From Hydrogenophilaceae bacterium (GTDB taxonomy: Bacteria; Pseudomonadota; Gammaproteobacteria; Burkholderiales; Thiobacillaceae): 64,000 bases of DNA. The stretch is taken from NCBI GenBank assembly GCA_024709485.1, contig JANJWO010000028.1, positions 1-64,000 on the forward strand, in the 5' to 3' direction. Both the position numbers and the translations under genes were made by a program. The notes below the pieces were generated by a model, which saw nothing but the letters and a program-made list of their open reading frames with translations, was not told the origin of the DNA and did no database searches. This document shows positions 1 through 64,000 of the stretch, piece by piece; the stretch's first letter is position 1, and every line of letters starts with the position of its first letter.

Positions 1-909
1 GGACGGGTCGAGGAAGATCTTCAGCTGCGCTTCGTAGAGCTCTTTCTCGTCACTGACGCTGGCGGCTTCTTCGATGCGGTCGGCGTCGTAGAGGATCACG
101 CCCAGGTAGCGGATGCGGCCGACGCAGGATTCCGAGCACACCGTGGGCTGGCCCGCTTCGATGCGCGGGTAGCAGAAGATGCACTTCTCGGCCTTGCCGC
201 TCTTCCAGTTGTAGTAGATCTTCTTGTACGGGCAGCCGGAGATGCACATGCGCCAACCGCGGCACTTGTCCTGGTCGATCAGCACGATGCCGTCCTCCTC
301 GCGCTTGTAGATCGAACCCGATGGACAGGAGGCGACGCACGCCGGGTTGAGGCAGTGCTCGCACAGCCGCGGCAGGTACATGAGGAAGGTGTTCTCGAAG
401 GTGGCGTGCATTTCCTTCTGCACGTTGTCGAAATTCTTGTCGCGGCCGCGCGAGGCGAACTCGCCGCCGAGGTCGTCCTCCCAGTTCGGGCCCCAGTGGA
501 TCTTGTCCATCTTCTCGCCGGTGATGGCGGAGACCGGGCGCGCGGTGGGCGGCGTCTCCGACAGCGGCGCCTTCTGCAGGTGCTGGTAATCGTAGGTGAA
601 GGGCTCGTAGTAGTCGTCGATCTCCGGCAGGTTGGGGTTGGCGAAGAGGTTGGCGAGGATTTTCACCTTGCCGCCCTGGCGCGGCTCGATCCTGCCGTCG
701 GGCCTGCGCTTCCAGCCGCCGTTCCAGACGTCCTGGTTCTCCCACTGCTTGGGGTAGCCGATGCCGGGCTTGGACTCGACGTTGTTGAACCACGCGTATT
801 CCATGCCTTCGCGCGCGGTCCACACGTTCTTGCAGGTGATCGAGCAGGTATGGCAGCCGATGCACTTGTCGAGGTTCAGCACCATGGCGATCTGAGCACG
901 CACTTTCAT
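1..909 (-). CDS. narH: Respiratory nitrate reductase beta subunit NarH (3' part beyond the window)
   Basis: Electron-transfer subunit of the membrane-bound nitrate reductase NarGHI. It carries iron-sulfur clusters that pass electrons from the NarI haems to NarG on the cytoplasmic face. The reading frame shows the ferredoxin-like cysteine groups CIGCHTCSITC near residue 16, CEHCLNPACVASCP near residue 184 and CRGWRMCISGCP, closely resembling Escherichia coli NarH. The gene is cut by the left window edge after about 300 of roughly 500 residues. Two ATG codons stand in tandem at 912 and 909. The second sits six bases after AGGAG and matches the usual MKxR start, so it is preferred. It follows narG after about 115 bases holding two hairpins, and is expected to be followed by narJ and narI outside the window. 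Confidence 0.96.
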   Translation of the reverse strand, partial: MKVRAQIAMVLNLDKCIGCHTCSITCKNVWTAREGMEYAWFNNVESKPGIGYPKQWENQDVWNGGWKRRPDGRIEPRQGGKVKILANLFANPNLPEIDDYYEPFTYDYQHLQKAPLSETPPTARPVSAITGEKMDKIHWGPNWEDDLGGEFASRGRDKNFDNVQKEMHATFENTFLMYLPRLCEHCLNPACVASCPSGSIYKREEDGIVLIDQDKCRGWRMCISGCPYKKIYYNWKSGKAEKCIFCYPRIEAGQPTVCSESCVGRIRYLGVILYDADRIEEAASVSDEKELYEAQLKIFLDPS

Positions 910-929
910 CATGTTCTCCTTGCCGGCAG

Positions 930-980
930 AACGGGCACCTGCCCGTTGCGCCTGTTGTAAAAAGGCCCGTCCCCGACGGG
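930..980 (-). terminator. Two hairpins between narG and narH, one terminator-like
   Basis: Read on the minus strand after the narG stop, the arms CCCGTC and GACGGG (980-966) form a six-pair hairpin with a three-base loop. It is followed within two bases by five T residues (963-959), the form of a weak intrinsic terminator. Just downstream, AACGGGCA and TGCCCGTT (947-930) form a second perfect hairpin ending about ten bases before the narH ribosome site. The structures are seen directly. A role in attenuation, RNA processing or setting the NarG to NarH ratio is inferred. Confidence 0.55.
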
Positions 981-1024
981 GGGCGCGGGCAATGGGTGGA
1001 GGAGGGAGTCCCACCGCAAAACTT

Positions 1025-4000
1025 TCATGTGCTTTCCCGCAGCGGACCTTCCAGCCAGTCCACCTGCTTCATCTTGCGCACGATCACGTACTCGTCGCGG
1101 TTGGAGCCGACGGTGCCGTAGTAGTTGAAGCCGTAGGCCTGCTGCGCGTAGCCGCCGATCATGTGCGTGGGCTTGGTGATGGTGCGCGTCACCGAGTTGT
1201 GGATGCCGCCCCTGAAGCCGCTGGTCTCGGCGCCCGGCACGTTGATGATCTTTTCCTGGGCGTGGTACATCAGGCACATGCCGCGCGGCACGCGCTGGCT
1301 CACCACGACCCGCGCCGTGAGCGTGCCGTTGACGTTGAACACCTCGACCCAGTCGTTGTCGACCAGCCCGGCTTCCTTCGCCTCCGACTCCGACACCCAG
1401 ACGTGGGGGCCGCCTCTGGACAGGGTGAGCATGCGCAGGTTGTCGGTGTAGGTGCTGTGGATGCCCCACTTCTGGTGCGGGGTGATCCAGTTCAGCACCA
1501 GCTCGTGGTGGCCGTTCGGCTTCTTGCCCAACAGCGGCGCGATGGTCTTGGTGTCGACCGGCGGCTTGTACACGCACTGGCCCTCGCCGAAATCCAGCAT
1601 CCACGGGTGGTCCTGGTAGAACTGCTGGCGGCCGGTGAGGGTGCGCCAGGGGATCAGCTCATGCACGTTGGTGTAGCCGGCGTTGTAGGACACATGCTCG
1701 GATTCCAGCCCCGACCAGGTCGGCGAGGAGATGATCTTGCGCGGCTGCGCCACCACGTCGCGGAAGCGGATCTTGTCGTCCTCGCGCGGGATGGCGAGAT
1801 GGGTATGGTCGCGGCCGGTGATCTTGGACAGCGCGTCCCAGGCCTTGACCGCCACCTGGCCGTTGGTTTCCGGCGCCAGCATGAGGATGGTCTCGCAGGC
1901 GTCGATGGCCGAGTCGATCTTGGGCAGCCCCTGGCTGATGCCTTCCTCGGTGACGGTGTAGTTGAGCTCGGCGAGCTGCTGCACCTCGTCCTCGGTGTTC
2001 CAGGCGATGCCCTTGCCGCCGTTGCCGACCTTGGTCATCAGCGGGCCGAGCGAGGTGAACTTCTTGTAGGTGTCGGCGTAGTCGCGCGTCACCACCGCCA
2101 TGCTCGGCATGGTCTTGCCGGGGATGGGATCGACTTCGCCCTTCTTCCAATCGCGCACGGACAGTGACTGGCCGAGTTCAGAGGGGGTGTCGTGCATCAA
2201 CGGCGTCAGCACCAGGTCCTTCTGGGTGCCGAGGTGGGTGGCGGCCAGTTCGGAGAATTTCCTGGCGATGGTCTTGTAGATTTCCCAGTCCGACTTCGAT
2301 TCCCACAAGGGCTGCACCGCCTCGCTCAAGGGATGGATGAAGGGGTGCATGTCGGAAGTGTTGAGGTCGTCCTTCTCGTACCAGGTGGCCGAGGGCAGCA
2401 CGATGTCGGAATACAGGCAGGTGGTCGACATGCGGAAGTCGAGCGTGGTGAGCAAATCGAGCTTGCCTTCCGCGCCCTTGTCATGCCACACCACTTCCTT
2501 GGGCTTGGCCTCGCCGAGCTCGCCGAGGTCCGGCCCCATCACCGCGTTCTGGGTGCCGAGCAGGTACTTGAGGAAGTACTCGTGGCCCTTGCCCGAGGAG
2601 CCCAGCAGGTTGGAGCGCCAGACAAATAAATTGCGCGGGAAGTTCTTCGGATTGTCCGGGTCCTCGCAGGCGAATTTCAGCGCCCCGCGCTTGATCTGCT
2701 CGACCGCGTACTGCACCGGGTCGATGCCCGCGGCCTCCGCCGCCTGGGTGACCTCCAGCGGGTTGGTCTCCAGCTGCGGCGCCGAGGGCAGCCAGCCCAT
2801 GCGCTCGGCGCGCACGTTGAAGTCGATCAGGCGGTAGTCGCCGGTGCCCTTGGCGGCGGTGGGCGAGAGGATTTCCGACACCGCCAGCTTCTCGTGGCGC
2901 CACTGGCTGGTGTGGGCGTAGAAGAACGAGGTGCCGTTCATCTGCCGCGAGGGGCGATGCCAGTCGAGGGCGAAAGCGAGCGGCGCCCAGCCGGTCTGCG
3001 GGCGCAGCTTCTCCTGGCCGACGTAGTGCGCCCAGCCGCCGCCGGACTGGCCGATGCAGCCGCACATCATCAACAGGTTCATGATGCCGCGGTAGATCAT
3101 GTCATTGTGGTACCAGTGGTTCAAGGCGGCGCCGAGGATGACCATGGACTTGCCGTGGGTCTGGTTGGCGTTGTCGGCGAACTCGCGCGCCACGGTGATG
3201 ATGTCGGCGCGCGGCACGCCGCAATGCTTCTCGGCCCAGGCCGGGGTGTAGGGCACGTCGTCGTCGTAGCTCACCGGGATGTTGGGCCCGCCGAGGCCGC
3301 GGTCGACGCCGTAGTTGGCCAGCATCAGGTCGTAGACCGTGGCGATGCGCACGTCCTTGCCGCCGACGCTGATGACCTTGACCGGCATGTTGCGCACCAG
3401 CAGCTCGTCGTGGTCGTCGCCGCCGAAGTAGGGCAGGGCGACCTCGGCGATTTCGTCGTGAGTTCCCAAAAGCGTCAGCTGCGGCTTGACCTCTTTGTTG
3501 GAGTAACCGTCGCGCATCTCCAGGTTCCAGGCGCCGGACTGGCCCCAGCGGAAGCCGACCGAGCCGTTGGGCGCCACCAGATAACCGGTGTGCTCGTCGT
3601 ACACCACGGTCTTCCACTCGGGGTTGTTGTCCTGGCCGAGGTTGCCGGTGAGGTCGGAGGCGCGCAGGAAACGGTCGGCGACCAGCTTGCCGTCGTGCTC
3701 CTTCAGCATCACCAGCATGGGATGGTCGTTGTACTGGCGGCAGTAGCCGTCGAAGTATTCGCTGCGGTTCTTGTTGTGGAACTCGGACAGGATGACGTGG
3801 CCCATGGCCAGGGCGAGCGCGGCGTCGGTGCCTTGCCTGGGCGCGAGCCAGATGTCGCCGAACTTGACCATCTCGCCGAAGTCCGAGGACACCGCCACGG
3901 TCTTGGTGCCCTTGTAGCGCACCTCGGTGTAGAAGTGCGCGTCGGGGGTGCGGGTCTGCGGCACGTTGGAGCCCCACACCATCAAATAGGTCGAGTTGTA

Positions 4001-4729
4001 CCAGTCGGCCGATTCCGGCACGTCGGTCTGCTCGCCCCACACCTGCGGGCTGGAGGGCGGCAGGTCGCAGTACCAGTCGTAGAAGGACAGCGGGGTGCCG
4101 CCGATCAGCGACAGATAGCGCGAGCCGGCGGCGTAGCTCACCATCGACATGGCGGGGATCGGCGAGAAGCCGGCGACGCGGTCCGGGCCGTATTCCTTGA
4201 TGGTGTGCACGTTGGCGGCGGCGATGATCTCGGTGACCTCGTCCCACTTGGCGCGCACGAAGCCGCCCTGCCCGCGCACCGACTTGTAGCGCTTGGCCTT
4301 GGCCGGGTCGCCGGTGATCGATTTCCACGCTTCCACCGGGCCCAGGGTCTTCCTGGCCTCGCGCCACAGCTCCATCAGGCGGCCGCGGATCAGCGGGTAT
4401 TTCACGCGCTGCGCCGAGTACACGTACCAGGAATAGCTGGCGCCGCGCGGGCAGCCGCGCGGTTCGTGGTTGGGCAGGTCGGGGCGGGTGCGCGGATAGT
4501 CGGTTTGTTGAATCTCCCAGGTGATGAGGCCGTTCTTGACGTAGATGCGCCAGCTGCACGAGCCGGTACAGTTCACGCCGTGGGTCGAGCGGACGATCTT
4601 GTCCTGCTGCCAGCGGCTGCGGTAGGCGTTTTCCCAGCTGCGGTCTTCATTGCTGACGACGCCGTGGCCGTTGGAGAACTCGCTTATGTTCTTTTTGAAG
4701 AACGTCAATCGGTCGAGGAAGTGACTCAT
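1025..4729 (-). CDS. narG: Respiratory nitrate reductase catalytic alpha subunit NarG
   Basis: Catalytic subunit that reduces nitrate to nitrite at a molybdenum bis-MGD centre in the cytoplasm, using quinol electrons delivered through NarI and NarH. The protein has 1234 residues, against about 1247 in E. coli, and aligns along its whole length. The N terminus has the FS0 cluster ligands His50, Cys54, Cys58 and Cys93 (THGVNCTGSCSW and RGCPRGAS). The segment GEQTDVPESADWYN near residue 220 holds the expected molybdenum-ligand aspartate. The molydopterin-binding C-terminal domain ends with the conserved TVGSNRDEYV region. The ATG is preceded by AAGGAG. It lies 25 bases after narK2 and forms one operon narK1-narK2-narG-narH. 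No Tat signal is present, as expected for a cytoplasm-facing Nar enzyme. Confidence 0.98.
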   Translation of the reverse strand: MSHFLDRLTFFKKNISEFSNGHGVVSNEDRSWENAYRSRWQQDKIVRSTHGVNCTGSCSWRIYVKNGLITWEIQQTDYPRTRPDLPNHEPRGCPRGASYSWYVYSAQRVKYPLIRGRLMELWREARKTLGPVEAWKSITGDPAKAKRYKSVRGQGGFVRAKWDEVTEIIAAANVHTIKEYGPDRVAGFSPIPAMSMVSYAAGSRYLSLIGGTPLSFYDWYCDLPPSSPQVWGEQTDVPESADWYNSTYLMVWGSNVPQTRTPDAHFYTEVRYKGTKTVAVSSDFGEMVKFGDIWLAPRQGTDAALALAMGHVILSEFHNKNRSEYFDGYCRQYNDHPMLVMLKEHDGKLVADRFLRASDLTGNLGQDNNPEWKTVVYDEHTGYLVAPNGSVGFRWGQSGAWNLEMRDGYSNKEVKPQLTLLGTHDEIAEVALPYFGGDDHDELLVRNMPVKVISVGGKDVRIATVYDLMLANYGVDRGLGGPNIPVSYDDDVPYTPAWAEKHCGVPRADIITVAREFADNANQTHGKSMVILGAALNHWYHNDMIYRGIMNLLMMCGCIGQSGGGWAHYVGQEKLRPQTGWAPLAFALDWHRPSRQMNGTSFFYAHTSQWRHEKLAVSEILSPTAAKGTGDYRLIDFNVRAERMGWLPSAPQLETNPLEVTQAAEAAGIDPVQYAVEQIKRGALKFACEDPDNPKNFPRNLFVWRSNLLGSSGKGHEYFLKYLLGTQNAVMGPDLGELGEAKPKEVVWHDKGAEGKLDLLTTLDFRMSTTCLYSDIVLPSATWYEKDDLNTSDMHPFIHPLSEAVQPLWESKSDWEIYKTIARKFSELAATHLGTQKDLVLTPLMHDTPSELGQSLSVRDWKKGEVDPIPGKTMPSMAVVTRDYADTYKKFTSLGPLMTKVGNGGKGIAWNTEDEVQQLAELNYTVTEEGISQGLPKIDSAIDACETILMLAPETNGQVAVKAWDALSKITGRDHTHLAIPREDDKIRFRDVVAQPRKIISSPTWSGLESEHVSYNAGYTNVHELIPWRTLTGRQQFYQDHPWMLDFGEGQCVYKPPVDTKTIAPLLGKKPNGHHELVLNWITPHQKWGIHSTYTDNLRMLTLSRGGPHVWVSESEAKEAGLVDNDWVEVFNVNGTLTARVVVSQRVPRGMCLMYHAQEKIINVPGAETSGFRGGIHNSVTRTITKPTHMIGGYAQQAYGFNYYGTVGSNRDEYVIVRKMKQVDWLEGPLREST

Positions 4730-4754
4730 TGCTTTGCTCCTTGCTGGTTTGCGG

Positions 4755-6365
4755 TCACGGATTCTTGATATAGGCGTTCTTGCGCAGGTAGAACCACCAG
4801 TTCAACACCAGGCACACGGCGTAGAACACCGCGAAGCCGTACATCGCGTATTGCGGCGTGCCGGCCTTGATCTGGTTCTTGATCACCTCGGGGGCGATGA
4901 AGGAGCCGTAGGCCGCCACCGCCGAGGTCCAGCCCAGCACCGGACCGGCCTGCACGCGGTCGAAGATCACGCCGACGGTGCGGAAGGTGGAGCCGTTGCC
5001 GATGCCGCTGGCGGCGAACAGCGCCACGAACACCGCCAGGAACTGGCCGAAGTAGGCTTCCGGCGTGGCCGATTGGTAGGCCTGCATCAGCACATACCCA
5101 GCATAGACGGACGCGGCGACCATGATGGCCGAGATGGCCTGGGTGACGATGGAGCCGCCAACCTTGTCGGAAATCCAGCCGCCCACGGGGCGGATCAGCG
5201 CACCGACGAAGGGGCCGATCCAGGCGTACTGCAGGGCGGACGGCGCGTTCGGGTTCTTGCTGTGCACCCAGGCCTGGGTGGCGGCGTCGAACACGTGGGT
5301 GTCGCCGAAGATCACCGTGATCGACAGCGGCAGCGCCATCGAGAAGCCGATGAAGGAGCCGAAGGTGACCAGGTAGAGCGCCGTCATCGACCAGGTGTGG
5401 CGGTTCTTGAAGATGGCGAACTGCTTGGCAATGTTCTCCTTCATCGGCCCGAACGCCGCCAGCTTCAGGATCAGCAGCGTGGCGACGATGATGAGCGGCA
5501 TCGCCAGCCACATGTTGAGCAGGCCAAGGCCGGTGGGCGCGGGCAGGTAGAGGTAGAGGCCTCCGATGGCGGGAATGAAGGCCAGCGTGTAGAGCCAGGT
5601 CACCTTGAGGAAGGCGGCGATGGAGTGGCCCGCATCCGGTGACACCGTGAGCAGGTTGTTCATGCCGAACCAGGCGATGGCGCCGAGCGGCACCAGCGAC
5701 AGCATCCAGGTGAAGCCGGCGTTCTGGACGAAGGTCTCGGTGCCGGCGGCGATCTTGCCGAAGATCCAGCCGCTGTCCTTCACCAGCGTCATCGGCTCGC
5801 CGCCGAGCGCGCCGAACACGCTCACCGTCATCACCAGCGGGATCAGGATCTGCATGGTGGTGACGCCGAAGTTGCCGAGGCCGGCGTTGATGCCGAGCGC
5901 GGTGCCTTGCAGCCGCTTGGGGAAGAAGGTGGAGATGTTCGACATCGAGCTGGCGAAGTTGCCGCCGCCGACACCCGACCACAGCGCCATCAGCTGGAAG
6001 CTCCACAGCGGCCACTCCGGATGCTGCAGCACGATGTCGGTGCCGATGGCGGGCGCGAGCAGCATCGAGGTGGTGAGGAAGATGACGTTGCGTCCGCCCG
6101 CCAGGCGGATGAAGAAGGACGAGGGGATGCGCATGGTCGCGCCGGCGAGGCCCGAGATCGCGGTCAGCGTGAACAGCTCCTCCTTGCTGAAGGGGAAGCC
6201 CAGGTTGGACATCTGCACCGTGATGATGCCCCACATGAGCCACACCGCGAAGCCGCACAGTAGAGCCGGAACGGAGATCCACAGGTTGCGGTAGGCGATC
6301 TTCCTGCCGGTCGTTTCCCAGAAGGCCGGGTCTTCCGGGTTCCATTCCTTGATGTTGATGGGCAT
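4755..6365 (-). CDS. narK2: NarK2-type nitrate/nitrite transporter (major facilitator superfamily)
   Basis: Inner-membrane transporter of 536 residues with about 12 to 14 hydrophobic segments. NarK2-type carriers exchange cytoplasmic nitrite for external nitrate, preventing nitrite build-up during Nar respiration. The sequence begins with an N-terminal extension ending in RNLWISVPALLCGFAVWLMWG and contains nitrate-signature glycine-rich stretches (GVGGGNFASSMSNI in TM5 and a matching GNGSTFRTVGV in TM11), with the conserved arginines of NarK carriers. It sits between narK1 and narG, 27 bases after narK1, with AGGAG upstream of the ATG. Assignment to the NarK2 rather than the NarK1 group rests on length and position as the second gene of a narK1K2GHJI operon. 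Confidence 0.93.
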   Translation of the reverse strand: MPINIKEWNPEDPAFWETTGRKIAYRNLWISVPALLCGFAVWLMWGIITVQMSNLGFPFSKEELFTLTAISGLAGATMRIPSSFFIRLAGGRNVIFLTTSMLLAPAIGTDIVLQHPEWPLWSFQLMALWSGVGGGNFASSMSNISTFFPKRLQGTALGINAGLGNFGVTTMQILIPLVMTVSVFGALGGEPMTLVKDSGWIFGKIAAGTETFVQNAGFTWMLSLVPLGAIAWFGMNNLLTVSPDAGHSIAAFLKVTWLYTLAFIPAIGGLYLYLPAPTGLGLLNMWLAMPLIIVATLLILKLAAFGPMKENIAKQFAIFKNRHTWSMTALYLVTFGSFIGFSMALPLSITVIFGDTHVFDAATQAWVHSKNPNAPSALQYAWIGPFVGALIRPVGGWISDKVGGSIVTQAISAIMVAASVYAGYVLMQAYQSATPEAYFGQFLAVFVALFAASGIGNGSTFRTVGVIFDRVQAGPVLGWTSAVAAYGSFIAPEVIKNQIKAGTPQYAMYGFAVFYAVCLVLNWWFYLRKNAYIKNP

Positions 6366-6392
6366 TGAAGGCTCCTGTCCTGGAAAGAGGGG

Positions 6393-7646
6393 TTATTCGA
6401 GCGTGTCGGCTGCCGCGGCCTTGATCACCGGCAGCTTGCGGACTTCGGTCAGGTACATCCAGATCAGCGAGACCCAGGTGATGCCGTACATCAGCATGAA
6501 GATGCCGCTGTTGATTCCGGTGAGATCGACGATGGCGCCGAACAGGATGGGCAGGATGAAGCCGCCAAGGCCGCCCATCAGCCCGACGATGCCGGAGATG
6601 ACGCCGATGTTGTCCGGGTATTCGTCGGAGATGTACTTGAATACCGAGGCCTTGCCGAAGGCCCAGCACAGCCCGAGGATGAACAGCAGCGCGGTGAACA
6701 CCCAGACGTTGAGACCGATATGCAGGGAGAATTCGCCCTTGGTGGTCTGGATGACCATGTCGGTCTGCGGATAGGAGAGGAGGAACAGGCAGATCCACGA
6801 CACCCACATCACCCACCAGGTGAGCCGGTGCGCGCCGACCTTGTCCGATATCCAGCCGCCCACCGCGCGCATCACGCCGCCCGGCAGAGAAAAGCAGGCG
6901 GCCATCAGCGCGGCGGTCTTGATGGAGAAGCCGTACTCCGTGATGAAATACTTGGTCAGCCACAGCGCCAGCGCCACGTAGCCGCCGAACACGATCGAGT
7001 AATACTGGGAGAGCTTCCAGACGTTGGGGTCCTTCAGCGCGGCGAGTTGCTGCTTGAAGGTGACGTGGCTGGGGACGTGGTGCGCCGTGTCGGTATAGGT
7101 GAAGATCCAGAAGAGGATGGCGGTGATCAGCATGACCACCGCATACACATGCGGCACGGCCTGCCAGCCGAAGGCGACGACCAGCGAGGGGGCGATGAAC
7201 TTGGTCAGCGCGGCGCCCGAATTGCCGGCGCCGAAGATGCCCATGGCGAAGCCCTGGCGGTTTTTCGGGAACCAGCGCGCCACGTACGCGATGCCCACCG
7301 AGAACGAGCCGCCGGCCACGCCCACGAACAGCGCCAGCACCAGGAAATGCCAGTACGCCGTGGCATAGCCGATCAGCCAGATCGGCACCACGACCGCCAG
7401 CATGAGGGCGGTGAACACGATGCGCCCGCCCAGCCTGTCGGTCCACATGCCGAGCGGCAGGCGGATGAGCGAGCCGGTCAGCACCGGCGTCGCCACCAGG
7501 ATGCCGAACTGGGTTTCGTTCAGGTTCAGCATGTTCTTGATCGGGATGCCGATGATCGCGAACATCATCCACACGGCGAAACAGGCGGTAAAAGCCAGCG
7601 TGCTCAGGGTGAGCACGGAAATCTGCTTTTGGGGCTGGGTTGCCAT
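6393..7646 (-). CDS. narK1: NarK1-type nitrate transporter (major facilitator superfamily)
   Basis: Inner-membrane carrier of 417 residues with 12 predicted helices. NarK1-type proteins are thought to act as nitrate/proton symporters that start nitrate uptake before nitrite accumulates. Visible family features are RLPLGMWTDRLGGR between TM2 and TM3, GVAGGSFSVGIAYVARWFP in TM4-5, and the repeated GGWISDKVGAHR loop in the second half. It is the first gene of the nar operon, so its upstream region (7647-8059) should hold the nar promoter. AAAGGA precedes the ATG. A perfect inverted repeat (TTAAGAC/GTCTTAA) lies 19 to 38 bases upstream of the start. Confidence 0.92.
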   Translation of the reverse strand: MATQPQKQISVLTLSTLAFTACFAVWMMFAIIGIPIKNMLNLNETQFGILVATPVLTGSLIRLPLGMWTDRLGGRIVFTALMLAVVVPIWLIGYATAYWHFLVLALFVGVAGGSFSVGIAYVARWFPKNRQGFAMGIFGAGNSGAALTKFIAPSLVVAFGWQAVPHVYAVVMLITAILFWIFTYTDTAHHVPSHVTFKQQLAALKDPNVWKLSQYYSIVFGGYVALALWLTKYFITEYGFSIKTAALMAACFSLPGGVMRAVGGWISDKVGAHRLTWWVMWVSWICLFLLSYPQTDMVIQTTKGEFSLHIGLNVWVFTALLFILGLCWAFGKASVFKYISDEYPDNIGVISGIVGLMGGLGGFILPILFGAIVDLTGINSGIFMLMYGITWVSLIWMYLTEVRKLPVIKAAAADTLE

Positions 7647-8059
7647 GGCGCGTCCTTTGTTGTATTAAGACTAACTTGTCTTAAATGATGATCGCAGTGT
7701 AGGCCGATGCCCATAAATGAAAAGTGGTGAATATGTATGCCAAAGAAAGCTTTATGCCTCCAATGAGGTAGGGTGGTATGCAGATAACTTGCTGTTTTTT
7801 AAAATATACCCTGCTGGCAGCTCGGCCACGGGTAGGGTAAAAGTAAATTGGGAGTAGCTCTTCAACGGTGAAGACGAGCCAATGGTGACAGTGGTATATT
7901 TGGCCTGTGGGTAGACGGCCCAATCAGGCGCCCGCTCCGCTTTGGACGGATGGCTCGCGCCGGCGCGGGCCGACACTAAATTTCGCGCCCCAGGCAAGCG
8001 CCTGGGCGCCCGCTTTCAGGAATTCGGATTTTTTTTAACCAGTACGACAGGAAACTCAA
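7647..8059. promoter_or_regulatory. Divergent control region between narK1 and the cytochrome c gene
   Basis: A 413-base gap without a convincing gene. It holds the narK1-proximal dyad (7665-7684) and a six-base-arm dyad TCTTCA-N4-TGAAGA at 7859-7874 with CRP/FNR-like spacing but not the FNR sequence. There are several near matches to NarL heptamers on the minus strand, such as TACCCAC and TACCACT around 7885-7915. Close to the cytochrome gene, a hairpin (CCCAGGC-AAGC-GCCTGGG, 7989-8006) is followed 23 bases later by eight T residues (8029-8036). No perfect FNR box was found, so the expected anaerobic control is inferred from gene function only. Confidence 0.45.
7665..7684. promoter_or_regulatory. 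Perfect inverted repeat just upstream of narK1
   Basis: Arms TTAAGAC and GTCTTAA are separated by six bases. The dyad lies so close to the narK1 start that it probably falls in the leader or at the promoter's downstream edge, suiting a repressor or an RNA hairpin. It does not match the FNR consensus TTGAT-N4-ATCAA. A related, less perfect sequence lies at 21166-21184. Confidence 0.5.
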
Positions 8060-8485
8060 ATGAAAAAGACATCGCTCCTTCTTGCCCTTTCACTCGCTGC
8101 GCTGCTGAGCGCCTGCGGGAAAGAGGAAAGCGCGCCGCAAGAGGCCGCCGCGCCGGCCGCCCCCGCAGTCGAGGCGCCTGCGCCCGAGGCCGCCGCGCCG
8201 GCCGCCGCGGAGCAGCCTGAAGTGGCGTCGGACGACGTGGGCAAGAAAGTGTTCGGCGCCGTTTGCTCGATGTGCCACGCCTCCGGCGCTGCCGGCGCGC
8301 CGAAGACCGGCGACAAGGCCGACTGGGGCCCGCGCATCGCCCAGGGCATGGACACCCTGTACAAGCACGCGATCGAAGGCTTTACCGGCGCGAAAGGCAT
8401 GATGCCCGCCCGCGGCGGCTCCACCACGCTCTCGGACGACGAGGTGAAGGCGGCGGTGAACTATATGGTCGACAAGGCCAAATAA
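8060..8485 (+). CDS. Small c-type cytochrome lipoprotein (cytochrome c5-like)
   Basis: A 141-residue exported monohaem cytochrome. Residues 1-19 form a lipoprotein signal ending in the lipobox LLSAC. An alanine/proline/glutamate-rich tether follows from about residue 25 to 55, then a class I cytochrome domain with the haem site CSMCH near residue 72 and a distal methionine in GAKGMMPARGG. Haem is thus held on a flexible arm at the membrane surface, as in electron shuttles to periplasmic reductases. It stands alone on the plus strand between the nar and nos operons and ends in a strong terminator. A role as donor to nitrous oxide reductase or another denitrification enzyme is inferred from position. 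CAGGAAAC precedes the ATG. Confidence 0.88.
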   Translation: MKKTSLLLALSLAALLSACGKEESAPQEAAAPAAPAVEAPAPEAAAPAAAEQPEVASDDVGKKVFGAVCSMCHASGAAGAPKTGDKADWGPRIAQGMDTLYKHAIEGFTGAKGMMPARGGSTTLSDDEVKAAVNYMVDKAK

Positions 8486-8517
8486 GCCGGAGGCCCGGAA
8501 ATCGGGCCGCCAGGACG

Positions 8518-8556
8518 AAAAAAGCGGGGGAGACCGGGTCTCCCCCGCTTTATTTT
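8518..8556. terminator. Strong bidirectional intrinsic terminator
   Basis: AAAGCGGGGGAGAC (8521-8534) pairs perfectly with GTCTCCCCCGCTTT (8538-8551) around a three-base loop. The plus strand then reads ATTTTT, and the minus strand has six T residues (8523-8518). It can therefore end both the plus-strand cytochrome transcript and the minus-strand nos operon that stops at 8621. Confidence 0.92.
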
Positions 8557-8620
8557 TGCCTGCGCCTGCCGGATCGGCCCGGGAGCCGGGCGGCGATGGG
8601 CCGCTGATGCTGGCCCGGAG

Positions 8621-9211
8621 TCAGTGGCGATGGCGGTTCAGGGAAGCCAGCAGAGCGGGCGTCATGTCCGCGGCGGTCAGCACGCTGCCGCGGTGCCGGC
8701 GGGCGAAGGCGTCGGCCGCGCGGCGGCTGGCGAAGGCCGGCAGGTCGGCGTTGCGCATCGGCCCGGTGATGTCGGAGCCGTGGACGAAAAAGGCGCGTCC
8801 GGCCTCGATCCAGTGCCCGTTCTCGAAATCGCGCACATAGCTCACCGCGACATCGGCGGCGGCATAGCCCCGGCTGTAGCGCCCGACCTGCTGGAGGAAG
8901 ACGAACAGGTTGATCGGCGAGTCGAAGAAATGGGCGGCGCCGTCCTTGAAAATGATCTGCGCGGCCCAGCGCGGATAGCGCGCGGGATACATGCCGCATA
9001 CCGGGCAGCGCGCCTCGGCGGGCACCGGGCGCGGCGCGTGCATGGGCAGGCCGGCGGCGGGATCGTAGGGCGTCGCGGGCGCGAATATGCAAAGCTCGCC
9101 CTCGAACTGCACGGCTTCCTCGCGCGCCGGTTCGCCGGCGGCGAGCAGCAGCGCGACGATCACGGCGAGCGCCAGGCCGCCCGACAGCATCAGTCGGGGC
9201 GGCAAGCGCAT
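8621..9211 (-). CDS. Second NosL-like protein with CPVCGM copper-binding motif
   Basis: A 196-residue protein with a single N-terminal membrane anchor (residues 10-28) and no lipobox. The periplasmic part contains CPVCGM at about residues 69-74 and the NosL-type stretch AAQIIFKDGAAHFFDSPINLFVFL, followed by AFFVHGSDITGPM. NosL proteins are copper chaperones for assembling the nitrous oxide reductase copper centres. This copy keeps the Cys-x2-Cys-Gly-Met form, whereas the lipoprotein NosL at 9850-10374 has CSLDGM. It is the last gene of the nos operon, and its ATG overlaps the preceding stop codon (ATGA). Family membership is well supported; the division of labour between the two NosL proteins is unknown. 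Confidence 0.8.
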   Translation of the reverse strand: MRLPPRLMLSGGLALAVIVALLLAAGEPAREEAVQFEGELCIFAPATPYDPAAGLPMHAPRPVPAEARCPVCGMYPARYPRWAAQIIFKDGAAHFFDSPINLFVFLQQVGRYSRGYAAADVAVSYVRDFENGHWIEAGRAFFVHGSDITGPMRNADLPAFASRRAADAFARRHRGSVLTAADMTPALLASLNRHRH

Positions 9212-9573
9212 CAGCCGGGGTCCTTGAGACCGAGCATCGGCTCGTCGAGCAGGGCGCGGATCAGGCGGTGCAGATTGTCTTCGGGCGAGGCCCCGGGATG
9301 CGTGACGGGGTCGGCCACGATGCGGCCGGCGGCGTCGTGGAGATGGTTGGGGAAGGTCGCCAGGTCGCGGTGCAAGGGCGCCGTGTCGATGCCGGATTCG
9401 GCGTCGCCATAGCTCCAGCGCAGGGAATAGGCGTCGGCCGCGGCATAGCGCACCTCCAGCGTCACGCCGTTGCGCAGGCGGATGATGAGGATGTCCTGCC
9501 GATGTTCGAGCTCGTCCAGAGCGTCCTGGAACGCGAGTTCGACCGACTGGCCGAGTTCAAGGTGCAGGCTCAT
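9211..9573 (-). CDS. Small protein resembling DUF6516/TumE-type toxins, inside the nos operon
   Basis: A 120-residue soluble protein with no signal peptide. The middle section reads ILIIRLRNGVTLEVRY, then YSLRWSYGD and the segment DTAPLHRDLATFPNHLHD. This pattern of a beta-rich start followed by a histidine/proline-rich APxH-x-LxTFPxHxH stretch recalls the DUF6516 family, which includes putative toxins of TumE type. The match is made by eye and is tentative. Its start overlaps the end of the 90-residue gene upstream (ATGA) and its stop overlaps the start of the NosL-like gene, so the three should be translated together. Alternatives are an unknown nos accessory factor or a captured two-gene module. 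Confidence 0.5.
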   Translation of the reverse strand: MSLHLELGQSVELAFQDALDELEHRQDILIIRLRNGVTLEVRYAAADAYSLRWSYGDAESGIDTAPLHRDLATFPNHLHDAAGRIVADPVTHPGASPEDNLHRLIRALLDEPMLGLKDPG

Positions 9574-9842
9574 GAGCGGTTGGCCTCCTTCAGCAGTTCG
9601 GCAAGCGCTGCCCGCGCGGCTGCGCGGGTGTCCGCGAGGATGCGCGCCGCCAGATAGTGCTCATAGGCCGGGTGCTCGGGCACTTCGCCGGCCTGGATTT
9701 TCTGCAGCAGCGCCGCCTCGTCGGCGACGCCATAAAACGTGAGGGCGGCCTGGCGGTTTTCGCGCAGCTCGTAGCTCAGCTTGGCGAGCTGCTCGATTTC
9801 CGTTGCCGTCTCGAACGGGACGCTTTCAAAGAACTCGGGCAT
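9570..9842 (-). CDS. Conserved-looking 90-residue protein of unknown function in the nos operon
   Basis: A 90-residue, probably all-helical cytoplasmic protein, rich in alanine, leucine and glutamate, starting MPEFFESVPFETATEIEQ. I do not recognise the family. It has no signal, membrane segment, cysteine or obvious nucleic-acid motif. It begins eight bases after the nosL stop with AAGGA upstream of the ATG, and overlaps the DUF6516-like gene by four bases, so it is certainly part of the nos transcript. The close pairing suggests the two proteins interact, possibly as an antitoxin-toxin-like pair. Nothing in the sequence proves this. Confidence 0.7.
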   Translation of the reverse strand: MPEFFESVPFETATEIEQLAKLSYELRENRQAALTFYGVADEAALLQKIQAGEVPEHPAYEHYLAARILADTRAAARAALAELLKEANRS

Positions 9843-9849
9843 GATGTCC

Positions 9850-10374
9850 TTACATGTGGCTGTCGTGGAGAACGCCGCCGTTCAGCACGGCCATGTCGGG
9901 CCGAATGTCGGCAAAGCGATAGACCTTGCCGCCGTATTCGGCGGCGAATTTGACCGCGTCCTGTTCCAGCGCAAAGCTGGCGATGGTCGGCCCCATCGAG
10001 CCCTCGCGCTTGCTGCCGTGGACGTAGTAGGCGGTTTTGGCATCGATCCAGTGGCCGTGCGGCTCGTTCCAGTCCGCCTTGCCCATGTCCTGCACGAAAA
10101 TGCCGCGCACCTCCCTGACCTGTTCCGGGGCGAGATAGACGTGGAACAGCTCCAGCGTGTCGCAGAAGTAATCCGGCTCCGCCTGGCCGGCGTAGAAAAT
10201 CTGCGCCTTGGGGCCGGGGTAATCGGCAAGCAGCATGCCGTCGAGGGAGCAGGACGTGCCGCGGTTGATCTCCTGCGGTGCCACGGCGGCCGGGCCCGCC
10301 GACTGCCCGCAGCCCGCGAGCAGAGGGGCCGCGAGCGCGGCGAGGATGAGCGTGCGTCGAATCGAGGTCATCAT
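9850..10374 (-). CDS. nosL: NosL copper-binding lipoprotein
   Basis: Outer-facing lipoprotein implicated in copper delivery to the nitrous oxide reductase CuZ centre. The ATG at 10374 overlaps the nosY stop (ATGATGA). The signal ends in the lipobox LLAGC near residue 18. The mature part has CSLDGMLLADYPGPKAQIFY, the NosL-typical cysteine-methionine and PGPKAQI motif, then FVQDMGKADWNEP and YYVHGSKREGSMGPTIASF, matching the NosL core. It is 174 residues long, normal for the family. The Cys-x2-Cys-Gly-Met form seen in some NosL proteins is here reduced to a single cysteine with a downstream methionine. It is followed by two small unknown genes and a second NosL-like gene. Confidence 0.92.
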   Translation of the reverse strand: MMTSIRRTLILAALAAPLLAGCGQSAGPAAVAPQEINRGTSCSLDGMLLADYPGPKAQIFYAGQAEPDYFCDTLELFHVYLAPEQVREVRGIFVQDMGKADWNEPHGHWIDAKTAYYVHGSKREGSMGPTIASFALEQDAVKFAAEYGGKVYRFADIRPDMAVLNGGVLHDSHM

Positions 10375-11186
10375 TTGCGGAATCTCCAGCTTGCAATACC
10401 CAACGGCACCACGATCCAGGCCAGCATGACCAGGCCAAGCAGCCAGGGATCGGCCAGCGCCGGGGGGAAAACGGTCGCCAGCCCGTACAGGGTACGGACG
10501 TCGTCCAGGGAAAAGATGTTGAGGATGCGGAACACGTCGGCGGGGTTCGCCAGCAGCAGGTAGGGGAGAAGCTCGCCACCCCACTGCCCGCCGGTGACGA
10601 CCAGGGCGCCGAGCAGCAGCAGGTCGAACACCAGCACGAAGAGGAACCAGGTGGCGATGGCAAGGCCCGAGGCGCGGGTGCGGTCGGCGGCGAACACCGA
10701 CAGCATCACCGCCAGGCTCAGGAAGGCGCAGCCCAGCAGCACCGAACTGAGCATGAAGCCCGCGTAGTGGAACAGGGCGGCAAGATCGAGCTGCGTCGAC
10801 AGCACGATCGCCACCAGGCCGAAGCCGGCAATGGTCGAGAAGGCCAGCGCGGCGGCGAGGCCGAAGTATTTGCCCAACAGCAGCTCGAGGCGCGTGATCG
10901 GCATCGACAGCAGCAGGTCGAGCGAGCCCCGCTCGCGCTCACCGACGATGGCGTCGAAACCCAGCACCAGCGCGATCAGGGGAACCAGGTAGATGACCAG
11001 GCTGACCAGGCTGGCGATGGTGACGTCGATCGAACGGAAGCCGACGCTGCCCTGCTGCGCCGCGCCGAAGTAGGCGATGACCAGCGCGAAGGCGGTGAAT
11101 ACCAGCGCCACGGCCAGCACCCAGCGGTTGCGGATGCGGTCCCAGAATTCCTTGCTGGCGATGGTGAGGATCTGTGCGATTTCCAT
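10371..11186 (-). CDS. nosY: NosY, membrane permease of the nos ABC transporter
   Basis: Membrane component of the NosDFY complex, which works with NosL in maturation of nitrous oxide reductase. The 271-residue protein has six predicted helices, a cytoplasmic N terminus MEIAQILTIASKEFWDRIRNRW and the ABC-2 type segment VGERERGSLDLLLSMPITRLELLLGKY around residue 85 that contacts the ATPase. It lies nine bases after nosF and overlaps nosL by four bases, consistent with coupled translation. Length and order (nosD-nosF-nosY-nosL) are typical. Confidence 0.96.
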   Translation of the reverse strand: MEIAQILTIASKEFWDRIRNRWVLAVALVFTAFALVIAYFGAAQQGSVGFRSIDVTIASLVSLVIYLVPLIALVLGFDAIVGERERGSLDLLLSMPITRLELLLGKYFGLAAALAFSTIAGFGLVAIVLSTQLDLAALFHYAGFMLSSVLLGCAFLSLAVMLSVFAADRTRASGLAIATWFLFVLVFDLLLLGALVVTGGQWGGELLPYLLLANPADVFRILNIFSLDDVRTLYGLATVFPPALADPWLLGLVMLAWIVVPLGIASWRFRK

Positions 11187-11195
11187 GCCGCCCCC

Positions 11196-12137
11196 TCAGT
11201 CCGAGAAACCGAAAAACACGTCTTCGAGCGAAGGCTCGCGCAGGCTGAGGTCGCGGATGCGGCCGCCCAGGCGGGCGAGCGCCTCGATCACCGCCATCTT
11301 CGCCTCGCGCCGGCAGCGCACCCGCACGAGGTCGTCGTGCGCCTCGATCGCCTCCACCTGCAGGTGGGAGAGCGAGGCGCGCACCGTCTCGAAATCCTCC
11401 TTCGAGACGCGCACGCTGACCCACAGCGGCAGGTCCACCTCGTCGCGCAAATCCTGGACCGTGCCGCTGGCCTGGATCCTGCCGCCGGCCATGATGGCGA
11501 TGCGGTCCACCCGCTCCTGGATCTCGGCGAGGATGTGGGAGGTGATGACCGTCGTCACGCCCTCGCTCCGCAACTGGCGCAGCGTGGCGTAGAAGCTGCG
11601 GATCGCTTCCGGGTCGAGGCCGGTGGTGGGCTCGTCGAGGAACAGGATGCGCGGCTTGCCGAGCAGCGCCTGGGCGAAGCCGAGGCGCTGGCGCATGCCC
11701 TTGGAGTATTCGCGCACGCGCCGCTTGGCCGCGTGCGCAAGGCCCACGCGTTCGAGCGTCGGGCCGGCCTCGGCCAGCGCGACGCCTTTCAGCCGGGCGA
11801 ACAGCCACAGCGTCTCGATGCCGGTGAGGTTGTCGTAGAGCACCACGTTTTCCGGCAGGTAGCCGACCGTGCGCCGCACGGCGCGGAAGCCGCGGCCGGT
11901 GACGGGCGCGCCGCCGATGCGGATTTCGCCCGAGGTGGCGGGAATCAGGCCGAGCATCATCTTGAACAGCGTGCTCTTGCCGGCGCCGTTGTGCCCGATG
12001 AGGCCGAACAGCTCGCCGGGGCGGATTTCGAGGTCGACGCCATCGACTGCGCGGATGCTTCCGTAGTGCTTGCGCACCCCTTGCGCGACGATCAGGGGCG
12101 CGCCGGCGTCATTGGGGGTGAGGGGGGAAAGTACCAC
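11196..12137 (-). CDS. nosF: NosF, ATP-binding subunit of the nos ABC transporter
   Basis: Cytoplasmic ATPase of the NosDFY complex. Walker A is GHNGAGKST (residues 48-56), the signature loop is YSKGMRQRL, Walker B is ILFLDEP, and the H-loop is TSHIL. A C-terminal domain of about 90 residues ends in LREPSLEDVFFGFSD, common in drug/copper-type ABC ATPases. The start is a GTG at 12137, because no ATG occurs before Walker A. This makes it overlap the 3' end of nosD by 29 bases, a long overlap suggesting tight translational coupling. Length of 313 residues fits NosF. Confidence 0.95.
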   Translation of the reverse strand: MVLSPLTPNDAGAPLIVAQGVRKHYGSIRAVDGVDLEIRPGELFGLIGHNGAGKSTLFKMMLGLIPATSGEIRIGGAPVTGRGFRAVRRTVGYLPENVVLYDNLTGIETLWLFARLKGVALAEAGPTLERVGLAHAAKRRVREYSKGMRQRLGFAQALLGKPRILFLDEPTTGLDPEAIRSFYATLRQLRSEGVTTVITSHILAEIQERVDRIAIMAGGRIQASGTVQDLRDEVDLPLWVSVRVSKEDFETVRASLSHLQVEAIEAHDDLVRVRCRREAKMAVIEALARLGGRIRDLSLREPSLEDVFFGFSD

Positions 12138-13419
12138 GCCATTGTCTCCAGTCGGGATTGTGCGGCTGCATCCGCGGTTTGGGGTCGACGATGCTGGTGG
12201 CGCGCAGCAGCGGGAACTGCTGGCTGACCATGCGCAGCGTCTGCACCGCCGGGCTGGCCAGCAGCAGCTTCATCATCGGGTGGCGCCAGGACAGGTAGTC
12301 GACCATGTCGTTGGCCTCGTAGGGCACATCCCCGATGCCGTCGCCGTTTCGGTCCCAGCCCACATAGTTGCTCCAGTAGTTGCCGGGCCAGACCTCGTCG
12401 CGGGTGGCCACGTACTTGATCTGGGTGCGGTTCAGGATGAAGTCGTTGCCCTCCGCCTGGTTGCGGTAGGAGCCCGCCCACAGGTGGACGCCGACCGTGT
12501 TGTCCATGACGAGGTTGTTGCGCAGGGTATTGTACTCGGCGTCGTAGATGAAAAAGCCGCGGTTGTTGCCGGCGACGACGTTGCCTTCGATCACCGAGTC
12601 CTGGATGGTGCGCAGCATGATGCCGTGGTCGGAATTGCCCCAGGCGCGGTTGTTGCGCACCACCTGGTTGCGCACTTCCATCAGCGCGAGGCCGCCGCGG
12701 TTGCGGTACGACTCGTTGCCTTCCCACAGGTTGTAGTAGGAGTTCATGTAGTGCGTGCCGTAGCGCGAGTCGTGGATGCGGTTGTTGAGGAAGGTCGCGT
12801 GGTGGGAGACGTCCACATAGATGCCGTCGCGCACGAAGCTGATGCGGTTGCCGATGATGCGCGCGCCCCGGGTGTTGTAGAGCTGGATGCCGTTGCCGCG
12901 GCTGGCCGACTGGTAGTCGCGCTTGCCGGTGATGAGGTTGTTGCGGATCTCGACGTCCTTGACCTTCTCGATCCACAGGCCGAAGAGGTTGTAGGTGAGG
13001 TCGCAGTCGCGCACGGCGGCGCGGTCCGCGCCGGGCTGGATGTAGATGCCGGCATTCTGGGCCACCAGATCGCCGCCCGAATCGCGCACGATTATGCCCT
13101 CGATGGTGACGTCGGTCGCGGTGACCCGGATGGTGTCGCCCTCGAGGCCGCCGCTCAGGGTGGGGCGGTCGATGCCTTTCAGCGTCAGCGGCTTGTCGAT
13201 GCGGAGGTTTTCCCGGTACAGGCCGCGCTCCACGCGGATCTCGTCGCCGGCGCGGGCCTGGGCGATGGCCGCGCCGATGGACTGGCCGGGGCGCACCGTC
13301 AGGATGTCGGCGCACGCCTGGCCTGCCAGGCAGGCCAGCATGCCGATCTGTGCCACCGCCCTCAGCCATCCCGCGGCCGGTGCCCGGCGCGCGCGCGTGC
13401 GGGGGGTTAGTAAAGCCAT
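12109..13419 (-). CDS. nosD: NosD, periplasmic copper-insertion protein with parallel beta-helix repeats
   Basis: Periplasmic partner of NosFY needed to build the tetranuclear CuZ centre of nitrous oxide reductase. The 436-residue protein has a signal peptide with a basic start (TPRTRARR) and cleavage near QACA-DIL around residue 38. The mature part consists of repeated beta-helix coils with recurrent NNxI/GNxI motifs (EIRNNLITG, RIIGNRISF, TFLNNRIHD, VIEGNVVAG, TLRNNLVMD), as in CASH/NosD domains. The ATG at 13419 overlaps the nosR stop by 13 bases. The open frame continues far upstream inside nosR, but only this start gives a signal peptide. Confidence 0.95.
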   Translation of the reverse strand: MALLTPRTRARRAPAAGWLRAVAQIGMLACLAGQACADILTVRPGQSIGAAIAQARAGDEIRVERGLYRENLRIDKPLTLKGIDRPTLSGGLEGDTIRVTATDVTIEGIIVRDSGGDLVAQNAGIYIQPGADRAAVRDCDLTYNLFGLWIEKVKDVEIRNNLITGKRDYQSASRGNGIQLYNTRGARIIGNRISFVRDGIYVDVSHHATFLNNRIHDSRYGTHYMNSYYNLWEGNESYRNRGGLALMEVRNQVVRNNRAWGNSDHGIMLRTIQDSVIEGNVVAGNNRGFFIYDAEYNTLRNNLVMDNTVGVHLWAGSYRNQAEGNDFILNRTQIKYVATRDEVWPGNYWSNYVGWDRNGDGIGDVPYEANDMVDYLSWRHPMMKLLLASPAVQTLRMVSQQFPLLRATSIVDPKPRMQPHNPDWRQWRGTFPPHPQ

Positions 13420-16115
13420 TGCAGCGCCGGCAGGCCTTGCAGGAAATGCAGTACCCCCGTGCCCTTCATGATCAGGAACAAGGCGGCGGCAATGAGCAGG
13501 TTCTTGAACGCCACATAGGAGGCCATGTCGGCCCAGGAGGCGGGCCGCAGATTGCGCCCCCACCACGGACCGTCCTTGACGTAGGGCTTGCAGCGCATGC
13601 GCACCACCAGTTCGTAGACGCTCCAGCCCAGCCACCAGCCGAGCACGATGCCGGGGCCGATGCGGCCGGCCGCGCCGAGAATCCAGACCCAGGTCACCAG
13701 AATCGTGAGGGCGAAGGTGGTGGCCTGCAGCAGCTTCGGCTGCTGGAAGACCCTGCGGCTCCAGGGGAACAGGTGGTCGAAAAGCTCCTGCCCGACGAAG
13801 CCCGCCAGGCTCTGCCGCGCCGCGGCGGCCGGCGCGGGCGCGGCGGCGACCGGGGCGATGGGCAGGAAGTAGCCGTCCGCGCCGATCGCGGTCAGCGGCA
13901 CGCCGGCCTTGGCGCGGCGCTTGCGCTCCTGGGCCAGCGGCGGGCACGCATGGGGGTCGTAGTACAGCACCTGGCAGTCGAGGCACAGCAGGCATTCGCG
14001 CTGGTCGATGCGGCCGCTGTCGTCGATCGCCTGCGAGCCGCAGCCCACCTGGCAGGCCGCGCACGGGCCGCATTCCTTCTTGCGCTTGAGGCCCCACCAG
14101 CGGAACGTCGAGGGCACCGCGAGCGCCGCGCCCAGCGGGCACAGATACTTGCAGAAGGGGCGCTCGAAAAAGATCGAGGCCACGAACAGCAGCGCCCAGA
14201 ACGCCACGAACGGCCAGGTGCGGTTCCACACCCCGACCAGGAAGGTGGTCTTGAACGGCTCCACCTCGGCGAGCTTTTCCGCCAGGCCCATGGAATAGAA
14301 GGACACCGCGAGCAGGACGGTGAAGATGACGTACTTGATCCATTTCAGGCGGTCGTGCCAGCGCTGCGGCAGCAGATGGCGCTGGTAGCGCTTGAGGCCG
14401 ATCTTGCCCGCCACATGGTAGGCCAGTTCCGCGAGCGAGCCGTAGGGGCACATCCAGCCGCAGAACATGCCGCGTCCCCAGAAGAACACGGTGACGATGA
14501 TGAAAATCCAGAACAGGAAGATGAAGGGGTCGGACAGGAACAGCTCCCAGCGCCACTCGAACAGGATGGCGTGGAACCAGGTCAGCACCTGGGTGATGGA
14601 AGGCACGGCCAGCAGGTAGAAGCCGACGAAGCCGATCGAGGTGGCCCACAGCAGATACTTGGGGATGTCCTTCCAGCGCTTGTCCTTGTGCGTCGAGCGC
14701 CGGACGAGCTTGTCGCGCAGCGCGTACACCGTGCCCGCGGCGGCGAGCCACAGCAGGAACAGCACGATCTCGGTCTTGCGCGCCTTCCACACCTTGATCC
14801 AGGTCGCCTCCGGCTTGGCGATTTGCGGCCGGCCGCCTTCCAGATAGCGGGCGGGCAGCCAGTATTCGCGGTCGAAGTTGACGAAAGTCTTGGCGCCGGT
14901 CTGGCGGTCCAGCTTGTTGGCCAGATACACCAGGTTCCAGGGATAGGCCGCGCTGAACGTGGACGAGCGGATGACGAAGATGGCCGATTCCTTGTAGAGC
15001 GGGGCGCCGGCGGCCTCGATGCCATAGAGATTGAGGTAGTCCAGGTCGCGGAAGGTGAAGGTGTCCATGTCCTGGGACACCTGCACGCGATCATAAATGC
15101 CGCCGCGGACAAAGCCCGAACCCTTGAACGAGCCGGTGCCGTTGGCGATCATGAAGATGGCGTGCTCGCCCGGCGCGAGCTTGGACATCAGGGCGGCGTA
15201 GCCGTGCTTGCCGAGCACGCTGCGTCCGATCCGCGGTTCGTTGAGGTAGCCGAAATGGATGTCGATGTAGGGCTGCCCGTCGGATTTCAGCCCGAGTTCC
15301 TCCGGCATGACCTTGAGTTCCCGGATGCTGCCCTCGTCGAGCAGCGCCTGCCAGTCCAGGGTGCCCGGGATGTCCTTGAATTTCGCCTGCTCACGCGCCG
15401 TGGACTTGACGATGCCGACCTGCTTGGCAATCTCCAGGCCGCTGCGCAGGATGACCTGGTTTTGCGCGATGACGGTCACGGTGGCGCCGGAAATCGCGTC
15501 CACCCCGATCATGCCCTCGTCCGGACGGCCGCTGCCGACTTCGATCTTGGCGCCGACGAACTTGCCGAGGTACTGCTCGACGAATTTGGTGAGTTCCGAC
15601 TCGGGGATGCCCACCAGCAGGATCGGCTCGGAATGGCGCAGCACCCTGACGCCGGTGATGATGCCCTTGGTGTCCATGCCGAGCAGGGTGACCACGGGCT
15701 TGCCCGAGTAGGCCGGGATGTCCACCACGTCGGTGGAGAGAAAGACATAGCCGATCAGTTCGCGGCCGTCTTCCCCCTCATGCTTGTCCTTTTTGCCCTT
15801 GCCGTCGTGTCCGCCCTTGCCGTCGTGTCCGCCCTTGTCGTCGTGCTTGTCCTTGCCGTCATGTCCGTTCTTGTCGTCGTGCTTGTCCGGCACGTTGCGA
15901 TAGGCTTCGACATATGCCGGCTTGCCCATGCGCAGCGAGAAGCTGTCGGCGCCCGGCATCACATCCTTGCAGGGCACGTACGCGCAAAGGTCGGGGTCGG
16001 TGGACAGCTGTGCGGGCAGCGGCGCCTCATAGCTACCGGCGGCGGCCAGTCCGTGGATCAGGAACAAGCAGAATATCGCCAGGAGTCGGGCGAGCGGGCG
16101 GGCAAGATGATTCAT
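13407..16115 (-). CDS. nosR: NosR, membrane flavin/iron-sulfur protein for nitrous oxide reduction, with a His/Asp/Lys/Gly repeat
   Basis: Membrane protein needed for expression and in vivo electron supply of nitrous oxide reductase. The order is a signal-like segment (residues 1-27), a periplasmic FMN-binding domain with the flavinylation motif SGATVT, about five membrane helices (from about residue 420), two [4Fe-4S] motifs (CGPCAACQVGC and CLLCLDCQ...CP), and two or three more C-terminal helices. At 902 residues it is longer than the 700-780 I expect for NosR. Part of the excess is a charged insert at about residues 77-117 built of HDGK/KHDD-like repeats. A GTG at 16124 is an alternative start; the ATG at 16115 is preferred for its signal. 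It lies downstream of nosZ and overlaps nosD. Confidence 0.95.
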   Translation of the reverse strand: MNHLARPLARLLAIFCLFLIHGLAAAGSYEAPLPAQLSTDPDLCAYVPCKDVMPGADSFSLRMGKPAYVEAYRNVPDKHDDKNGHDGKDKHDDKGGHDGKGGHDGKGKKDKHEGEDGRELIGYVFLSTDVVDIPAYSGKPVVTLLGMDTKGIITGVRVLRHSEPILLVGIPESELTKFVEQYLGKFVGAKIEVGSGRPDEGMIGVDAISGATVTVIAQNQVILRSGLEIAKQVGIVKSTAREQAKFKDIPGTLDWQALLDEGSIRELKVMPEELGLKSDGQPYIDIHFGYLNEPRIGRSVLGKHGYAALMSKLAPGEHAIFMIANGTGSFKGSGFVRGGIYDRVQVSQDMDTFTFRDLDYLNLYGIEAAGAPLYKESAIFVIRSSTFSAAYPWNLVYLANKLDRQTGAKTFVNFDREYWLPARYLEGGRPQIAKPEATWIKVWKARKTEIVLFLLWLAAAGTVYALRDKLVRRSTHKDKRWKDIPKYLLWATSIGFVGFYLLAVPSITQVLTWFHAILFEWRWELFLSDPFIFLFWIFIIVTVFFWGRGMFCGWMCPYGSLAELAYHVAGKIGLKRYQRHLLPQRWHDRLKWIKYVIFTVLLAVSFYSMGLAEKLAEVEPFKTTFLVGVWNRTWPFVAFWALLFVASIFFERPFCKYLCPLGAALAVPSTFRWWGLKRKKECGPCAACQVGCGSQAIDDSGRIDQRECLLCLDCQVLYYDPHACPPLAQERKRRAKAGVPLTAIGADGYFLPIAPVAAAPAPAAAARQSLAGFVGQELFDHLFPWSRRVFQQPKLLQATTFALTILVTWVWILGAAGRIGPGIVLGWWLGWSVYELVVRMRCKPYVKDGPWWGRNLRPASWADMASYVAFKNLLIAAALFLIMKGTGVLHFLQGLPALQWLY

Positions 16116-16219
16116 GGAAAACACCGCAAGTTTTTGTACATCAATGGATGCGCTTGCAACGCATCCCCCTGCTGAAGTGTATCTGTCCGCCGGAGGGGCG
16201 GTCCAGAAAAACCGTGATT

Positions 16220-16247
16220 CCCGTTCCGCCAGGGGCGGCGGAACGGG
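16220..16247 (-). terminator. Strong hairpin between nosZ and nosR
   Basis: CCCGTTCCGCC and GGCGGAACGGG form a perfect 11-pair stem with a six-base loop only nine bases after the nosZ stop. A run of five T residues follows on the minus strand about eight bases later (16211-16207), further than in a standard intrinsic terminator. It may stabilise an abundant nosZ message or partly terminate before nosR. A further dyad (GGATGCG/CGCATCC) and a TTGAT half-site lie between it and nosR. Confidence 0.7.
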
Positions 16248-16256
16248 GGAGACGGA

Positions 16257-18221
16257 TCAAGCCTCGACGATCATGCGGCTGCGCATTTCCAGGTGCAGCG
16301 CGTGGCAGAAGTTGGTGCAGTAGCACCAATAGACGCCCGGCTTGTCGGCGATGAAGGTGACCGACTTGGTCTCCTGCGGGTTGACGATGAACTGGACGTC
16401 GTACTTGGGGATGGCGAAGCCGTGAGTCAGATCCTCCACCTTGTCGTGGTTGGTCAGGATGAGGGTCACTTCGTCCCCCTTCTTGACCTTGAACTCACGC
16501 AGGCTGAAGGTCGGCGCCTGGCTGGTCAGCTTGACGGTCACCTTCTTGCCGTTGCGGAAGACGCCCGAGTCCTTCGGATCCTTCACCGCGTTCGGGAACT
16601 CGTCCATGTTGTAGATCTGGCGCGTCTTGATGATGTCGCGGCGCACGATGATCGAGTCATGCGGCTCCGAGTACACCGAATGGTCGGCCACCAGCTTCAT
16701 CTTGTCGCCGCTGATGTCGATCAGCTGCGCGGTCTCGGCATGCAGCGGGCCCACCGGCAGGAAACGGTCCTTGGAGAACTTGTTGTCGGAGATGAAGTAC
16801 TTGCCGTCCGCATCCTTGGTCTCGCCCATCGAGGTGAAGCCGTGGCCGGGCTGGTAGTGCACGTCGATGCGGTCCACCACGGCCTTGGCGTTCTTGTCGC
16901 CCTTGTAGGCCTTGATCGCCGCTTCCACGTTCCACTTCACGATCTGGCTGTCGAGGAACAGGGTGGTGTAGGCATTGCCCTTGTTGTCGAAGCCGGTATG
17001 CAGCGGGCCGAGGCCGATTTCGGGTTCGGCGACCACGGCGTCGCGCGGCTTGGCCAACTCGCCGTCGAACCATTTCAGCACCAGGGCGTGCTCGATGACC
17101 GTGGCGGTCGGCGACAGCTTGCCGGAGCAGGCATAGTATTTGCCGTCGGGGCTGATGTTCACGCCGTGGGGGTTTTTCGGGATCGGCACATAGCAGGTCA
17201 GCGCGGTCTTGGGATCCTGGTTGGCTTCCCGGGTGCCGTCGACGACCGGCACCTTGGAATTGCCGATGGTGGTGAACTTGCCGGCCTTCACCGCCTCCTC
17301 GATGCGGGCGACGTTGAAGAACGCGCAGGCGTCCATTTCCGACGACATCATGTCCTCGTAATGGATGCCCTTCTCGGTGTTGTACTGGTTGGTCGCGGCG
17401 AGCTTGCCGTCGTAGGAGGTCGCCACCAGGTCGCAGTTGCCGTCGATCAGCACCTGCCAGCGCGGTTCCATGGATTCGGAATCGACGCAGGTGAACAGCG
17501 ACTTGTACTTGCTGGCATCGTTCACGTCGCGGCCGTCGTTGGGCAGCGGGACCGCGAACTCGGCGCCGCAGAACACGCGGGTGGTGTGGTTGATCTTGGC
17601 GTCGACCGGGTCGCGCTTGTCGGTGAAAGTGCCGTGGAAGCCCTGGACGTTGGGCAGTTCAAGAATCTTGTCGCATTCCATGGTGTCCATGCGGACGCGC
17701 GCCAGGCGGCTGTGGATCTTGTCGTTGACGAACATGTACTTGCCGTCGTAGACGCCGTCGGTGTAGCTCTGGTGCACGTGGTGGGTGTCGCCGGTGGTGT
17801 ACTTGGGCGTGCCGTTGGGCTTGGTGCCGAGAATCGCCTTCGATTCGTTGGTGATGCCCCAGCCCACCAGCGCGTCCATGTTGAACACCGGAATGCGCTT
17901 CAGTTCGCGGCCGGAGGGGATGCCGTAGATGCGCACCTCGCCGGAATGGCCGCCGCTGGAAAAGGAGTAGTACTCATCGAGCTGTCCCGGCGGCACCTCG
18001 TATTTGCCGAATTCGGCGCTGCCGGCGGCATGGGCGTCCGCGCCCGCACCGGCACCTTCGGTTGCCGCAGGCGCGGTTTTCTTGTTGCATGCGGACAAGC
18101 CCAGCGAAAGCCCCGCGCCGGAAAGCCCGACCAGCGCGGCGGTATTCATGAATTTGCGGCGTCCCAGGTCGGGCTGGGCGTCGGCGGACTTGTTGTCGTC
18201 CTGCGTATGGTCGTGTGTCAT
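16257..18221 (-). CDS. nosZ: Nitrous oxide reductase NosZ, Tat-exported (clade I type)
   Basis: Periplasmic multicopper enzyme reducing N2O to N2. The frame is open to 18356, but the ATG at 18221 gives a Tat signal with twin arginines (GRRKFMNTAALVGL near residue 22) and is preferred. A Tat signal marks clade I NosZ. The beta-propeller domain holds the CuZ histidines, including DTHHVHQSYTDG. The C-terminal cupredoxin domain carries the CuA site CTNFCHALHLEM, in the pattern C-x3-C-x3-H-x2-M. Length is 654 residues, normal for the family. Unusually, nosZ precedes nosR rather than following it. It diverges from narX across a region with a strong dyad. Confidence 0.97.
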   Translation of the reverse strand: MTHDHTQDDNKSADAQPDLGRRKFMNTAALVGLSGAGLSLGLSACNKKTAPAATEGAGAGADAHAAGSAEFGKYEVPPGQLDEYYSFSSGGHSGEVRIYGIPSGRELKRIPVFNMDALVGWGITNESKAILGTKPNGTPKYTTGDTHHVHQSYTDGVYDGKYMFVNDKIHSRLARVRMDTMECDKILELPNVQGFHGTFTDKRDPVDAKINHTTRVFCGAEFAVPLPNDGRDVNDASKYKSLFTCVDSESMEPRWQVLIDGNCDLVATSYDGKLAATNQYNTEKGIHYEDMMSSEMDACAFFNVARIEEAVKAGKFTTIGNSKVPVVDGTREANQDPKTALTCYVPIPKNPHGVNISPDGKYYACSGKLSPTATVIEHALVLKWFDGELAKPRDAVVAEPEIGLGPLHTGFDNKGNAYTTLFLDSQIVKWNVEAAIKAYKGDKNAKAVVDRIDVHYQPGHGFTSMGETKDADGKYFISDNKFSKDRFLPVGPLHAETAQLIDISGDKMKLVADHSVYSEPHDSIIVRRDIIKTRQIYNMDEFPNAVKDPKDSGVFRNGKKVTVKLTSQAPTFSLREFKVKKGDEVTLILTNHDKVEDLTHGFAIPKYDVQFIVNPQETKSVTFIADKPGVYWCYCTNFCHALHLEMRSRMIVEA

Positions 18222-18573
18222 GTCGTGGTATTCCCCATCTTGAAAATAATCGGCACTTCCGTTCGGATTGGCGTAAGGCAACCCGGTTCGCTCCTTGGTG
18301 GCCGCCGCAGGGCTGCCACCAATGCGACAATATATCGCATTGACAATATATAACACTTTGAGTCCAACATATAAAGAAAAATCGATCTCAAGGTCTTATT
18401 TGATTTGCCGTCCGCGCGCGCAAGCGGCGGGCCAGAGGGTATATGGTGAAAGCTGGTCGATACGGGTGTTTCATGCCGGAGCGACGGGTTTGTGGTCGGC
18501 ATGGCCCCGGCGGCAATGGTACTTTGGAGGTATCACTTCATACTCGCAGGCCGCGCCGGCGAAGAAGGTGGAT
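18222..18573. promoter_or_regulatory. Divergent nosZ/narX control region with a 21-base dyad and direct repeats
   Basis: A 352-base AT-richer gap. About 100 bases upstream of nosZ, AATGCGA (18321-18327) and TCGCATT (18335-18341) form a perfect dyad around seven bases. The decamer GACAATATAT occurs twice, at 18326-18335 and 18342-18351, 16 bases apart, partly inside the dyad. These are candidate operators for an unidentified regulator of nosZ and perhaps narX. TTTGATTTG near 18399 contains a single TTGAT half-site, but no complete FNR box was seen. Confidence 0.5.
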
Positions 18574-20454
18574 ATGAGCGAAATACGTGATTTTCTGCAA
18601 CATTCGCTGCTGCTGAAACTGGGCGGGGCGCTGGCGCTCATTGGCTGTTTCGCGATCCTGGGCATGGCCAGCTCGGGCATCATCGCCGAGTCGGTGCAGG
18701 GCAGCGGCGAGGCGATCAACCTCGCGGGCAGCCTGCGCATGCAGACTTACAGAATGAGCGGTCTCGCCCTGTCCGCGCGGCTGGCGGAGGGCGGCGAGGC
18801 CGCGCGCCAACTCGACGACGCGATCAAGGGGTTCGAATCCACCCTGGCCAGCCCCCATATCACCGGACTGATGCCGAAGCAGGTCGAAACCGAGCTCTCG
18901 CGCAGCTATGCCGCGGTGCTGCAGGCCTGGCAGCAGGTGAAGCCGCGCTTCGCCGCGGCGGCGCGCGGCGCCGGCGCGGCGCCCGGTCAGATTCCGCTGA
19001 TGGCGGAGGCCAATGCCTTCGTCGACAAGATCGATCATCTGGTCAAGCAGATCGAGCGCGATACCGAGGCGAAAATCCTGGTCTTGCGCATGGTGCTCGG
19101 CGCCGCCTTGCTGATGTCGCTGGTGGTGGGCTCGCTCACGCTGTTTCTGGCGCGCAATGACCTGGTCCTGCCGCTGCGCGACCTGTTGTGGTTTGCGGGC
19201 AATGTCGGCCGCGGCAATCTCGCGGTGCGCACCGAGCACACCGGCAGCGACGAACTCGGGCGCCTGGGGCAGGCCTTCAACCACATGGCCGAGGAACTGT
19301 CGCGGATGTATCAGAACCTGGAGGCGCGGGTGGCGGAAAAGACCGCCGAGCTCACCATTTCCAATCGCTCCCTGGAGCTGCTCTATCACTCCATCGCCCG
19401 CCTCTACAACGGGCCGGTGGCGGCGGACACCTATGCCATCCTGCTCAGGGACCTGGAGAACGTGCTTGGCCTCGGCCATGGCCTGGCCTGTCTGGTGGAA
19501 AACGGCGAGGAGCGGGCGCGCGTGATCGCCAGCACGCTGGAACCCGGGCGCGGGGGCGATGGCGCGTGCGGGCTCATGAACTGCGAGGAATGCATGGCGC
19601 GCAGGGCGCTGACCGTGAGCACGCTGAAGAGCGGCAAGCGCCTGCTGTCATTGCCGCTGCAGGATGCGGAGCGCATCTATGGCGTGCTGCAACTGGAAAT
19701 CCCGATGGACATGGCGCTGGCGCCCTGGCAGACCCAGCTGCTGGAAGCCCTGTCGCGCCACATCGGCAGCGCCATCGGCACGGCGCAGCGTGCCGAGCAA
19801 AGCCACCGCCTCGCGCTGCTGGAAGAGCGCGCGGCGATCGCGCGCGAACTGCACGACTCGCTGGCGCAGTCGCTCGCCTACATGAAGATCCAGGTCGGGC
19901 GGCTGCGGCCCTACGTCGAAGAGCGCGGCGGCGAAGCGGCCCAGGTGCTGCACGAACTGCGCGAGGGCCTGAACAGTGCCTACCGGCAACTGCGCGAGCT
20001 GCTCACCACCTTCCGCATGCGTATCGAGGGTGGCGGCCTGGGCGCGGCGCTGCACAATGCCGTGGACGAGTTTTCCGAGCGCGGCGGCATCCCCATCGCG
20101 CTGGAGGTTAAGCTTGCGGGCTGCGCGCTGTCCGCCAACGAGGAGATCCATACCCTGCAGATCGTGCGCGAGGCGCTCTCCAACGTCGTCAACCATGCGC
20201 GCGCCGGCCGGGCGACGGTCAGGGTGGAGTGTGGCGGCGACGGCTCGGTTAGGGCGATAATCGAGGACGACGGCACGGGCCTCCGCATGGCGGCAGGCGC
20301 ACACCACTACGGCATGAAGATCATGGAAGAGCGTGCGAAAAGCCTGGGCGGCGCGCTGTCCGTGGAGCAGCCGGCGGCGGCCGGCACGCGCGTCACGCTA
20401 AACTTCATGCCGTCGAGCCGGCGCCGGCCGGCGGCGCCGGCCTCGGCAACCTGA
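18574..20454 (+). CDS. narX: NarX-type nitrate/nitrite sensor histidine kinase
   Basis: Membrane sensor kinase of 626 residues. The ATG at 18574 is chosen because it directly precedes the first helix (LLLKLGGALALIGCFAILG) and follows AAGAAGG. The periplasmic sensor begins with the NarX P-box sequence INLAGSLRMQTYRMSGLAL near residue 50, which in E. coli NarX binds nitrate. A second helix is near residue 170, followed by a HAMP domain, a GAF-like region with a cysteine cluster (CGLMNCEEC), and a HisKA_3 domain with the phosphorylated histidine at about residue 427 (ARELHDSLAQSL). A HATPase domain ends the protein (NVVNHARAG, DDGTG). It is followed ten bases later by narL and diverges from nosZ. 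Confidence 0.95.
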   Translation: MSEIRDFLQHSLLLKLGGALALIGCFAILGMASSGIIAESVQGSGEAINLAGSLRMQTYRMSGLALSARLAEGGEAARQLDDAIKGFESTLASPHITGLMPKQVETELSRSYAAVLQAWQQVKPRFAAAARGAGAAPGQIPLMAEANAFVDKIDHLVKQIERDTEAKILVLRMVLGAALLMSLVVGSLTLFLARNDLVLPLRDLLWFAGNVGRGNLAVRTEHTGSDELGRLGQAFNHMAEELSRMYQNLEARVAEKTAELTISNRSLELLYHSIARLYNGPVAADTYAILLRDLENVLGLGHGLACLVENGEERARVIASTLEPGRGGDGACGLMNCEECMARRALTVSTLKSGKRLLSLPLQDAERIYGVLQLEIPMDMALAPWQTQLLEALSRHIGSAIGTAQRAEQSHRLALLEERAAIARELHDSLAQSLAYMKIQVGRLRPYVEERGGEAAQVLHELREGLNSAYRQLRELLTTFRMRIEGGGLGAALHNAVDEFSERGGIPIALEVKLAGCALSANEEIHTLQIVREALSNVVNHARAGRATVRVECGGDGSVRAIIEDDGTGLRMAAGAHHYGMKIMEERAKSLGGALSVEQPAAAGTRVTLNFMPSSRRRPAAPASAT

Positions 20455-20464
20455 CTACGCAGCC

Positions 20465-21118
20465 ATGAGCACAGAAGACATCCAGTCCATCCTCATCGTC
20501 GATGACCATCCGCTGTTCCGCAAGGGCGTGATCCAGCTGATCCAGTCCCTGCCGGAGCTGAGATTCATGGGCGAGGCCGCGAATGGCGCGGATGGCATCC
20601 GGCTCGCGCGCGCACTGAATCCGGACATGGTGCTGCTCGACCTCAACATGAAGGACATGAGCGGGGTCGACGTGCTGAAGTCGATCAAGGCGGCCAACCC
20701 GGACGCGCGCGTCATCATGCTCACGGTGTCCGATCATGCCGATGACCTGATCGCCGCCTTGCAGGCGGGGGCGGACGGCTATCTGCTCAAGGACATGGAG
20801 CCCGAGGAGCTGGTGGCGCACCTCGCGCAGGCGGCGCGCGGCGAGATCACCATCACGCCGCGCCTGACCCAGTTGCTGGCGGCATCGCTGCGCGACATCG
20901 GGCGGCCGCGCAAGCCTTCGGAGGCGGGGCTCACCGAGCAGGAGGGCAGGATACTCGAGCGCATCGCCGCCGGCCTGAGCAACAAGCTCATCGCCAAGGA
21001 ACTGGATATCGCCGAAGGCACCGTGAAAGTGCACGTCAAGCATCTGCTGAAGAAACTCAATCTGCGCTCGCGCGTGGAAGCCGCGGTGTGGGCGGAGCGC
21101 AGCCGCCACCTGGACTGA
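20465..21118 (+). CDS. narL: NarL-type nitrate response regulator
   Basis: Response regulator of 217 residues acting with NarX on nitrate/nitrite-responsive promoters. The receiver domain has the acidic pair DD near residues 13-14, the phosphorylation site aspartate in MVLLDLNM (about Asp59), the threonine in MLTVSD and the lysine in LLKDM. A LuxR-type HTH follows (LTEQEGRILERIAAGLSNKLIAKELDIAEGTVKVHVKHL, about residues 155-195). It lies ten bases after narX. Likely targets in this window are the nar and nos promoters, where only near matches to NarL heptamers were found. Confidence 0.95.
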   Translation: MSTEDIQSILIVDDHPLFRKGVIQLIQSLPELRFMGEAANGADGIRLARALNPDMVLLDLNMKDMSGVDVLKSIKAANPDARVIMLTVSDHADDLIAALQAGADGYLLKDMEPEELVAHLAQAARGEITITPRLTQLLAASLRDIGRPRKPSEAGLTEQEGRILERIAAGLSNKLIAKELDIAEGTVKVHVKHLLKKLNLRSRVEAAVWAERSRHLD

Positions 21119-21165
21119 AGCCCCCCCCGGCAGGAAATTTAGATGGACGGCGGCATGAGGCTAAT

Positions 21166-21184
21166 TTAAGATAACACGGTCTTA
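21166..21184. promoter_or_regulatory. Imperfect dyad upstream of the radical SAM/ubiUV operon
   Basis: TAAGA (21167-21171) and TCTTA (21180-21184) flank TAACACGG. The element resembles the perfect TTAAGAC/GTCTTAA dyad before narK1 and also contains TAAC in the spacer. It sits about 30-50 bases upstream of the radical SAM gene, in the only gap before the ubi operon. Confidence 0.35.
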
Positions 21185-21220
21185 TTGTAACCATATCGGA
21201 CTTGTGGAATTGCCGTGACC

Positions 21221-22168
21221 ATGCTCGCCGAGCGCATCCATACCTTCGGTCAGGCCATGCTGAAAAAGCATGGCGCGCGCGTGCACAAGGTCGCGCTCGA
21301 CGCCGGCTTCACCTGCCCCAACCGCGACGGCAGCAAGGGCATCGGCGGCTGCACGTTCTGCAACAACAAGTCTTTCGCGCCGGGAACGCGCGAGCCGGCC
21401 TCGCTGTCCGGCCAGTTCGAGCGCGCGCGCGGGCGCATCGGCAAACGCACCGGCGCCGAGCGCTTCATCGCCTATTTCCAGGCCTATACCAATACCTATG
21501 CGCACGTGGACGAATTGCGCGCGCTGTACGATTCCGCGCTGGCGGAGCCGGGCGTGATGGGACTGGCCATCGGCACGCGCCCCGACTGCGTGCCGCCGCC
21601 GGTGCTGGACCTGCTCGCCGAATATCGCGAACGCGGGCATGAAGTGTGGCTGGAGCTCGGCCTGCAGTCGGCGTTCGACGAAACGCTGGCCAGGGTCAAC
21701 CGCGGCCACGGCTTCGCCGAATACGCCGAGGCCGCGCGCGCCGCGCGCGCGCGCGGCATCCCGCTGTGCTGCCATCTCATCGTCGGCCTGCCGGGCGAGG
21801 GCGAATCGCACAGCCACGCAAGCCTCGACCGCGTGCTCGAAATCGGCGTCGACGGCCTCAAGCTGCATCCGCTGCACGTGGTGAAGCACACGAAACTCGC
21901 GATCGAATGGAAGCGCGGCGAATACGCGCCGCTGACGGAAAGCGAATACACCCGCATCGCCGCCGACCTCATCGAACGCACGCCGTGGGAGGTGGTGTTC
22001 CATCGCGTCACCGGCACCGCGCCGCCGGACATGCTGCTGGCGCCCGCATGGTGCGCGAAGAAATGGGATGTACTGAATGGCATCGCGCGCGCGCTCGACG
22101 GGCGCGGCACGCGCCAGGGCGCGCGCGCGGGGCAGGCCTGGAGCAAGGAGATCCATCATGCCGCTTGA
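21221..22168 (+). CDS. TIGR01212-family (YhcC-like) radical SAM protein
   Basis: Predicted radical S-adenosylmethionine enzyme of 315 residues whose substrate is not established. The iron-sulfur motif is CPNRDGSKGIGGCTFC near residues 31-46, a longer first spacing than the classical CxxxCxxC and characteristic of the YhcC/TIGR01212 group. Further family features are FQAYTNTYAHVDELR, GTRPDC and LELGLQS. A GTG six bases upstream (21215) is an alternative start. The gene overlaps ubiU by 11 bases and leads the ubiUV-queD-ubiT operon, suggesting co-regulation under anaerobiosis. A direct role in quinone synthesis is not shown. Confidence 0.85.
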   Translation: MLAERIHTFGQAMLKKHGARVHKVALDAGFTCPNRDGSKGIGGCTFCNNKSFAPGTREPASLSGQFERARGRIGKRTGAERFIAYFQAYTNTYAHVDELRALYDSALAEPGVMGLAIGTRPDCVPPPVLDLLAEYRERGHEVWLELGLQSAFDETLARVNRGHGFAEYAEAARAARARGIPLCCHLIVGLPGEGESHSHASLDRVLEIGVDGLKLHPLHVVKHTKLAIEWKRGEYAPLTESEYTRIAADLIERTPWEVVFHRVTGTAPPDMLLAPAWCAKKWDVLNGIARALDGRGTRQGARAGQAWSKEIHHAA

Positions 22169-23159
22169 ACTCATCTGCCCCGCAGGCAATCTGATGTCGC
22201 TCAAGGCCGCCATCGACAACGGCGCCGACGCCGTGTACATGGGGTTTCGCGACAACACCAACGCGCGCGCCTTCCCGGGCCTCAATTTCGACGATGCGCA
22301 GGCGGCCGAGGGCCTGCGCTACGCGCACGAGCGCGGGCGCCGCGTGCTGCTCGCGCTCAACACCTATCCGCAACCCGACAGCTGGGCGCGCTGGACGCAT
22401 GCGGTCGACCGCGCGGCGAAACTGGGCATGGATGCGGTGATCCTCGCCGACGCCGGCCTCATGCGCTACGCCGTGAAGAACCACCCGCAGCTGCGCCTGC
22501 ACCTGTCGGTGCAGGGCTCCGCCACCAGCTACGAGGCGATCAATTTTTATCGCGAGCATTACGGCATCCGGCGCGCGGTGTTGCCGCGCGTGCTGTCGCT
22601 GCCGCAGGTGGAGAACGTGGTGAAGCACACCGAGGCCGAGATCGAGCTGTTCGGCTTCGGCGGCCTGTGCGTCATGGTCGAGGGGCGCTGCCTGCTGTCG
22701 TCCTACTGCACCGGCGAATCGCCCAACTCGGCCGGCGTGTGCTCGCCGGCCAAGGCCGTGCAGTGGAAGGAAACGCCGAGCGGTCTGGAGTCGCGCCTGA
22801 ACGGCGTGCTGCTCGACCGTTACGGCAAGGACGAGAAGGCCGGCTATCCCACGCTGTGCAAGGGGCGCTTCGAAGTCGCGGGCGAAACCTACTACGCCAT
22901 CGAGGAGCCCACCAGCCTCAACACCCTCGACTTGCTGCCGGAGATGCTCGCCATGGGCATCGCGGCGATCAAGATCGAGGGCCGCCAGCGCAGCCCGGCC
23001 TACGTGGCGCAGGTGACGAAGGTCTGGCGCGCCGCCATCGACGCGGTCAAGAAGAATGCCGCGGGCTTCAAGCCGACGCAGGCCTGGCAGGCGGAGCTGA
23101 ACAAACTGTCCGAAGGCCAGAGCCATACGCTCGGCGCCTATCACCGACCCTGGAAGTGA
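22158..23159 (+). CDS. ubiU: UbiU, oxygen-independent ubiquinone hydroxylation protein (peptidase U32 family)
   Basis: With UbiV it carries out the hydroxylations of ubiquinone synthesis without oxygen, using prephenate as hydroxyl donor in the known system. The 333-residue protein starts MPLELICPAGN after AAGGAG. The four [4Fe-4S] cysteines expected from E. coli UbiU are visible as Cys171, Cys178, Cys195 and Cys234 (GLCVMVEGRC, AGVCSPA, TLCKGRF), a constant offset of two from E. coli. The U32 signature region EIELFGFGGLCVMVEGRC is intact. It overlaps the upstream radical SAM gene and lies five bases before ubiV, next to nar and nos genes that need a quinone pool. Confidence 0.96.
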   Translation: MPLELICPAGNLMSLKAAIDNGADAVYMGFRDNTNARAFPGLNFDDAQAAEGLRYAHERGRRVLLALNTYPQPDSWARWTHAVDRAAKLGMDAVILADAGLMRYAVKNHPQLRLHLSVQGSATSYEAINFYREHYGIRRAVLPRVLSLPQVENVVKHTEAEIELFGFGGLCVMVEGRCLLSSYCTGESPNSAGVCSPAKAVQWKETPSGLESRLNGVLLDRYGKDEKAGYPTLCKGRFEVAGETYYAIEEPTSLNTLDLLPEMLAMGIAAIKIEGRQRSPAYVAQVTKVWRAAIDAVKKNAAGFKPTQAWQAELNKLSEGQSHTLGAYHRPWK

Positions 23160-23164
23160 AGCCC

Positions 23165-24058
23165 ATGAATTTGAGCCTCGGCCCCCTGCAATACTACTGG
23201 CCGCGCGATCAGGTGCTGGCCTTTTACGCGGAAGCGAAAAGCTGGCCGGTGTCGCGCATCTATCTGGGCGAAACCGTGTGCTCGCGCCGCCATCAGTTGC
23301 GCTTGCCGGACTGGCTGGAGCTTGCCGGGGAACTGGCCGCGGCCGGCAAGGAGGTGGTGCTCTCGTCCCAGACCCTCATCGAGTCGGAGCCCGACCTCAA
23401 TGTGGTGCGCAAGCTGGCGGGCAACGGGCGTTTCCTGGTCGAGGCCAACGAGTGGGGCGCGGTGCGGCTGCTGGAGGCGGCGGGCGTGCCCTTCATCGCC
23501 GGCGCCACGCTCAATATCTACAATCACGAGACCCTGGACGTGCTGGCCGAGGCCGGCGCCCGGTGCTGGCTGCCGCCGGTGGAAACCTCGCGCGACGCGC
23601 TGGCGGCGCTGCTCGAGCGCGCCCCGGCCGGGCTCGAAACCGAAGTGTTCGCCTACGGCAAGCTGCCGCTCGCCTATTCCGCGCGCTGTTTCACGGCGCG
23701 CCATTACAACCTGCCCAAGGACGACTGCCAGTTCCGCTGCCTGGACCATCCCGACGGCCTCACGCTGGCCACGCGCGAGGGCGAATCCTTCCTGACCATC
23801 AACGGCATCCAGACGCAGTCCGCCGGCGTCTACAGCCTGATCGGGGAGCTGCCCGCGCTGCGCGCGCTCGGGGTCGCCACGCTGCGCCTGTCTCCGCAAT
23901 CGCACCACATGGGGCGCGTGGCCGGCATCTTCAGCGCCGCGCTGGCGGGCGAGGCCGACGCGGCCGAGGCCCTGGCGCGCTTCATGCCGGGCAAGCCGGT
24001 CGACGGCTATTGGCATGGCCATGCGGGGCTGGAGTATGCGAAGGAGCGCGCATGCTGA
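23165..24058 (+). CDS. ubiV: UbiV, partner of UbiU in oxygen-independent ubiquinone synthesis
   Basis: Second U32-family protein of the UbiUV heterodimer. The 297-residue protein has cysteines at positions 39, 175, 188 and 192 (ETVCSRR, SARCFTARHYNLPKDDCQFRC), matching the four cluster ligands known for E. coli UbiV. It begins five bases after ubiU and overlaps queD by seven bases at its end. The N terminus MNLSLGPLQYYWPRD, with a short beta strand leading into the barrel, is typical. Confidence 0.96.
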   Translation: MNLSLGPLQYYWPRDQVLAFYAEAKSWPVSRIYLGETVCSRRHQLRLPDWLELAGELAAAGKEVVLSSQTLIESEPDLNVVRKLAGNGRFLVEANEWGAVRLLEAAGVPFIAGATLNIYNHETLDVLAEAGARCWLPPVETSRDALAALLERAPAGLETEVFAYGKLPLAYSARCFTARHYNLPKDDCQFRCLDHPDGLTLATREGESFLTINGIQTQSAGVYSLIGELPALRALGVATLRLSPQSHHMGRVAGIFSAALAGEADAAEALARFMPGKPVDGYWHGHAGLEYAKERAC

Positions 24059-24492
24059 TCACGCGCAGGCTGGAGTTCGATGCCGGCCATCGCATTCCGA
24101 ATCATGCCAGCCAGTGCCGCCATCTGCACGGGCATCGCTATGCCATCGAAATCACCCTGTCCGGCAGCATCATCGACGCCGAGGGTCTGTCCGAACAGGG
24201 CATGGTCATGGATTTCTCGGAGGTGAAGCGCATCGCCAAATGCGCGCTGGTCGATCATTGGGACCATGCCTTCCTGGCCTACCAGGGCGATCGCGCGGTG
24301 GTGGATTTTCTGGCGACCCTGCCCGGCCACAAGACCGTGGTGCTGCCGATGGCGCCCACCGTGGAGAACCTCGCCGCCGAGGCCTTTCGCATCCTCGATT
24401 CGGCCTATCTCGACAGCTATGGCAACCAGCTCGGGCTCGTGAGCGTGAGGTTGTACGAAACCCCCAACAACTGGGCCGATGCGATTCGCTGA
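24052..24492 (+). CDS. queD: QueD-type 6-carboxytetrahydropterin synthase
   Basis: Tunnel-fold enzyme of 146 residues that makes 6-carboxy-tetrahydropterin for queuosine and other 7-deazapurines. Zinc histidines lie in FDAGHRIPNH and HLHGHRY, and the catalytic cysteine is in ASQCRHLHGH near residue 23. A C-terminal VRLYETPNNWAD segment ends the fold, where glutamate binds the pterin. The AAGGAG and ATG lie inside the end of ubiV. Its place between ubiV and ubiT is unexpected, because queuosine synthesis has no known role in quinone hydroxylation. It may be operon packing, or a pterin role not yet described. Confidence 0.92.
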   Translation: MLITRRLEFDAGHRIPNHASQCRHLHGHRYAIEITLSGSIIDAEGLSEQGMVMDFSEVKRIAKCALVDHWDHAFLAYQGDRAVVDFLATLPGHKTVVLPMAPTVENLAAEAFRILDSAYLDSYGNQLGLVSVRLYETPNNWADAIR

Positions 24493-24516
24493 AGCCAGGC
24501 CAACGAAGGAGCCGCA

Positions 24517-24969
24517 ATGTTGAATCTTGCCGTACCGAATGTGCTGGGCGCGCTGATCGGGCGATTGCCGACGCTGCCGCCGAGCCTGGCGTTCTCGCTG
24601 CTGGCCAACCGCGTGCTGTGGCCGGCGCTCAAGGAGCTCGACTACGCGCCCCTGATCGGACGGCGCTACGCCATCCGCGTGAAGGATCTCGGCCTGGTGC
24701 TGCGCTTCACCGTCACGCCGCGCGGCTTCGCTCCCGACAGCGGCGCGCCCGCGCTGGTCATCAGCGCCAGCGCGCGGGATTTCCTGCTGCTGATCAGCCG
24801 CCGCGAGGATCCCGACACCCTGTTCTTCAGCCGCCGTCTGGTGAGCGAGGGCGATACCGAGCTCGGGTTGGTGGTGAAGAACCTGCTCGACGCGCTCGAC
24901 CCCGGCAGCCTGTTGCGCCGCCTGCCCGCGCCCCTGGCGCACGCGGCGCGGCGCCTGATCGCGGTCTGA
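24517..24969 (+). CDS. ubiT: UbiT, SCP2-domain accessory factor for anaerobic ubiquinone synthesis
   Basis: Lipid-binding SCP2-domain protein of 150 residues, the anaerobic counterpart of UbiJ that presents hydrophobic quinone intermediates to the Ubi enzymes. The N terminus has a hydrophobic helix, then the SCP2 fold with YAIRVKDLGLVLRFTV, ALVISASARDFLLLISRREDPDTLFFSRRL and VSEGDTELGLVVKNLLD, the stretch most typical of YhbT/UbiT. It closes the operon after queD, with GGAG upstream of the ATG, and converges on a tetR gene. Confidence 0.94.
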   Translation: MLNLAVPNVLGALIGRLPTLPPSLAFSLLANRVLWPALKELDYAPLIGRRYAIRVKDLGLVLRFTVTPRGFAPDSGAPALVISASARDFLLLISRREDPDTLFFSRRLVSEGDTELGLVVKNLLDALDPGSLLRRLPAPLAHAARRLIAV

Positions 24970-24987
24970 GCGAGGAAGAGCGGCGGG

Positions 24988-25632
24988 CTAATCCCTGGGC
25001 GCCCAGCCCGAGATGAGGGTCGAGATGACGGCATCGGCCTGCTCCGTCAATTCGAAGCGGTGATCCGAGAGCACCCAGCGGAAAGCCAGGCCCTGGACGG
25101 CCGCGATCAGGATGCAGGCATTCTGCTGCGGGACGATGTCCGCGCGGATTTCGCCCTGCGCCTGCGCGGCGCCGATCAGGTCGGCGACGAACTGCAGAAA
25201 AAACTGGACCAGTTCGTTCATGCGCTCGCGGAAGATGGGGTCGCCGCTTTGCAGTTCCTCCGAGAACAGCAGGCGCGGAATGCCCGGCTGCTGCTGGATG
25301 AAGTTCAGATGCGCGCGGATGACGGTTTGCAGCCGCTCCAGCGGCGTCATGCGCTCGAGCCCGAGTGCGGCCATTTCCTTTTGCAGCCGGGTCTGGATGG
25401 TGTCGACCAGCGCCACCAGGATATGGCTCTTGTTGCCGAAGTGCAGGAACAGGGTGGGCTGGGCAATGCCGACCGCCTTGGAGAGCGAGCGCGTGGTGAG
25501 CCTGGCCACGCCTTCGTGGCGAATGATTTCCATGGCCGCCTCGACGATGTCATGGCGGCGGACTTCGGCGGATTTCCTCTTCTTTACGGCCACTGTGTCG
25601 GGGGGGCGGGACAAGGTTGGCAGGTGAAACAT
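24988..25632 (-). CDS. TetR-family transcriptional regulator
   Basis: Repressor-type protein of about 214 residues. An N-terminal HTH spans roughly residues 17-60 (RHDIVEAAMEIIRHEGVARLTTRSLSKAVGIAQPTLFLHFGNKSHIL), with a ligand-binding domain after it (LLFSEELQSGDPIFRERMNELVQFF). The open frame extends to 25698. The ATG at 25632 and a GTG at 25593 are both possible starts and neither has a clear ribosome site. The target is unknown. The nearest candidates are its own operon neighbours, the DUF2892 protein and the FadL-type porin. Confidence 0.88.
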   Translation of the reverse strand: MFHLPTLSRPPDTVAVKKRKSAEVRRHDIVEAAMEIIRHEGVARLTTRSLSKAVGIAQPTLFLHFGNKSHILVALVDTIQTRLQKEMAALGLERMTPLERLQTVIRAHLNFIQQQPGIPRLLFSEELQSGDPIFRERMNELVQFFLQFVADLIGAAQAQGEIRADIVPQQNACILIAAVQGLAFRWVLSDHRFELTEQADAVISTLISGWAPRD

Positions 25633-25711
25633 TCGCGCTTTCGAGCCGAAAGCGCCGGGAGTGGTGGCAGCGCTTGGCGCTGCCACCCAAAGATACACCC
25701 TCAGGGCGTTT

Positions 25712-25915
25712 TCAGGAACAGCAGCTGCCTTCCTTGACGCCCGACTTCTTCAGCATGAAAGCCAGCGGGCAGAAGCCGGTCACCCCGCTTTGCGCCAGGT
25801 TGGCGCCGACGAAGACGCCGAGCCACAGCCAGGCCGGATTGGAAAAATGGGCGAGCGCGATGCTCAAGAGCACCACCAGGCCCGCCACGAGATGAACGAT
25901 GCGATCTACGGTCAT
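25712..25915 (-). CDS. DUF2892 (YgaP-like) small membrane protein
   Basis: A 67-residue inner membrane protein with two helices (IVHLVAGLVVLLSIALAHF and WLWLGVFVGANLAQSGVTGF), then CPLAFMLKKSGV and a C-terminal double cysteine. This is the DUF2892 pattern, often seen fused or next to rhodanese proteins. Here the cysteine after the second helix (FCPL) and the terminal CC are visible, but no rhodanese gene is nearby. Its function is unknown. It lies between the FadL-type porin and the tetR gene. Confidence 0.85.
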   Translation of the reverse strand: MTVDRIVHLVAGLVVLLSIALAHFSNPAWLWLGVFVGANLAQSGVTGFCPLAFMLKKSGVKEGSCCS

Positions 25916-25973
25916 GAGTTTCTCCTAGGAAAATGCATCGCGAGGCCCCGACCAGAGGGCCTCGCCTGCGCGG

Positions 25974-27140
25974 TCAGAACTTGTACGAGATGTTGAGGTT
26001 GTACTGGTTCTGGCTGATCTCGATCTTGTTGGACGTGACGCTGGAAGTCAGATCGTTCTTGAAGGCATGGGTGTAGGCGAAGCTGCCGCTCACCTTGTCG
26101 CTGAACTTGCGCGAAACGCCGAAAGACAGGTGCTTCTCGATGATCGCGGTGGAGCCGAGGTTGCTGTCGACATCCTCGCGCCCGATGGGCGACTTGCCGT
26201 AGTTGAAGCCGAGGCTCACCGCCATGGGGCCCATTTCCTTCTTCACCCCGATCGAATACACCGTCTGGTCATCCCAGCCGAAGGTCAGCTCGGCAGGCAC
26301 GCCGGCGAGGCCGCCCGGATTGTCGACCTTGATCCGGTCCATCACGTCATTGAAGAAGATGCGCTTGACGTCGAATTCGACCAGCAGCCCGGGCATGGGC
26401 TTGAACGCCAGGCCCGCCGCCACCGTCGCCGGCATGTCCATGTCGAAGCTGACCGTGCCTTTGCTGGTGTTGTATTCCATCTCGCTGATGTCGGTCTTGG
26501 TCGTGTACGTCAGGCCGGCCTGCAGCATCGGATTGATCTTGTAGGTCGCGCCGAGGGTCGCGCCAAAGCCGAACTGCTGGTTCTGCGGCAGGCTGAATTG
26601 CGGCGTGGACATGGCCAGGCTCTGGTTGACGATGTTGAGCGAAGCGCCGAGGGTGAGCGCGTCGTTGACCTTGAAGGCCGCGCCCGGGGAGAAGCGGAAC
26701 ACCTGCTTGGTCGTGACGATGGCCTGGTCAGGCGCCGGCCCCGGCTCCAGCAGGGGATAAATGTCGTCCACGTTCACCCCCATGCCGGCAATACCGCTCA
26801 GGGCCATGCCGAGGAACAGGCGATCGTTGACGTTGAACGCCGCGGCGCCGGTCGGCATCATGTACCAGTTGGAATCGCTCTCCTGGCCGTTGACTTCGCG
26901 CGGCGGGTTCAGAAGGCCGAAGCCGAGGTCCATGCGCACGTCCTTCATGCCGAGGTCGGCCATGCCGGCGGGGTTGACCAGGATGGTGGCGGCGTCCTGC
27001 GCCTGCGCGACGGTGGCGCCGCCCATGCCTGCCTGCGCCGCCGACAGGGCGAACATCTGGTCGCCGTTGGTGGCATGCGCGTTGATCGCAAAAGTACAGG
27101 CGGCCGCCGCGACGGCTGCTGCAAGTGTCTGTTTATTCAT
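25974..27140 (-). CDS. OmpP1/FadL/TodX-family outer membrane protein
   Basis: Outer membrane beta-barrel of 388 residues, a family that lets hydrophobic compounds such as long-chain fatty acids or aromatics cross the outer membrane. It has a signal peptide ending in INAHA-TN near residue 23, then the family start NGDQMFALSAAQAGMGGATVAQAQDAATILVNPAGMA, the FadL hatch-region pattern. Alternating amphipathic strands follow, with a terminal phenylalanine (NISYKF) as recognised by the BAM machinery. AGGAG precedes the ATG. It lies 35 bases after the cytochrome c'-like gene and is probably co-transcribed with it. The substrate is unknown. Confidence 0.92.
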   Translation of the reverse strand: MNKQTLAAAVAAAACTFAINAHATNGDQMFALSAAQAGMGGATVAQAQDAATILVNPAGMADLGMKDVRMDLGFGLLNPPREVNGQESDSNWYMMPTGAAAFNVNDRLFLGMALSGIAGMGVNVDDIYPLLEPGPAPDQAIVTTKQVFRFSPGAAFKVNDALTLGASLNIVNQSLAMSTPQFSLPQNQQFGFGATLGATYKINPMLQAGLTYTTKTDISEMEYNTSKGTVSFDMDMPATVAAGLAFKPMPGLLVEFDVKRIFFNDVMDRIKVDNPGGLAGVPAELTFGWDDQTVYSIGVKKEMGPMAVSLGFNYGKSPIGREDVDSNLGSTAIIEKHLSFGVSRKFSDKVSGSFAYTHAFKNDLTSSVTSNKIEISQNQYNLNISYKF

Positions 27141-27175
27141 ATTCTGTTCTCCTCAGTTTGAATTTAGTGGGGGGG

Positions 27176-27772
27176 TTACTTCGAAGCGGGGCTCATCAGG
27201 TTGGCCGAGATGCCCGGGGTGCCGCGGAATTTCTGATGGCAGGCGACGCAGCCGGTCATGATGTCGCTCATGTAGGCGGCGGCCCTCGGCATGTCGCCGG
27301 CATCGGCGGCTTCGGCCAGCTTGAGCGCGCTGCCCTCGACGGCCGTGTTCATTGCCGGCAGCACGCCCAGGTCGTTGTTGTTGACCTTGTCCAGAGAGAA
27401 GTAGGGCAGCAGTCCGCCCTTGGGGATGCGATGGCTGGCCAGGCGGCGGGCGGCCTCGGCCGCCTGCTCGGCGTTGTCGGTCGCCAGGGCCGAGGCGATG
27501 CTCTGATACTCGGACAGGATTTCATGCATGATCTGGCGCAGGGTCGTCTCCTTGGCGCGCCGGGGGTGGCCCGCATGCAATTGCTGGATGGTGGCCTTGA
27601 GTTCGGGCGACAGCGCCATCGCCTTCTGCCGCATCTCCGGGGTGTAGGTCTTCATCATCTGCTGCATTTCGGCCGGCATGGGCGCGGCATTTTGTGGCGT
27701 CTGCGCCAGGGCGGGGCCGGCGGACACGAGGCTGCCGGCCAGGATCAGAGTGGTAAACGAGGTTTTCTTCAT
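27176..27772 (-). CDS. Cytochrome c'-like exported haem protein
   Basis: A 198-residue periplasmic protein with a signal peptide ending in AGPALA-QT near residue 24 and a largely helical body. The single haem site CVACH lies near the C terminus (DIMTGCVACHQKFR), followed by a lysine/arginine helix. C-terminal haem attachment on a four-helix bundle is the mark of cytochrome c' and cytochrome c-554/556 proteins, which can bind nitric oxide. The methionine-rich start of the mature protein (MPAEMQQMMKTYTPEMRQ) is unusual and could bind metal. GGAGA precedes the ATG at 27772; the frame continues seven codons upstream. Confidence 0.82.
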   Translation of the reverse strand: MKKTSFTTLILAGSLVSAGPALAQTPQNAAPMPAEMQQMMKTYTPEMRQKAMALSPELKATIQQLHAGHPRRAKETTLRQIMHEILSEYQSIASALATDNAEQAAEAARRLASHRIPKGGLLPYFSLDKVNNNDLGVLPAMNTAVEGSALKLAEAADAGDMPRAAAYMSDIMTGCVACHQKFRGTPGISANLMSPASK

Positions 27773-28093
27773 GGAAATCTCCGCAAGGGTCAAGAAATCG
27801 GGTCAACATATGATCAAACGCTCACATGTTCGGGCGATTATATACAGGGTTTTATTTTGCGCAAGAGGATCGTCAACTCCTGTTTGTTGTGATATTTCCG
27901 GCTTTCCCGCTCATCATTCCGCGCCATCCGCGCGGTGAGCGGATACAATGCCATTGCTCAAACGGCAAATCGCATACCCGGCAATTGGGGGATCAGCCTT
28001 GTGCTCGATACGTGCCATGTGCCAAGACCCTGGCGGCGCCAGGGTTTGGCGCCCGGCATGCCAGGCCAGCTCAATGGGAACCAGAGGAACAAA
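27773..28093. promoter_or_regulatory. Divergent region between the cytochrome c'-like and nitronate monooxygenase-like genes
   Basis: A 321-base gap. It holds a perfect palindrome ACCCTGGCG-G-CGCCAGGGT at 28027-28045, about 50 bases before the plus-strand gene. Near 27800-27820 the minus strand carries TTGAT and TTGAC half-sites six bases apart, in direct rather than inverted arrangement. No clear promoter hexamers or gene could be assigned. Confidence 0.35.
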
Positions 28094-29356
28094 ATGAAAC
28101 GCGTGGATGATTTCCGCCTGCGCTTTGGCAGGCAGGAACTGGTGCCGATCGTCATCGGCGGCATGGGCGTGGACATCTCGACCGCCGAACTTGCGCTCGA
28201 GGCCGCTCGCCTCGGCGGCATCGGCCACATCTCCGATGCCATGGTGCAGACCGTCTCCGACCGGCGCTTCGACACCAAGTTCGTCAGCGAGAAGATGAAG
28301 AAGTACAAGACCAACGCCGCCAGCAGCGACAAGTCCAACGTGCATTTCAATCTCGCGGTGCTCGAGGAGGCCACGCGCTACCACGTCGGCCGCACCATGG
28401 AGGCCAAGCGCGGCGACGGCATGATCTTCATCAACTGCATGGAGAAGCTGACCATGAACGCGCCGCGCGAAACGCTGCGCATGCGCCTGTCCGCCGCGCT
28501 CGACGCCGGCATCGACGGCATCACGCTGTCCGCCGGCCTGCACCTCGGCTCGTTCGCGCTGATCGAGGACCATCCGCGCTTTCGCGACGCCAGGCTCGGC
28601 ATCATCGTCTCCTCGGTGCGCGCGCTGGCGATGTTCCTGCGCAAGAACGCCAGGCTGCGGCGCCTGCCGGACTATGTCGTGGTGGAAGGCCCGTTGGCCG
28701 GCGGCCACCTCGGCTTCGGCATAGAGGACTGGGCGAAATACGATCTGCACGTCCTGGTCGCCGAGGTGCTGGCCTACCTCAAGTCCGAGCATCTCGACAT
28801 TCCGGTGATCGCCGCCGGCGGCATCTTCACCGGCGGCGACGCCACCGCCTTCCTGGAGCTGGGTGCGGCCGCGGTGCAGGTGGCCACGCGCTTCACCGTC
28901 ACCGACGAATGCGGCCTGCCCGACAAGGTCAAGCAGGAATACTTCAAGGCCAACGAAGACGACATCGAAGTCAACACCATCTCGCCGACCGGCTACCCGA
29001 TGCGCATGCTCAAGGGCAGCCCCGGAATCGGCGCCGGCATCCGCCCCAATTGCGAGGCCTACGGCTATCTGCTGGACGCCAGCGGCCGCTGCGCCTATAT
29101 CGACGCCTACAACCGCGAAATCGAACTGCACCCGGAGGCGAAAAAGATATCGGTCAAGGACAAGACCTGCCTATGCACCCATATGCGCAACTTCGACATC
29201 TGGACCTGCGGGCAGACCGCCTGGCGGCTCAAGGACACGACGCGCCGCCTGGCGGACGGCAGCTACCAGATGCTCAGCGCGGAGCAGGTCTTCCAGGACT
29301 ATCAATTCAGCGTCGGCCAGCAGATCGCCCTGCCCCCGCCCGTCGCAGCCCCCTGA
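28094..29356 (+). CDS. Nitronate monooxygenase-like (2-nitropropane dioxygenase family) flavoprotein with C-terminal cysteines
   Basis: FMN-dependent TIM-barrel protein of 420 residues. It has IVIGGMGVDIS near the start, GPLAGGHLGFG near residue 205, and AAGGIFTGGDATAFLELGAAAVQVATRF, the phosphate-binding region of the 2-nitropropane dioxygenase/enoyl-ACP reductase II group. The last 120 residues carry five cysteines (RPNCEAYG, GRCAYI, KTCLCTHMRNFDIWTCG), more than needed for the barrel and suggestive of a metal or iron-sulfur site. The ATG at 28094 follows AGAGGAAC; the frame is open upstream. The real substrate is unknown: nitronates, a fatty acyl substrate, or a denitrification-linked nitro compound are all possible. 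Confidence 0.82.
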   Translation: MKRVDDFRLRFGRQELVPIVIGGMGVDISTAELALEAARLGGIGHISDAMVQTVSDRRFDTKFVSEKMKKYKTNAASSDKSNVHFNLAVLEEATRYHVGRTMEAKRGDGMIFINCMEKLTMNAPRETLRMRLSAALDAGIDGITLSAGLHLGSFALIEDHPRFRDARLGIIVSSVRALAMFLRKNARLRRLPDYVVVEGPLAGGHLGFGIEDWAKYDLHVLVAEVLAYLKSEHLDIPVIAAGGIFTGGDATAFLELGAAAVQVATRFTVTDECGLPDKVKQEYFKANEDDIEVNTISPTGYPMRMLKGSPGIGAGIRPNCEAYGYLLDASGRCAYIDAYNREIELHPEAKKISVKDKTCLCTHMRNFDIWTCGQTAWRLKDTTRRLADGSYQMLSAEQVFQDYQFSVGQQIALPPPVAAP

Positions 29357-29377
29357 CGCGCGCGCCTTCGCTGGGCG

Positions 29378-30667
29378 TCAGCGCGCGGCGGCGGACAGTC
29401 TTTTCTCGGGCGCGAAGGCGGCGTCCTGCGCCGGATCGAGAATGCGGTCGCCGCGGGCGTCGCGGATGCGCGTCACCAGCCCCATGCGGTTCATGCGCGC
29501 GATGAAGGGCGCCGGGTCGAGTTCCTCCACGTTGGCCATTTCGCCGATGTCCCAGGTGCCTTCGGCAATCAGCATGGCCGCCGCCACCGCCGGCACGCCC
29601 GCGGTGTAGGAAATCGCCTGGCTGCCCACTTCCTCGAAGCTCGCCCGGTGATCGCAGAGGTTGTAGAGGAGGACTTCACGCGCTTGCCCGTCCTTGGTCC
29701 CCTTGACGAGGTCGCCGATGCAGGTTTGGCCGCTATAGCCGGGCGCCAGCGAGGCGGGGTCGGGGAGCACGGCCTTGACGACCTCCAGCGGCACCACTTC
29801 CTGGCCACGCGCCGTGCGCACCGGCTGTTCGGACAGCAGCCCCAGGCGCTTCAGCACGGTGAAGACGTTGATGTAGTGCTCGCTGAATCCCATCCAGAAG
29901 CGGATGTCGGGGATGCCGAGGTTCTGCGACAGGGAGTGGATTTCATCGTGGCCGGTGAGGTAGGTGGTGTGCTTGCCCACCACCGGCAGATCCCACTCCT
30001 TGCGGCGCTCGAACATGGCGTTGGCTTTCCAGGCGCTGTTTTCCCACGACCACACGGTCGCCACGAATTCGCGGAAGTTGATCTCGGGATCGAAGTTGGT
30101 CGCGAAGTAACGCCCGTGGCTGCCGGCGTTCACGTCGATGATGTCGAGGGATTCGATCTTGTCGAAACAGTGGTCCAGCGCATAGCGCGCATAGGCGTTG
30201 ACGACGCCCGGATCGAAGCCGGCGCCCAGCACCGCGGTCACGCCGGCCTGCTTGCAGGCCGCACGCCGTTTCCACTCGTAGTTGGCGTACCAGGGCGGCG
30301 TTTCGCAGACCTTGCGCGGGTCCTCGTGGATGGCGGTGTCGAGATAGGCGGCGCCGCTCTCGATGCAGGCCGCCAGCACCGACATGTTCAGGAACGGCGA
30401 GCCGACGTTGATCACGATGCGGCTGCCGGTCTCGCGGATCAGCCGGCTGGTTGCGGCGACATCCATGGCATCCAGCGCGTGGGCGCGGAGCACGCCGGGC
30501 TGCTGCAGGCTGCCTTTCTCGCCGATCGAGGCGATGATGGCCTGGCACTTGGCGAGCGTGCGCGAGGCAATGTGAATGTCGCCAAGCAGGGCATTGTTCT
30601 GCGCGCATTTGTGCGCCACCACGTGCGCCACGCCACCCGCGCCGATGATCAGGACATTGCGTTTCAT
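29378..30667 (-). CDS. Carboxynorspermidine/saccharopine dehydrogenase-family protein
   Basis: NAD(P)-dependent enzyme of 429 residues, probably making carboxynorspermidine or carboxyspermidine from a diamine and aspartate semialdehyde. The Rossmann motif GAGGVAHVVAHKCAQN is at residues 9-24, followed by SRTLAKCQ and INVGSPFLN. GAGFDPGVVNAYARYA and the middle segment FATNFDPEINFREF match the saccharopine dehydrogenase-like CANSDH group. A strong AGGAGG precedes the ATG. It lies 38 bases downstream of nspC, its pathway partner, which favours the polyamine over the lysine assignment. Confidence 0.9.
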   Translation of the reverse strand: MKRNVLIIGAGGVAHVVAHKCAQNNALLGDIHIASRTLAKCQAIIASIGEKGSLQQPGVLRAHALDAMDVAATSRLIRETGSRIVINVGSPFLNMSVLAACIESGAAYLDTAIHEDPRKVCETPPWYANYEWKRRAACKQAGVTAVLGAGFDPGVVNAYARYALDHCFDKIESLDIIDVNAGSHGRYFATNFDPEINFREFVATVWSWENSAWKANAMFERRKEWDLPVVGKHTTYLTGHDEIHSLSQNLGIPDIRFWMGFSEHYINVFTVLKRLGLLSEQPVRTARGQEVVPLEVVKAVLPDPASLAPGYSGQTCIGDLVKGTKDGQAREVLLYNLCDHRASFEEVGSQAISYTAGVPAVAAAMLIAEGTWDIGEMANVEELDPAPFIARMNRMGLVTRIRDARGDRILDPAQDAAFAPEKRLSAAAR

Positions 30668-30705
30668 GGGAGGACCTCCTTGCTGTTCGAATTCATGAAC
30701 CTTCG

Positions 30706-31803
30706 TCAGGACAGGCTGCCGACGTAGTCGGCATAGGAAAATTCGCGCATCACGCGCACGCTGCCGTCGAACTCCCTGACGGCGATGGCCGGCATGTGGA
30801 TGCCGTTGAACCAGTTCTTCTTGACCATGGTGTAGCCGCCGGCGTCGCCGATGGAAATGCGGTCGCCGATCTGCAGCGGGCGCTCGAAGCGGGCCTCGCC
30901 GAAGATGTCGCCGGCCAGGCAGGTCTTGCCACAGATCTGGTAGAGGTGATCGCCCTCGCCCTGGCCGATCGGCGCGGTCTCGCGGTAGATCAGCAGATCG
31001 AGCATGTGCGCTTCGGTCGAGCTGTCCACCACGGCCAGATGCTTGCCGTTGAAGCCGACATCCAGCACGCTCACCTCCAGCGTCGTGGTGTGGCGCACCG
31101 CGGCTTCGCCCGGCTCCAGATAGACCTGCACGCCGTGGGTTTCGGCGAAGCGGCGCAGGCGCTCGCAAAAGCGGTCGAGCGGGTAGCCGGGGTCGGTGAA
31201 ACTGATGCCGCCGCCGAGGCTGACCCAGTCGAGCCGGCGCAGGATGTCGCCATAGCGCCGCTCGACCTCGGCCAGCAGCGCATCGAAGCGCTCGAAATCG
31301 CTGTTCTCGCAGTTGTTGTGGATCATCACGCCATCGATGCGGTCGACCACGGACGCGATGCGCGCAGGGTCGGGCTCGCCCAGCCGGCTGAAGGCGCGCG
31401 CCGGATCGGCGAGATCGAAGCCGGCGCAGCTGATGCCGGGATTCAGGCGCAGCCCCTTGGGTTTGTCGCCGGCAAAGGACGCGAAGCGCTGCAGCTGGCT
31501 GATCGAGTTGAAAATGATCTTGTCGCAGTGGGCGACGACCGCCTCGATTTCATGATCGGCGAAGGCGACGCTGTAGGCGTGGGTCTCGCCGCCGAATTTC
31601 TCGCGCCCGAGCCTGACCTCATACAGGGAAGAGGAGGTGGTGCCGTCCATGTGCGGGCGCATGCAATCGAACACCGACCAGGCGGCGAAGCATTTCAGCG
31701 CCAGCAGGACCTTGACGCCGGCGCGTTCGCGCACCTGGTCGATGATCTGCAGGTTGCGCAGCAGGGCCGGTTTGTCGATCAGGTAATGGGGGGTTGGAAT
31801 CAT
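30706..31803 (-). CDS. nspC: Carboxynorspermidine decarboxylase NspC
   Basis: PLP-dependent decarboxylase of 365 residues, turning carboxynorspermidine or carboxyspermidine into the polyamine. The PLP lysine is in VLLALKCFA (about Lys37). SLGGGISFTDPGYPLD and LEPGEAAVRH form the glycine-rich and phosphate-binding elements of the alanine racemase-like fold. The second active site segment ICGKTCLAGDIFGE carries the catalytic cysteine. In the sequence as given, the frame continues without a stop into an upstream HTH domain up to 32175. The ATG at 31803 starts the decarboxylase fold (MIPTPHYLIDK), matches the family start, and overlaps the stop of the HTH gene if the nine-A run is read with one fewer base. 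Confidence 0.9.
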   Translation of the reverse strand: MIPTPHYLIDKPALLRNLQIIDQVRERAGVKVLLALKCFAAWSVFDCMRPHMDGTTSSSLYEVRLGREKFGGETHAYSVAFADHEIEAVVAHCDKIIFNSISQLQRFASFAGDKPKGLRLNPGISCAGFDLADPARAFSRLGEPDPARIASVVDRIDGVMIHNNCENSDFERFDALLAEVERRYGDILRRLDWVSLGGGISFTDPGYPLDRFCERLRRFAETHGVQVYLEPGEAAVRHTTTLEVSVLDVGFNGKHLAVVDSSTEAHMLDLLIYRETAPIGQGEGDHLYQICGKTCLAGDIFGEARFERPLQIGDRISIGDAGGYTMVKKNWFNGIHMPAIAVREFDGSVRVMREFSYADYVGSLS

Positions 31804-32175
31804 GTCTCTAAATCGGGAGTCGGGGAGGGGTTGCGTTCGGCCTCGTTGCGGCGGCGCTTCTTGGCCTTTTTTTTTCTTGCCGCCGGCGGGGTTGATGCGC
31901 ACCGGCGGCTGGCCGGGGAAAGTCGCCACCAGCGCCAGCCGGCCGCCCACGCTCTCGACGTATTGCCGCAAGGTGGACAACAGCATGTCGCTGCGTTTTT
32001 CGAGCCGGGAAATCGTGTCCTGGCCGACGGCAAGGGCAAGCGCCAGCTCCTCCTGCGTGTGCCCGGCGCGCTTGCGCAAATCCTTCAGGGTGAGCAGCGG
32101 CGCGGCGTCCACCGCCACGAGCGGGTCGTGCTCGGCGCGACGCGCGGTGGCGTCGGCGGCCGTTTTTCTTGCCAT
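31800..32175 (-). CDS. XRE-family HTH regulator (HigA-like), apparently fused to nspC through an A9 run
   Basis: Small DNA-binding protein with an HTH at about residues 28-62 (LTLKDLRKRAGHTQEELALALAVGQDTISRLEK), followed by LLSTLRQYVESVGGRLALVATFPGQPPVRI. It resembles antitoxin-like XRE proteins controlling small operons. In the given sequence it reads straight into NspC (489 residues, 30706-32175). The junction is a run of nine A residues on the coding strand (31875-31867). With eight or eleven A residues the protein would instead end in a basic tail (KKAKKRRRNEAER) at a TGA overlapping the nspC ATG. Either a homopolymer sequencing error or transcriptional slippage is likely. The upstream palindrome supports autoregulation. 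Confidence 0.75.
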
Positions 32176-32208
32176 TTTGCTTGCCCTTGGGGTTGCGGAT
32201 CGGAGCGT

Positions 32209-32237
32209 ATTATGGCTTAAAAACCATATGTAGTAAA
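32209..32237 (-). promoter_or_regulatory. Promoter and overlapping operator for the HTH-nspC operon
   Basis: On the minus strand TTTACT (32237-32232) and CATAAT (32214-32209) are separated by 17 bases, a plausible sigma-70 promoter 34 bases before the HTH gene. The inverted repeat TATGG-N8-CCATA (32211-32228) covers the spacer and the -10 box, the position expected for repression by the HTH protein itself. The rest of the gap, up to 32469, is GC-rich and shows no gene I can support. Confidence 0.6.
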
Positions 32238-32469
32238 GATCATGGTCGGGGCGCTGCGCGGCGCGGCGCAGGCCGGCGCCGATGGTTCACGCGAGTTGCC
32301 AGCGGCGCAGCTTCGAGGCCTGCGGACGCGCGGGGTAAGGAGGATTTTTCGGCGCGCGGCGCCGAGGTCGAAGTGTTGTGCGGATGCGCCGGATGGGGGC
32401 GTCCTGGCCGCCGCGCGGGCAGGCCAAGGTCGAAGGCCGGGCTCGCGGGCCGAGCCGTGGGTGCGGTGC

Positions 32470-33078
32470 CTAGAGCGGCTCGACCGCGACCAGCTGCGGG
32501 TCGTCGAAGTGGTCGATCAAGATGCGTTTGACCCGCAGTTGCCAGAGTCGGCCGAACTCGGCGCGCTCGTCCGCATTGGCCTCCCCGGCGAGTATTTTCT
32601 GCAACAGCGCCGACATTTCGGGCGACGGCGGCACGGTTCCGGGGTGGTAGGAGACGTCAACGGCCGCGCCGGTGTCGATCCGGGTAAATCTGAGCTGGAC
32701 CTCGCCGCCGACGCCGAACCGCAGCAAATCGCGGCGCCCGTAGCGGCCGCCCAGGCCCTTGAAGCCGCCTTCGCCGGCCGCGCCGGTGATGAGGCTGACG
32801 ACATTGGCGATGACGCCGGTCACGCCATCGTCCTGTTCCGCGCCGAATTCGACGCGGAGGTTGCCGCGCTCGGGCAGGCTGTCCGGATATAGGCGTTCCA
32901 GCGCCTTGCGCGTCATGAGATAGGCGCCCGCCACCGTGGGGCAGGAATGACCGGCGAGCTTCACCGCATCGAGATAGCTGTAGCGCAGCAGGCCGTCGTC
33001 GGATGCGCCGAGAATTTCCGCAAGCGGGTCATATTGGGTGATTCCTTTCACCTCGTCGAAGAATGCCGGGTGGCTCAT
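32470..33078 (-). CDS. FmdE-like domain protein
   Basis: A 202-residue cytoplasmic protein resembling the FmdE family (first named for formylmethanofuran dehydrogenase subunit E), a fold that often binds zinc or haem. The diagnostic stretch is LAGHSCPTVAGAYLMTRKALERLYP near residue 42, followed by RGNLRVEFGAEQDDGVTGVIANVVSLITGAAGEGGFKG. The C-terminal half (LQKILAGEANADERAEFGRLWQLRVKRIL) is helical. Its ATG overlaps the stop of the 12-TM protein gene upstream (ATGA), and it ends the DUF2249-membrane protein-FmdE operon that diverges from nsrR. A role in NO detoxification or haem/metal handling is inferred from that context. Confidence 0.75.
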   Translation of the reverse strand: MSHPAFFDEVKGITQYDPLAEILGASDDGLLRYSYLDAVKLAGHSCPTVAGAYLMTRKALERLYPDSLPERGNLRVEFGAEQDDGVTGVIANVVSLITGAAGEGGFKGLGGRYGRRDLLRFGVGGEVQLRFTRIDTGAAVDVSYHPGTVPPSPEMSALLQKILAGEANADERAEFGRLWQLRVKRILIDHFDDPQLVAVEPL

Positions 33079-34211
33079 GATGTTTTGCCTTGTTGAACGA
33101 GAATGAGGGATGCGGCCGCCTGCAGCAGGAACCAGAGCAGGGTGGCCGCGCTCAGCGGCAGGCCCCATTCCAGATGCCAGCCCGCGGCTAGGCCGCCGCC
33201 GAGATACAGCAGCGCCCGCGGGCCGTTGTGGCGTCCGAGCCGCCGGCGCAGGTCGCCGTGCCAGGCGTTTTGCACGCCCGGCCGGAGCCACACCGGCAGC
33301 AGCTGGCTGGCCGCGCCGGACACCAGCGGCAGCAGAAAAGCGGCGATGAACAGCCTGGCGGGATCGAGCGTGACACCGATGGCCGCGGCGGCGCCGGCCG
33401 GCAGGCACAGGGCGAAGCCCGCGGCCGCGCTGGCCAGCAAGGGCGCGGCGCCGTGCGGCGCGAAAATTTCCGCGCGATAAAGCCGCAGCCACGCCGTGCC
33501 CAGGCGCGCCAGCGCGAGCGCCCAGGCGGCGGCGCCCAGCCAGGCGAGCGGCGCGAACCAGGCCGCGCCGGCAGCGATGAGCAGCGTGCCGCCGAATGCC
33601 CAGGGCAGATTCTGGCGCAGGCGTAGTGCCGCGCCCGCGTCCGGACGGCCGGCGGCGGTCGGCAGCAGCACCGCGAGCGTGCCCAGGGCGGTGAGGCCGA
33701 TGAAGCCCAGCGTGTTGAGATGCAGATGCAGGCGTCTCAGGGCCGGGAAATGTTGCGGCCAAAAGCCGGCGGCGAAGATGGACAAAAGCGCGACGAACAG
33801 ACAGGCGAGCGCGGCCTCGTACCAGGCAAGACAGGCATGCGGCTTGCCCAGCATGGCGGCGCGCCGCCGCCGGCTCCAGACGAACAGCGCGAGCGCGGCA
33901 GCCATGGCCAGCCCCGCGCCGCTCTGCCAGCCCTGTGCGAGCCCGCCCAGGGCGAATGCGGCCACCGCGAGCGCAGCGCCCGCCAGCGCGGCCATGGGGA
34001 TGAGAGCGATGCCGGCTTCGGCCTCGCGCGTGCGCGTCAGCACCGGGATGAAGTGGCTCATGGCCCCGAAGATCAGGGGCATGGCGCCGACTGCCAGCAT
34101 CAGGTGCAGGTAGGTTGCGCGGTCGGCGTGGGGCGCCCAGAACAGCGCCCCGGTGAAAACCCCCAGGGCAAGGAACACCAGCGCCGGCAGCACGTTCAGG
34201 CGTGTCAACAC
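33075..34211 (-). CDS. 12-helix membrane protein resembling NnrS/haem-copper oxidase subunit I
   Basis: Inner membrane protein of about 378 residues with 12 hydrophobic segments. Histidines are placed in helices 2 and 6 (YLHLMLAVGAMPLIFGAMSHFIPVL and LHLHLNTLGFIGLTALGTLAVLLP) and helix 10 ends SGAASQLLPVWL. This recalls oxidase subunit I and NnrS proteins, haem- and copper-containing membrane proteins linked to NO tolerance, but no exact family is claimed. The start is uncertain. A GTG at 34211 gives a natural first helix; a TTG at 34256, directly after the DUF2249 stop, would add 15 residues. The GTG lies within a 13-pair inverted repeat. Confidence 0.7.
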   Translation of the reverse strand: MLTRLNVLPALVFLALGVFTGALFWAPHADRATYLHLMLAVGAMPLIFGAMSHFIPVLTRTREAEAGIALIPMAALAGAALAVAAFALGGLAQGWQSGAGLAMAAALALFVWSRRRRAAMLGKPHACLAWYEAALACLFVALLSIFAAGFWPQHFPALRRLHLHLNTLGFIGLTALGTLAVLLPTAAGRPDAGAALRLRQNLPWAFGGTLLIAAGAAWFAPLAWLGAAAWALALARLGTAWLRLYRAEIFAPHGAAPLLASAAAGFALCLPAGAAAAIGVTLDPARLFIAAFLLPLVSGAASQLLPVWLRPGVQNAWHGDLRRRLGRHNGPRALLYLGGGLAAGWHLEWGLPLSAATLLWFLLQAAASLILVQQGKTS

Positions 34212-34246
34212 TGATTCCGCGGGCGTGAAACCGGTGTTGACACGCC
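34199..34246 (-). repeat. 13-base perfect inverted repeat covering the start of the 12-TM membrane protein
   Basis: GGCGTGTCAACAC (34199-34211) and GTGTTGACACGCC (34234-34246) are perfect reverse complements with a 22-base loop. In the mRNA the second arm begins with the likely GTG start codon, so folding would hide the start of the membrane protein while leaving the upstream DUF2249 gene translatable. The same arms contain TTGACA, which could also serve as a protein-binding dyad. Confidence 0.75.
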
Positions 34247-34256
34247 CGGGCCCCAA

Positions 34257-34529
34257 TCAGTTGCGGATGAAATCGATCACGATCGCGCCGGGGTCGCGCT
34301 GCAGGTATTCGATCGCCACGCCGTCGCCGTAGCGGTTGCGCAGCTGGTCCAGCAGCGGCAGGGGGTCGTGGTCGTTGACGAAGCGCATGCGCTCGCCCGG
34401 CGTGAGCGCATCCAGCGCGCCGAAAATGGCGGCGTGGCGGAAGCGCTTGGCGATGCCGCGGGCATCGAAGGGATAGATCTGGTCCTGGCGCAGGTGCAGG
34501 TGCGGATGCGGATGCGGATGCGGGTTCAT
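34257..34529 (-). CDS. DUF2249 protein with an N-terminal His-Pro repeat
   Basis: A 90-residue cytoplasmic protein. After an unusual start MNPHPHPHPHLHL (six histidines, possible metal site), the DUF2249 fold follows: IYPFDARGIAKRFRHAAIFGALDALTPGERMRFVNDHDPLPLLDQL and GDGVAIEYLQRDPGAIVIDFIRN. DUF2249 domains resemble TusA and are frequent in denitrification and NO-response clusters beside hemerythrins and NnrS. It is first in the operon divergent from nsrR. A second DUF2249 gene lies at 38161. Confidence 0.85.
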   Translation of the reverse strand: MNPHPHPHPHLHLRQDQIYPFDARGIAKRFRHAAIFGALDALTPGERMRFVNDHDPLPLLDQLRNRYGDGVAIEYLQRDPGAIVIDFIRN

Positions 34530-34625
34530 GGCTTTGCTCCTTTAAACATGTAAATAGGAAACATATTATAATGCTAGTAGAATATGGGTTGGCAAGATAA
34601 TATTTTTTTCATAAACATGTTATAG
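34530..34625. promoter_or_regulatory. AT-rich divergent promoter region between DUF2249 and nsrR
   Basis: A 96-base AT-rich gap, unlike the GC-rich surroundings. It holds two ACATGT palindromes, TTTAAACATGTAAAT around 34543-34555 and ATAAACATGTTAT around 34611-34623. AGATGCATCT overlaps the nsrR start (34624-34633) and resembles half of the AAGATGCAT-type NsrR motif of enterobacteria. These are candidate NsrR operators giving NO control of both directions; the assignment is inferred. Confidence 0.5.
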
Positions 34626-35063
34626 ATGCATCTTACCCACTTCACCGATTACTCGCTGAGAGTGCTGATCTCTCTGGGCATGCAGCCGGAGCGGCTGGCC
34701 ACGGTCGCCGCCATCGCCCAGCAATACGACATATCGCGCCATCACCTCACGCGCGTGGTGCACAAGCTCGGGCAGAAGGGTTATGTCGAGACCGTGCGCG
34801 GCAAGGGCGGCGGCCTGCGGCTCGCGCGTCCGCCCGAACAGATCAGGATCGGCGATGTGGTGCGCGACATGGAAACCGATTTCGAGCTGGCCGAATGTTT
34901 CCACGTAGGCGAGTCGAACTGCCTGCTGATGCCCGGCTGCGCGCTCAAGCCCGTGTTGGCCGAAGCGGGGCGCGCCTTCTTTTCCAGCCTCGATGCTTAT
35001 ACCCTGGCCGACCTGCTGCCCCCCTCGGCCCGCACCTTGAGCGCCATGCCGGGGCGACGCTGA
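34626..35063 (+). CDS. nsrR: NsrR, Rrf2-family nitric oxide-sensing repressor
   Basis: Iron-sulfur repressor of 145 residues whose cluster reacts with NO, releasing genes for NO detoxification. The winged HTH lies in TVAAIAQQYDISRHHLTRVVHKLGQKGYVETVRGKGGGLRLARPP (residues 24-69), which matches NsrR almost word for word. The three cluster cysteines follow as ECFHVGESNCLLMPGC near residue 90. NsrR rather than IscR is indicated by this cysteine spacing and the HLTRVVHKL helix. Divergent placement from the DUF2249 operon and closeness to hemerythrin and 12-TM proteins make these likely targets. Confidence 0.95.
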   Translation: MHLTHFTDYSLRVLISLGMQPERLATVAAIAQQYDISRHHLTRVVHKLGQKGYVETVRGKGGGLRLARPPEQIRIGDVVRDMETDFELAECFHVGESNCLLMPGCALKPVLAEAGRAFFSSLDAYTLADLLPPSARTLSAMPGRR

Positions 35064-35137
35064 TCGGCGCCGGCATCAAGATCCGCTTCGCCGCATTCCG
35101 GAAAGAAAGCTGAGCGCCGCCCAGAAAGGGCGGGCGC

Positions 35138-35578
35138 TCAGCGGGCGGGCGGGGATTGCTCGGACGAGTCGAACGCGTCCGCGCTCGGCACCTGGAAGAA
35201 CCCCTGCATGCGCAGCAATTCGTCGCGGTGTTCGATGACCAGTTCGTCGAGCAGCGCGCGTCCTTTCTGGGTCAGATGGACTTCAACCTCGCGGCGGTCG
35301 TGGCGGCCGACCTTGCGCTCGACCAGGCCCAGCTTCTCGCAGCGCGAAATCAGCGAGACCGCGCCATGGTGATGTGACTGCAGGCGTTCGGCAAGTTCGC
35401 TGACGGTGGCCCAGTCCCGCTCGGGCAGCCCGCGCACATGCAGCAGCAGCTGATATTGCAGATGCGTGACGCCATGCAGGCGCGACGCCTCCTCGCTGAA
35501 GCGCAGAAAGCGGCGGAGCTGATAGCGGAAATTGGAAAGCGTCACGAAGTCTTCTTTGCTCGGCGGGGGCTTTGTCAT
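35138..35578 (-). CDS. MarR-family transcriptional regulator
   Basis: Winged-helix repressor of 146 residues. The recognition region is ATVSELAERLQSHHHGAVSLISRCEKLGLVERKVGRHDRREVEVHLTQKGRALLDEL (about residues 56-111), with the MarR beta-wing DRREVEVHLT. The ATG at 35578 follows GAGGAAATC. A 23-base perfect palindrome just upstream (35611-35633) is the obvious operator and lies between this gene and the divergent Yip1 gene, so both are probably repressed by it. The ligand is unknown. Confidence 0.92.
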   Translation of the reverse strand: MTKPPPSKEDFVTLSNFRYQLRRFLRFSEEASRLHGVTHLQYQLLLHVRGLPERDWATVSELAERLQSHHHGAVSLISRCEKLGLVERKVGRHDRREVEVHLTQKGRALLDELVIEHRDELLRMQGFFQVPSADAFDSSEQSPPAR

Positions 35579-35610
35579 GGATGGATTTCCTCGTCGGGTT
35601 TTCGCTTGCA

Positions 35611-35633
35611 TTTATATCACGGTGTGATATAAA
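35611..35633. promoter_or_regulatory. Perfect palindromic MarR operator
   Basis: TTTATATCAC and GTGATATAAA are perfect reverse complements around GGT. AT-rich palindromes of this size between a marR gene and a divergent target are typical operators. It lies 33 bases from the marR start and 95 bases from the Yip1 gene. Confidence 0.85.
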
Positions 35634-35727
35634 CAATCGTGGTCCTCGTACAGCAGACAGCCTGCTGTTTTCCGGCGCTGCTTCCAGTCGAGGCGCCCAG
35701 ACCACTTTCATATATAAGGAGATTCTG

Positions 35728-36297
35728 ATGAATATCCTGCGATTTCACAAATTGTTTCTCTTTTCGCACGAAGAGTGGCGGGGGCTGGCGGAGTCCCGGC
35801 CCGAGGCGCTCAAGCTCTTTATCCTGCAGGTGCTGCCCTTCGCCCTGGTGCCGCCCATCATGCTGGAGTATGCCAGCCGCCATGCGGGCGCGGCCATGTT
35901 CCCGAACGTGCCGGACCAGGAATGGGGCGTCATCGCGCTGCTCTTCATGCTGGGAGAAGTGGCCACGGTACCGTTGATGGCCTGGGCGATCAGATCCGTC
36001 GCCGCGGGCAAGGGCGTCCGCAGCCGCTATTACGACACCTTTCTGCTTGCGGTCGTGGCACCGGCCCCGCTCTGGCTGTCGTCGCTGGCGCTGTTTTTCG
36101 AGCAGTTTGCGCTCGTCGTCTTTCTGGGGCTGCTGGGATTGGCCGGTTTCGTCTTGCTGGTCTTCCGCGGGGTGAAGAACATTCTCGGCGTGAGCGAAGG
36201 CCTGATAGCGTTCGAAATCGCCTATACCGTCACCGCGCTCGGACTGATCGCCTGGGGCGCGCTGGCCATGCTCGGCCTGCTGCCGGCCCTGCCTTAA
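35728..36297 (+). CDS. Yip1-domain membrane protein
   Basis: Inner membrane protein of 189 residues with five hydrophobic segments in the Yip1 pattern: FILQVLPFALVPPIMLEYA, WGVIALLFMLGEVATVPLMAWAIRSV, FLLAVVAPAPLWLSSLALF, VFLGLLGLAGFVLLVFRGVKNI and FEIAYTVTALGLIAWGALAML. A clear AAGGAG precedes the ATG. It is divergent from marR across a palindromic operator. The function of bacterial Yip1 proteins is poorly known. A dsrC-like gene follows 65 bases later. Confidence 0.85.
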   Translation: MNILRFHKLFLFSHEEWRGLAESRPEALKLFILQVLPFALVPPIMLEYASRHAGAAMFPNVPDQEWGVIALLFMLGEVATVPLMAWAIRSVAAGKGVRSRYYDTFLLAVVAPAPLWLSSLALFFEQFALVVFLGLLGLAGFVLLVFRGVKNILGVSEGLIAFEIAYTVTALGLIAWGALAMLGLLPALP

Positions 36298-36362
36298 CGC
36301 GCATCGCCGATAAATTGTGAGCGCCGGCCTGCGCGGGCCGGCACGAGCCAGGGGGAAACGAC

Positions 36363-36689
36363 ATGAATGCCGTATTCGACTTGCCCAAGCTGGATGAGGC
36401 GGGCTATTTGCTCGAACCGGAGGAGTGGAGCGAAGCGCTCGCCGAATATCTTGCGCAACTGGAGAACATCACGCTCACCGAGGCGCATTGGGAGGCGATC
36501 CGCTTCATGCGCGCCTATTATGCCGAGCATCACGCCGCGCCGGATGCGCGCACCGTGATCAAGCACCTGTTCCGGCGATTGAGCGACGATGCCCGCAATG
36601 AGCTGTTCAACATGTTCATCTTCGGCTACGTCACCCAAGCCTGCCGGATCGCCGGCATGCGGCGTCCGCAGGTGTGGGGCGGCTACTGA
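36363..36689 (+). CDS. DsrC/TusE-family protein lacking the C-terminal cysteine
   Basis: A 108-residue protein of the DsrC/TusE/DsvC family, sulfur-carrier proteins acting in sulfite reduction or tRNA thiolation. The family body is clear: DEAGYLLEPEEWSEALAEYLAQLENITLTEAHWEAIRFMRAYYAEHHAAPDARTVIKHL. The arm cysteine of the ACRIAGM motif near residue 93 is present. However, the penultimate cysteine expected eleven residues later is missing: the tail reads RRPQVWGGY, with tryptophan at that place. Without it, the DsrC disulfide/trisulfide chemistry cannot operate, so a regulatory or RspA-like role is possible. No dsrAB or tus genes are nearby. Confidence 0.85.
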   Translation: MNAVFDLPKLDEAGYLLEPEEWSEALAEYLAQLENITLTEAHWEAIRFMRAYYAEHHAAPDARTVIKHLFRRLSDDARNELFNMFIFGYVTQACRIAGMRRPQVWGGY

Positions 36690-36731
36690 CGCCTGGCGGA
36701 CATTCTCGCCGCCGGGCTTTGCGCGCGGCGC

Positions 36732-38012
36732 TCAGGAAATCCGCCCGCCTTGGCTGAGGAAGCGCCGCCCGGCCGCTGCCAGGTTGTAGAGCAGCAGCGC
36801 GGCTGAAAGCGCGAGCAGGCCGCCGGCCACCGGGGCGATTTCGGCCCTGAGGGCGGCGGCGGCTAACAGCAGACAGGCGAGATAATGGCTGTACAGCTGC
36901 CAGCGCAGCGCCTTGCCGCTGATCATCTGCTTCATGTTGGGGATGGTGCCGGCCTTGGCTTGCAACTGCGCCTGCAGGTGGAACCAGGCCAGAAACGGCA
37001 CGATCTTGTAGAGCATGCCGGTGACCACGCTTACCGCGAATCCCATGATGAACAACATGCCCAGCAGCATGGGGTAGGCGTCGTTGCGCGCCCAGCCTGG
37101 CCAGGCCTGGGCAAGCGCCCAGACTGGCACGCAGGCGGCCAGGCAGACCATGCCCAGGCGCCAGAAGTCCAGGGTGACATCGGGCAGCTTGCGGCGCCGG
37201 CGCGCCTGCAGGCGCAGGGTGGCGCCGGCGAAAACCAGGATGCCCACGGCGAGTGCGGCATCGAGCATGAGCAGCGCGGCCGCAGCCCGTTGCGGCAAGA
37301 AGGCGCGCAGCACCAGCAGCACGAACATGGTGCCGGCGAGCCAGCGCCCGAGCACGGGCGGGTAGGGCGGCGTGATCTGGAACATCGGCACCACCTGGTA
37401 GGCCACGCCAATCACCAGCAACAGCACCCAGCCCAGCAGGCCAAAACCAGCATGCGCATCCGTCGCTTCCGCCAGCAGCGGCGGGTGCCAGACGTCCGCG
37501 CGCAGCAGCGCCAGCGACAGGCCGAGCACAGCCGTGCAGGCAAGGCCGGCCAGGGCAAGGCGCATGCCGTAGACCGTGGCGCTGGGGGCGGCGCGCGCCA
37601 GGCTGAGTGCCGCCGCGGCGATGAAAGCCGCGAAGCCGCCGCCCAACAGCCAGACGGCGGCGCCGAGCGCGCGCGGGCTGGCGAACAGAAAGCCGGCCAT
37701 CAAGGCGGCGGTGCCCAGGCTGAGGGCGACGTGGCTTGTCGCGGAAACGGCGCGTGCCGCCGGCAGCGGCGCGCCCGCCACCACCGGCAGCATCTGCGAC
37801 AGCGCGCCCAGCATCGCCATGGCGAGAAAGCCGAGCGTGAAGGCGTGGGTGAGCGCGAGCGCCTGCGGCGACCAGCGCGAGGCGAGGGCTTCGGGGTGAA
37901 CCGCGATGAGGATGCCGGCCGCGATGAGGAACAGCGGGGCGGTGAGGAAAAAACGCAGCGGCAGCGAGAAAGGCGGGGCTTGTTCGAAGGCGAGGCCGGC
38001 TTGGCTGCTCAT
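36732..38012 (-). CDS. Second 12-helix membrane protein resembling haem-copper oxidase subunit I/NnrS
   Basis: Inner membrane protein of 426 residues with about 12 helices. Histidine-bearing helices include ALTHAFTLGFLAMAMLGALSQMLPVVAG, DAHAGFGLLGWVLLLVIGVAYQVVPMFQ and FLAWFHLQAQL, with YSHYLACLLL near the end. The repeated pattern of a histidine followed by GxxSQxLPV is shared with the 33075-34211 protein, suggesting a common family, and recalls oxidase subunit I without its electron-transfer context. It is separated from the DUF2249-hemerythrin genes upstream by a REP-like repeat. A link to NO or oxygen handling is inferred from neighbours. Confidence 0.7.
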   Translation of the reverse strand: MSSQAGLAFEQAPPFSLPLRFFLTAPLFLIAAGILIAVHPEALASRWSPQALALTHAFTLGFLAMAMLGALSQMLPVVAGAPLPAARAVSATSHVALSLGTAALMAGFLFASPRALGAAVWLLGGGFAAFIAAAALSLARAAPSATVYGMRLALAGLACTAVLGLSLALLRADVWHPPLLAEATDAHAGFGLLGWVLLLVIGVAYQVVPMFQITPPYPPVLGRWLAGTMFVLLVLRAFLPQRAAAALLMLDAALAVGILVFAGATLRLQARRRRKLPDVTLDFWRLGMVCLAACVPVWALAQAWPGWARNDAYPMLLGMLFIMGFAVSVVTGMLYKIVPFLAWFHLQAQLQAKAGTIPNMKQMISGKALRWQLYSHYLACLLLAAAALRAEIAPVAGGLLALSAALLLYNLAAAGRRFLSQGGRIS

Positions 38013-38032
38013 TTTTCGGTAGTCCGGGAGGT

Positions 38033-38140
38033 TGCTGGGCCGGGTTGGGCTGGATCGCCACGCTGCGCTCGCGATGACGATTCTCCCCCTCCGTCATTGC
38101 GAGGAGGCAAGGCCGCGGTGGCAATCCAGTTGATCAAGGG
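38033..38140. repeat. REP-like palindromic repeat doublet
   Basis: Two inverted units. One reads CTGGATCGCCACGCTGCGCT then CGCGATGACG (about 38047-38079). The other reads CGTCATTGCGAGGAGGCAAG then GCCGCGGTGGCAATCCAG (about 38093-38130). Together they form a long imperfect hairpin in the gap between the 12-TM gene and DUF2249. The same units occur at 41.32 kb and, in a diverged form, at 52.9 kb. Confidence 0.8.
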
Positions 38141-38160
38141 CATTTGTTCATCAATGCAGG

Positions 38161-38397
38161 TCACGTGTCGGTTGGCCGGATCAGAATAACGTAGCTGCCG
38201 TCGGCCTGCATGCGGGTGTCATGCCGGTAGCCGCGTTCCGCGAGCAGCGCATAGAGCGGAACGGGCTCACGGTGCAGCAGCAGTCGGATCGACTGCCCGG
38301 GCCGCAAGCGCGCCAGCGCCTGCAGCACTTTTTCCAGCGGCTCGGGCGGTTCCAGCCAGCGCGCGTCGATGAGGACTTCTCCCGCCGCTTCGCCCAT
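38161..38397 (-). CDS. DUF2249 protein
   Basis: A 78-residue cytoplasmic protein with the TusA-like DUF2249 fold: VLIDARWLEPPEPLEKVLQALARLRPGQSIRLLLHREPVPLYALLAERGYRHDTRMQADGSYVILIRP. The conserved REPVPLYxLLxxRG motif is intact. It lies four bases after the hemerythrin gene and is surely co-transcribed with it. This gene lacks the His-Pro start of the other DUF2249 protein in the window. Confidence 0.88.
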   Translation of the reverse strand: MGEAAGEVLIDARWLEPPEPLEKVLQALARLRPGQSIRLLLHREPVPLYALLAERGYRHDTRMQADGSYVILIRPTDT

Positions 38398-38401
38398 GCG
38401 C

Positions 38402-38842
38402 TCAGTGCTCGATGGCCTGCATGGACTGGATCACGGCATCGCTCTCGGCGCCCAGCGCCCGGTCGGACATGGGGTAGAGCATGTTTTCTTCTTTCAGATT
38501 GTGCTGCTGCATCAGCATGTTGAGGGTTTCGGAAGCGCCCAGATAGGCCGATTCGTTGCCGGCCGCCGCCGCCGCCGCCATGTCTTCCAGCAGGGCGCGC
38601 ATCTGCTCGTGCTCCATGCGCATGACCTGGGTCGGCCCGGCGCTCATGCCGGTGCGGGACTCGAATGCGGGAAACAGCACGTCTTCCTCCATCGCCAGAT
38701 GGTGGGCCATGGCGGCCTTGAAGCGGGCGAACAGCGCGCGCGCGCCGTCCCAGTTGCGGTTGCCCGCCGCTTCCTCGGCCGAGGCGAACAAATCGTCGCA
38801 AGCGCGGTGGTCATTGCCCAGAAATTCCAGAATCGTGCTCAT
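38402..38842 (-). CDS. Hemerythrin-like HHE-domain protein
   Basis: Di-iron protein of 146 residues. The likely iron ligands are visible in LGNDHRACDDLF, AAMAHHLAMEEDVLFPAFE, MEHEQMRALLEDM and LMQQHNLKEENMLYPM, the repeated H...HxxxE pattern of HHE domains. Related proteins protect or repair iron-sulfur clusters after NO stress, and are common NsrR targets. The ATG at 38842 follows GGAGAG. A dyad with a TTAAACATG core, also found near nsrR, lies 15-40 bases upstream. It leads an operon with DUF2249. Confidence 0.92.
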   Translation of the reverse strand: MSTILEFLGNDHRACDDLFASAEEAAGNRNWDGARALFARFKAAMAHHLAMEEDVLFPAFESRTGMSAGPTQVMRMEHEQMRALLEDMAAAAAAGNESAYLGASETLNMLMQQHNLKEENMLYPMSDRALGAESDAVIQSMQAIEH

Positions 38843-38986
38843 GTTTGCTCTCCGTAAGATGAGGATAATACTCATGTTTAAGTATATCAGGACATCCTAA
38901 CCTGAAAATCATCTTGACATGGGTACAAGATGTCGTATCTTGCGTAGTCACCAATCGCAAAATGTTGAGTTGGAGGTGACACCCTT
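38843..38986. promoter_or_regulatory. Divergent region between hemerythrin and nrdD with two dyads
   Basis: Next to hemerythrin, GATAATACT and AGTATATC flank CATGTTTA (about 38862-38886). The reverse strand of this core, TTAAACATG, also occurs in the nsrR promoter region, so it is a candidate NsrR site. Closer to nrdD, CATCTTG and CAAGATG form a perfect dyad around nine bases (38910-38932) that includes TTGACA. GGAGGTGA before nrdD is a strong ribosome site. Confidence 0.5.
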
Positions 38987-41002
38987 ATGAATTCCGTAAT
39001 AGCAGTTCTGCCCCGTGAAGTCATCAAGCGCGACGGCCGCCGTGTGGTCTTCGACGCCGGCAAGATTCGTTCGGCCATCCTGCGCGCGGGACAGGTGACC
39101 GGCGAGTTCGGCGAAGCCGAAGCCGACCTGCTGACCGCCCAGGTATCCAAGGTCCTGATTCACAGCCTGCATGGCGCGGCGCCCGACATCGAGCGCATCC
39201 AGGACGTGGTCGAGCAGACCCTGATCGCGTCCAATCATTTGCAGACCGCGCGCGCCTACATCGCCTACCGCGAATCGCACAAGAAGCTGCGCGAGGACCG
39301 CAAGACCGTGGTCGACGTGGAAGCCTCGATCAACGAATACCTGTCGCGCCAGGACTGGCGCGTCAACGCCAACGCCAATCAGGGCTACAGCTTGGGCGGG
39401 CTGATCCTCAACGTCTCCGGCAAGGTGGTGGCCAACTACTGGCTCAACCACGTCTACCCGCCGGAACTCGGCGAGGCGCACCGCGACGGCTCGCTGCACA
39501 TCCACGACCTCGACATGCTGGCCGGCTACTGCGCCGGCTGGTCGCTGCGCACCCTGCTGCACGAGGGCCTGAACGGCGTGCCGGGCAAGGTCGAGGCGGG
39601 GCCGCCCAAGCACATGTCCTCCGCGGTCGGCCAGATCGTGAACTTCCTCGGCACCTTGCAGAACGAGTGGGCCGGCGCGCAGGCCTTCTCCTCCTTCGAC
39701 ACCTACATGGCGCCCTTCATCCGCAAGGACGGCATGAGCTACGGTGAGGTGAAGCAGTGCATCCAGGAACTGATCTACAACCTCAACGTGCCCTCGCGCT
39801 GGGGCACGCAGACGCCGTTCACCAACCTCACCTTCGACTGGACCTGTCCGGAGGACTTGCGCGAGCAGGTGCCCGTCATCGCCGGCGAGGAAATGCCGTT
39901 CAGTTATGGCGAACTGCAGGCCGAGATGGACATGATCAACCGCGCCTACATCGAGGTCATGACCACGGGCGATGCCAAGGGCCGCGTGTTCACCTTCCCC
40001 ATCCCCACCTACAACATGACGCCGGATTTTCCCTGGGAGTCGGAAAACGCCGAGCGCCTGTTCGCCATGACCGCGCGCTACGGCCTGCCGTATTTCCAGA
40101 ACTTCATCAATTCGGAGATGAAGCCCAACCACATCCGCTCGATGTGCTGCCGCCTGCAGCTCGACCTGCGCGAACTGCTGAAGCGCGGCAACGGCCTGTT
40201 CGGCTCGGCCGAGCAGACCGGCTCGGTCGGCGTGGTGACGGTGAACTGCGCGCGCCTCGGCCATGAATACCAGGGCGACGAGGCCGCGCTCTACCGCCGG
40301 CTCGATGCGCTGCTCGACCTGGCGCGGAACGGCCTGGAGATCAAGCGCAAGGTCATCCAGCGCCTGATGGACGACGGCCTCTTCCCCTACACCAAGCGCT
40401 ATCTCGGCACCCTGCGCAACCACTTCTCGACCATCGGCGTCAACGGCATCAACGAGATGATCCGCAACTTCACCAGCGACGAGCACGACATCACCACGGT
40501 GACGGGGCACGAACTCGCGCTGCGCCTGCTCGATCATATCCGCGGCCGCATCGCCGGCTTCCAGGAGGAGACCGGCCACCTCTACAACCTGGAGGCGACG
40601 CCGGCCGAAGGCACCACCTACCGCTTCGCCAAGGAGGACGCCAAGCGCTATCCCGGCATCCTGCAGGCCGGCAGCGCGGATGCGCCCTACTACACCAACT
40701 CCTCGCAGCTGCCGGTGGGCTTCACCGATGATGCTTTCGAAGCGCTGGAGCGGCAGGACGACCTGCAGCGCAAGTACACCGGCGGCACGGTGCTGCATCT
40801 GTACATGTCCGAGCACATCTCCTCGACGGAGGCGTGCAAGAAGCTGGTGCGCCGCGCGCTGGAGCGCTTCCGCCTGCCCTACATCACGGTGACGCCGACT
40901 TTTTCCATTTGTCCCAAACATGGCTACCTCGCCGGCGAGCATGAGTTCTGCCCCGCGTGCGACGAGGAAGCCCTGTCGCGCAAACGCGCTGTCCCAGCCT
41001 GA
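38987..41002 (+). CDS. nrdD: Anaerobic ribonucleoside-triphosphate reductase NrdD, lacking its own glycyl radical motif
   Basis: Class III ribonucleotide reductase, making deoxyribonucleotides without oxygen. The 671-residue protein starts with an ATP-cone (VIKRDGRRVVFDAGKIRSAI), then the ten-stranded barrel with the cysteines AGYCAGWSL and RSMCCRLQLDL. The C-terminal zinc site is present (SICPKHGYLAGEHEFCPAC). It then ends within 14 residues, in DEEALSRKRAVPA, whereas NrdD normally continues through a short linker to the RVxGY glycyl radical site. That motif is instead encoded by the next ORF, in another frame with its own ribosome site. No simple frameshift restores a normal-length join. 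The gene is preceded by GGAGGTG and followed by nrdG. Confidence 0.95.
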   Translation: MNSVIAVLPREVIKRDGRRVVFDAGKIRSAILRAGQVTGEFGEAEADLLTAQVSKVLIHSLHGAAPDIERIQDVVEQTLIASNHLQTARAYIAYRESHKKLREDRKTVVDVEASINEYLSRQDWRVNANANQGYSLGGLILNVSGKVVANYWLNHVYPPELGEAHRDGSLHIHDLDMLAGYCAGWSLRTLLHEGLNGVPGKVEAGPPKHMSSAVGQIVNFLGTLQNEWAGAQAFSSFDTYMAPFIRKDGMSYGEVKQCIQELIYNLNVPSRWGTQTPFTNLTFDWTCPEDLREQVPVIAGEEMPFSYGELQAEMDMINRAYIEVMTTGDAKGRVFTFPIPTYNMTPDFPWESENAERLFAMTARYGLPYFQNFINSEMKPNHIRSMCCRLQLDLRELLKRGNGLFGSAEQTGSVGVVTVNCARLGHEYQGDEAALYRRLDALLDLARNGLEIKRKVIQRLMDDGLFPYTKRYLGTLRNHFSTIGVNGINEMIRNFTSDEHDITTVTGHELALRLLDHIRGRIAGFQEETGHLYNLEATPAEGTTYRFAKEDAKRYPGILQAGSADAPYYTNSSQLPVGFTDDAFEALERQDDLQRKYTGGTVLHLYMSEHISSTEACKKLVRRALERFRLPYITVTPTFSICPKHGYLAGEHEFCPACDEEALSRKRAVPA

Positions 41003-41018
41003 ACGAAAGGAGACCGAT

Positions 41019-41207
41019 ATGTCCGATATGTCCGTAATCACCCAAGCGCTCGACGCCACCGCCTTGAAAGAGGAAGAGCGCACCCGCTGCGAAGTGTGGA
41101 CCCGCGTGATGGGCTACCATCGCCCGGTGGCGAGCTTCAACAAGGGCAAGAAGAGCGAGCACCGCGAGCGGCAGTTCTTCGTCGAGGGGCAATGCCGCCT
41201 GGGCTGA
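41019..41207 (+). CDS. Stand-alone glycyl radical domain of NrdD (split gene)
   Basis: A 62-residue protein starting MSDMSVITQALDATALKEE and continuing RTRCEVWTRVMGYHRPVASF then NKGKKSEHRERQFF. The part from CEVWTRVMGYHRPV to FNKGKK matches the C terminus of class III NrdD, with Gly32 in RVMGY at the radical position. AAAGGAG stands five bases before the ATG, so it is translated as a separate chain, shifted +1 relative to nrdD, 16 bases after its stop. It would have to dock in the NrdD barrel and be activated by NrdG, comparable in idea to the spare-part protein GrcA for pyruvate formate-lyase. The 22 extra N-terminal residues may be the docking helix. Confidence 0.88.
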   Translation: MSDMSVITQALDATALKEEERTRCEVWTRVMGYHRPVASFNKGKKSEHRERQFFVEGQCRLG

Positions 41208-41310
41208 TGGCCGTGCCGCGCCTGCGCTGATTTCGTCAGCGCGAGGCCCGCAGCAGCGTGGCGATCCAGGGTTGATAAGGTGCAAGTTTCAAGTTGCAAG
41301 ATTCAAGGGA

Positions 41311-41359
41311 CTTGCTGGGCTTTGTTTGACTGGATTGCCACGCTGCGCTCGCAATGATC
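41311..41359. repeat. REP-like repeat unit ending in the nrdG start codon
   Basis: The stretch TTGCTGGGC...CTGGATTGCCACGCTGCGCT, then CGCAATGATCA, is nearly identical to the first unit of the 38.05 kb doublet (TTGCTGGGC...CTGGATCGCCACGCTGCGCT, CGCGATGACG). The ATG within CGCAATGATC is the first possible start of nrdG. Only one unit is present, with no inverted partner. Confidence 0.75.
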
Positions 41360-42049
41360 AACATGGATTCGCAAGCCTCCCTCAGAGTCGGCGGCCTCAC
41401 GCCGCTGTCCGCCAGCGACTGGCCGGGACAATTGTCCGCGGTGGTGTTCTGCCAGGGCTGCCCCTGGCGCTGCGGCTACTGCCACAACCCCGAACTGATC
41501 CCCGCCCAGGCCGCAGGCGAAATCGCCTGGGACGAGGTGCTGGGTTTTCTCGGGCGCCGCCAGGGCCTGCTCGACGGCGTGGTGTTCTCCGGCGGCGAGC
41601 CGACCTTGCAGGCGGGCCTGCCTGAAGCCATGCAGGCGGTGCGGGCACTCGGCTACAGGATCGGCCTGCACACCGGCGGCATGTATCCGAAGCGCCTGGC
41701 GGCGGTGCTGCCGTTCGTCGACTGGGTGGGCATGGACGTGAAGGCGCCGTTCGAGGACTACGCGCGCATCACCGGCGTGCCGCAAAGCGGGGCGCCGGTG
41801 CGGGAAAGCCTGGCCTTGCTGCTGGCGTCGGGCGTGGTTTTCGAGACCCGCACCACGGTGCATCCTCTACTGCTGTCGGATGACGAGGCCCTGGATATCG
41901 CGCGACAGCTTTCGGCATGCGGCGTGAAGCGCCATGTTGTCCAGGAATTCAGAGTCCAGGGCTGCCAGGATGCGCTATTGGTGCAAGCCAAAGCGCGGCC
42001 CCGGCCGTTTGCCGCGCTCGCCGAGGAAGTGGGCAAGCTGTTTTCCTAG
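41354..42049 (+). CDS. nrdG: Anaerobic ribonucleotide reductase-activating radical SAM protein NrdG
   Basis: Radical SAM activase of 231 residues that puts the glycyl radical on NrdD. The cluster motif is CPWRCGYC near residues 36-43, followed by NPELIP, the nucleotide-binding VFSGGEPTLQ and VGMDVKAPFEDY, typical of the TIGR02495 NrdG group. It lies 146 bases after the glycyl radical ORF, across a REP-like repeat. Start codons at 41354 and 41363 are both possible, and neither has a ribosome site. The repeat may thus have altered the original start region. Its substrate here would be the separate 62-residue chain rather than NrdD itself. Confidence 0.93.
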   Translation: MINMDSQASLRVGGLTPLSASDWPGQLSAVVFCQGCPWRCGYCHNPELIPAQAAGEIAWDEVLGFLGRRQGLLDGVVFSGGEPTLQAGLPEAMQAVRALGYRIGLHTGGMYPKRLAAVLPFVDWVGMDVKAPFEDYARITGVPQSGAPVRESLALLLASGVVFETRTTVHPLLLSDDEALDIARQLSACGVKRHVVQEFRVQGCQDALLVQAKARPRPFAALAEEVGKLFS

Positions 42050-42138
42050 GGTGTGCCGTCCCTGGCCTTTGCCGCGCATGCGTTGACGCGCAGGCGCAAG
42101 CGGCGCAGGCTTGCGCTTTGCCGTCTTGCACCGAGCCC

Positions 42139-43923
42139 ATGTCCCGCTCTTCGCGTTTCGCGTTCGCGCTCTGCCTCCTTTCCGTTTCGGTCCTGGCCGC
42201 CGCGGCCGATGGCGTGGTGTCCGCCTCGCATCCGGCCGCCGCGGCCGCCGGCGCGCGCATGCTGGCCGCAGGCGGCAACGCCGTCGATGCCGCCGCCGCG
42301 GTGCAGTTCGCGCTGAACGTGGTCGAGCCGCAGTCCTCCGGCATCGGCGGTGGCGGATTCATGATGGTCCATCTCGCCAGGACCGGCGAAACCGTCATCG
42401 TCGATTCGCGCGAGCGCGCGCCGGCAAAGGCGACTGCCGGCATGTTCGCGCCGGATGGGCTGCCCATGTCGTTCCCGCTCGCCTCGACCAGCGGCGTTTC
42501 GGTCGGCGTGCCGGGCACCGTGCGCGGCGTCGATGCCGCGCTCAAGCGCTGGGGCACGAAGAAGCTTGCCGAGACGCTCGCGCCGGCGATCGCGCTCGCC
42601 GAACGCGGATTCCGCGTCAACCGCTTCCTTGCCGCTGACATCGCCAACGACGGCGGCCGGACTCAACTCTTTCCGGAAACTGCCGCCATTTTCCGTCCCC
42701 AGGGCGTGCCGCTGGCCGAGGGCGACTGGCTGCTGCAGCCCGAACTTGCAAAGACCCTGAAGCTCATCGCCGCGAAAGGGCCGGACGCCTTCTACCGCGG
42801 CCCGCTTGCGCGCGCCATCGTCAAGGCGCAGCAGCGTGCCCGCAGCGAGCTCGGCGAAACAGGCCGGGGGCGCATGACGCTGGACGATCTCGCGCAATAC
42901 CGGGTCGCGATCCGCCAGCCGCTGATCGGCCATTACCGCGGCTGGACGCTGGCCACCATGCCGCCGCCTTCCTCCGGCGGGCTGACGCTGCTGCAGATGC
43001 TCGGCCTGCTGGAGCGCTATCCGCTCGGCGACACGGCGCAGGGCTACGGCTTTGGCAGCGCCAAAATCCTGCATCTCATGATCGAGGCGATGCGTCTCGC
43101 CTTTGCCGACCGCGCCATGTGGATCGGTGATGACGATGCCGTGCCGGTGCCGAGCCGGGGCTTGCTGCATGCGGAGTATCTCGCCGGACGCGCCGCGCTG
43201 ATCAGCCTGGACAAACGCATGGACACGCCGCAGGCCGGCGACCCGCTGCCGTGGGACAAGGCGGACGTGCGGCCTAAAGTTTCGAGCGCACGCGAGGAGA
43301 GCCCGCATACCACGCATTTTTCCATCATCGATCGCTGGGGCAACATGGTCAGCTACACCAGCACCATCGAACACACCTGGGGCTCGGGCATCACGGTGCC
43401 GGGTTACGGTTTCCTGCTCAACAACGAGCTCACCGATTTCAACTTCCTGCCGGGCGCCGATGCGGCCGCCGGCAACCCCGGCGCCAACGATGTCGCACCC
43501 GGCAAACGTCCGCGCTCGAGCATGGCGCCGACGATGCTGTTCCGGAACGGCAAGCCGCTGGCGGCCTACGGCTCCCCCGGCGGGGCCACCATCATCAATT
43601 CCGTGCTCAATGTCACGCTCGATCTCGTCGACCATGGCATGTCCTTGCAGCAGGCCATCGACGCGCCGCGCCTGTCGGTTACCCAGGCCGGCGGAAAAGT
43701 GAGCTGCGAAGGCGGGCAGGGGTTCATGCAGCCCGCCATCGGCGTGGCCGCGCAGGATGTCTTGCGCAGGCTGGGACATGAAGGGCTGGGGGCAATCGGC
43801 ACGGACGGCTGCCAGGCCAGAATCGGCTCGGTGCAGGGCGTCGGCATCGATCCCGCAAGCGGTACCGCATACGGCGCGGCGGACCGGCGCCGCGAAGGCA
43901 CGGTCATCACGATCAGGCGCTGA
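42139..43923 (+). CDS. ggt: Gamma-glutamyltranspeptidase
   Basis: Periplasmic N-terminal nucleophile hydrolase of 594 residues, cleaving glutathione and other gamma-glutamyl compounds. The ATG at 42139 gives a signal peptide (LCLLSVSVLAAAA-DG) although the frame is open upstream. Family motifs are AGGNAVDAAAAVQFALNVVEPQSSGIGGGGFMM near the start, the autocleavage/catalytic threonine in SPHTTHFS at about Thr391 that begins the small subunit, and the glycine-rich GSPGGATIINSV. Length and spacing are normal. It stands alone between nrdG and mprF. Confidence 0.95.
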   Translation: MSRSSRFAFALCLLSVSVLAAAADGVVSASHPAAAAAGARMLAAGGNAVDAAAAVQFALNVVEPQSSGIGGGGFMMVHLARTGETVIVDSRERAPAKATAGMFAPDGLPMSFPLASTSGVSVGVPGTVRGVDAALKRWGTKKLAETLAPAIALAERGFRVNRFLAADIANDGGRTQLFPETAAIFRPQGVPLAEGDWLLQPELAKTLKLIAAKGPDAFYRGPLARAIVKAQQRARSELGETGRGRMTLDDLAQYRVAIRQPLIGHYRGWTLATMPPPSSGGLTLLQMLGLLERYPLGDTAQGYGFGSAKILHLMIEAMRLAFADRAMWIGDDDAVPVPSRGLLHAEYLAGRAALISLDKRMDTPQAGDPLPWDKADVRPKVSSAREESPHTTHFSIIDRWGNMVSYTSTIEHTWGSGITVPGYGFLLNNELTDFNFLPGADAAAGNPGANDVAPGKRPRSSMAPTMLFRNGKPLAAYGSPGGATIINSVLNVTLDLVDHGMSLQQAIDAPRLSVTQAGGKVSCEGGQGFMQPAIGVAAQDVLRRLGHEGLGAIGTDGCQARIGSVQGVGIDPASGTAYGAADRRREGTVITIRR

Positions 43924-44188
43924 GGCCGGCCTGCCCCGCGCCGGGTGATTGCAAGCGAGGCCGGGCGCCGGGAAATGCTGGGAGGGGCTGGGTGCTTTTC
44001 GGCTAGGCGCGGCCATGCCGTCCCGATGTTGAATGCGCCTGCTTTTCAGTCTTTGCTGACGCCAGGCTGGCGGTGTGCGTGGGGCGGCTATGTCGTTGAT
44101 TGCTTGCCGCTCGGTTGCAAGCCCGGTTTGTGGAATGGCATGATGGCCCGCGTAGCTTTCTTGGGATATCGAACCAGGCGCCACTGAG

Positions 44189-46759
44189 ATGAGCTCACCG
44201 CAGATTGGCTTCGACAAGGATCGAATGCGCGCTTGGCTGCCGCCAACGATCGTGGCGCTGCTGTTCGCGGCCGCCGTCTGGATCTTCCATCGCGAACTGC
44301 GGGCGGTCCATTACCGGGAGCTTCGGGAGGCGCTTGGCGCACTGACGGCCGAGCACCTCCTGCTGGCACTGCTCTTCACCGCGGCCAATTACTGCGTTCT
44401 GAGCGGCTACGACCAGTTGGCGTTCCGCCACGTGGGGAGAAACATCGCGCGTTGGCGGATCGCGCTGACCGCCGCGGTCAGTTACGCGTTGAGCAACAGC
44501 ATCGGCTTCGCGGTGCTGTCCGGCACGGCGGTGCGTCACCGCTTCTACTCGCGCTGGGGTGTGCCGGCGGCCGACCTGGCGCGGATCGTCGTTTTCAATT
44601 CCGTCACCTATTGGCTCGGCCTGCTGGCACTGGCCGGCTGGAGCCTCGCCTTTCAGCCCCATGCCTACCTGGGCGGGGGCCTCGTCCAGACGGGCGTGCG
44701 AGGGCTCGGCGGTATCTGCCTGGCGCTGGCCGGCGCTTACCTGATGCTGTCGGTAGTGCGCCGGGCGCCGTTTCGCGTGCGCGGCTTCGAGATGCGCGTA
44801 CCCGGACCAGCGCTCGCGCTGGGGCAACTGCTCGTTTCGATGGCGGACTGGGCCTTGGCCGCCGCGGTGCTCCACGCCCTGCTGCCGGAAGGCGGGCCAA
44901 GCTATGGCGTGCTGCTGGGCGCCTTTCTTGCGGCGCAGGTCTTGGGGCTCGTCAGTCATGTGCCGGGCGGCCTCGGCGTGTTCGAAGGCACGATGCTGTT
45001 GATGCTGGGGCCATACTTGCCGGCCGAACGCATCATCGCGGCCCTGCTGCTGTTTCGCCTCATCTACTACCTCATCCCGCTGACGCTGGCGCTGCTGCTG
45101 TTGCTTGGCGACGAATTGCGCAACCGGCGCGCGCCACTGATGCGGCTCGGCCAGTCGCTGACGCGGGTTTCGGTGCAGCTCGCCCCCAAGGTGCTGGCGG
45201 TGTTCACTTTCATGGCGGGTGTGCTGTTGCTGATCTCGGGTGCAACGCCGGCCGAGCACGAGCGCCTGCGCTGGCTGGCGCAGGTGCTGCCGGTTGCCGT
45301 GTTCGAGGCGTCCCACTTTCTCGGCAGCCTGGTCGGCGTGGGGCTGCTGGTGCTGGCACAGGCCGTGTCACGCCGCATCCGGCTGGCCTACTACCTGGCG
45401 CTCGCGGCGCTGCTGGCTGGGATCGCGGCTTCCTTGCTCAAGGCCGCCGACTGGGAGGAAGCCTTGCTCCTGGCCTTGCTGCTGCTCGCCTTCGCGCCGA
45501 GCCGGAGCTTTTTCGACCGCCGCGCCGCGCTGTTCGACACCCGGTTCTCGCCGGGCTGGATCATGGCCATCGTGACGGCGTTTGGGGCTACCGTGTGGCT
45601 CGGCATTTTCGCTTTCCGGCATGTCGAGTATTCCAACGAGCTGTGGTGGCAGGTGGCGTTGAACCATGACGCGCCGCGCTTCATGCGTGCCAGCCTGGGC
45701 GCGGCGGTGGCGCTGCTGGGGTTCGGACTGTGGCGTCTGATGCGCCCCCCGGCACACAGCGCGGCGCTACCCACCGACGCGGCGCTTGCCGATGCCGCCC
45801 GGGTCATCGATGTCCAAACCTACACCTTGCCGCAGCTCGCCTACCTGCGCGACAAGGCGCTCCTGTTCAACAGCGACCGCACGGCATTTGTCATGTACGG
45901 CGTACACGGCCGGACCTGGGCTGCGCTGGGCGATCCGGCCGGGCCGCCATCGGCGGCCCCCGGTTTGATCCAGGCGTTCGTCGAGCTTGCCGACGACCAT
46001 GGCGGCGTGCCCGTGTTCTATCAGGTCAGGCCGTCGCAGTTGTCCATGTATGCCGAGCTCGGCATGAGCTTCGCCAAGCTCGGCGAGGAGGCGCGTGTGC
46101 CGCTGCAGGGCTTCTCGCTCGCGGGCAGCCGGCACAAGGCGCTGCGCTCGATCATGAACCGTCTGGCCAGGGAAGAGGTGAGTTTCCGGATCGTCGAAGC
46201 CGCCGAGGTTCCGGCGGTTCTTCCGCAACTCAAGGCGGTTTCGGACGATTGGCTCTCCGGGAAATCAGCCGGCGAAAAGGGCTTCTCGCTGGGGTTTTTC
46301 GACGTCGCCTACCTCTCGCGTCAGTCGATTGCGGTGATGGAGCAGGGAGGGCGCATCGTCGCCTTCGCCAACCTGTTGTGCGGAGCGTCCGCCGAGGAGC
46401 TGTCCATCGATCTGATGCGCTTCGCATCGACCGCGCCAAAGGGCGCCATGGACGGCTTGTTCGCGCACCTGTTCAGGTGGGGGCGGGAACGCGGCTATCG
46501 CTGGTTCAATCTGGGCATGGCTCCGCTCTCCGGACTTGAAGTCTCGCCGGTCTCGACCGCGTGGATGCGCCTGGGCAAGGTCATCTACCGGCACGGCGAG
46601 GCGTTCTACAACTTCGAAGGGCTGCGCGCTTACAAAGAGAAATTTCATCCGGTGTGGGAGCCGCGTTATATCGCCTATCCTGGGAAGGCCCCCCTGTTTC
46701 TCGTGCTGGCGGACATCGCCGCACTTTCGGCGGGCGGTTATTTGAGGATCTTCCGATGA
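44189..46759 (+). CDS. mprF: MprF-type phosphatidylglycerol lysyltransferase/flippase
   Basis: Bifunctional membrane protein of 856 residues. The N-terminal two thirds form about 14 helices of the flippase domain (SYALSNSIGFAVLSGTAVRHRFY and SHVPGGLGVFEGTMLLML are family hallmarks). The C-terminal DUF2156 domain (from about residue 545) transfers lysine from lysyl-tRNA to phosphatidylglycerol, with KALRSIMNRLAREEVSFRIV and RYRWFNLGMAPLSGL-like motifs visible. The product makes the membrane more positive and raises resistance to cationic peptides and acid. It overlaps acvB by four bases, the arrangement known as lpiA-acvB in rhizobia. No strong ribosome site precedes the ATG. Confidence 0.94.
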   Translation: MSSPQIGFDKDRMRAWLPPTIVALLFAAAVWIFHRELRAVHYRELREALGALTAEHLLLALLFTAANYCVLSGYDQLAFRHVGRNIARWRIALTAAVSYALSNSIGFAVLSGTAVRHRFYSRWGVPAADLARIVVFNSVTYWLGLLALAGWSLAFQPHAYLGGGLVQTGVRGLGGICLALAGAYLMLSVVRRAPFRVRGFEMRVPGPALALGQLLVSMADWALAAAVLHALLPEGGPSYGVLLGAFLAAQVLGLVSHVPGGLGVFEGTMLLMLGPYLPAERIIAALLLFRLIYYLIPLTLALLLLLGDELRNRRAPLMRLGQSLTRVSVQLAPKVLAVFTFMAGVLLLISGATPAEHERLRWLAQVLPVAVFEASHFLGSLVGVGLLVLAQAVSRRIRLAYYLALAALLAGIAASLLKAADWEEALLLALLLLAFAPSRSFFDRRAALFDTRFSPGWIMAIVTAFGATVWLGIFAFRHVEYSNELWWQVALNHDAPRFMRASLGAAVALLGFGLWRLMRPPAHSAALPTDAALADAARVIDVQTYTLPQLAYLRDKALLFNSDRTAFVMYGVHGRTWAALGDPAGPPSAAPGLIQAFVELADDHGGVPVFYQVRPSQLSMYAELGMSFAKLGEEARVPLQGFSLAGSRHKALRSIMNRLAREEVSFRIVEAAEVPAVLPQLKAVSDDWLSGKSAGEKGFSLGFFDVAYLSRQSIAVMEQGGRIVAFANLLCGASAEELSIDLMRFASTAPKGAMDGLFAHLFRWGRERGYRWFNLGMAPLSGLEVSPVSTAWMRLGKVIYRHGEAFYNFEGLRAYKEKFHPVWEPRYIAYPGKAPLFLVLADIAALSAGGYLRIFR

Positions 46760-48309
46760 ATAACGGGCAGACGAGACCGACCCTGGCACGCGCCGCCCTG
46801 CCGGCCGCCGCGGCGATCATGCTGATCGCGTTTTTATGGGCCCCCAGCGCAGTGCTCGCCGCCGGCCAATCCAGGGCGAGCGCCCAGGCGCGCGCAGACA
46901 AAGGGCCGATGCCCGGCACCGGCGGCGATGCGCCTGCGCCCGCCATTCCCGGCGAGATCAAGCTCCACTATGGGCCGTTCGGCGAGGTCACGATTTACCG
47001 GCCCGCCGCCAGCGCCGCCAGCATCGCGCTGTTCGTTTCCGGCGACGGTGGCTGGAACCTCGGCGTGGTCGACATGGCCAGGCACTTGATGAGCATGAAC
47101 GCCATCGTCGTGGGCATCGATATTCGAAACTACTTGAAGCATGTCAATACGGCGACGGCGACATGCCGCGATTTCGCCGTCGATTTCGAAAACCTGGCGC
47201 ACGAAGTCCAGCGACGACTCGAACTCCCGGACTACTTGCCGCCGGTTCTGGTCGGCTATTCCTCTGGCGCGACCCTGGTATACGCGACCGCCGTGCAGTC
47301 CCCGAAAGGCACCTTCGCCGGCGCATTGAGCCTTGGGTTCTGCCCGGACTTGGCGGTCACCCAGAAGCTGTGCAAGGGGAGCGGGCTGGACTACGAGTTC
47401 GAATTCGCGAAGGCCGGGGCGCCGCAGGCAGTCAAGGGCGTAATGTTGGCGCCCTCGAAGCGGAATGCGACACCCTGGATCGCCTTCCAGGGCGACATCG
47501 ACCAGGTCTGCGATGCAAACAAGACAAGAAGTTTCGTCGCGCAGACGGAGAACGCCAGGATCGTGTGGCTGCCGAAGGTCGGGCACGGCTTCTCGGTCGA
47601 GCGCAACTGGTTGCCTCAATTCAAGTCCGCGTACGCCGAACTGGCAAGACCTGTGGCGCCGCCGCAGCCGTTGCCTGCACTGGACAAGCTTCCGCTCGTC
47701 GCTGTGCCCGCCACAGCCAGCCCCGCGCCGGACCTGCAAGAGTTCTTCGCCGTGCTGTTGACCGGCGATGGCGGCTGGGCCGGGCTTGATCAGGATGTGT
47801 CGGCGGCGCTGGCGGCTCGCGGCATCCCCGTCGTCGGGCTCAATTCGCTCAGCTATTTCTGGCGCGCACGCACGCCGGAAGCCGCGGCTGCCGACCTCGA
47901 GCGCATCATCTCGAGCTACGGCAGGATCTGGCGGCGCCCGAAAGTGCTGCTCATCGGTTACTCCTTCGGCGCGGACGTGCTGCCATTTCTCTACACGCGT
48001 CTGCCTGAAACGGTGCGCGCCTCGGTGCGCAGCGTGAACCTGCTCGGGCCGGGCAATTGGGCCAGTTTCGAGATTCGCGTCACCGGCTGGATACCGGGCG
48101 TCGAGGGGGCCGGCCCCGCGCTCAGGCCCGAGGTCGAGCGCATGAAGGACGCATCGATACTCTGTCTCTATGGCGCGGAAGAGCGCGATTCCCCGTGTCC
48201 GGGTCTCGCGAACGCCCGGTTGCGCGCCATGGCCATCGGCGGCGGTCATCACTTCGGCGGGGACTACGAGGCGATTGCGCGATCGATCCTGGAGCATGCC
48301 GTGAGATGA
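46756..48309 (+). CDS. acvB: AcvB/VirJ-family periplasmic protein with two hydrolase-like domains
   Basis: Exported protein of 517 residues. A signal peptide ends near AVLA-AG at about residue 35. Two related VirJ-like alpha/beta hydrolase domains follow. The first has FVSGDGGWNLGVVDMARHL and VLVGYSSGATLVYA; the second has LLTGDGGWAGLDQDVSAAL, VLLIGYSFGADVLPFLYTRLP and a final GGHHFGGDYEAIARSIL. The GYSxGA nucleophile elbow and the late histidine complete a serine hydrolase triad. In Agrobacterium, AcvB hydrolyses lysyl-phosphatidylglycerol, fitting the overlapping mprF gene. The pair would set the level of lysylated lipid. Confidence 0.92.
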   Translation: MNNGQTRPTLARAALPAAAAIMLIAFLWAPSAVLAAGQSRASAQARADKGPMPGTGGDAPAPAIPGEIKLHYGPFGEVTIYRPAASAASIALFVSGDGGWNLGVVDMARHLMSMNAIVVGIDIRNYLKHVNTATATCRDFAVDFENLAHEVQRRLELPDYLPPVLVGYSSGATLVYATAVQSPKGTFAGALSLGFCPDLAVTQKLCKGSGLDYEFEFAKAGAPQAVKGVMLAPSKRNATPWIAFQGDIDQVCDANKTRSFVAQTENARIVWLPKVGHGFSVERNWLPQFKSAYAELARPVAPPQPLPALDKLPLVAVPATASPAPDLQEFFAVLLTGDGGWAGLDQDVSAALAARGIPVVGLNSLSYFWRARTPEAAAADLERIISSYGRIWRRPKVLLIGYSFGADVLPFLYTRLPETVRASVRSVNLLGPGNWASFEIRVTGWIPGVEGAGPALRPEVERMKDASILCLYGAEERDSPCPGLANARLRAMAIGGGHHFGGDYEAIARSILEHAVR

Positions 48310-48594
48310 AAGTCCTCGCCTGGAAAGCGGAGCGCCCTGAAGAGGGCGGTTCCCGGATGAATGGGTCCCGGTTGCCCACAGTGCGCATCATGCCGCCCAA
48401 GCCCACAGCGGGGCAGAACTGTGCAAAAGGCCGTGCAGACCGTTCACTTCTACGCTGAACATCTGCTTCTTGGCCGGGAGTGGGCATATCAATCAACTGC
48501 TTAACTTCGGCTTCGGGTCGATACCGGCCAGTGCTATTCGCCAACTTCAAAACGCTTGGCGGGATGACTGCGCCAACGATGCGCCGCCACTGCG
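48310..48594. other. Intergenic stretch without a recognisable gene
   Basis: About 285 bases between acvB and the methyltransferase gene. Short open frames exist on both strands, but none has a ribosome site, a recognisable motif, or the codon bias of the neighbours. Part of it (around 48480-48560) is less GC-rich and could be the remnant of a decayed gene. No hairpin, promoter or repeat I can support was found. Confidence 0.5.
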
Positions 48595-49338
48595 TCAGCG
48601 GCGGCCGACGCGCAGGAACAGCGGCCACATGAGTTTCAAGGGCGTTGCCGCGTCGCCCCACAGGGGCTGCAGTTCTGCCCTGAGAGCGGGCAGCGGATCG
48701 TCGTTTTTCGCCGCGCGGTAGCGCTTCACCGCCGACCAGGTGGATAGATAATCCAGCAGCCGCGGCAGGTCCCATTGCACCTCGATGCGGAAGGCCGGGG
48801 CGGGGATCGCTTCGAACGGAAACGCCAGCGAGCGGTAGCCGTCGTCGATCCACTGGCGCTCCGGCGGCCACCAGGGGCCGATGGTTGCGCTGTAGAAATG
48901 CTGGAAGATCGCGTCCATCTCGCCGGGCAAATCGAGACGGCCGTAGCCCCACAGCGCCAGCACGCCGCCGGGCTTCAGCACGCGCCGCGCCTCGTCGAAA
49001 AATTTTGGCAGATCGAACCAGTGCGCGGCCTGCGCCACGGTGACGAGGTCGACGCTGCGGTCCTGCAGTCCGCTGGCCTCGGCCGGGGCCACGCGAAAAA
49101 TCACATTGCCGGGGCCGTCGGCATGCGCGATCTGCTCGGCGCTGGCGTCGGTGGCGACGACCTGGGTGAAATGCGGCGCGAGGCCAATCGCGGCCTGGCC
49201 GCTGCCGGTGGCGCAATCCCAGGCTGCCTCGTGTTCTTTGCACAGGCTTGCCAGCCAGGCAAAGAGTTCTGCGGGATAAGTCGGGCGGAACTCGGCGTAG
49301 CGCGCCGCGACAGCGGAGAAGTGATCCTGGAAAGTCAT
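48595..49338 (-). CDS. Class I SAM-dependent methyltransferase
   Basis: A 247-residue cytoplasmic methyltransferase of the type-11 group. Motif I is WDCATGSGQAAIGLAPHFTQVVATDAS (residues 40-66), followed by EASGLQDRSVDLVTVAQAAHWFDLPKFFDEARRVLKPGGVLALWGYG, the motif II-III region. The substrate cannot be told from sequence. Similar proteins are common in many bacteria and fungi and include trans-aconitate- and juvenile-hormone-type enzymes. Its ATG overlaps the ribD stop, making it the last gene of the glyA-nrdR-ribD-linked run. Confidence 0.9.
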   Translation of the reverse strand: MTFQDHFSAVAARYAEFRPTYPAELFAWLASLCKEHEAAWDCATGSGQAAIGLAPHFTQVVATDASAEQIAHADGPGNVIFRVAPAEASGLQDRSVDLVTVAQAAHWFDLPKFFDEARRVLKPGGVLALWGYGRLDLPGEMDAIFQHFYSATIGPWWPPERQWIDDGYRSLAFPFEAIPAPAFRIEVQWDLPRLLDYLSTWSAVKRYRAAKNDDPLPALRAELQPLWGDAATPLKLMWPLFLRVGRR

Positions 49339-50423
49339 TTGCGCCAGGTGAGGCGCAAGTCGCCGCCCAGCATGCGCTGGTCCGTAAGTTTCCAGCTGAG
49401 GCGCTGCTGCATGGAGGCGGGCTCATTGAGATCGAACAGCGGCCTGGCCGCGGTCCCCAGCAAACAGGGCGCGAGGTACTGCACCCATTCGTCCGCGAGT
49501 CCGGCGGCGATGAGCGCGCCGTTCAGGCGCGGACCGGCTTCGGTCATCAGCTCGTTGACGCCTTTCTGCGCCAGGCGCGAGAGCAGGGCATGCAGGTCGA
49601 CCTTGCCGTCGCTGCCCGGCAGGCAGAGGATTTCCGCGCCGGCGGCTTCCAGCGCCGCGGCTTTTTTCGCATCCGGCGCGGCGCAGGCGACGAGGGTTTT
49701 CGCGCCTTGCAGGATCGCGGCATCGGGCGGCGTGCGCAGGCTGGAATCGACGATCACCTTCACCGGCTGGCGCGCCGTGTCGACGCCGCGCACGTTCAGT
49801 TGCGGGTTGTCGGCCAGCACCGTCCCGATGCCGGTGAGGATGGCGCAGGAACGCGCGCGCAGCCGGTGCACGTCGGCGCGCGCCGCGTCGCCGGTGATCC
49901 ATTTCGATTCGCCGGAAGACAGCGCGGTCCGGCCGTCGAGCGAGGACGCGGTCTTGATGCGCAGCAGCGGATGGCCGTAGACCATGCGCTTGAAAAAGCC
50001 GGCATTGAGTGCGCGCGCCTCCGGCTCCAGCAGTCCGCACTGGGCTTCGATGCCGGCGGCCTTGATGCGGGCGAGACCCTGGCCGGAAACATTGGGGTTG
50101 GGGTCTTGCGCCGCGGCGACGACCCTGGCCACGCCGGCGCCGATCAGCGCATCGGCGCAGGGCGGGGTGCGTCCGTGGTGCGCGCAGGGCTCCAGGCTGA
50201 CGTAAGCGGTGGCGCCCTGCGCAGCCATGCCGGCCTGCAGCAGCGCGTGGATTTCCGCGTGCGGCTCGCCGGCTTTCTGGTGCCAGCCTTCGCCGATGAT
50301 TTTCCCGTTTTTCACGATGACGCAGCCGACGCGCGGGTTGGGCGAAGTGCTGTAGAGGCCGCGCGCCGCGAGTTGCAGGGCGCGCGCCATGTGGAGGTGG
50401 TCTTCGGGGGTGAAGCCGCTCAC
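49335..50423 (-). CDS. ribD: Riboflavin biosynthesis bifunctional deaminase/reductase RibD
   Basis: Two-domain enzyme of 362 residues for the second and third steps of riboflavin synthesis. The N-terminal cytidine deaminase-like domain has the zinc site [11 protein letters not shown] and [11 protein letters not shown] (residues 55-87). The C-terminal reductase domain has [38 protein letters not shown], and the late [12 protein letters not shown] and PCLLGT segments. The start is GTG, overlapping the nrdR stop (GTGA). Gene order nrdR-ribD is standard in betaproteobacteria. Confidence 0.97.
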
Positions 50424-50902
50424 TTGAACAGATCGTCCACGCCCGGCGCCGGCGTCTTTTCCAGGTCCTGCAGCACGTCGCGGAAGTCCTCGGTGTCCTG
50501 GAAGCTCTTGTAGACCGAGGCGAAGCGGATGTAGGCCACCTTGTCCAGGCGCTTCAATTCATTCATCACCAGTTCGCCCAGCTGGCGCGAAGGGATTTCG
50601 CGCTCGCCCAGCGCCAGCAGCTTCTGGCGGATGCGCTGGACGGCTTCGTCCACCAGTTCGGTCGGCACCGGCCGCTTGTGCAGGGCGCGGCGGAAACCTT
50701 CGTGCAGCTTGGCCTCGGAAAATTCCTCGCGCGTGCCGTTGCTTTTCACGATCAGCGGCATGCGGATGTCGGCGGTCTCGAAGGTGGTGAAGCGCTTTTC
50801 GCATTCCGGACAGCGCCGGCGGCGGCGGATGCTGTCGCCGGATTCATTCACCCGCGAGTCGATGACCTGGGTGTCGGGATGGCCGCAGAAGGGGCATTTC
50901 AT
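50420..50902 (-). CDS. nrdR: Transcriptional repressor NrdR
   Basis: Zinc-finger/ATP-cone repressor of ribonucleotide reductase operons, 160 residues. The zinc ribbon is [40 protein letters not shown] (residues 3-42), followed by an ATP-cone ([33 protein letters not shown]) that senses dATP/ATP. It would be expected to act on nrd promoters. A clear NrdR box was not seen upstream of nrdD in this window, though the search was by eye. It lies downstream of glyA across a repetitive hairpin. Confidence 0.97.
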
Positions 50903-50906
50903 GGGA

Positions 50907-50986
50907 GCGTGAGGCGTGAAGCGTGAAGCGTGAGGCGTGCAGGGGCGGGGATTTCCGCCTCACGCCTCACGCCTATCGCCTCACGC
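50907..50986 (-). repeat. Short tandem repeats in inverted arrays between glyA and nrdR
   Basis: The right side has repeated CGCCTCACG units (50956-50986) and the left side has GCGTGAGGCGTGAAGCGTGA-type units (50907-50939). The two sides are complementary, so the transcript can fold into a long, register-shiftable hairpin about 15 bases apart at the loop. The glyA stop codon lies inside the first array. Such arrays vary in copy number between strains. Confidence 0.7.
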
Positions 50987-52231
50987 ATTTCCATACACCG
51001 GAAACTTCGCCGCCAGCTTCGCCGCCTCGCCCTTAACCCGCGCGATCACGGCTTCGTCATTGGGCGCGTCGAGCACGTCGGCGATGAGGTTGGCGAGCTG
51101 TTCGGCTTCGATTTCCTTGAAGCCGCGCGTGGTCATGGCCGGGGTGCCGATGCGGATGCCGCTGGTGACCATGGGCTTCTGCGGATCGTTGGGGATGGCG
51201 TTCTTGTTCACCGTGATGTGGGCGCGGCCGAGCAGCGCCTCGGCGTCCTTGCCGGTGAGGTTCTTGGCGCGCAGGTCGACCAGGAACACGTGGCTTTCGG
51301 TGCGGCCGGAGACGATGCGCAGGCCGCGCTCCTGCAGCACCTTGCACATGACGATGGCGTTGGCGCAGACCTGTTCCTGATAGTGCTTGAATTCCTTGCT
51401 GGCGGCTTCCTTGAAGGCCACGGCCTTGCCGGCGATGACGTGCTCGAGCGGGCCGCCCTGCAAGCCGGGGAAGATGGCGGAGTTGATCGCTTTCTCGTGC
51501 TCGGCCTTCATCAGCACGATGCCGCCGCGCGGTCCGCGCAGGGTCTTGTGCGTGGTGGAGGTGACGATGTCGGCGTGCGGCACCGGGTTGGGATAGACGC
51601 CCGCGGCGACGAGGCCGGCGTAATGCGCCATGTCGACCATGAAAATGGCGCCGATTTCCTTGGCGATTTTGGCGAAGCGCTCGAAGTCGATGCGCAAGGC
51701 ATAGGCGGAGGCGCCGGCGATGATGAGTTTCGGCTTGTGCTCGCGCGCCTTGGCTTCCATGGCGTCGTAGTCGATTTCTTCCTTGTCGTTGAGACCATAG
51801 GCCACGACGTTGAACCACTTGCCCGACATGTTGAGCGCCATGCCGTGGGTGAGGTGGCCGCCTTCGGCGAGGCTCATGCCCATGATGGTGTCGCCGGGCT
51901 TCAAGAAGGCCATGAACACGGCCTGGTTCGCCTGCGAACCGGAGTTGGGCTGGACGTTGGCGGCTTCCGCGCCGAACAGCGCCTTCACGCGATCGATGGC
52001 CAGCTGCTCGACGATGTCCACGTTCTCGCAGCCGCCGTAGTAGCGCTTGCCGGGATAGCCCTCGGCGTACTTGTTGGTGAGCTGCGAACCCTGGGCTTCC
52101 ATGACCGCCGGGCTGGTGTAGTTCTCCGAGGCGATCAGTTCGATGTGCTCTTCCTGGCGCTTGTTCTCGTTCTGAATGGCGGCCCACAGCTCGGGGTCGG
52201 TGAGGGCAAGGGTTTGCTGGCGGGAAAACAT
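50981..52231 (-). CDS. glyA: Serine hydroxymethyltransferase GlyA
   Basis: PLP enzyme of 416 residues converting serine and tetrahydrofolate to glycine and methylene-tetrahydrofolate. Clear signatures are [39 protein letters not shown] and the PLP-lysine region [17 protein letters not shown], with Lys near residue 229. The ATG at 52231 follows AGGTC at a usual distance and gives the family start [15 protein letters not shown]; the frame continues 18 codons upstream. Length and ending are normal. Confidence 0.98.
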
Positions 52232-52332
52232 GGGATTTCGGACCTGAGGGATTTGCTGAAAGGTCAATTCTATCAAGCCGGGCACGCGAAATTAATCCCG
52301 CGGCGGTAACCCTATGCGCAAGGCAGGAATAC

Positions 52333-52393
52333 TTGACTTATTTGCTCGGGAATATATATTAGAAATCGCTGTAACGCTTATCTATTGATAAGC
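52333..52393 (+). promoter_or_regulatory. Promoter with downstream dyad before the 52428 gene
   Basis: TTGACT (52333-52338) and TATATT (52355-52360) are 16 bases apart, a good sigma-70 match. About 15 bases downstream lies a perfect dyad GCTTATC-TATT-GATAAGC (52376-52393). A dyad just after the start of transcription suits a repressor, or a leader hairpin. Its N4 spacing is CRP/FNR-like, but the sequence is not the FNR box. Confidence 0.65.
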
Positions 52394-52427
52394 AGGTTTT
52401 ATCCTTAATTTTGACAGGAGAGCAAAC

Positions 52428-52883
52428 ATGAGCGGACTGATTCCCGGCTTCAACGCAGATGGCATCGTGACCATCAATCGCGTCATTCTCAAGCCCGAGT
52501 ACACGGTGGATGACTTGCAGGAGCGCGTGGCCTTCCTGTGCGAAAACGTCAAGACCTACCATTCCGACACCGGCTTCGTCGGCGGCTTCGTCGCGCTCAA
52601 CTCGGGCATGGTGTCGAACGAGGGCTCCACCATCGGCCAGGCCGTCAAAAGCCCGCTGGCCGGCAAGGAAGCGCTGATCGTGACCTTCTGGCAGTCCTAC
52701 GAGCAGCATGAGCAATCGCACCGCTCGGAAACCTTCCAGCCGCTGTTCAAGCGCGCGCTCGAACTGTGCGAGAACGGCAACGAGGAAATCGCCTACTCCA
52801 TGCTGTGGAGCGGCAAGGCCTACAGCCCGGACGAGGCGGCCGAAGCCAGGGCCGTGAAGCAGAAGTACTCCCAGGCGGCGTAA
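52428..52883 (+). CDS. Small soluble protein of unknown function, possibly a dimeric alpha/beta-barrel protein
   Basis: A 151-residue cytoplasmic protein beginning MSGLIPGFNADGIVTINRVILKPEYT. The section EALIVTFWQSYEQHEQSHRSETFQPLFKRALE has the strand-helix pattern of antibiotic-biosynthesis-monooxygenase-like (ABM) proteins, where a WxSxExxxxHxxS-type loop lines a ligand or haem pocket. This is a fold guess only; I do not recognise the family. CAGGAGAG precedes the ATG. Its promoter, dyad and downstream terminator show a self-contained, regulated gene, and low complexity is absent. Confidence 0.75.
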   Translation: MSGLIPGFNADGIVTINRVILKPEYTVDDLQERVAFLCENVKTYHSDTGFVGGFVALNSGMVSNEGSTIGQAVKSPLAGKEALIVTFWQSYEQHEQSHRSETFQPLFKRALELCENGNEEIAYSMLWSGKAYSPDEAAEARAVKQKYSQAA

Positions 52884-52892
52884 GCGCTTGAA

Positions 52893-53000
52893 CGGCCATC
52901 GCGAGGCCGTAGGCCGTGGCGGTCCGCTTGCGCAAGGCCAGGCCGGGTTTGAGCGGATTGCCGCGCCGGCTTCGCCACCTCGCAATGGCGGCCGCTGAAT
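52893..53000. repeat. Diverged REP-like inverted doublet
   Basis: GCCATCGCGAGGCCGTAGGC then CGTGGCGGTCCGCTTG (about 52900-52935) is mirrored by GAGCGGATTGCCGCGCC then GGCTTCGCCACCTCGCAATGGC (about 52958-52996). Reading the second unit in reverse gives GCCATTGCGAGGTGGCGAAG then CGGCGCGGCAATCCGC. This is related to the 38.1 kb unit CGTCATTGCGAGG...GGTGGCAATCC. Confidence 0.7.
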
Positions 53001-53021
53001 AAATGCGGCCAACTCGATCCC

Positions 53022-53046
53022 AAGGGCGGCGCCAGCCGCCCTTTTT
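53022..53046 (+). terminator. Intrinsic terminator
   Basis: AAGGGCGGC and GCCGCCCTT form a perfect nine-pair stem with loop GCCA, followed directly by further T residues (TTTTT, 53042-53046). It ends the 52428 gene before the TRAP gene. Confidence 0.92.
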
Positions 53047-53057
53047 GTTGGCGCCCG

Positions 53058-53090
53058 TATAATTCTCCCCAAACAAATGGGGGGAGAACG
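53058..53090 (+). promoter_or_regulatory. -10 box and hairpin masking the ribosome site of the TRAP gene
   Basis: TATAAT (53058-53063) is a perfect -10 hexamer without an evident -35. Immediately after it TTCTCCCC (53063-53070) pairs with GGGGAGAA (53081-53088) across a ten-base loop. The right arm is the ribosome-binding site, five bases before the ATG. If transcription starts at the usual distance (around 53070) only part of the left arm would be in the RNA, so read-through or another start is needed for full masking. Confidence 0.55.
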
Positions 53091-54167
53091 ATGTCCAGAC
53101 GAGACTTCATCAAGGGCGCCGGCGCCGGGCTGTTCGCGGGCGTGCTGCCGGCGGCGAAGGCGGCGGACTTGCCGGAGATCAACTGGCGCCTGGCCTCCAG
53201 CTTCCCCAAAAGCCTCGACACCATCTTCGGGGCGGCTGAAACCCTGGCCAGACATGTGGCCCGCATGACCGGCGGACGTTTCCGGATTCGCGTGTTTCCG
53301 CCGGGGGAGCTGGTGCCGGGACTGCAGGTGCTCGATGCCGTGCAGGCCGGCACGGTCGAGGCCGGACATACCGCCGGCTATTACTATGTCGGCAAGAACA
53401 TGGCCTTTGCCTTCGACACGGCGCTGCCGTTCGGCTTCACGGCGCGTCAGCAGAATGCCTGGATGTATGCCGGCGGCGGGCTGGAATTGCTGCGCGGCCT
53501 GTACGGGGAATACAACATCGTGCAGTTTCCCGGCGGCAATACCGGCGCGCAGATGGGCGGCTGGTTCCGCCGCGAGATCAAGTCATTGTCGGATCTGCGC
53601 GGCCTGAAAATGCGCATTCCCGGCCTCGGTGGCAAGATCATGGCCAGGCTGGGCTGCGTGCCGCAGACCCTGCCCGGCCCCGACATCTATCCGGCGCTGG
53701 AGCGCGGCGCGCTCGACGCCGCCGAATGGGTGGGCCCGTACGACGACGAGAAGCTCGGCTTTCAGCGCATCGCCAAGCACTACTATTACCCCGGCTGGTG
53801 GGAAGGCGGCCCGCAGTTGAGCTTCCTGTTCAACCGCCAGAAATGGAACGCGCTGCCCGAGCCCTATCAGGCCGCGCTGCAGGCCGCCTGCGCCGAGGCC
53901 AACGTGCGCATGCTCGCGGACTACGACGCCAAGAACCCGCCGGCACTGATGCGCCTGGTGCAGCAGGGCGTAAAGCTGCATGCCTATCCCAAGGACGTGA
54001 TGCTCGCCGCGCGCCGCGCCGCGTTCGAAATCTACGCCGACGAGGCCAACAACAACCCGGCCTTCAAAACCCTGTACGACAGCTGGAAGCCGTTTCGCGA
54101 CCTGCAGAACCAGTGGTTCAAGATCGCCGAGGCGCCCTACCAGAACTTCCTGTATTACGTTAAATAG
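53091..54167 (+). CDS. TRAP transporter substrate-binding protein (DctP family), Tat-exported
   Basis: Periplasmic solute receptor of 358 residues. The N terminus MSRRDFIKGAGAGLFAGVLPAAKA is a Tat signal (SRRDFIK). The mature part has the DctP pattern INWRLASSFPKSLDTIFGAAETLARHVARMTGGRFRIRVFPPGE, then LQVLDAVQAGTVEAGHTAGYY and GLKMRIPGLGGKIMARLGCVPQTLPG, as in receptors for alpha-keto or other monocarboxylic acids. The arginine in KMRIP is the expected carboxylate ligand. No membrane TRAP genes (dctQ, dctM) are adjacent, so it is an orphan receptor. Its expression may be set by the hairpin over its ribosome site. Confidence 0.93.
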   Translation: MSRRDFIKGAGAGLFAGVLPAAKAADLPEINWRLASSFPKSLDTIFGAAETLARHVARMTGGRFRIRVFPPGELVPGLQVLDAVQAGTVEAGHTAGYYYVGKNMAFAFDTALPFGFTARQQNAWMYAGGGLELLRGLYGEYNIVQFPGGNTGAQMGGWFRREIKSLSDLRGLKMRIPGLGGKIMARLGCVPQTLPGPDIYPALERGALDAAEWVGPYDDEKLGFQRIAKHYYYPGWWEGGPQLSFLFNRQKWNALPEPYQAALQAACAEANVRMLADYDAKNPPALMRLVQQGVKLHAYPKDVMLAARRAAFEIYADEANNNPAFKTLYDSWKPFRDLQNQWFKIAEAPYQNFLYYVK

Positions 54168-54234
54168 AGGCCGGCCGGCGGGGAATTCAAATCATGAAGT
54201 TCCCTCGTCGCGTATCCCGCGCTGAAAGGCGTTG

Positions 54235-57003
54235 CTAGCCGCGCAATCGGCCCAGCTGCCCGCCGAGCTTTTCCAGCATGGCGGAGAAATCGGCCAGGCG
54301 TTTTTTCTCCTGCTCGACCACGGCGGGCGGAGCCTTGTCGGCGAAGTTGGGATTGGAAAGCTTGGCCCGGCACTTGGCGATTTCGCCCTCGAGGCGCGCG
54401 ATCTCCTTGTTGAGACGCGCGATTTCAGCTTCCTTGTCGATCTCGATTTGCAGCATCAGGCGGCAGTCGCCGACGATGGCCACCGGCGCCTCGCCCGCCG
54501 GCAGTTCCGGCTGGATGTCGACCTGGGCAAGCCTGGCCAAGGCGGCGAGGTAGGGCGTGTAGGGCGCATAACGTGAAGCATCGCCGGCAAGGGCGAGCGG
54601 CACCTTCTCGGCGGGCGAGAGCTTCATCTCGCCGCGCAGGCCGCGCACCGCATCCACCAGCGCCTTGAGTTCCTGCACCTGGGTGGCGGCCTCGGCATCC
54701 TGCATTTTTTCGTCAACGGCCGGGTAGGGCTGCAGCATGATGCTTTCTTCACCATCGCCGGAGAGCGGCCTGTTCGAAGCAGCGCCGGCCAGCGGCGCAA
54801 CCTTCTGCCACAGCTCCTCGGTGATGAAGGGAATGATGGGGTGGGCCAGGCGCAGCGCGGTTTCCAGCACGGAGATCAGGGTGTGGCGGGTGGCGCGCTG
54901 CTGCGCTTCGGTGCCGGTTTGCAATTGCACCTTGGCCAGTTCCACATACCAGTCGCAGTATTCGTCCCAGACGAATTCGTAGATGGCGCGGCTCGCCATG
55001 TCGAAGCGGTAGTCGGCGAAAGCGGACAGCACCGACTGCACCGCCTCGTTCAGCCGGCTCAGGATCCAGCGGTCGGCGAAGGAATGTTCGCGCGCAAGGC
55101 TGGCATCCAGACCGCAGTCCTTGCCCTCGGTGTTCATCAGCACGAAGCGCGTGGCGTTCCACAGCTTGTTGCAGAAATTGCGGTAGCCCTCGCAGCGCTG
55201 CAAATCGAACTTGATGTCACGCCCGTGCGTGGCGAGCGAGGCGAAGGTGAAGCGCACGGCGTCGGTGCCGAAGGCGTTGAAGCCGGCCGGGTAGTCGGCG
55301 CGGGTCTGCTTGGCAATCGACTCCGCCTGCTTGGGGTTCATCAGGCCGGTGGTGCGCTTGGCGATGAGCTCGTCCAGGCTGATGCCGTCGATGAGATCGA
55401 TGGGGTCGATGATGTTGCCCTTGGACTTGCTCATCTTGTTGCCGTGCGCATCGCGCACCAGACCGGTGACGTAGACCTCGCGGAACGGCACCTTGTCCGT
55501 GAAGTGCAGCGACATCATGACCATGCGCGCGACCCAGAAGAAGATGATGTCGAAGCCGGTGACCAGCACCGAGCCGGGCAGGAAGGACTTGAGTTCCGGC
55601 GTCTCGTCCGGCCAGCCCAGGGTGGAGAAGGGCCACAGCGCGGAGGAGAACCAGGTGTCGAGCACGTCCTCGTCCTGTCTCAGCGGCCGGCCGCCGGCCA
55701 TTTTCATCGCCTCGTCTTCATTGCTGGCCACGTAGACAGTGCCGTCCTCGTCGTACCAGGCGGGAATGCGGTGGCCCCACCACAGCTGGCGCGAGATGCA
55801 CCAGTCCTGGATGTTCTCCAGCCACTGGTTGTAGGTGGTGGTCCAGTTCTCCGGCACGAACTTGAGTTCGCCGGATTTGACGACATCGAGGCCGCGCCTG
55901 GCGAGGCCTTGCATGGCCATGAACCACTGGTCGGTGAGCATGGGCTCGATCACGGCATGGGTGCGGTCGCCTCTGGGCACCATGAGCTTGTGCGGCTTGG
56001 CGGCCTTGAGCAGATTCCGATCCTTGAGCTCGGCGAGGATTTTCTCGCGCGCGACATAGCGGTCGAGGCCCTGGTATTCGAGCGGGCCGAGTTCGTTGAT
56101 CTTGGCGTCGAGGGTGAAGATGCTGATGGGCGCGAGCTGGTGGCGCTGGCCCACGGCGTAGTCGTTGAAGTCGTGCGCCGGGGTGATCTTGACCACGCCG
56201 GTGCCGAAGGCCGGATCGACATAGTCGTCGGCGATGACCGGGATGCTGCGCTCGGCGATCGGCAGCCGGACGAGTTTGCCGATGAGGTGACGGTAGCGCT
56301 CGTCCTCCGGATGCACCGCCACGGCGACGTCGCCGAGCAGAGTCTCGGGGCGCGTGGTGGCGACTTCCAGATGCCCGTCCTCGCCCTCGATGGGATAGAG
56401 GATGTGCCACATGAAGCCGTCTTCTTCCTGGCTCACGACTTCGAGGTCGGACACCGCCGTCATCAATACCGGGTCCCAGTTGACCAGGCGCTTGCCGCGG
56501 TAGATCAGGCCTTCCTTGTAGAGTTTGACGAAGACCTCGCTGACCGCGCGCGACAGCCCTTCGTCCATGGTGAAGCGTTCGCGGCTCCAGTCCGGCGAGG
56601 TGCCGAGGCGCCGCATCTGGCGGGTGATGGTGGAGCCGGAATGCTCCTTCCACTCCCAGACTTTTTCCAGGAACTTGTCGCGACCGAGGTCGTGGCGCGA
56701 AATGCCCTTGGCGTCGAGCTGGCGCTCGACCACGATCTGCGTGGCGATGCCGGCATGGTCGGTGCCGGGCTGCCATAAAGTATTGTCGCCCTGCATGCGG
56801 TGCAGACGGATCAGCGCATCCATCAGGGTGTGCTGGAAGGCGTGGCCCATGTGCAGCGTGCCGGTGACGTTGGGCGGCGGCAGCATGATGCAGTAGGCCG
56901 GCTGGTTGGTGTCGCCGGAAGGCTTGAAATAGCCGGCGGATTCCCAGCGGGCATACCAGCGGGATTCGATGTCTTGGGGCTCGAAGGCTTTGGCGAGTTC
57001 CAT
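54235..57003 (-). CDS. valS: Valyl-tRNA synthetase
   Basis: Class I aminoacyl-tRNA synthetase of 922 residues charging tRNA-Val. The HIGH-type motif is HMGH at residues 51-54 ([15 protein letters not shown]), and the KMSKS motif lies in [11 protein letters not shown] near residue 523. An editing domain lies between ([16 protein letters not shown]), and a C-terminal coiled coil ends the protein ([19 protein letters not shown]), typical of ValS. Length is normal. It is followed toward the left by the divergent end of the TRAP gene. Confidence 0.98.
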
Positions 57004-57057
57004 GCGGAATAACGGCGGATTCGGAAACCCGCCATTATACCGGCTGGAAGGGCGGGG

Positions 57058-57504
57058 TCAGGGCTTGCCCAGCTGTTCGGCCACGGCCTCGCGCACGATT
57101 TCGCGGATGTGCACGTCCAGCTGTGCGAGCAGTGTGGACAGGCTGTCGTCCAGGCTGTTGCGTATTTCCGCGACGAGGCGGTCGCGCATGAGGGAATTCA
57201 GCCGGGGTTCCAGCTCGCCCATGATCTGTTCCACCAGCGCTCCGGGATCGACGGCGGGCGCTGAAGGCGCGGCCTCGGCCGCAGCCGCGGGTGCCGGGGC
57301 GGGCGCGGGTGCCGGGGCGGGCGCGGGCTCGCCCACCGCAACCACGTCGGTCAGCACCGGCAGCCAGGCGTCTTCCGGCAGCGGCGGCGGGGCGTTCTGC
57401 TCGCTGGCGACCTGCGGTTCCGGCATGGCGGGCGGCGCGGCCTCGGCGGCGCCGTGATGCTTTTTCAGCAGCGCATCCATCTTGTCGAGCAGCGGATCAC
57501 TCAT
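57058..57504 (-). CDS. Hypothetical protein with Ala-Pro repeat, between valS and holC
   Basis: A 148-residue cytoplasmic protein in three parts: a charged helix (residues 1-20, DPLLDKMDALLKKHHG), a proline/alanine-rich middle with an APAPAPAPAPAP run near residue 65, and a helical C terminus (LVEQIMGELEPRLNSLMRDRLVAEIRNSLDDSLSTLLAQLDVHIREIVREAVAEQL). Similar small Ala-Pro proteins (DUF2486-like) occur between holC and valS in betaproteobacteria. Function is unknown; the C-terminal helices suggest oligomerisation. Its ATG directly abuts the holC stop. Confidence 0.82.
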   Translation of the reverse strand: MSDPLLDKMDALLKKHHGAAEAAPPAMPEPQVASEQNAPPPLPEDAWLPVLTDVVAVGEPAPAPAPAPAPAPAAAAEAAPSAPAVDPGALVEQIMGELEPRLNSLMRDRLVAEIRNSLDDSLSTLLAQLDVHIREIVREAVAEQLGKP

Positions 57505-57933
57505 TTATTGTCCCCTGTTGCGCAAATCGTGGTTGAGCAGTTCATAGCCGCGGTCCTTGTAGAAGCGGTAGCGTTGCCTGCCGCGCAGGACATCGTGCTC
57601 ATCCTCGGTGACGATTTCCATCAGGCGCTCGAAGCGGCTGAACACAGGCGGCGGCTCGTCGCCGAGGTTGATCAGCACATCCGCGCTGGGCAGCGCATCG
57701 GCGTCGCTTCCGATGATGACCGGGGTGGCTGCGGCCAAGGGGCTGCTGTCGCGGCAGTGCGGGATGAAGGACAGCGCGGGCTGCGTCCACAGCAGGCGGT
57801 CGATGCCGGCCGCCACGGCCTCATCCGGGGCATAGACCAGCACGTTCAGTTTCTGCCCCCACGCCTTGGCCACCAGCTGGCGCGCGATGGCGAGCTTGTC
57901 GGGCGCATGGGTGTAAAAACTGATCGACGTCAT
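57505..57933 (-). CDS. holC: DNA polymerase III chi subunit HolC
   Basis: Chi subunit of 142 residues that links the polymerase III clamp loader to single-strand DNA-binding protein. Family features are ISFYTHAPDKLAIARQLVAKAWGQKLNVLVYAPDEAVAAGIDRLLWTQPALSFIPHCR and the late DEPPPVFSRFERLMEIV then YRFYKDRGYELLNHDL. The ATG at 57933 overlaps the pepA stop (ATGA), the usual pepA-holC coupling. The frame is open upstream inside pepA, but only this start gives the HolC N terminus. Confidence 0.95.
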   Translation of the reverse strand: MTSISFYTHAPDKLAIARQLVAKAWGQKLNVLVYAPDEAVAAGIDRLLWTQPALSFIPHCRDSSPLAAATPVIIGSDADALPSADVLINLGDEPPPVFSRFERLMEIVTEDEHDVLRGRQRYRFYKDRGYELLNHDLRNRGQ

Positions 57934-59435
57934 CAGCGCTGGCCTTCCCGCTCGATCAGGTACTGCACCAGCAGGGGCACGGGACGGCCGGTCGAGCCTT
58001 TGCTTTCGCGCCCGCTGCGGTAGGCGGTGCCGGCGATGTCGAGATGCGCCCAGGGGTAGCGCTTGGCGAAGCGCGCGAGAAAGCACGCGGCGGTGATGGA
58101 GCCGCCGGCGCGCCCGCCGATGTTGGCCATGTCGGCGAGGCCGCTCTTCAGCTGCTCCTGGTATTCATCCCACAGCGGCATGCGCCACACCCGATCCCAG
58201 GCGTGGTCGGCGGCCTGTTCCAGCGCCTGTGCCAGCTTGTCGTCGTTGGCGTAGAGCGCGCTCGGGTGGTGGCCCAGCGCGATCACGCAGGCGCCGGTCA
58301 GCGTGGCGAGATCCACGACCGCGGCGGGCTTGAAGCGCTCGGCGTAAGTGAGCGCGTCGCACAGGATGAGGCGGCCTTCGGCGTCGGTGTTGAGGATTTC
58401 GATGGTCTGCCCGGACATCGAGGTGACGATGTCGCCCGGCTTGTTGGCATGCGCGTCGGGCAGGTTCTCGCAGGCGGGCACCAGGCCGACGACGTTGAGC
58501 TTGAGCCCCAGTTCGCCGAGGGCGCGGAAGGCGCCGATCACGGCGCCGCCGCCGCTCATGTCGTAATTCATCTCGTCCATGTCGGCGGGCGGCTTCAGCG
58601 AAATGCCGCCGGCGTCGAAGGTGATGGCCTTGCCCACCAGCACGATGGGCGCCTCGCCCTTCCTGCCGCCGTCGTGGCGCAGTTCGATGAACACCGGCGG
58701 CTTGTCGCTGCCCTTGGCCACCGACAGGAAGGAGCCCATGCCCAGCTTCTCGCAGGCGGCCTTGTCCATCACCTTGCACTTGAAGCCGTAGCTCCTGGCG
58801 AGCTGCCTGGCCTGGCTGGCGAGATAGGCCGGGGTGCAGACGTTGGACGGCGTGTTGCCGAGGTCGCGTGCAAGCGCCATGCCGCGCGCGATGGCATTGC
58901 CCTGTTTCAGGCCCTTGGCCGCGGCGGCGCTGTCCGCCAGGAAACCGATGCCGCCGAGCTTGGGCGGGTTGTCGGCCCGGCTTTTCATGCGGTCGAAGCG
59001 ATACAGCGCATCGCCCGCGACAATGGCGGCCTGGGCGATGTTCCAGTCGGCGCTGCGCTTGCCGACCTTGACTTCGGTGAGCGCGATGAGCGCGTCGCGG
59101 GCGGCGGTATTGCCCACGGCCTTGATCGCGCCGGCCACGGCATCGCGATAGGCTTTCTCGGCGAACTCGTCCTGCTTGCCGAGGCCGACGAGCAGCACGC
59201 GGGCGGCGGCGATGCCGGGCAGCTCGCGCAGCAGCAGGGTGCTGCCGGCGCGGCCGGTCATGTCGCCGCTCTTCAGCGCGGCGGCGATGCGGCCCTTGCT
59301 GGCCTTGTCCAGGGCGCGGGCGGTGGCGGAAAGCCGGCTTTCCTCGAACACGCCGGCGACGATGCAATCGCTCTTGAGATTCTCGGGGGCTCCGGTTTTT
59401 ATGCTAAATTTCGGCGAATTATCTTTTGCGGACAT
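57933..59435 (-). CDS. pepA: Cytosol (leucyl) aminopeptidase PepA
   Basis: Two-metal M17 aminopeptidase of 500 residues, which in some bacteria also binds DNA. The metal-binding core shows VGKAITFDAGGISLKPPADMDEMNYDMSGGGAVIG and the family signature NTDAEGRLILCDALTYAERF, with YEDKGD-like lysine and aspartate ligands in place. The ATG at 59435 is preferred; a TTG six codons earlier is also open. It diverges from lptF across an 82-base gap and leads pepA-holC-x-valS. Confidence 0.97.
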   Translation of the reverse strand: MSAKDNSPKFSIKTGAPENLKSDCIVAGVFEESRLSATARALDKASKGRIAAALKSGDMTGRAGSTLLLRELPGIAAARVLLVGLGKQDEFAEKAYRDAVAGAIKAVGNTAARDALIALTEVKVGKRSADWNIAQAAIVAGDALYRFDRMKSRADNPPKLGGIGFLADSAAAAKGLKQGNAIARGMALARDLGNTPSNVCTPAYLASQARQLARSYGFKCKVMDKAACEKLGMGSFLSVAKGSDKPPVFIELRHDGGRKGEAPIVLVGKAITFDAGGISLKPPADMDEMNYDMSGGGAVIGAFRALGELGLKLNVVGLVPACENLPDAHANKPGDIVTSMSGQTIEILNTDAEGRLILCDALTYAERFKPAAVVDLATLTGACVIALGHHPSALYANDDKLAQALEQAADHAWDRVWRMPLWDEYQEQLKSGLADMANIGGRAGGSITAACFLARFAKRYPWAHLDIAGTAYRSGRESKGSTGRPVPLLVQYLIEREGQR

Positions 59436-59517
59436 GGGAATCGATTCTTGCAAGTGAGAATGCGCTCATCTTTGCAAACCCTGGCCTGATAGTCAAAACC
59501 TCCCCCCAAAAAATCCC

Positions 59518-60609
59518 ATGCTTTATCGGCGCGCGCTGCTGCAGGAACTGAGCCTTTCGAGCGGCGCTTCGCTCGTCATCCTCATCGCCATCGCGCTGGT
59601 GACCTTGTTTGTCCGTCTGCTGGGCGAGGCCGCCCGCGGCGAACTCGCCAACGAGGCGGTATTCGCCTATCTCGGCTTCAGCCTGCTGCACTATCTGCCG
59701 GTGCTGCTGGCGGTGGCGATCTTCATTGGCGCGATGCTGACGCTGATGCGCTACTGGCGCGACAACGAGATGGCGATCTGGTTCAGCTCCGGCCTGTCGC
59801 TCGGCGACTGGATCAGGCCGATGCTGATCTTCGCCTTGCCGCTGGCCCTGATCCTGATGCTGCTGACCAACAGCATCATTCCCTGGGCCGCGAACAAGAA
59901 GGACGCGTACAAGACCGAGCTGCTCAGCCGCGACGACACCTCCATGGTCGTGCCCGGAATCTTTGCCGAGTCCCAGGGCGGCGAGCGCGTGTTTTTCGTC
60001 GAGAGCCTGAATCCCCTGACCGGGACGGTGCGCAACGTGTTCATGCAGTCCAGGGACAGCGGCAAGCTGGGGGTGGTGGTGGCCGCCGAGGGCATGCAAA
60101 AGAAGGCGGAGGACGGCACGCGCTTCCTGGTGCTGAGCAAGGGCCGGCGCTACGAGGGCGAACCCGGACAGGCGGAATACCGCATCATCCAGTTCGACCG
60201 CTACTGGATACGGCTGGACCCGGTCGAAGTGAAAACCGAGGCGCGCAAGCAGGACATACGCCAGCTGGGCACGATGGCTTTGCTGAAAAGCGCCGATGCC
60301 GATGCGCGCGGCGAGCTGGCCGGGCGCTTCAATGTCCCCATCAGCCTGCTGATCCTGTCCCTGCTGGCCATCCCGCTGAGCTACGTGAACAACCGCGCCA
60401 AACGTTCGTACGGCCTGATTGCCGCGCTGCTGGTGTTCTTCATCTACCACAACATGATTTCGGTGACCCAGAGCTGGATCGCGCAGGGCAAGCTGGGCCT
60501 GCCGGCGGGGATTCTGGCGGCGCACCTGCCGGCCATCGCGGCGCTGCTGGCGTTTTACGCCTATCGCATGCGCATGAAGCCGCTCACCCTGGGACTGCGC
60601 CGCAAATGA
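59518..60609 (+). CDS. lptF: LPS export permease LptF
   Basis: Inner membrane permease of 363 residues, one half of the LptB2FG complex that extracts lipopolysaccharide from the membrane. Six helices in two groups of three flank a periplasmic beta-jellyroll. Visible family features are the start MLYRRALLQELSLSSGASLVILIAIALVTLF, SSGLSLGDWIRPM, the jellyroll VVPGIFAESQGGERVFFVESLN and the closing PISLLILSLLAIPLSYVN. It overlaps lptG by four bases and is divergent from pepA, the usual betaproteobacterial arrangement. Confidence 0.97.
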   Translation: MLYRRALLQELSLSSGASLVILIAIALVTLFVRLLGEAARGELANEAVFAYLGFSLLHYLPVLLAVAIFIGAMLTLMRYWRDNEMAIWFSSGLSLGDWIRPMLIFALPLALILMLLTNSIIPWAANKKDAYKTELLSRDDTSMVVPGIFAESQGGERVFFVESLNPLTGTVRNVFMQSRDSGKLGVVVAAEGMQKKAEDGTRFLVLSKGRRYEGEPGQAEYRIIQFDRYWIRLDPVEVKTEARKQDIRQLGTMALLKSADADARGELAGRFNVPISLLILSLLAIPLSYVNNRAKRSYGLIAALLVFFIYHNMISVTQSWIAQGKLGLPAGILAAHLPAIAALLAFYAYRMRMKPLTLGLRRK

Positions 60610-61679
60610 ACCTGATCGCCCGCTATTTGCTGAGGGAGGTGGCGATGGCCGCGGGCTTCGTGTTCGTCGGCCTGATCCTGCTGTTTTCCTTTTTCGATCT
60701 GGCCGGGGAGCTCGGCAGCATAGGCCGCGCCGATTACGGCTTCGCGCAGGCGGCCTTGTACGTGGCGCTCAATATACCGGGGCATGTGTATGAGATCGTG
60801 CCGATCGCGGCCCTGATCGGCGCCCTGTTCGCGCTGTCCAGGCTGGTGATGAATTCCGAGTTTACGGTGATGCTCGCTTCCGGCGTTTCAAACTGGCGCA
60901 TCGCCGCGTTGCTGGCTTTGGCGGGGGTCGGGTTCGCGCTGCTGGCGCTGCTGGTGGGCGAACTGGTGTCGCCCTGGTCGGAGCAGGCGGCCAAGCGGCT
61001 GAAATTGCGCGCCACCGAATCCGTCGTGGCGCAGGCTTTCCGGTCCGGGCTGTGGGTGAAGGACGGCAATGCCTTCATCAATGCGGGCGAGGTGCTGCCG
61101 GACACCAGCCTGCGCGGGCTCAAGGTCTACGAATTCAGCCGCGACTGGGAACTGGCGCGGATCATGACGGCCGAGAGCGGGAGCTGGGAGGGCAAGAACC
61201 GCTGGACGCTCGGCGATGTTTCCGACACGAGCTTTCTGAAGAGCGGCATCGTGGTCAGCCACCGCCAGGCGATGGACTGGCAATCGGTGCTGAGCCCGGA
61301 CATCCTCAGCGTGCTGCTGGTTTCGCCGGAAAAGATGTCCACGCCGGCGCTGTTCGGCTACATCCGGCATCTCCGGGAGAACAAGCAGCAAACCACGCGC
61401 TATGAAGTCGCATTGTGGTCCAAGATGTTCTATCCGCTCGCCATTCCGGTCGTCATGCTGCTGGCGCTGCCGTTTGCCTTCCATTCGCCGCGTTCGGGCG
61501 GCATTGCGCTGAAGGTCTTTCTCGGCATTCTCGCCGGGCTGGCGTTCCATCTCGGCAACCGGCTGTTTGCCCATGTCGGCCTGCTCAACGACTGGCCGCC
61601 CTTCCTGACGGCGGCAACGCCATCGCTGCTGTTCCTGGCGCTGGCGCTGCTGGTGCTGAAGCGCCTGGAAAGGCGTTAG
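60606..61679 (+). CDS. lptG: LPS export permease LptG
   Basis: Second permease of LptB2FG, 357 residues. It has the same six-helix plus jellyroll layout: MNLIARYLLREVAMAAGFVFVGLILLFSFFDLAGELG, ALFALSRLVMNSEFTVMLASGVSNWRIAALLALAG, the periplasmic LWVKDGNAFINAGEVLPDTSLRGLKVYEF, and ALPFAFHSPRSGGIALKVFLGILAGLAFHLGNRLFAHVG near the end, all typical of LptG. ATGA overlap with lptF implies coupling. It converges with the RDD gene nine bases further on. Confidence 0.97.
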   Translation: MNLIARYLLREVAMAAGFVFVGLILLFSFFDLAGELGSIGRADYGFAQAALYVALNIPGHVYEIVPIAALIGALFALSRLVMNSEFTVMLASGVSNWRIAALLALAGVGFALLALLVGELVSPWSEQAAKRLKLRATESVVAQAFRSGLWVKDGNAFINAGEVLPDTSLRGLKVYEFSRDWELARIMTAESGSWEGKNRWTLGDVSDTSFLKSGIVVSHRQAMDWQSVLSPDILSVLLVSPEKMSTPALFGYIRHLRENKQQTTRYEVALWSKMFYPLAIPVVMLLALPFAFHSPRSGGIALKVFLGILAGLAFHLGNRLFAHVGLLNDWPPFLTAATPSLLFLALALLVLKRLERR

Positions 61680-61688
61680 CGCAGCCGC

Positions 61689-62120
61689 TCAGCCGGCATT
61701 GACCAGCCGCGTCCGGCACAGGCGGTCGTGCAGGAACTGGCGGTCCGGATCGACCAGCGCCCACAGAAAGCCCGCGCCGAAACCGGCCAGGCCGGCCGCG
61801 GCCAGGCAGAAACGCGCGACGCATTGCGCGCTGGATGGCGGCCCGCCCCCGGCCCGCACCAGCCGGATGCGCCAGGTTTTCATGGGCAGTGTTTGTCCGC
61901 CGCGTTTCCAGAAAACCAGGAAGTAAACCATCATCACGCCCAGCAGATAAAGCTGGAAGACGGCCTTCTGGAACGGGCCGTGAATGCCGCCGAAAATCGG
62001 AATATAAGCAAAGCCTGCGAGCATGGACAACGCCAGCAGCAGCAGGGCTTCGTAAACCATGGCGGCAAGGCGCCGTTTCAGGCTGGCCGGCTGCAGGGAG
62101 GTGGTTGCGTTTTCGTGCAT
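61689..62120 (-). CDS. RDD-family membrane protein
   Basis: Inner membrane protein of 143 residues with three helices. It carries the RDD pattern: arginine-bearing start ASLKRRLAAMVYEALLLLALSMLAGFAYI, QTLPMKTWRIRLVRAGGGPPS and a late WALVDPDRQFLHDRLCRTRLV, where the aspartates and arginines that name the family are seen. The ATG at 62120 is chosen because upstream codons are shared with the intergenic gap. Function is unknown. It converges with lptG, as in many betaproteobacteria. Confidence 0.9.
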   Translation of the reverse strand: MHENATTSLQPASLKRRLAAMVYEALLLLALSMLAGFAYIPIFGGIHGPFQKAVFQLYLLGVMMVYFLVFWKRGGQTLPMKTWRIRLVRAGGGPPSSAQCVARFCLAAAGLAGFGAGFLWALVDPDRQFLHDRLCRTRLVNAG

Positions 62121-62208
62121 GGTGGTTCTATATTCCGAAATAGGGCGGGCACGGCCCATGGCCGCGCCGCCGATAACATAACAATCATTGACTCGAGGAG
62201 GGGGCGCG

Positions 62209-62613
62209 ATGCATATCGTAAAGCAACTCATGGCCATTCCGGGCGTGATTGCCGCGGGGGAGTTCGCCTATCGCGGTGACCGGTTCTCCTACGAGGGGGC
62301 GCTGACCCCCGAGTTCGCCCGCATGGCCTCGATTCTTTGCCGTTCGAACACGGTGAACGTCAACATGCAGTCCGAGATTCATGACGCCTACGCCGAGAAC
62401 AGCGGCTACAAGCCGGCGCAGGGCTGGATCATGCGCGGCGCGCAGATATCCGTGTGCAACATCGGCAACTATTTCGCCTTCATCGAAAACCGTCCGGAAC
62501 TGCTCAACGATGTCATGACCATCATGCGCGCGAAGGTCGGCGATGTCGGCGACGATCTGCTGGTCAGCCTGTACGCCAGGATCGGCGGCGATGTGAAAGA
62601 AGCCCTGTATTAA
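62209..62613 (+). CDS. DUF2173 protein, first of three tandem copies
   Basis: A 134-residue cytoplasmic protein starting MHIVKQLMAIPGVIAAGEFAYRGDRFSYEG. The DUF2173 pattern is visible as a hydrophobic start, AENSGYKPAQGWIMRGAQISVCNIGNYFAFIENRP and a helical end. The GWIMRG...VCNxGN core is shared with the third copy. DUF2173 proteins have a roadblock/profilin-like size and occur in sulfur-oxidising and related betaproteobacteria; their role is unknown. A strong GAGGAGGGG precedes the ATG, and a 20-base gap separates it from the second copy. Confidence 0.85.
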   Translation: MHIVKQLMAIPGVIAAGEFAYRGDRFSYEGALTPEFARMASILCRSNTVNVNMQSEIHDAYAENSGYKPAQGWIMRGAQISVCNIGNYFAFIENRPELLNDVMTIMRAKVGDVGDDLLVSLYARIGGDVKEALY

Positions 62614-62633
62614 CGCCCAGAATCGAGGACAAC

Positions 62634-63002
62634 ATGGATTTGAACCAACTGATGGATTTGCCGGGTGCGCTGGCCGCTTTCACCTTCACCGACAAGGGCG
62701 ACCTGACCGCTCATGCGGCGCGCGAGGGGACCGAGATCACGCCCGAGGTGCTGGATCTGCTGGCGCATGCGTGCGTGGCCAACATCGCCATCGCCACCAT
62801 GGAGGCGCGCGGCTGGGAGGCGCTGACCGGGCAGAAGGGCTTCGAACCCCTGCAGGGGTTTTCAATGATCGGCCTCGAATGGTCTGTCGTCCTCGCCGGG
62901 CGCTGCGGAGTCGTCATGAAGAACCGCGATGTCAATTATGAAGACGCCTTCAAGGCCATCGGGGCCTGCAGTGCGGCGCAACATCCGCAGGGGGCCGCAT
63001 GA
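62634..63002 (+). CDS. DUF2173 protein, second tandem copy
   Basis: A 122-residue protein, MDLNQLMDLPGALAAFTFTDKGDLTAHAAREGTEITPEVLDLLAHACVAN at its start. The core differs from the first and third copies (ALTGQKGFEPLQGFSMIGLEWSVVLAGRCGVVMKN): the tryptophan position is conserved, but the GDKMSVC motif is replaced by LEWSVV. It is the most divergent of the three. GAGGACAAC precedes the ATG, and it overlaps the third copy by four bases (ATGA). Confidence 0.83.
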   Translation: MDLNQLMDLPGALAAFTFTDKGDLTAHAAREGTEITPEVLDLLAHACVANIAIATMEARGWEALTGQKGFEPLQGFSMIGLEWSVVLAGRCGVVMKNRDVNYEDAFKAIGACSAAQHPQGAA

Positions 63003-63334
63003 CGCTCAGAAAACTCCTCATTCTGGACGGCGTGATTGCGGTGTGCCGTTTCCAGGATGACGGCAGCATCATGGATGCCGCCGGCATGCTGTCGGGCGAC
63101 AGGGTGGAGCGCCTGGCCAGGTTCGCGCAGTGGTACCGCCGCACGCTGTCCGGCAATACCGATCTGCTTTCGCTGTTCTCGCAAATGCGCGGCTGGTCGC
63201 CGGCGCAGGGCTGGATCGTGCACGGCGACAAGATGAGCGTGTGCTCGGTCGGCAACATGGTGTGCATGGTGCAGCACGGCCAGGGGTCCTTGCAGGAAAT
63301 CATGCAAGCCCTCGCCGAGGCCGCGCACGAATAA
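62999..63334 (+). CDS. DUF2173 protein, third tandem copy
   Basis: A 111-residue protein, MTLRKLLILDGVIAVCRFQDDGSIMDAAGMLSGDRVERLARFAQWYRRTLSGN at its start. It shares the central GWSPAQGWIVHGDKMSVCSVGNMVCMVQH core with copy one, including the paired cysteines. Its start overlaps the end of copy two. A short GC hairpin (CGGCCG-GGAAA-CGGCCG) follows the stop, without a clear T run, so termination is uncertain. The ilvB gene starts 109 bases further on. Confidence 0.85.
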   Translation: MTLRKLLILDGVIAVCRFQDDGSIMDAAGMLSGDRVERLARFAQWYRRTLSGNTDLLSLFSQMRGWSPAQGWIVHGDKMSVCSVGNMVCMVQHGQGSLQEIMQALAEAAHE

Positions 63335-63386
63335 GCCTGCGCGGCCGGGAAACGGCCGGAACCCCGATCTTTCCTTGACCGTGGCG

Positions 63387-63403
63387 GGGTAAAACGTTTA
63401 CCC
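63387..63403. promoter_or_regulatory. Dyad upstream of ilvB
   Basis: GGGTAAA and TTTACCC form a perfect dyad around ACG, with TTGACC (63375-63380) twelve bases before its left arm-end as a possible -35. No leader peptide rich in branched-chain residues was found, so attenuation of the enterobacterial kind is not supported. Confidence 0.4.
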
Positions 63404-63442
63404 TTTCGGTTTACGGAAAACATTGTTTTTAGGCGTTTTTTT

Positions 63443-64000
63443 ATGGAATTGACCGGCGCCGAGATTGTCACGCGCTGCCTGGCCGAGGAAGGAGTCGAAT
63501 TCGTTTTCGGCTATCCGGGCGGCGCGGTGCTCAACATCTACGACGAAATCTTCAAGCAGAACAAGTTCAAGCACGTGCTGGTGCGCCACGAGCAGGCGGC
63601 GGTGCACGCGGCCGACGCCTTCGCGCGCGCCTCCGGCAAGGTCGGCGTGGCCCTGGTGACCTCCGGCCCCGGCGCCACCAACGCGGTAACCGGCATCGCC
63701 ACGGCCTACATGGACTCCATTCCCGTGGTGATCATCTCCGGTCAGGTGCCGACCGCCGCGATCGGCCTCGATGCCTTCCAGGAAGTCGACGCCGTCGGCA
63801 TCACGCGGCCCTGCGTGAAGCACAATTTCCTGGTCAAGGATGTGGGCGAGCTGGCGAGCACCATCAAGAAGGCCTTCCACATCGCGGCCACCGGCCGTCC
63901 GGGCCCGGTGCTGGTGGACATTCCCAAGGACGTGACCTTTCACAAGACCGAATTCGCCTATCCGGATTCGGTGTCCATGCGCTCCTACAATCCGGTGCTG
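63443..64000 (+). CDS. ilvB: Acetolactate synthase large subunit IlvB (3' part beyond the window)
   Basis: Thiamine diphosphate enzyme for the first common step of isoleucine, valine and leucine synthesis. The 186 residues present start [35 protein letters not shown], with the catalytic glutamate region [19 protein letters not shown] and [31 protein letters not shown], all diagnostic. The gene runs off the right edge after about a third of its usual length of 560-590 residues. The ATG at 63443 lies in a T-rich leader with only AGGCG as a ribosome site. ilvH and ilvC are expected beyond the window. Confidence 0.96.

Follow-up and report, generated by a model that had tools for sequence, protein, structure and literature searches.

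An antitoxin-like HTH regulator heading an nspC-casdh operon, with an in-frame fusion at a nine-A run in one draft genome

In the 64-kb window (the whole stretch of DNA that was analyzed, 64,000 nucleotides), three genes lie on the minus strand in the order HTH, nspC and casdh. We propose that they form a single unit, that the HTH protein is a relative of HigA-type antitoxins which has no toxin and would repress its own operon, that HTH and nspC are normally separate genes coupled in translation, and that the run of nine A residues (A9) fusing them in this assembly is an accident. This reading as a whole is held with high confidence. The operon itself was found in Thiobacillaceae and in Alcaligenaceae/Burkholderiaceae; the fusion is known from this assembly alone and is probably incidental. 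The features of the locus are as follows.

29378..30667, minus strand: casdh, carboxynorspermidine synthase / carboxyspermidine dehydrogenase-like (NF043000, Pfam)
30706..31803, minus strand: nspC, carboxynorspermidine (or carboxyspermidine) decarboxylase-like, 365 aa (TIGR01047)
31800..31803, minus strand: ATGA, the HTH stop of the A8 frame (TGA 31802-31800) over the nspC ATG (31803-31801)
31800..31866, minus strand: from the HTH tail to the junction; AKKRRRNEAERNPSPTPDLET-stop in the A8 reading, the linker GQEAPPQRGRTQPLPDSRFRD in the A9 reading
31808..31810, minus strand: TAG closing the third frame (A7/A10), 4 nt ahead of the nspC ATG
31867..31875, minus strand: A9 on the coding strand, the frame-setting run (sequence, script, homopolymer census)
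31876..32175, minus strand: HTH (Xre-type) regulator gene, the conserved portion as far as the A run (Pfam, solved chains, homologs)
32209..32230, minus strand: putative promoter-operator CATATGGTTTTTAAGCCATAAT, upstream of HTH (pattern searches)
32231..32246, minus strand: possible third half-site with ACCATG at the upstream end, 16 nt upstream and in register (by eye)
32470-33078, minus strand: FmdE-like gene, upstream of HTH
beyond casdh, plus strand: nitronate monooxygenase-like gene

The nspC product, scanned inside the fused ORF, matched TIGR01047 over nearly its whole length (E-value 1.9e-117; 392 bits against a cut-off of 409), and its conservation in relatives begins near the ATG. The casdh product matched NF043000 (E-value 6e-133; 444 bits against a cut-off of 800) and contains Pfam Sacchrp_dh domains. 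As both are below the NCBIfam cut-offs, the decarboxylase is described here as NspC-like, and the polyamine made would belong to either the norspermidine or the spermidine branch. The order HTH-nspC-casdh is conserved, with casdh after nspC in 12/12 loci (the window and 11 relatives) and casdh identities of about 74-83 % in the relatives. No such HTH match was found at 87 of the 98 nspC loci scanned, some of which have short flanks.

The run at 31867-31875 is T9 on the plus strand, that is, A9 on the coding (minus) strand. A sequence-only reading of this DNA had described one open frame running through it, and the frame was present as described (ORF 30706..32175, minus strand, 489 aa, HTH followed by KKKK and then NspC). 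The product it had predicted for one A fewer was also reproduced when a script rewrote the run length and nothing else: A6, A9 and A12 gave the HTH-NspC fusion, A8 or A11 an HTH tail ending ...AKKRRRNEAERNPSPTPDLET at a stop, and A7 or A10 a third HTH tail ending ...PPRLPI. Since every tail frame either stops no more than 4 nt from the nspC ATG or enters nspC, the fusion would be tolerable. Judging from these stop positions, no run-length frame clearly cuts nspC off from incoming ribosomes; the effect of a one-base change at the run is probably mild, and NspC is probably still made despite A9.

The junction was then compared with relatives. An HTH search of 61 genomes gave matches in 13, including the genus mates G002 and G003. 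When named genomes were scanned, 590 nspC-like stretches were obtained, and among the best 80 the HTH was located just upstream of nspC in eight (L018-L025: a Thiobacillus MAG, three Pusillimonas, Lautropia, Yanghanlia, Advenella and an Alcaligenaceae MAG). The 11 relatives with the gene pair are thus G002, G003, L018-L025 and L177 (in G299). In 11/11 the HTH has its own stop at -4 to +15 nt from the nspC start (L177, +6, by eye), a spacing typical of translational coupling, and in several of them HTH and nspC are in a common frame yet parted by a stop. The sequence-only reading had taken separate genes overlapping at ATGA to be the usual state, and this was upheld: none of the 11 relatives is fused, and the ATGA overlap recurs in one of them. 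In L018 (the Thiobacillus MAG), the HTH ends ...NPDKT with the TGA within ATGA, which matches the A8 reading of the window. The window itself has the coupling geometry only when the run is not divisible by three (A7, A8, A10, A11).

The HTH tails were also compared. The A8 frame gives KAKKRRR, and over broken A runs G002 has KAKKRRR and G003 has KVKKRSR. Against G002 and G003, 1 and 0 of 1000 shuffles scored as well as the A8 tail, whereas 222 and 67 of 1000 scored as well as the A9 linker. Against L018 and L020 the A8 tail is not favoured (191 and 62 of 1000 shuffles), and the A9 linker has a good score against L020 (17 of 1000). Among the matches listed from draws of 399 and 369 genomes, which overlap (matches in 112 and 121 genomes, no more than 3-4 candidate places scored per genome), a fusion spanning both proteins in a stop-free single frame was seen only in the focal genome. 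In G299 (L177) the match covers both proteins with one TGA inside. The junction pattern, with any run length, was not found in a pattern scan of viral contigs.

Judged by the sequences compared, A9 is a one-base gain confined to this assembly among these genomes, and the unfused form is ancestral. We infer that HTH and nspC normally give two proteins, with HTH translation ending at or next to the nspC start, and that nspC would be translated by coupling to HTH, for which the architecture is taken from the relatives. The extra base would lie in a lysine-rich tail, either by a natural slip or by a consensus error, and the fusion would be accidental. In the HTH genes of L017 and L019 we also observed eight consecutive A residues, in frame, within the N-terminal coding part, so lysine codons repeatedly give rise to long A runs in this HTH family.

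The sequence-only reading had further suggested that one gene could give both a free repressor and a repressor-enzyme fusion. In a programmed form of this, selection would keep the run for the sake of slippage. The geometry permits it, and there is a precedent in C. rodentium tssM1, where two length variants come out of one poly-A gene (PMC4256274). A run length conserved among homologs is a sign of purposeful slippage (PMC1088944), and no conserved slippery run was found in the 11 relatives, all of which lack the run of nine and have 3-7 as their longest A/T run over the tail and junction. In addition, the nspC frame is closed by a stop 9-21 nt before the start in 8/11 (L017, L020-L025 and L177), so that an upstream slip cannot yield the fusion there. 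Programmed slippage was rejected for the unconserved run, and we consider it very improbable. If A9 is real, accidental slippage on it is likely; as single-base insertions prevail in homopolymer runs of E. coli and Buchnera transcripts (PMC5574713), such slippage would add the A10 tail and not the native A8 tail. Iterated AAA codons, too, cause ribosome sliding (PMC4363877). A phase-variable contingency switch, by which a change of run length would toggle nspC on and off, would agree with a homopolymer within the coding region of a regulator, but it has no evident off frame (TGA on the ATG, TAG 4 nt before it, or the in-frame fusion). It was rejected for that lack and is given almost no probability.

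The focal run is the sole homopolymer of at least nine in the window. The draft genome (2.54 Mb in 77 contigs, 83 % complete) has 11 distinct A/T sites of at least nine, including two that lie at a contig end or no more than 20 nt from one; by eye, and not from annotation, the other eight internal sites were assigned to structures resembling hairpin-T terminators (five) and to intergenic DNA (three). Of the nine internal sites, the focal run alone was judged intragenic. Several contigs of the draft start or finish in homopolymers. Contigs C12, C17, C47 and C57 of G000 start or finish in long G/C runs, which suggests short reads with two-colour chemistry.

For runs of eight A, 33 sites were counted, 30 were fetched, covering ORFs were listed for 15, and 10 were given to Pfam. 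The frame was intact in three genes with A8 inside a domain (MotA, TatD, AcrB-type) and in one ORF with A8 between its two domains (tRNA uracil-methyltransferase); two ORFs have A8 at or ahead of the domain start (GidB, trypsin/PDZ), and the remaining four had no Pfam match and were uninformative. Since A8 keeps the frame in four other genes, homopolymer errors do not appear to be rampant. A frame census was also made, in which 45 ORFs of G002 (48 kb) and 8 ORFs of G003 were compared with the contig. Six split ORFs were flagged (four for G002 against the contig, two in reverse and none with G003), one of which is the focal site. The other five are, by eye, stop-to-stop ORFs entering a neighbour gene in a different frame. 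Two of these are at the border between nspC and casdh and one is at 49337-50558, all three judged from coordinates, and two lie beside intact genes. No further broken gene was judged to be present in the 48 kb compared with G002 ORFs. Codon-usage scoring of the flanks was dropped, as the known HTH frame was not recovered.

Consensus error and natural slip are two sub-cases of the proposed explanation and are about equal in weight. If A9 is an error of the draft consensus, the run is A8 in the organism and the two genes are an ordinary coupled pair; this agrees with the unfused state of 11/11 relatives, and with the fact that A8 brings back the conserved tail and the ATGA overlap as in L018, in a fragmentary draft with homopolymers at several contig ends. 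An error is harder to reconcile with the four genes in which A8 is in frame, with the genes compared with G002, which have no other frame break, and with the general experience that a short-read consensus of nine A is usually correct. We put it slightly short of an even chance. If A9 is instead a real and recent slip in the strain or in part of the population, the HTH-NspC fusion would be the main product, and accidental slippage of RNA polymerase or the ribosome would yield some free HTH. As the assembly itself reads A9, and A8 is correctly in frame in four other genes, A9 may be real, in which case this strain would actually make the fusion. nspC is reachable from all three frames, and the compared part of the assembly is otherwise frame-clean. 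No relative is in the A9 fused state, which speaks against a real slip. Slippage on A9 is reported for T. thermophilus dnaX, and a large share of bacterial genomes show selection against slippage once runs reach nine A (PMC1088944). This sub-case, too, is placed just below the halfway mark.

Upstream of HTH, CATATGGTTTTTAAGCCATAAT overlaps what appears by eye to be the promoter, with CATAAT as -10, TTTACT (32232-32237) as -35 and a spacer of 17 nt. At one mismatch, 0.09 chance matches are expected in the window, and a search of the complete draft with a related, looser pattern gave a single further match, which is poorer. The strict form CATAT[G/T]-N10-CATA was found ahead of 12/12 HTH-nspC operons (0.005 loci expected from Markov samples) and ahead of the toxin in 8/11 toxin-HTH modules (0.015 expected, Markov; looser form in 11/11; L201, which has no toxin, left out), counts that are partly circular as the pattern was set after viewing the operon and module sequences. 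It was found in 0/72 nspC loci without an HTH match, among which L060 has just 181 nt upstream. Out of sample, the strict form lies no more than 700 nt upstream in 7 of 14 loci fetched later, against 0.015 expected; those without it are L227-L230, which have the most distant toxins, and L218, L221 and L224.

The possible third half-site is stronger (AATATG/GATATG) in several relatives. A third TATG half-site 16 nt upstream and in register was noted in L021, L023, L025, L177, L199, L202 and L226, which gives the operator the look of a pair of dimer sites that overlap. Most likely, the HTH protein would bind the near-palindromic CATATG-N10-CATAAT overlapping the promoter and repress its own operon, thereby setting polyamine synthesis.

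The HTH protein matched Pfam HTH_31 (8.4e-7) and HTH_3 (2.1e-6), and the nearest solved chains by sequence are the antitoxin HigA3 (6lty; 1.6e-5) and an Xre antitoxin (4pu3; 0.0042). The NCBIfam antitoxin models were matched solely below cut-off. With tblastn, the HTH core was 57-72 % identical to 12 nspC-less HTH proteins of the order, 11 of which are encoded directly behind a Gp49-type toxin gene (the exception is L201). Pfam, PDB and tblastn results are thus all those of an antitoxin-related Xre/HTH DNA-binding protein. When five of the upstream ORFs were given to Pfam, four were Gp49 (PF05973) and that of L201 was not. Pfam labels this toxin Gp49, and such pairs are named HigBA. A toxin match was found in 3 of four more distant HTH loci, and a Gp49-type toxin in 11 of 14 further HTH loci. 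No Gp49 toxin match was found in 12/12 HTH-nspC loci or within the 64-kb window, so the adjacent cognate toxin of a HigBA-type antitoxin is missing. In the HTH tree, the 12 operon HTHs are on one side of a weakly supported branch (55/77), seen in 48 % of bootstraps, so a single capture and its direction are at most suggested by it.

Because the operator is common to TA loci, a joint takeover of regulator and operator from a TA module is the most likely origin, as far as can be told from sequence. That this TA control unit (repressor and operator) was captured by a polyamine operon is considered probable. A more speculative extension has NspC in the place of the toxin, perhaps as a regulatory partner of HTH; a real A9 would join both and slippage would free the repressor, so that the fusion would function as a DNA-binding polyamine enzyme. 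We consider this improbable. A further lone HTH of the family was observed at L222:1129-1503 (G530). The strict operator precedes it, no toxin was matched there and the next ORF is convergent; it is an orphan with an operator, and no captured genes were seen.

Among genomes of the window's genus, nspC was found in 3/9 and was not found in two that are about 96 % complete. Given this patchy occurrence and the close kin that Alcaligenaceae carry, the cassette may be mobile from one family to another. No description of the HTH-nspC-casdh arrangement was recognised in the open-licence literature searched. We regard the surrounding operon as mattering more than the fusion, and annotation of the latter as a new enzyme-repressor is unwarranted without read or protein support. 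The operon is a sequence-level case of a toxin-less, antitoxin-like repressor that has kept its own operator and heads a metabolic operon, and it allows a direct test of the idea that an antitoxin left without its toxin turns into an ordinary regulator.

Several known systems resemble the locus in part. Genes with poly-A slippage (T. thermophilus dnaX with A9, C. rodentium tssM1 with A11, and IS elements) share with it a long coding A run and alternative ends; here, however, the run is unconserved among homologs and is known from DNA alone. nspC of V. cholerae and casdh of S. meliloti are known genes of the carboxynorspermidine/carboxyspermidine pathway, and the same two enzyme families adjoin here but are headed by an HTH that resembles an antitoxin and has an operator of the TA type. 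HigBA-type modules have a related HTH and, in most, the same CATAT[GT]-N10-CATA promoter-operator, but they have a toxin, where here the regulator heads nspC-casdh instead. MqsA of E. coli is likewise a TA-type repressor acting on non-TA genes (PMC4803016); unlike MqsA, the regulator described here would have its likely targets in its own operon, from which the toxin is missing.
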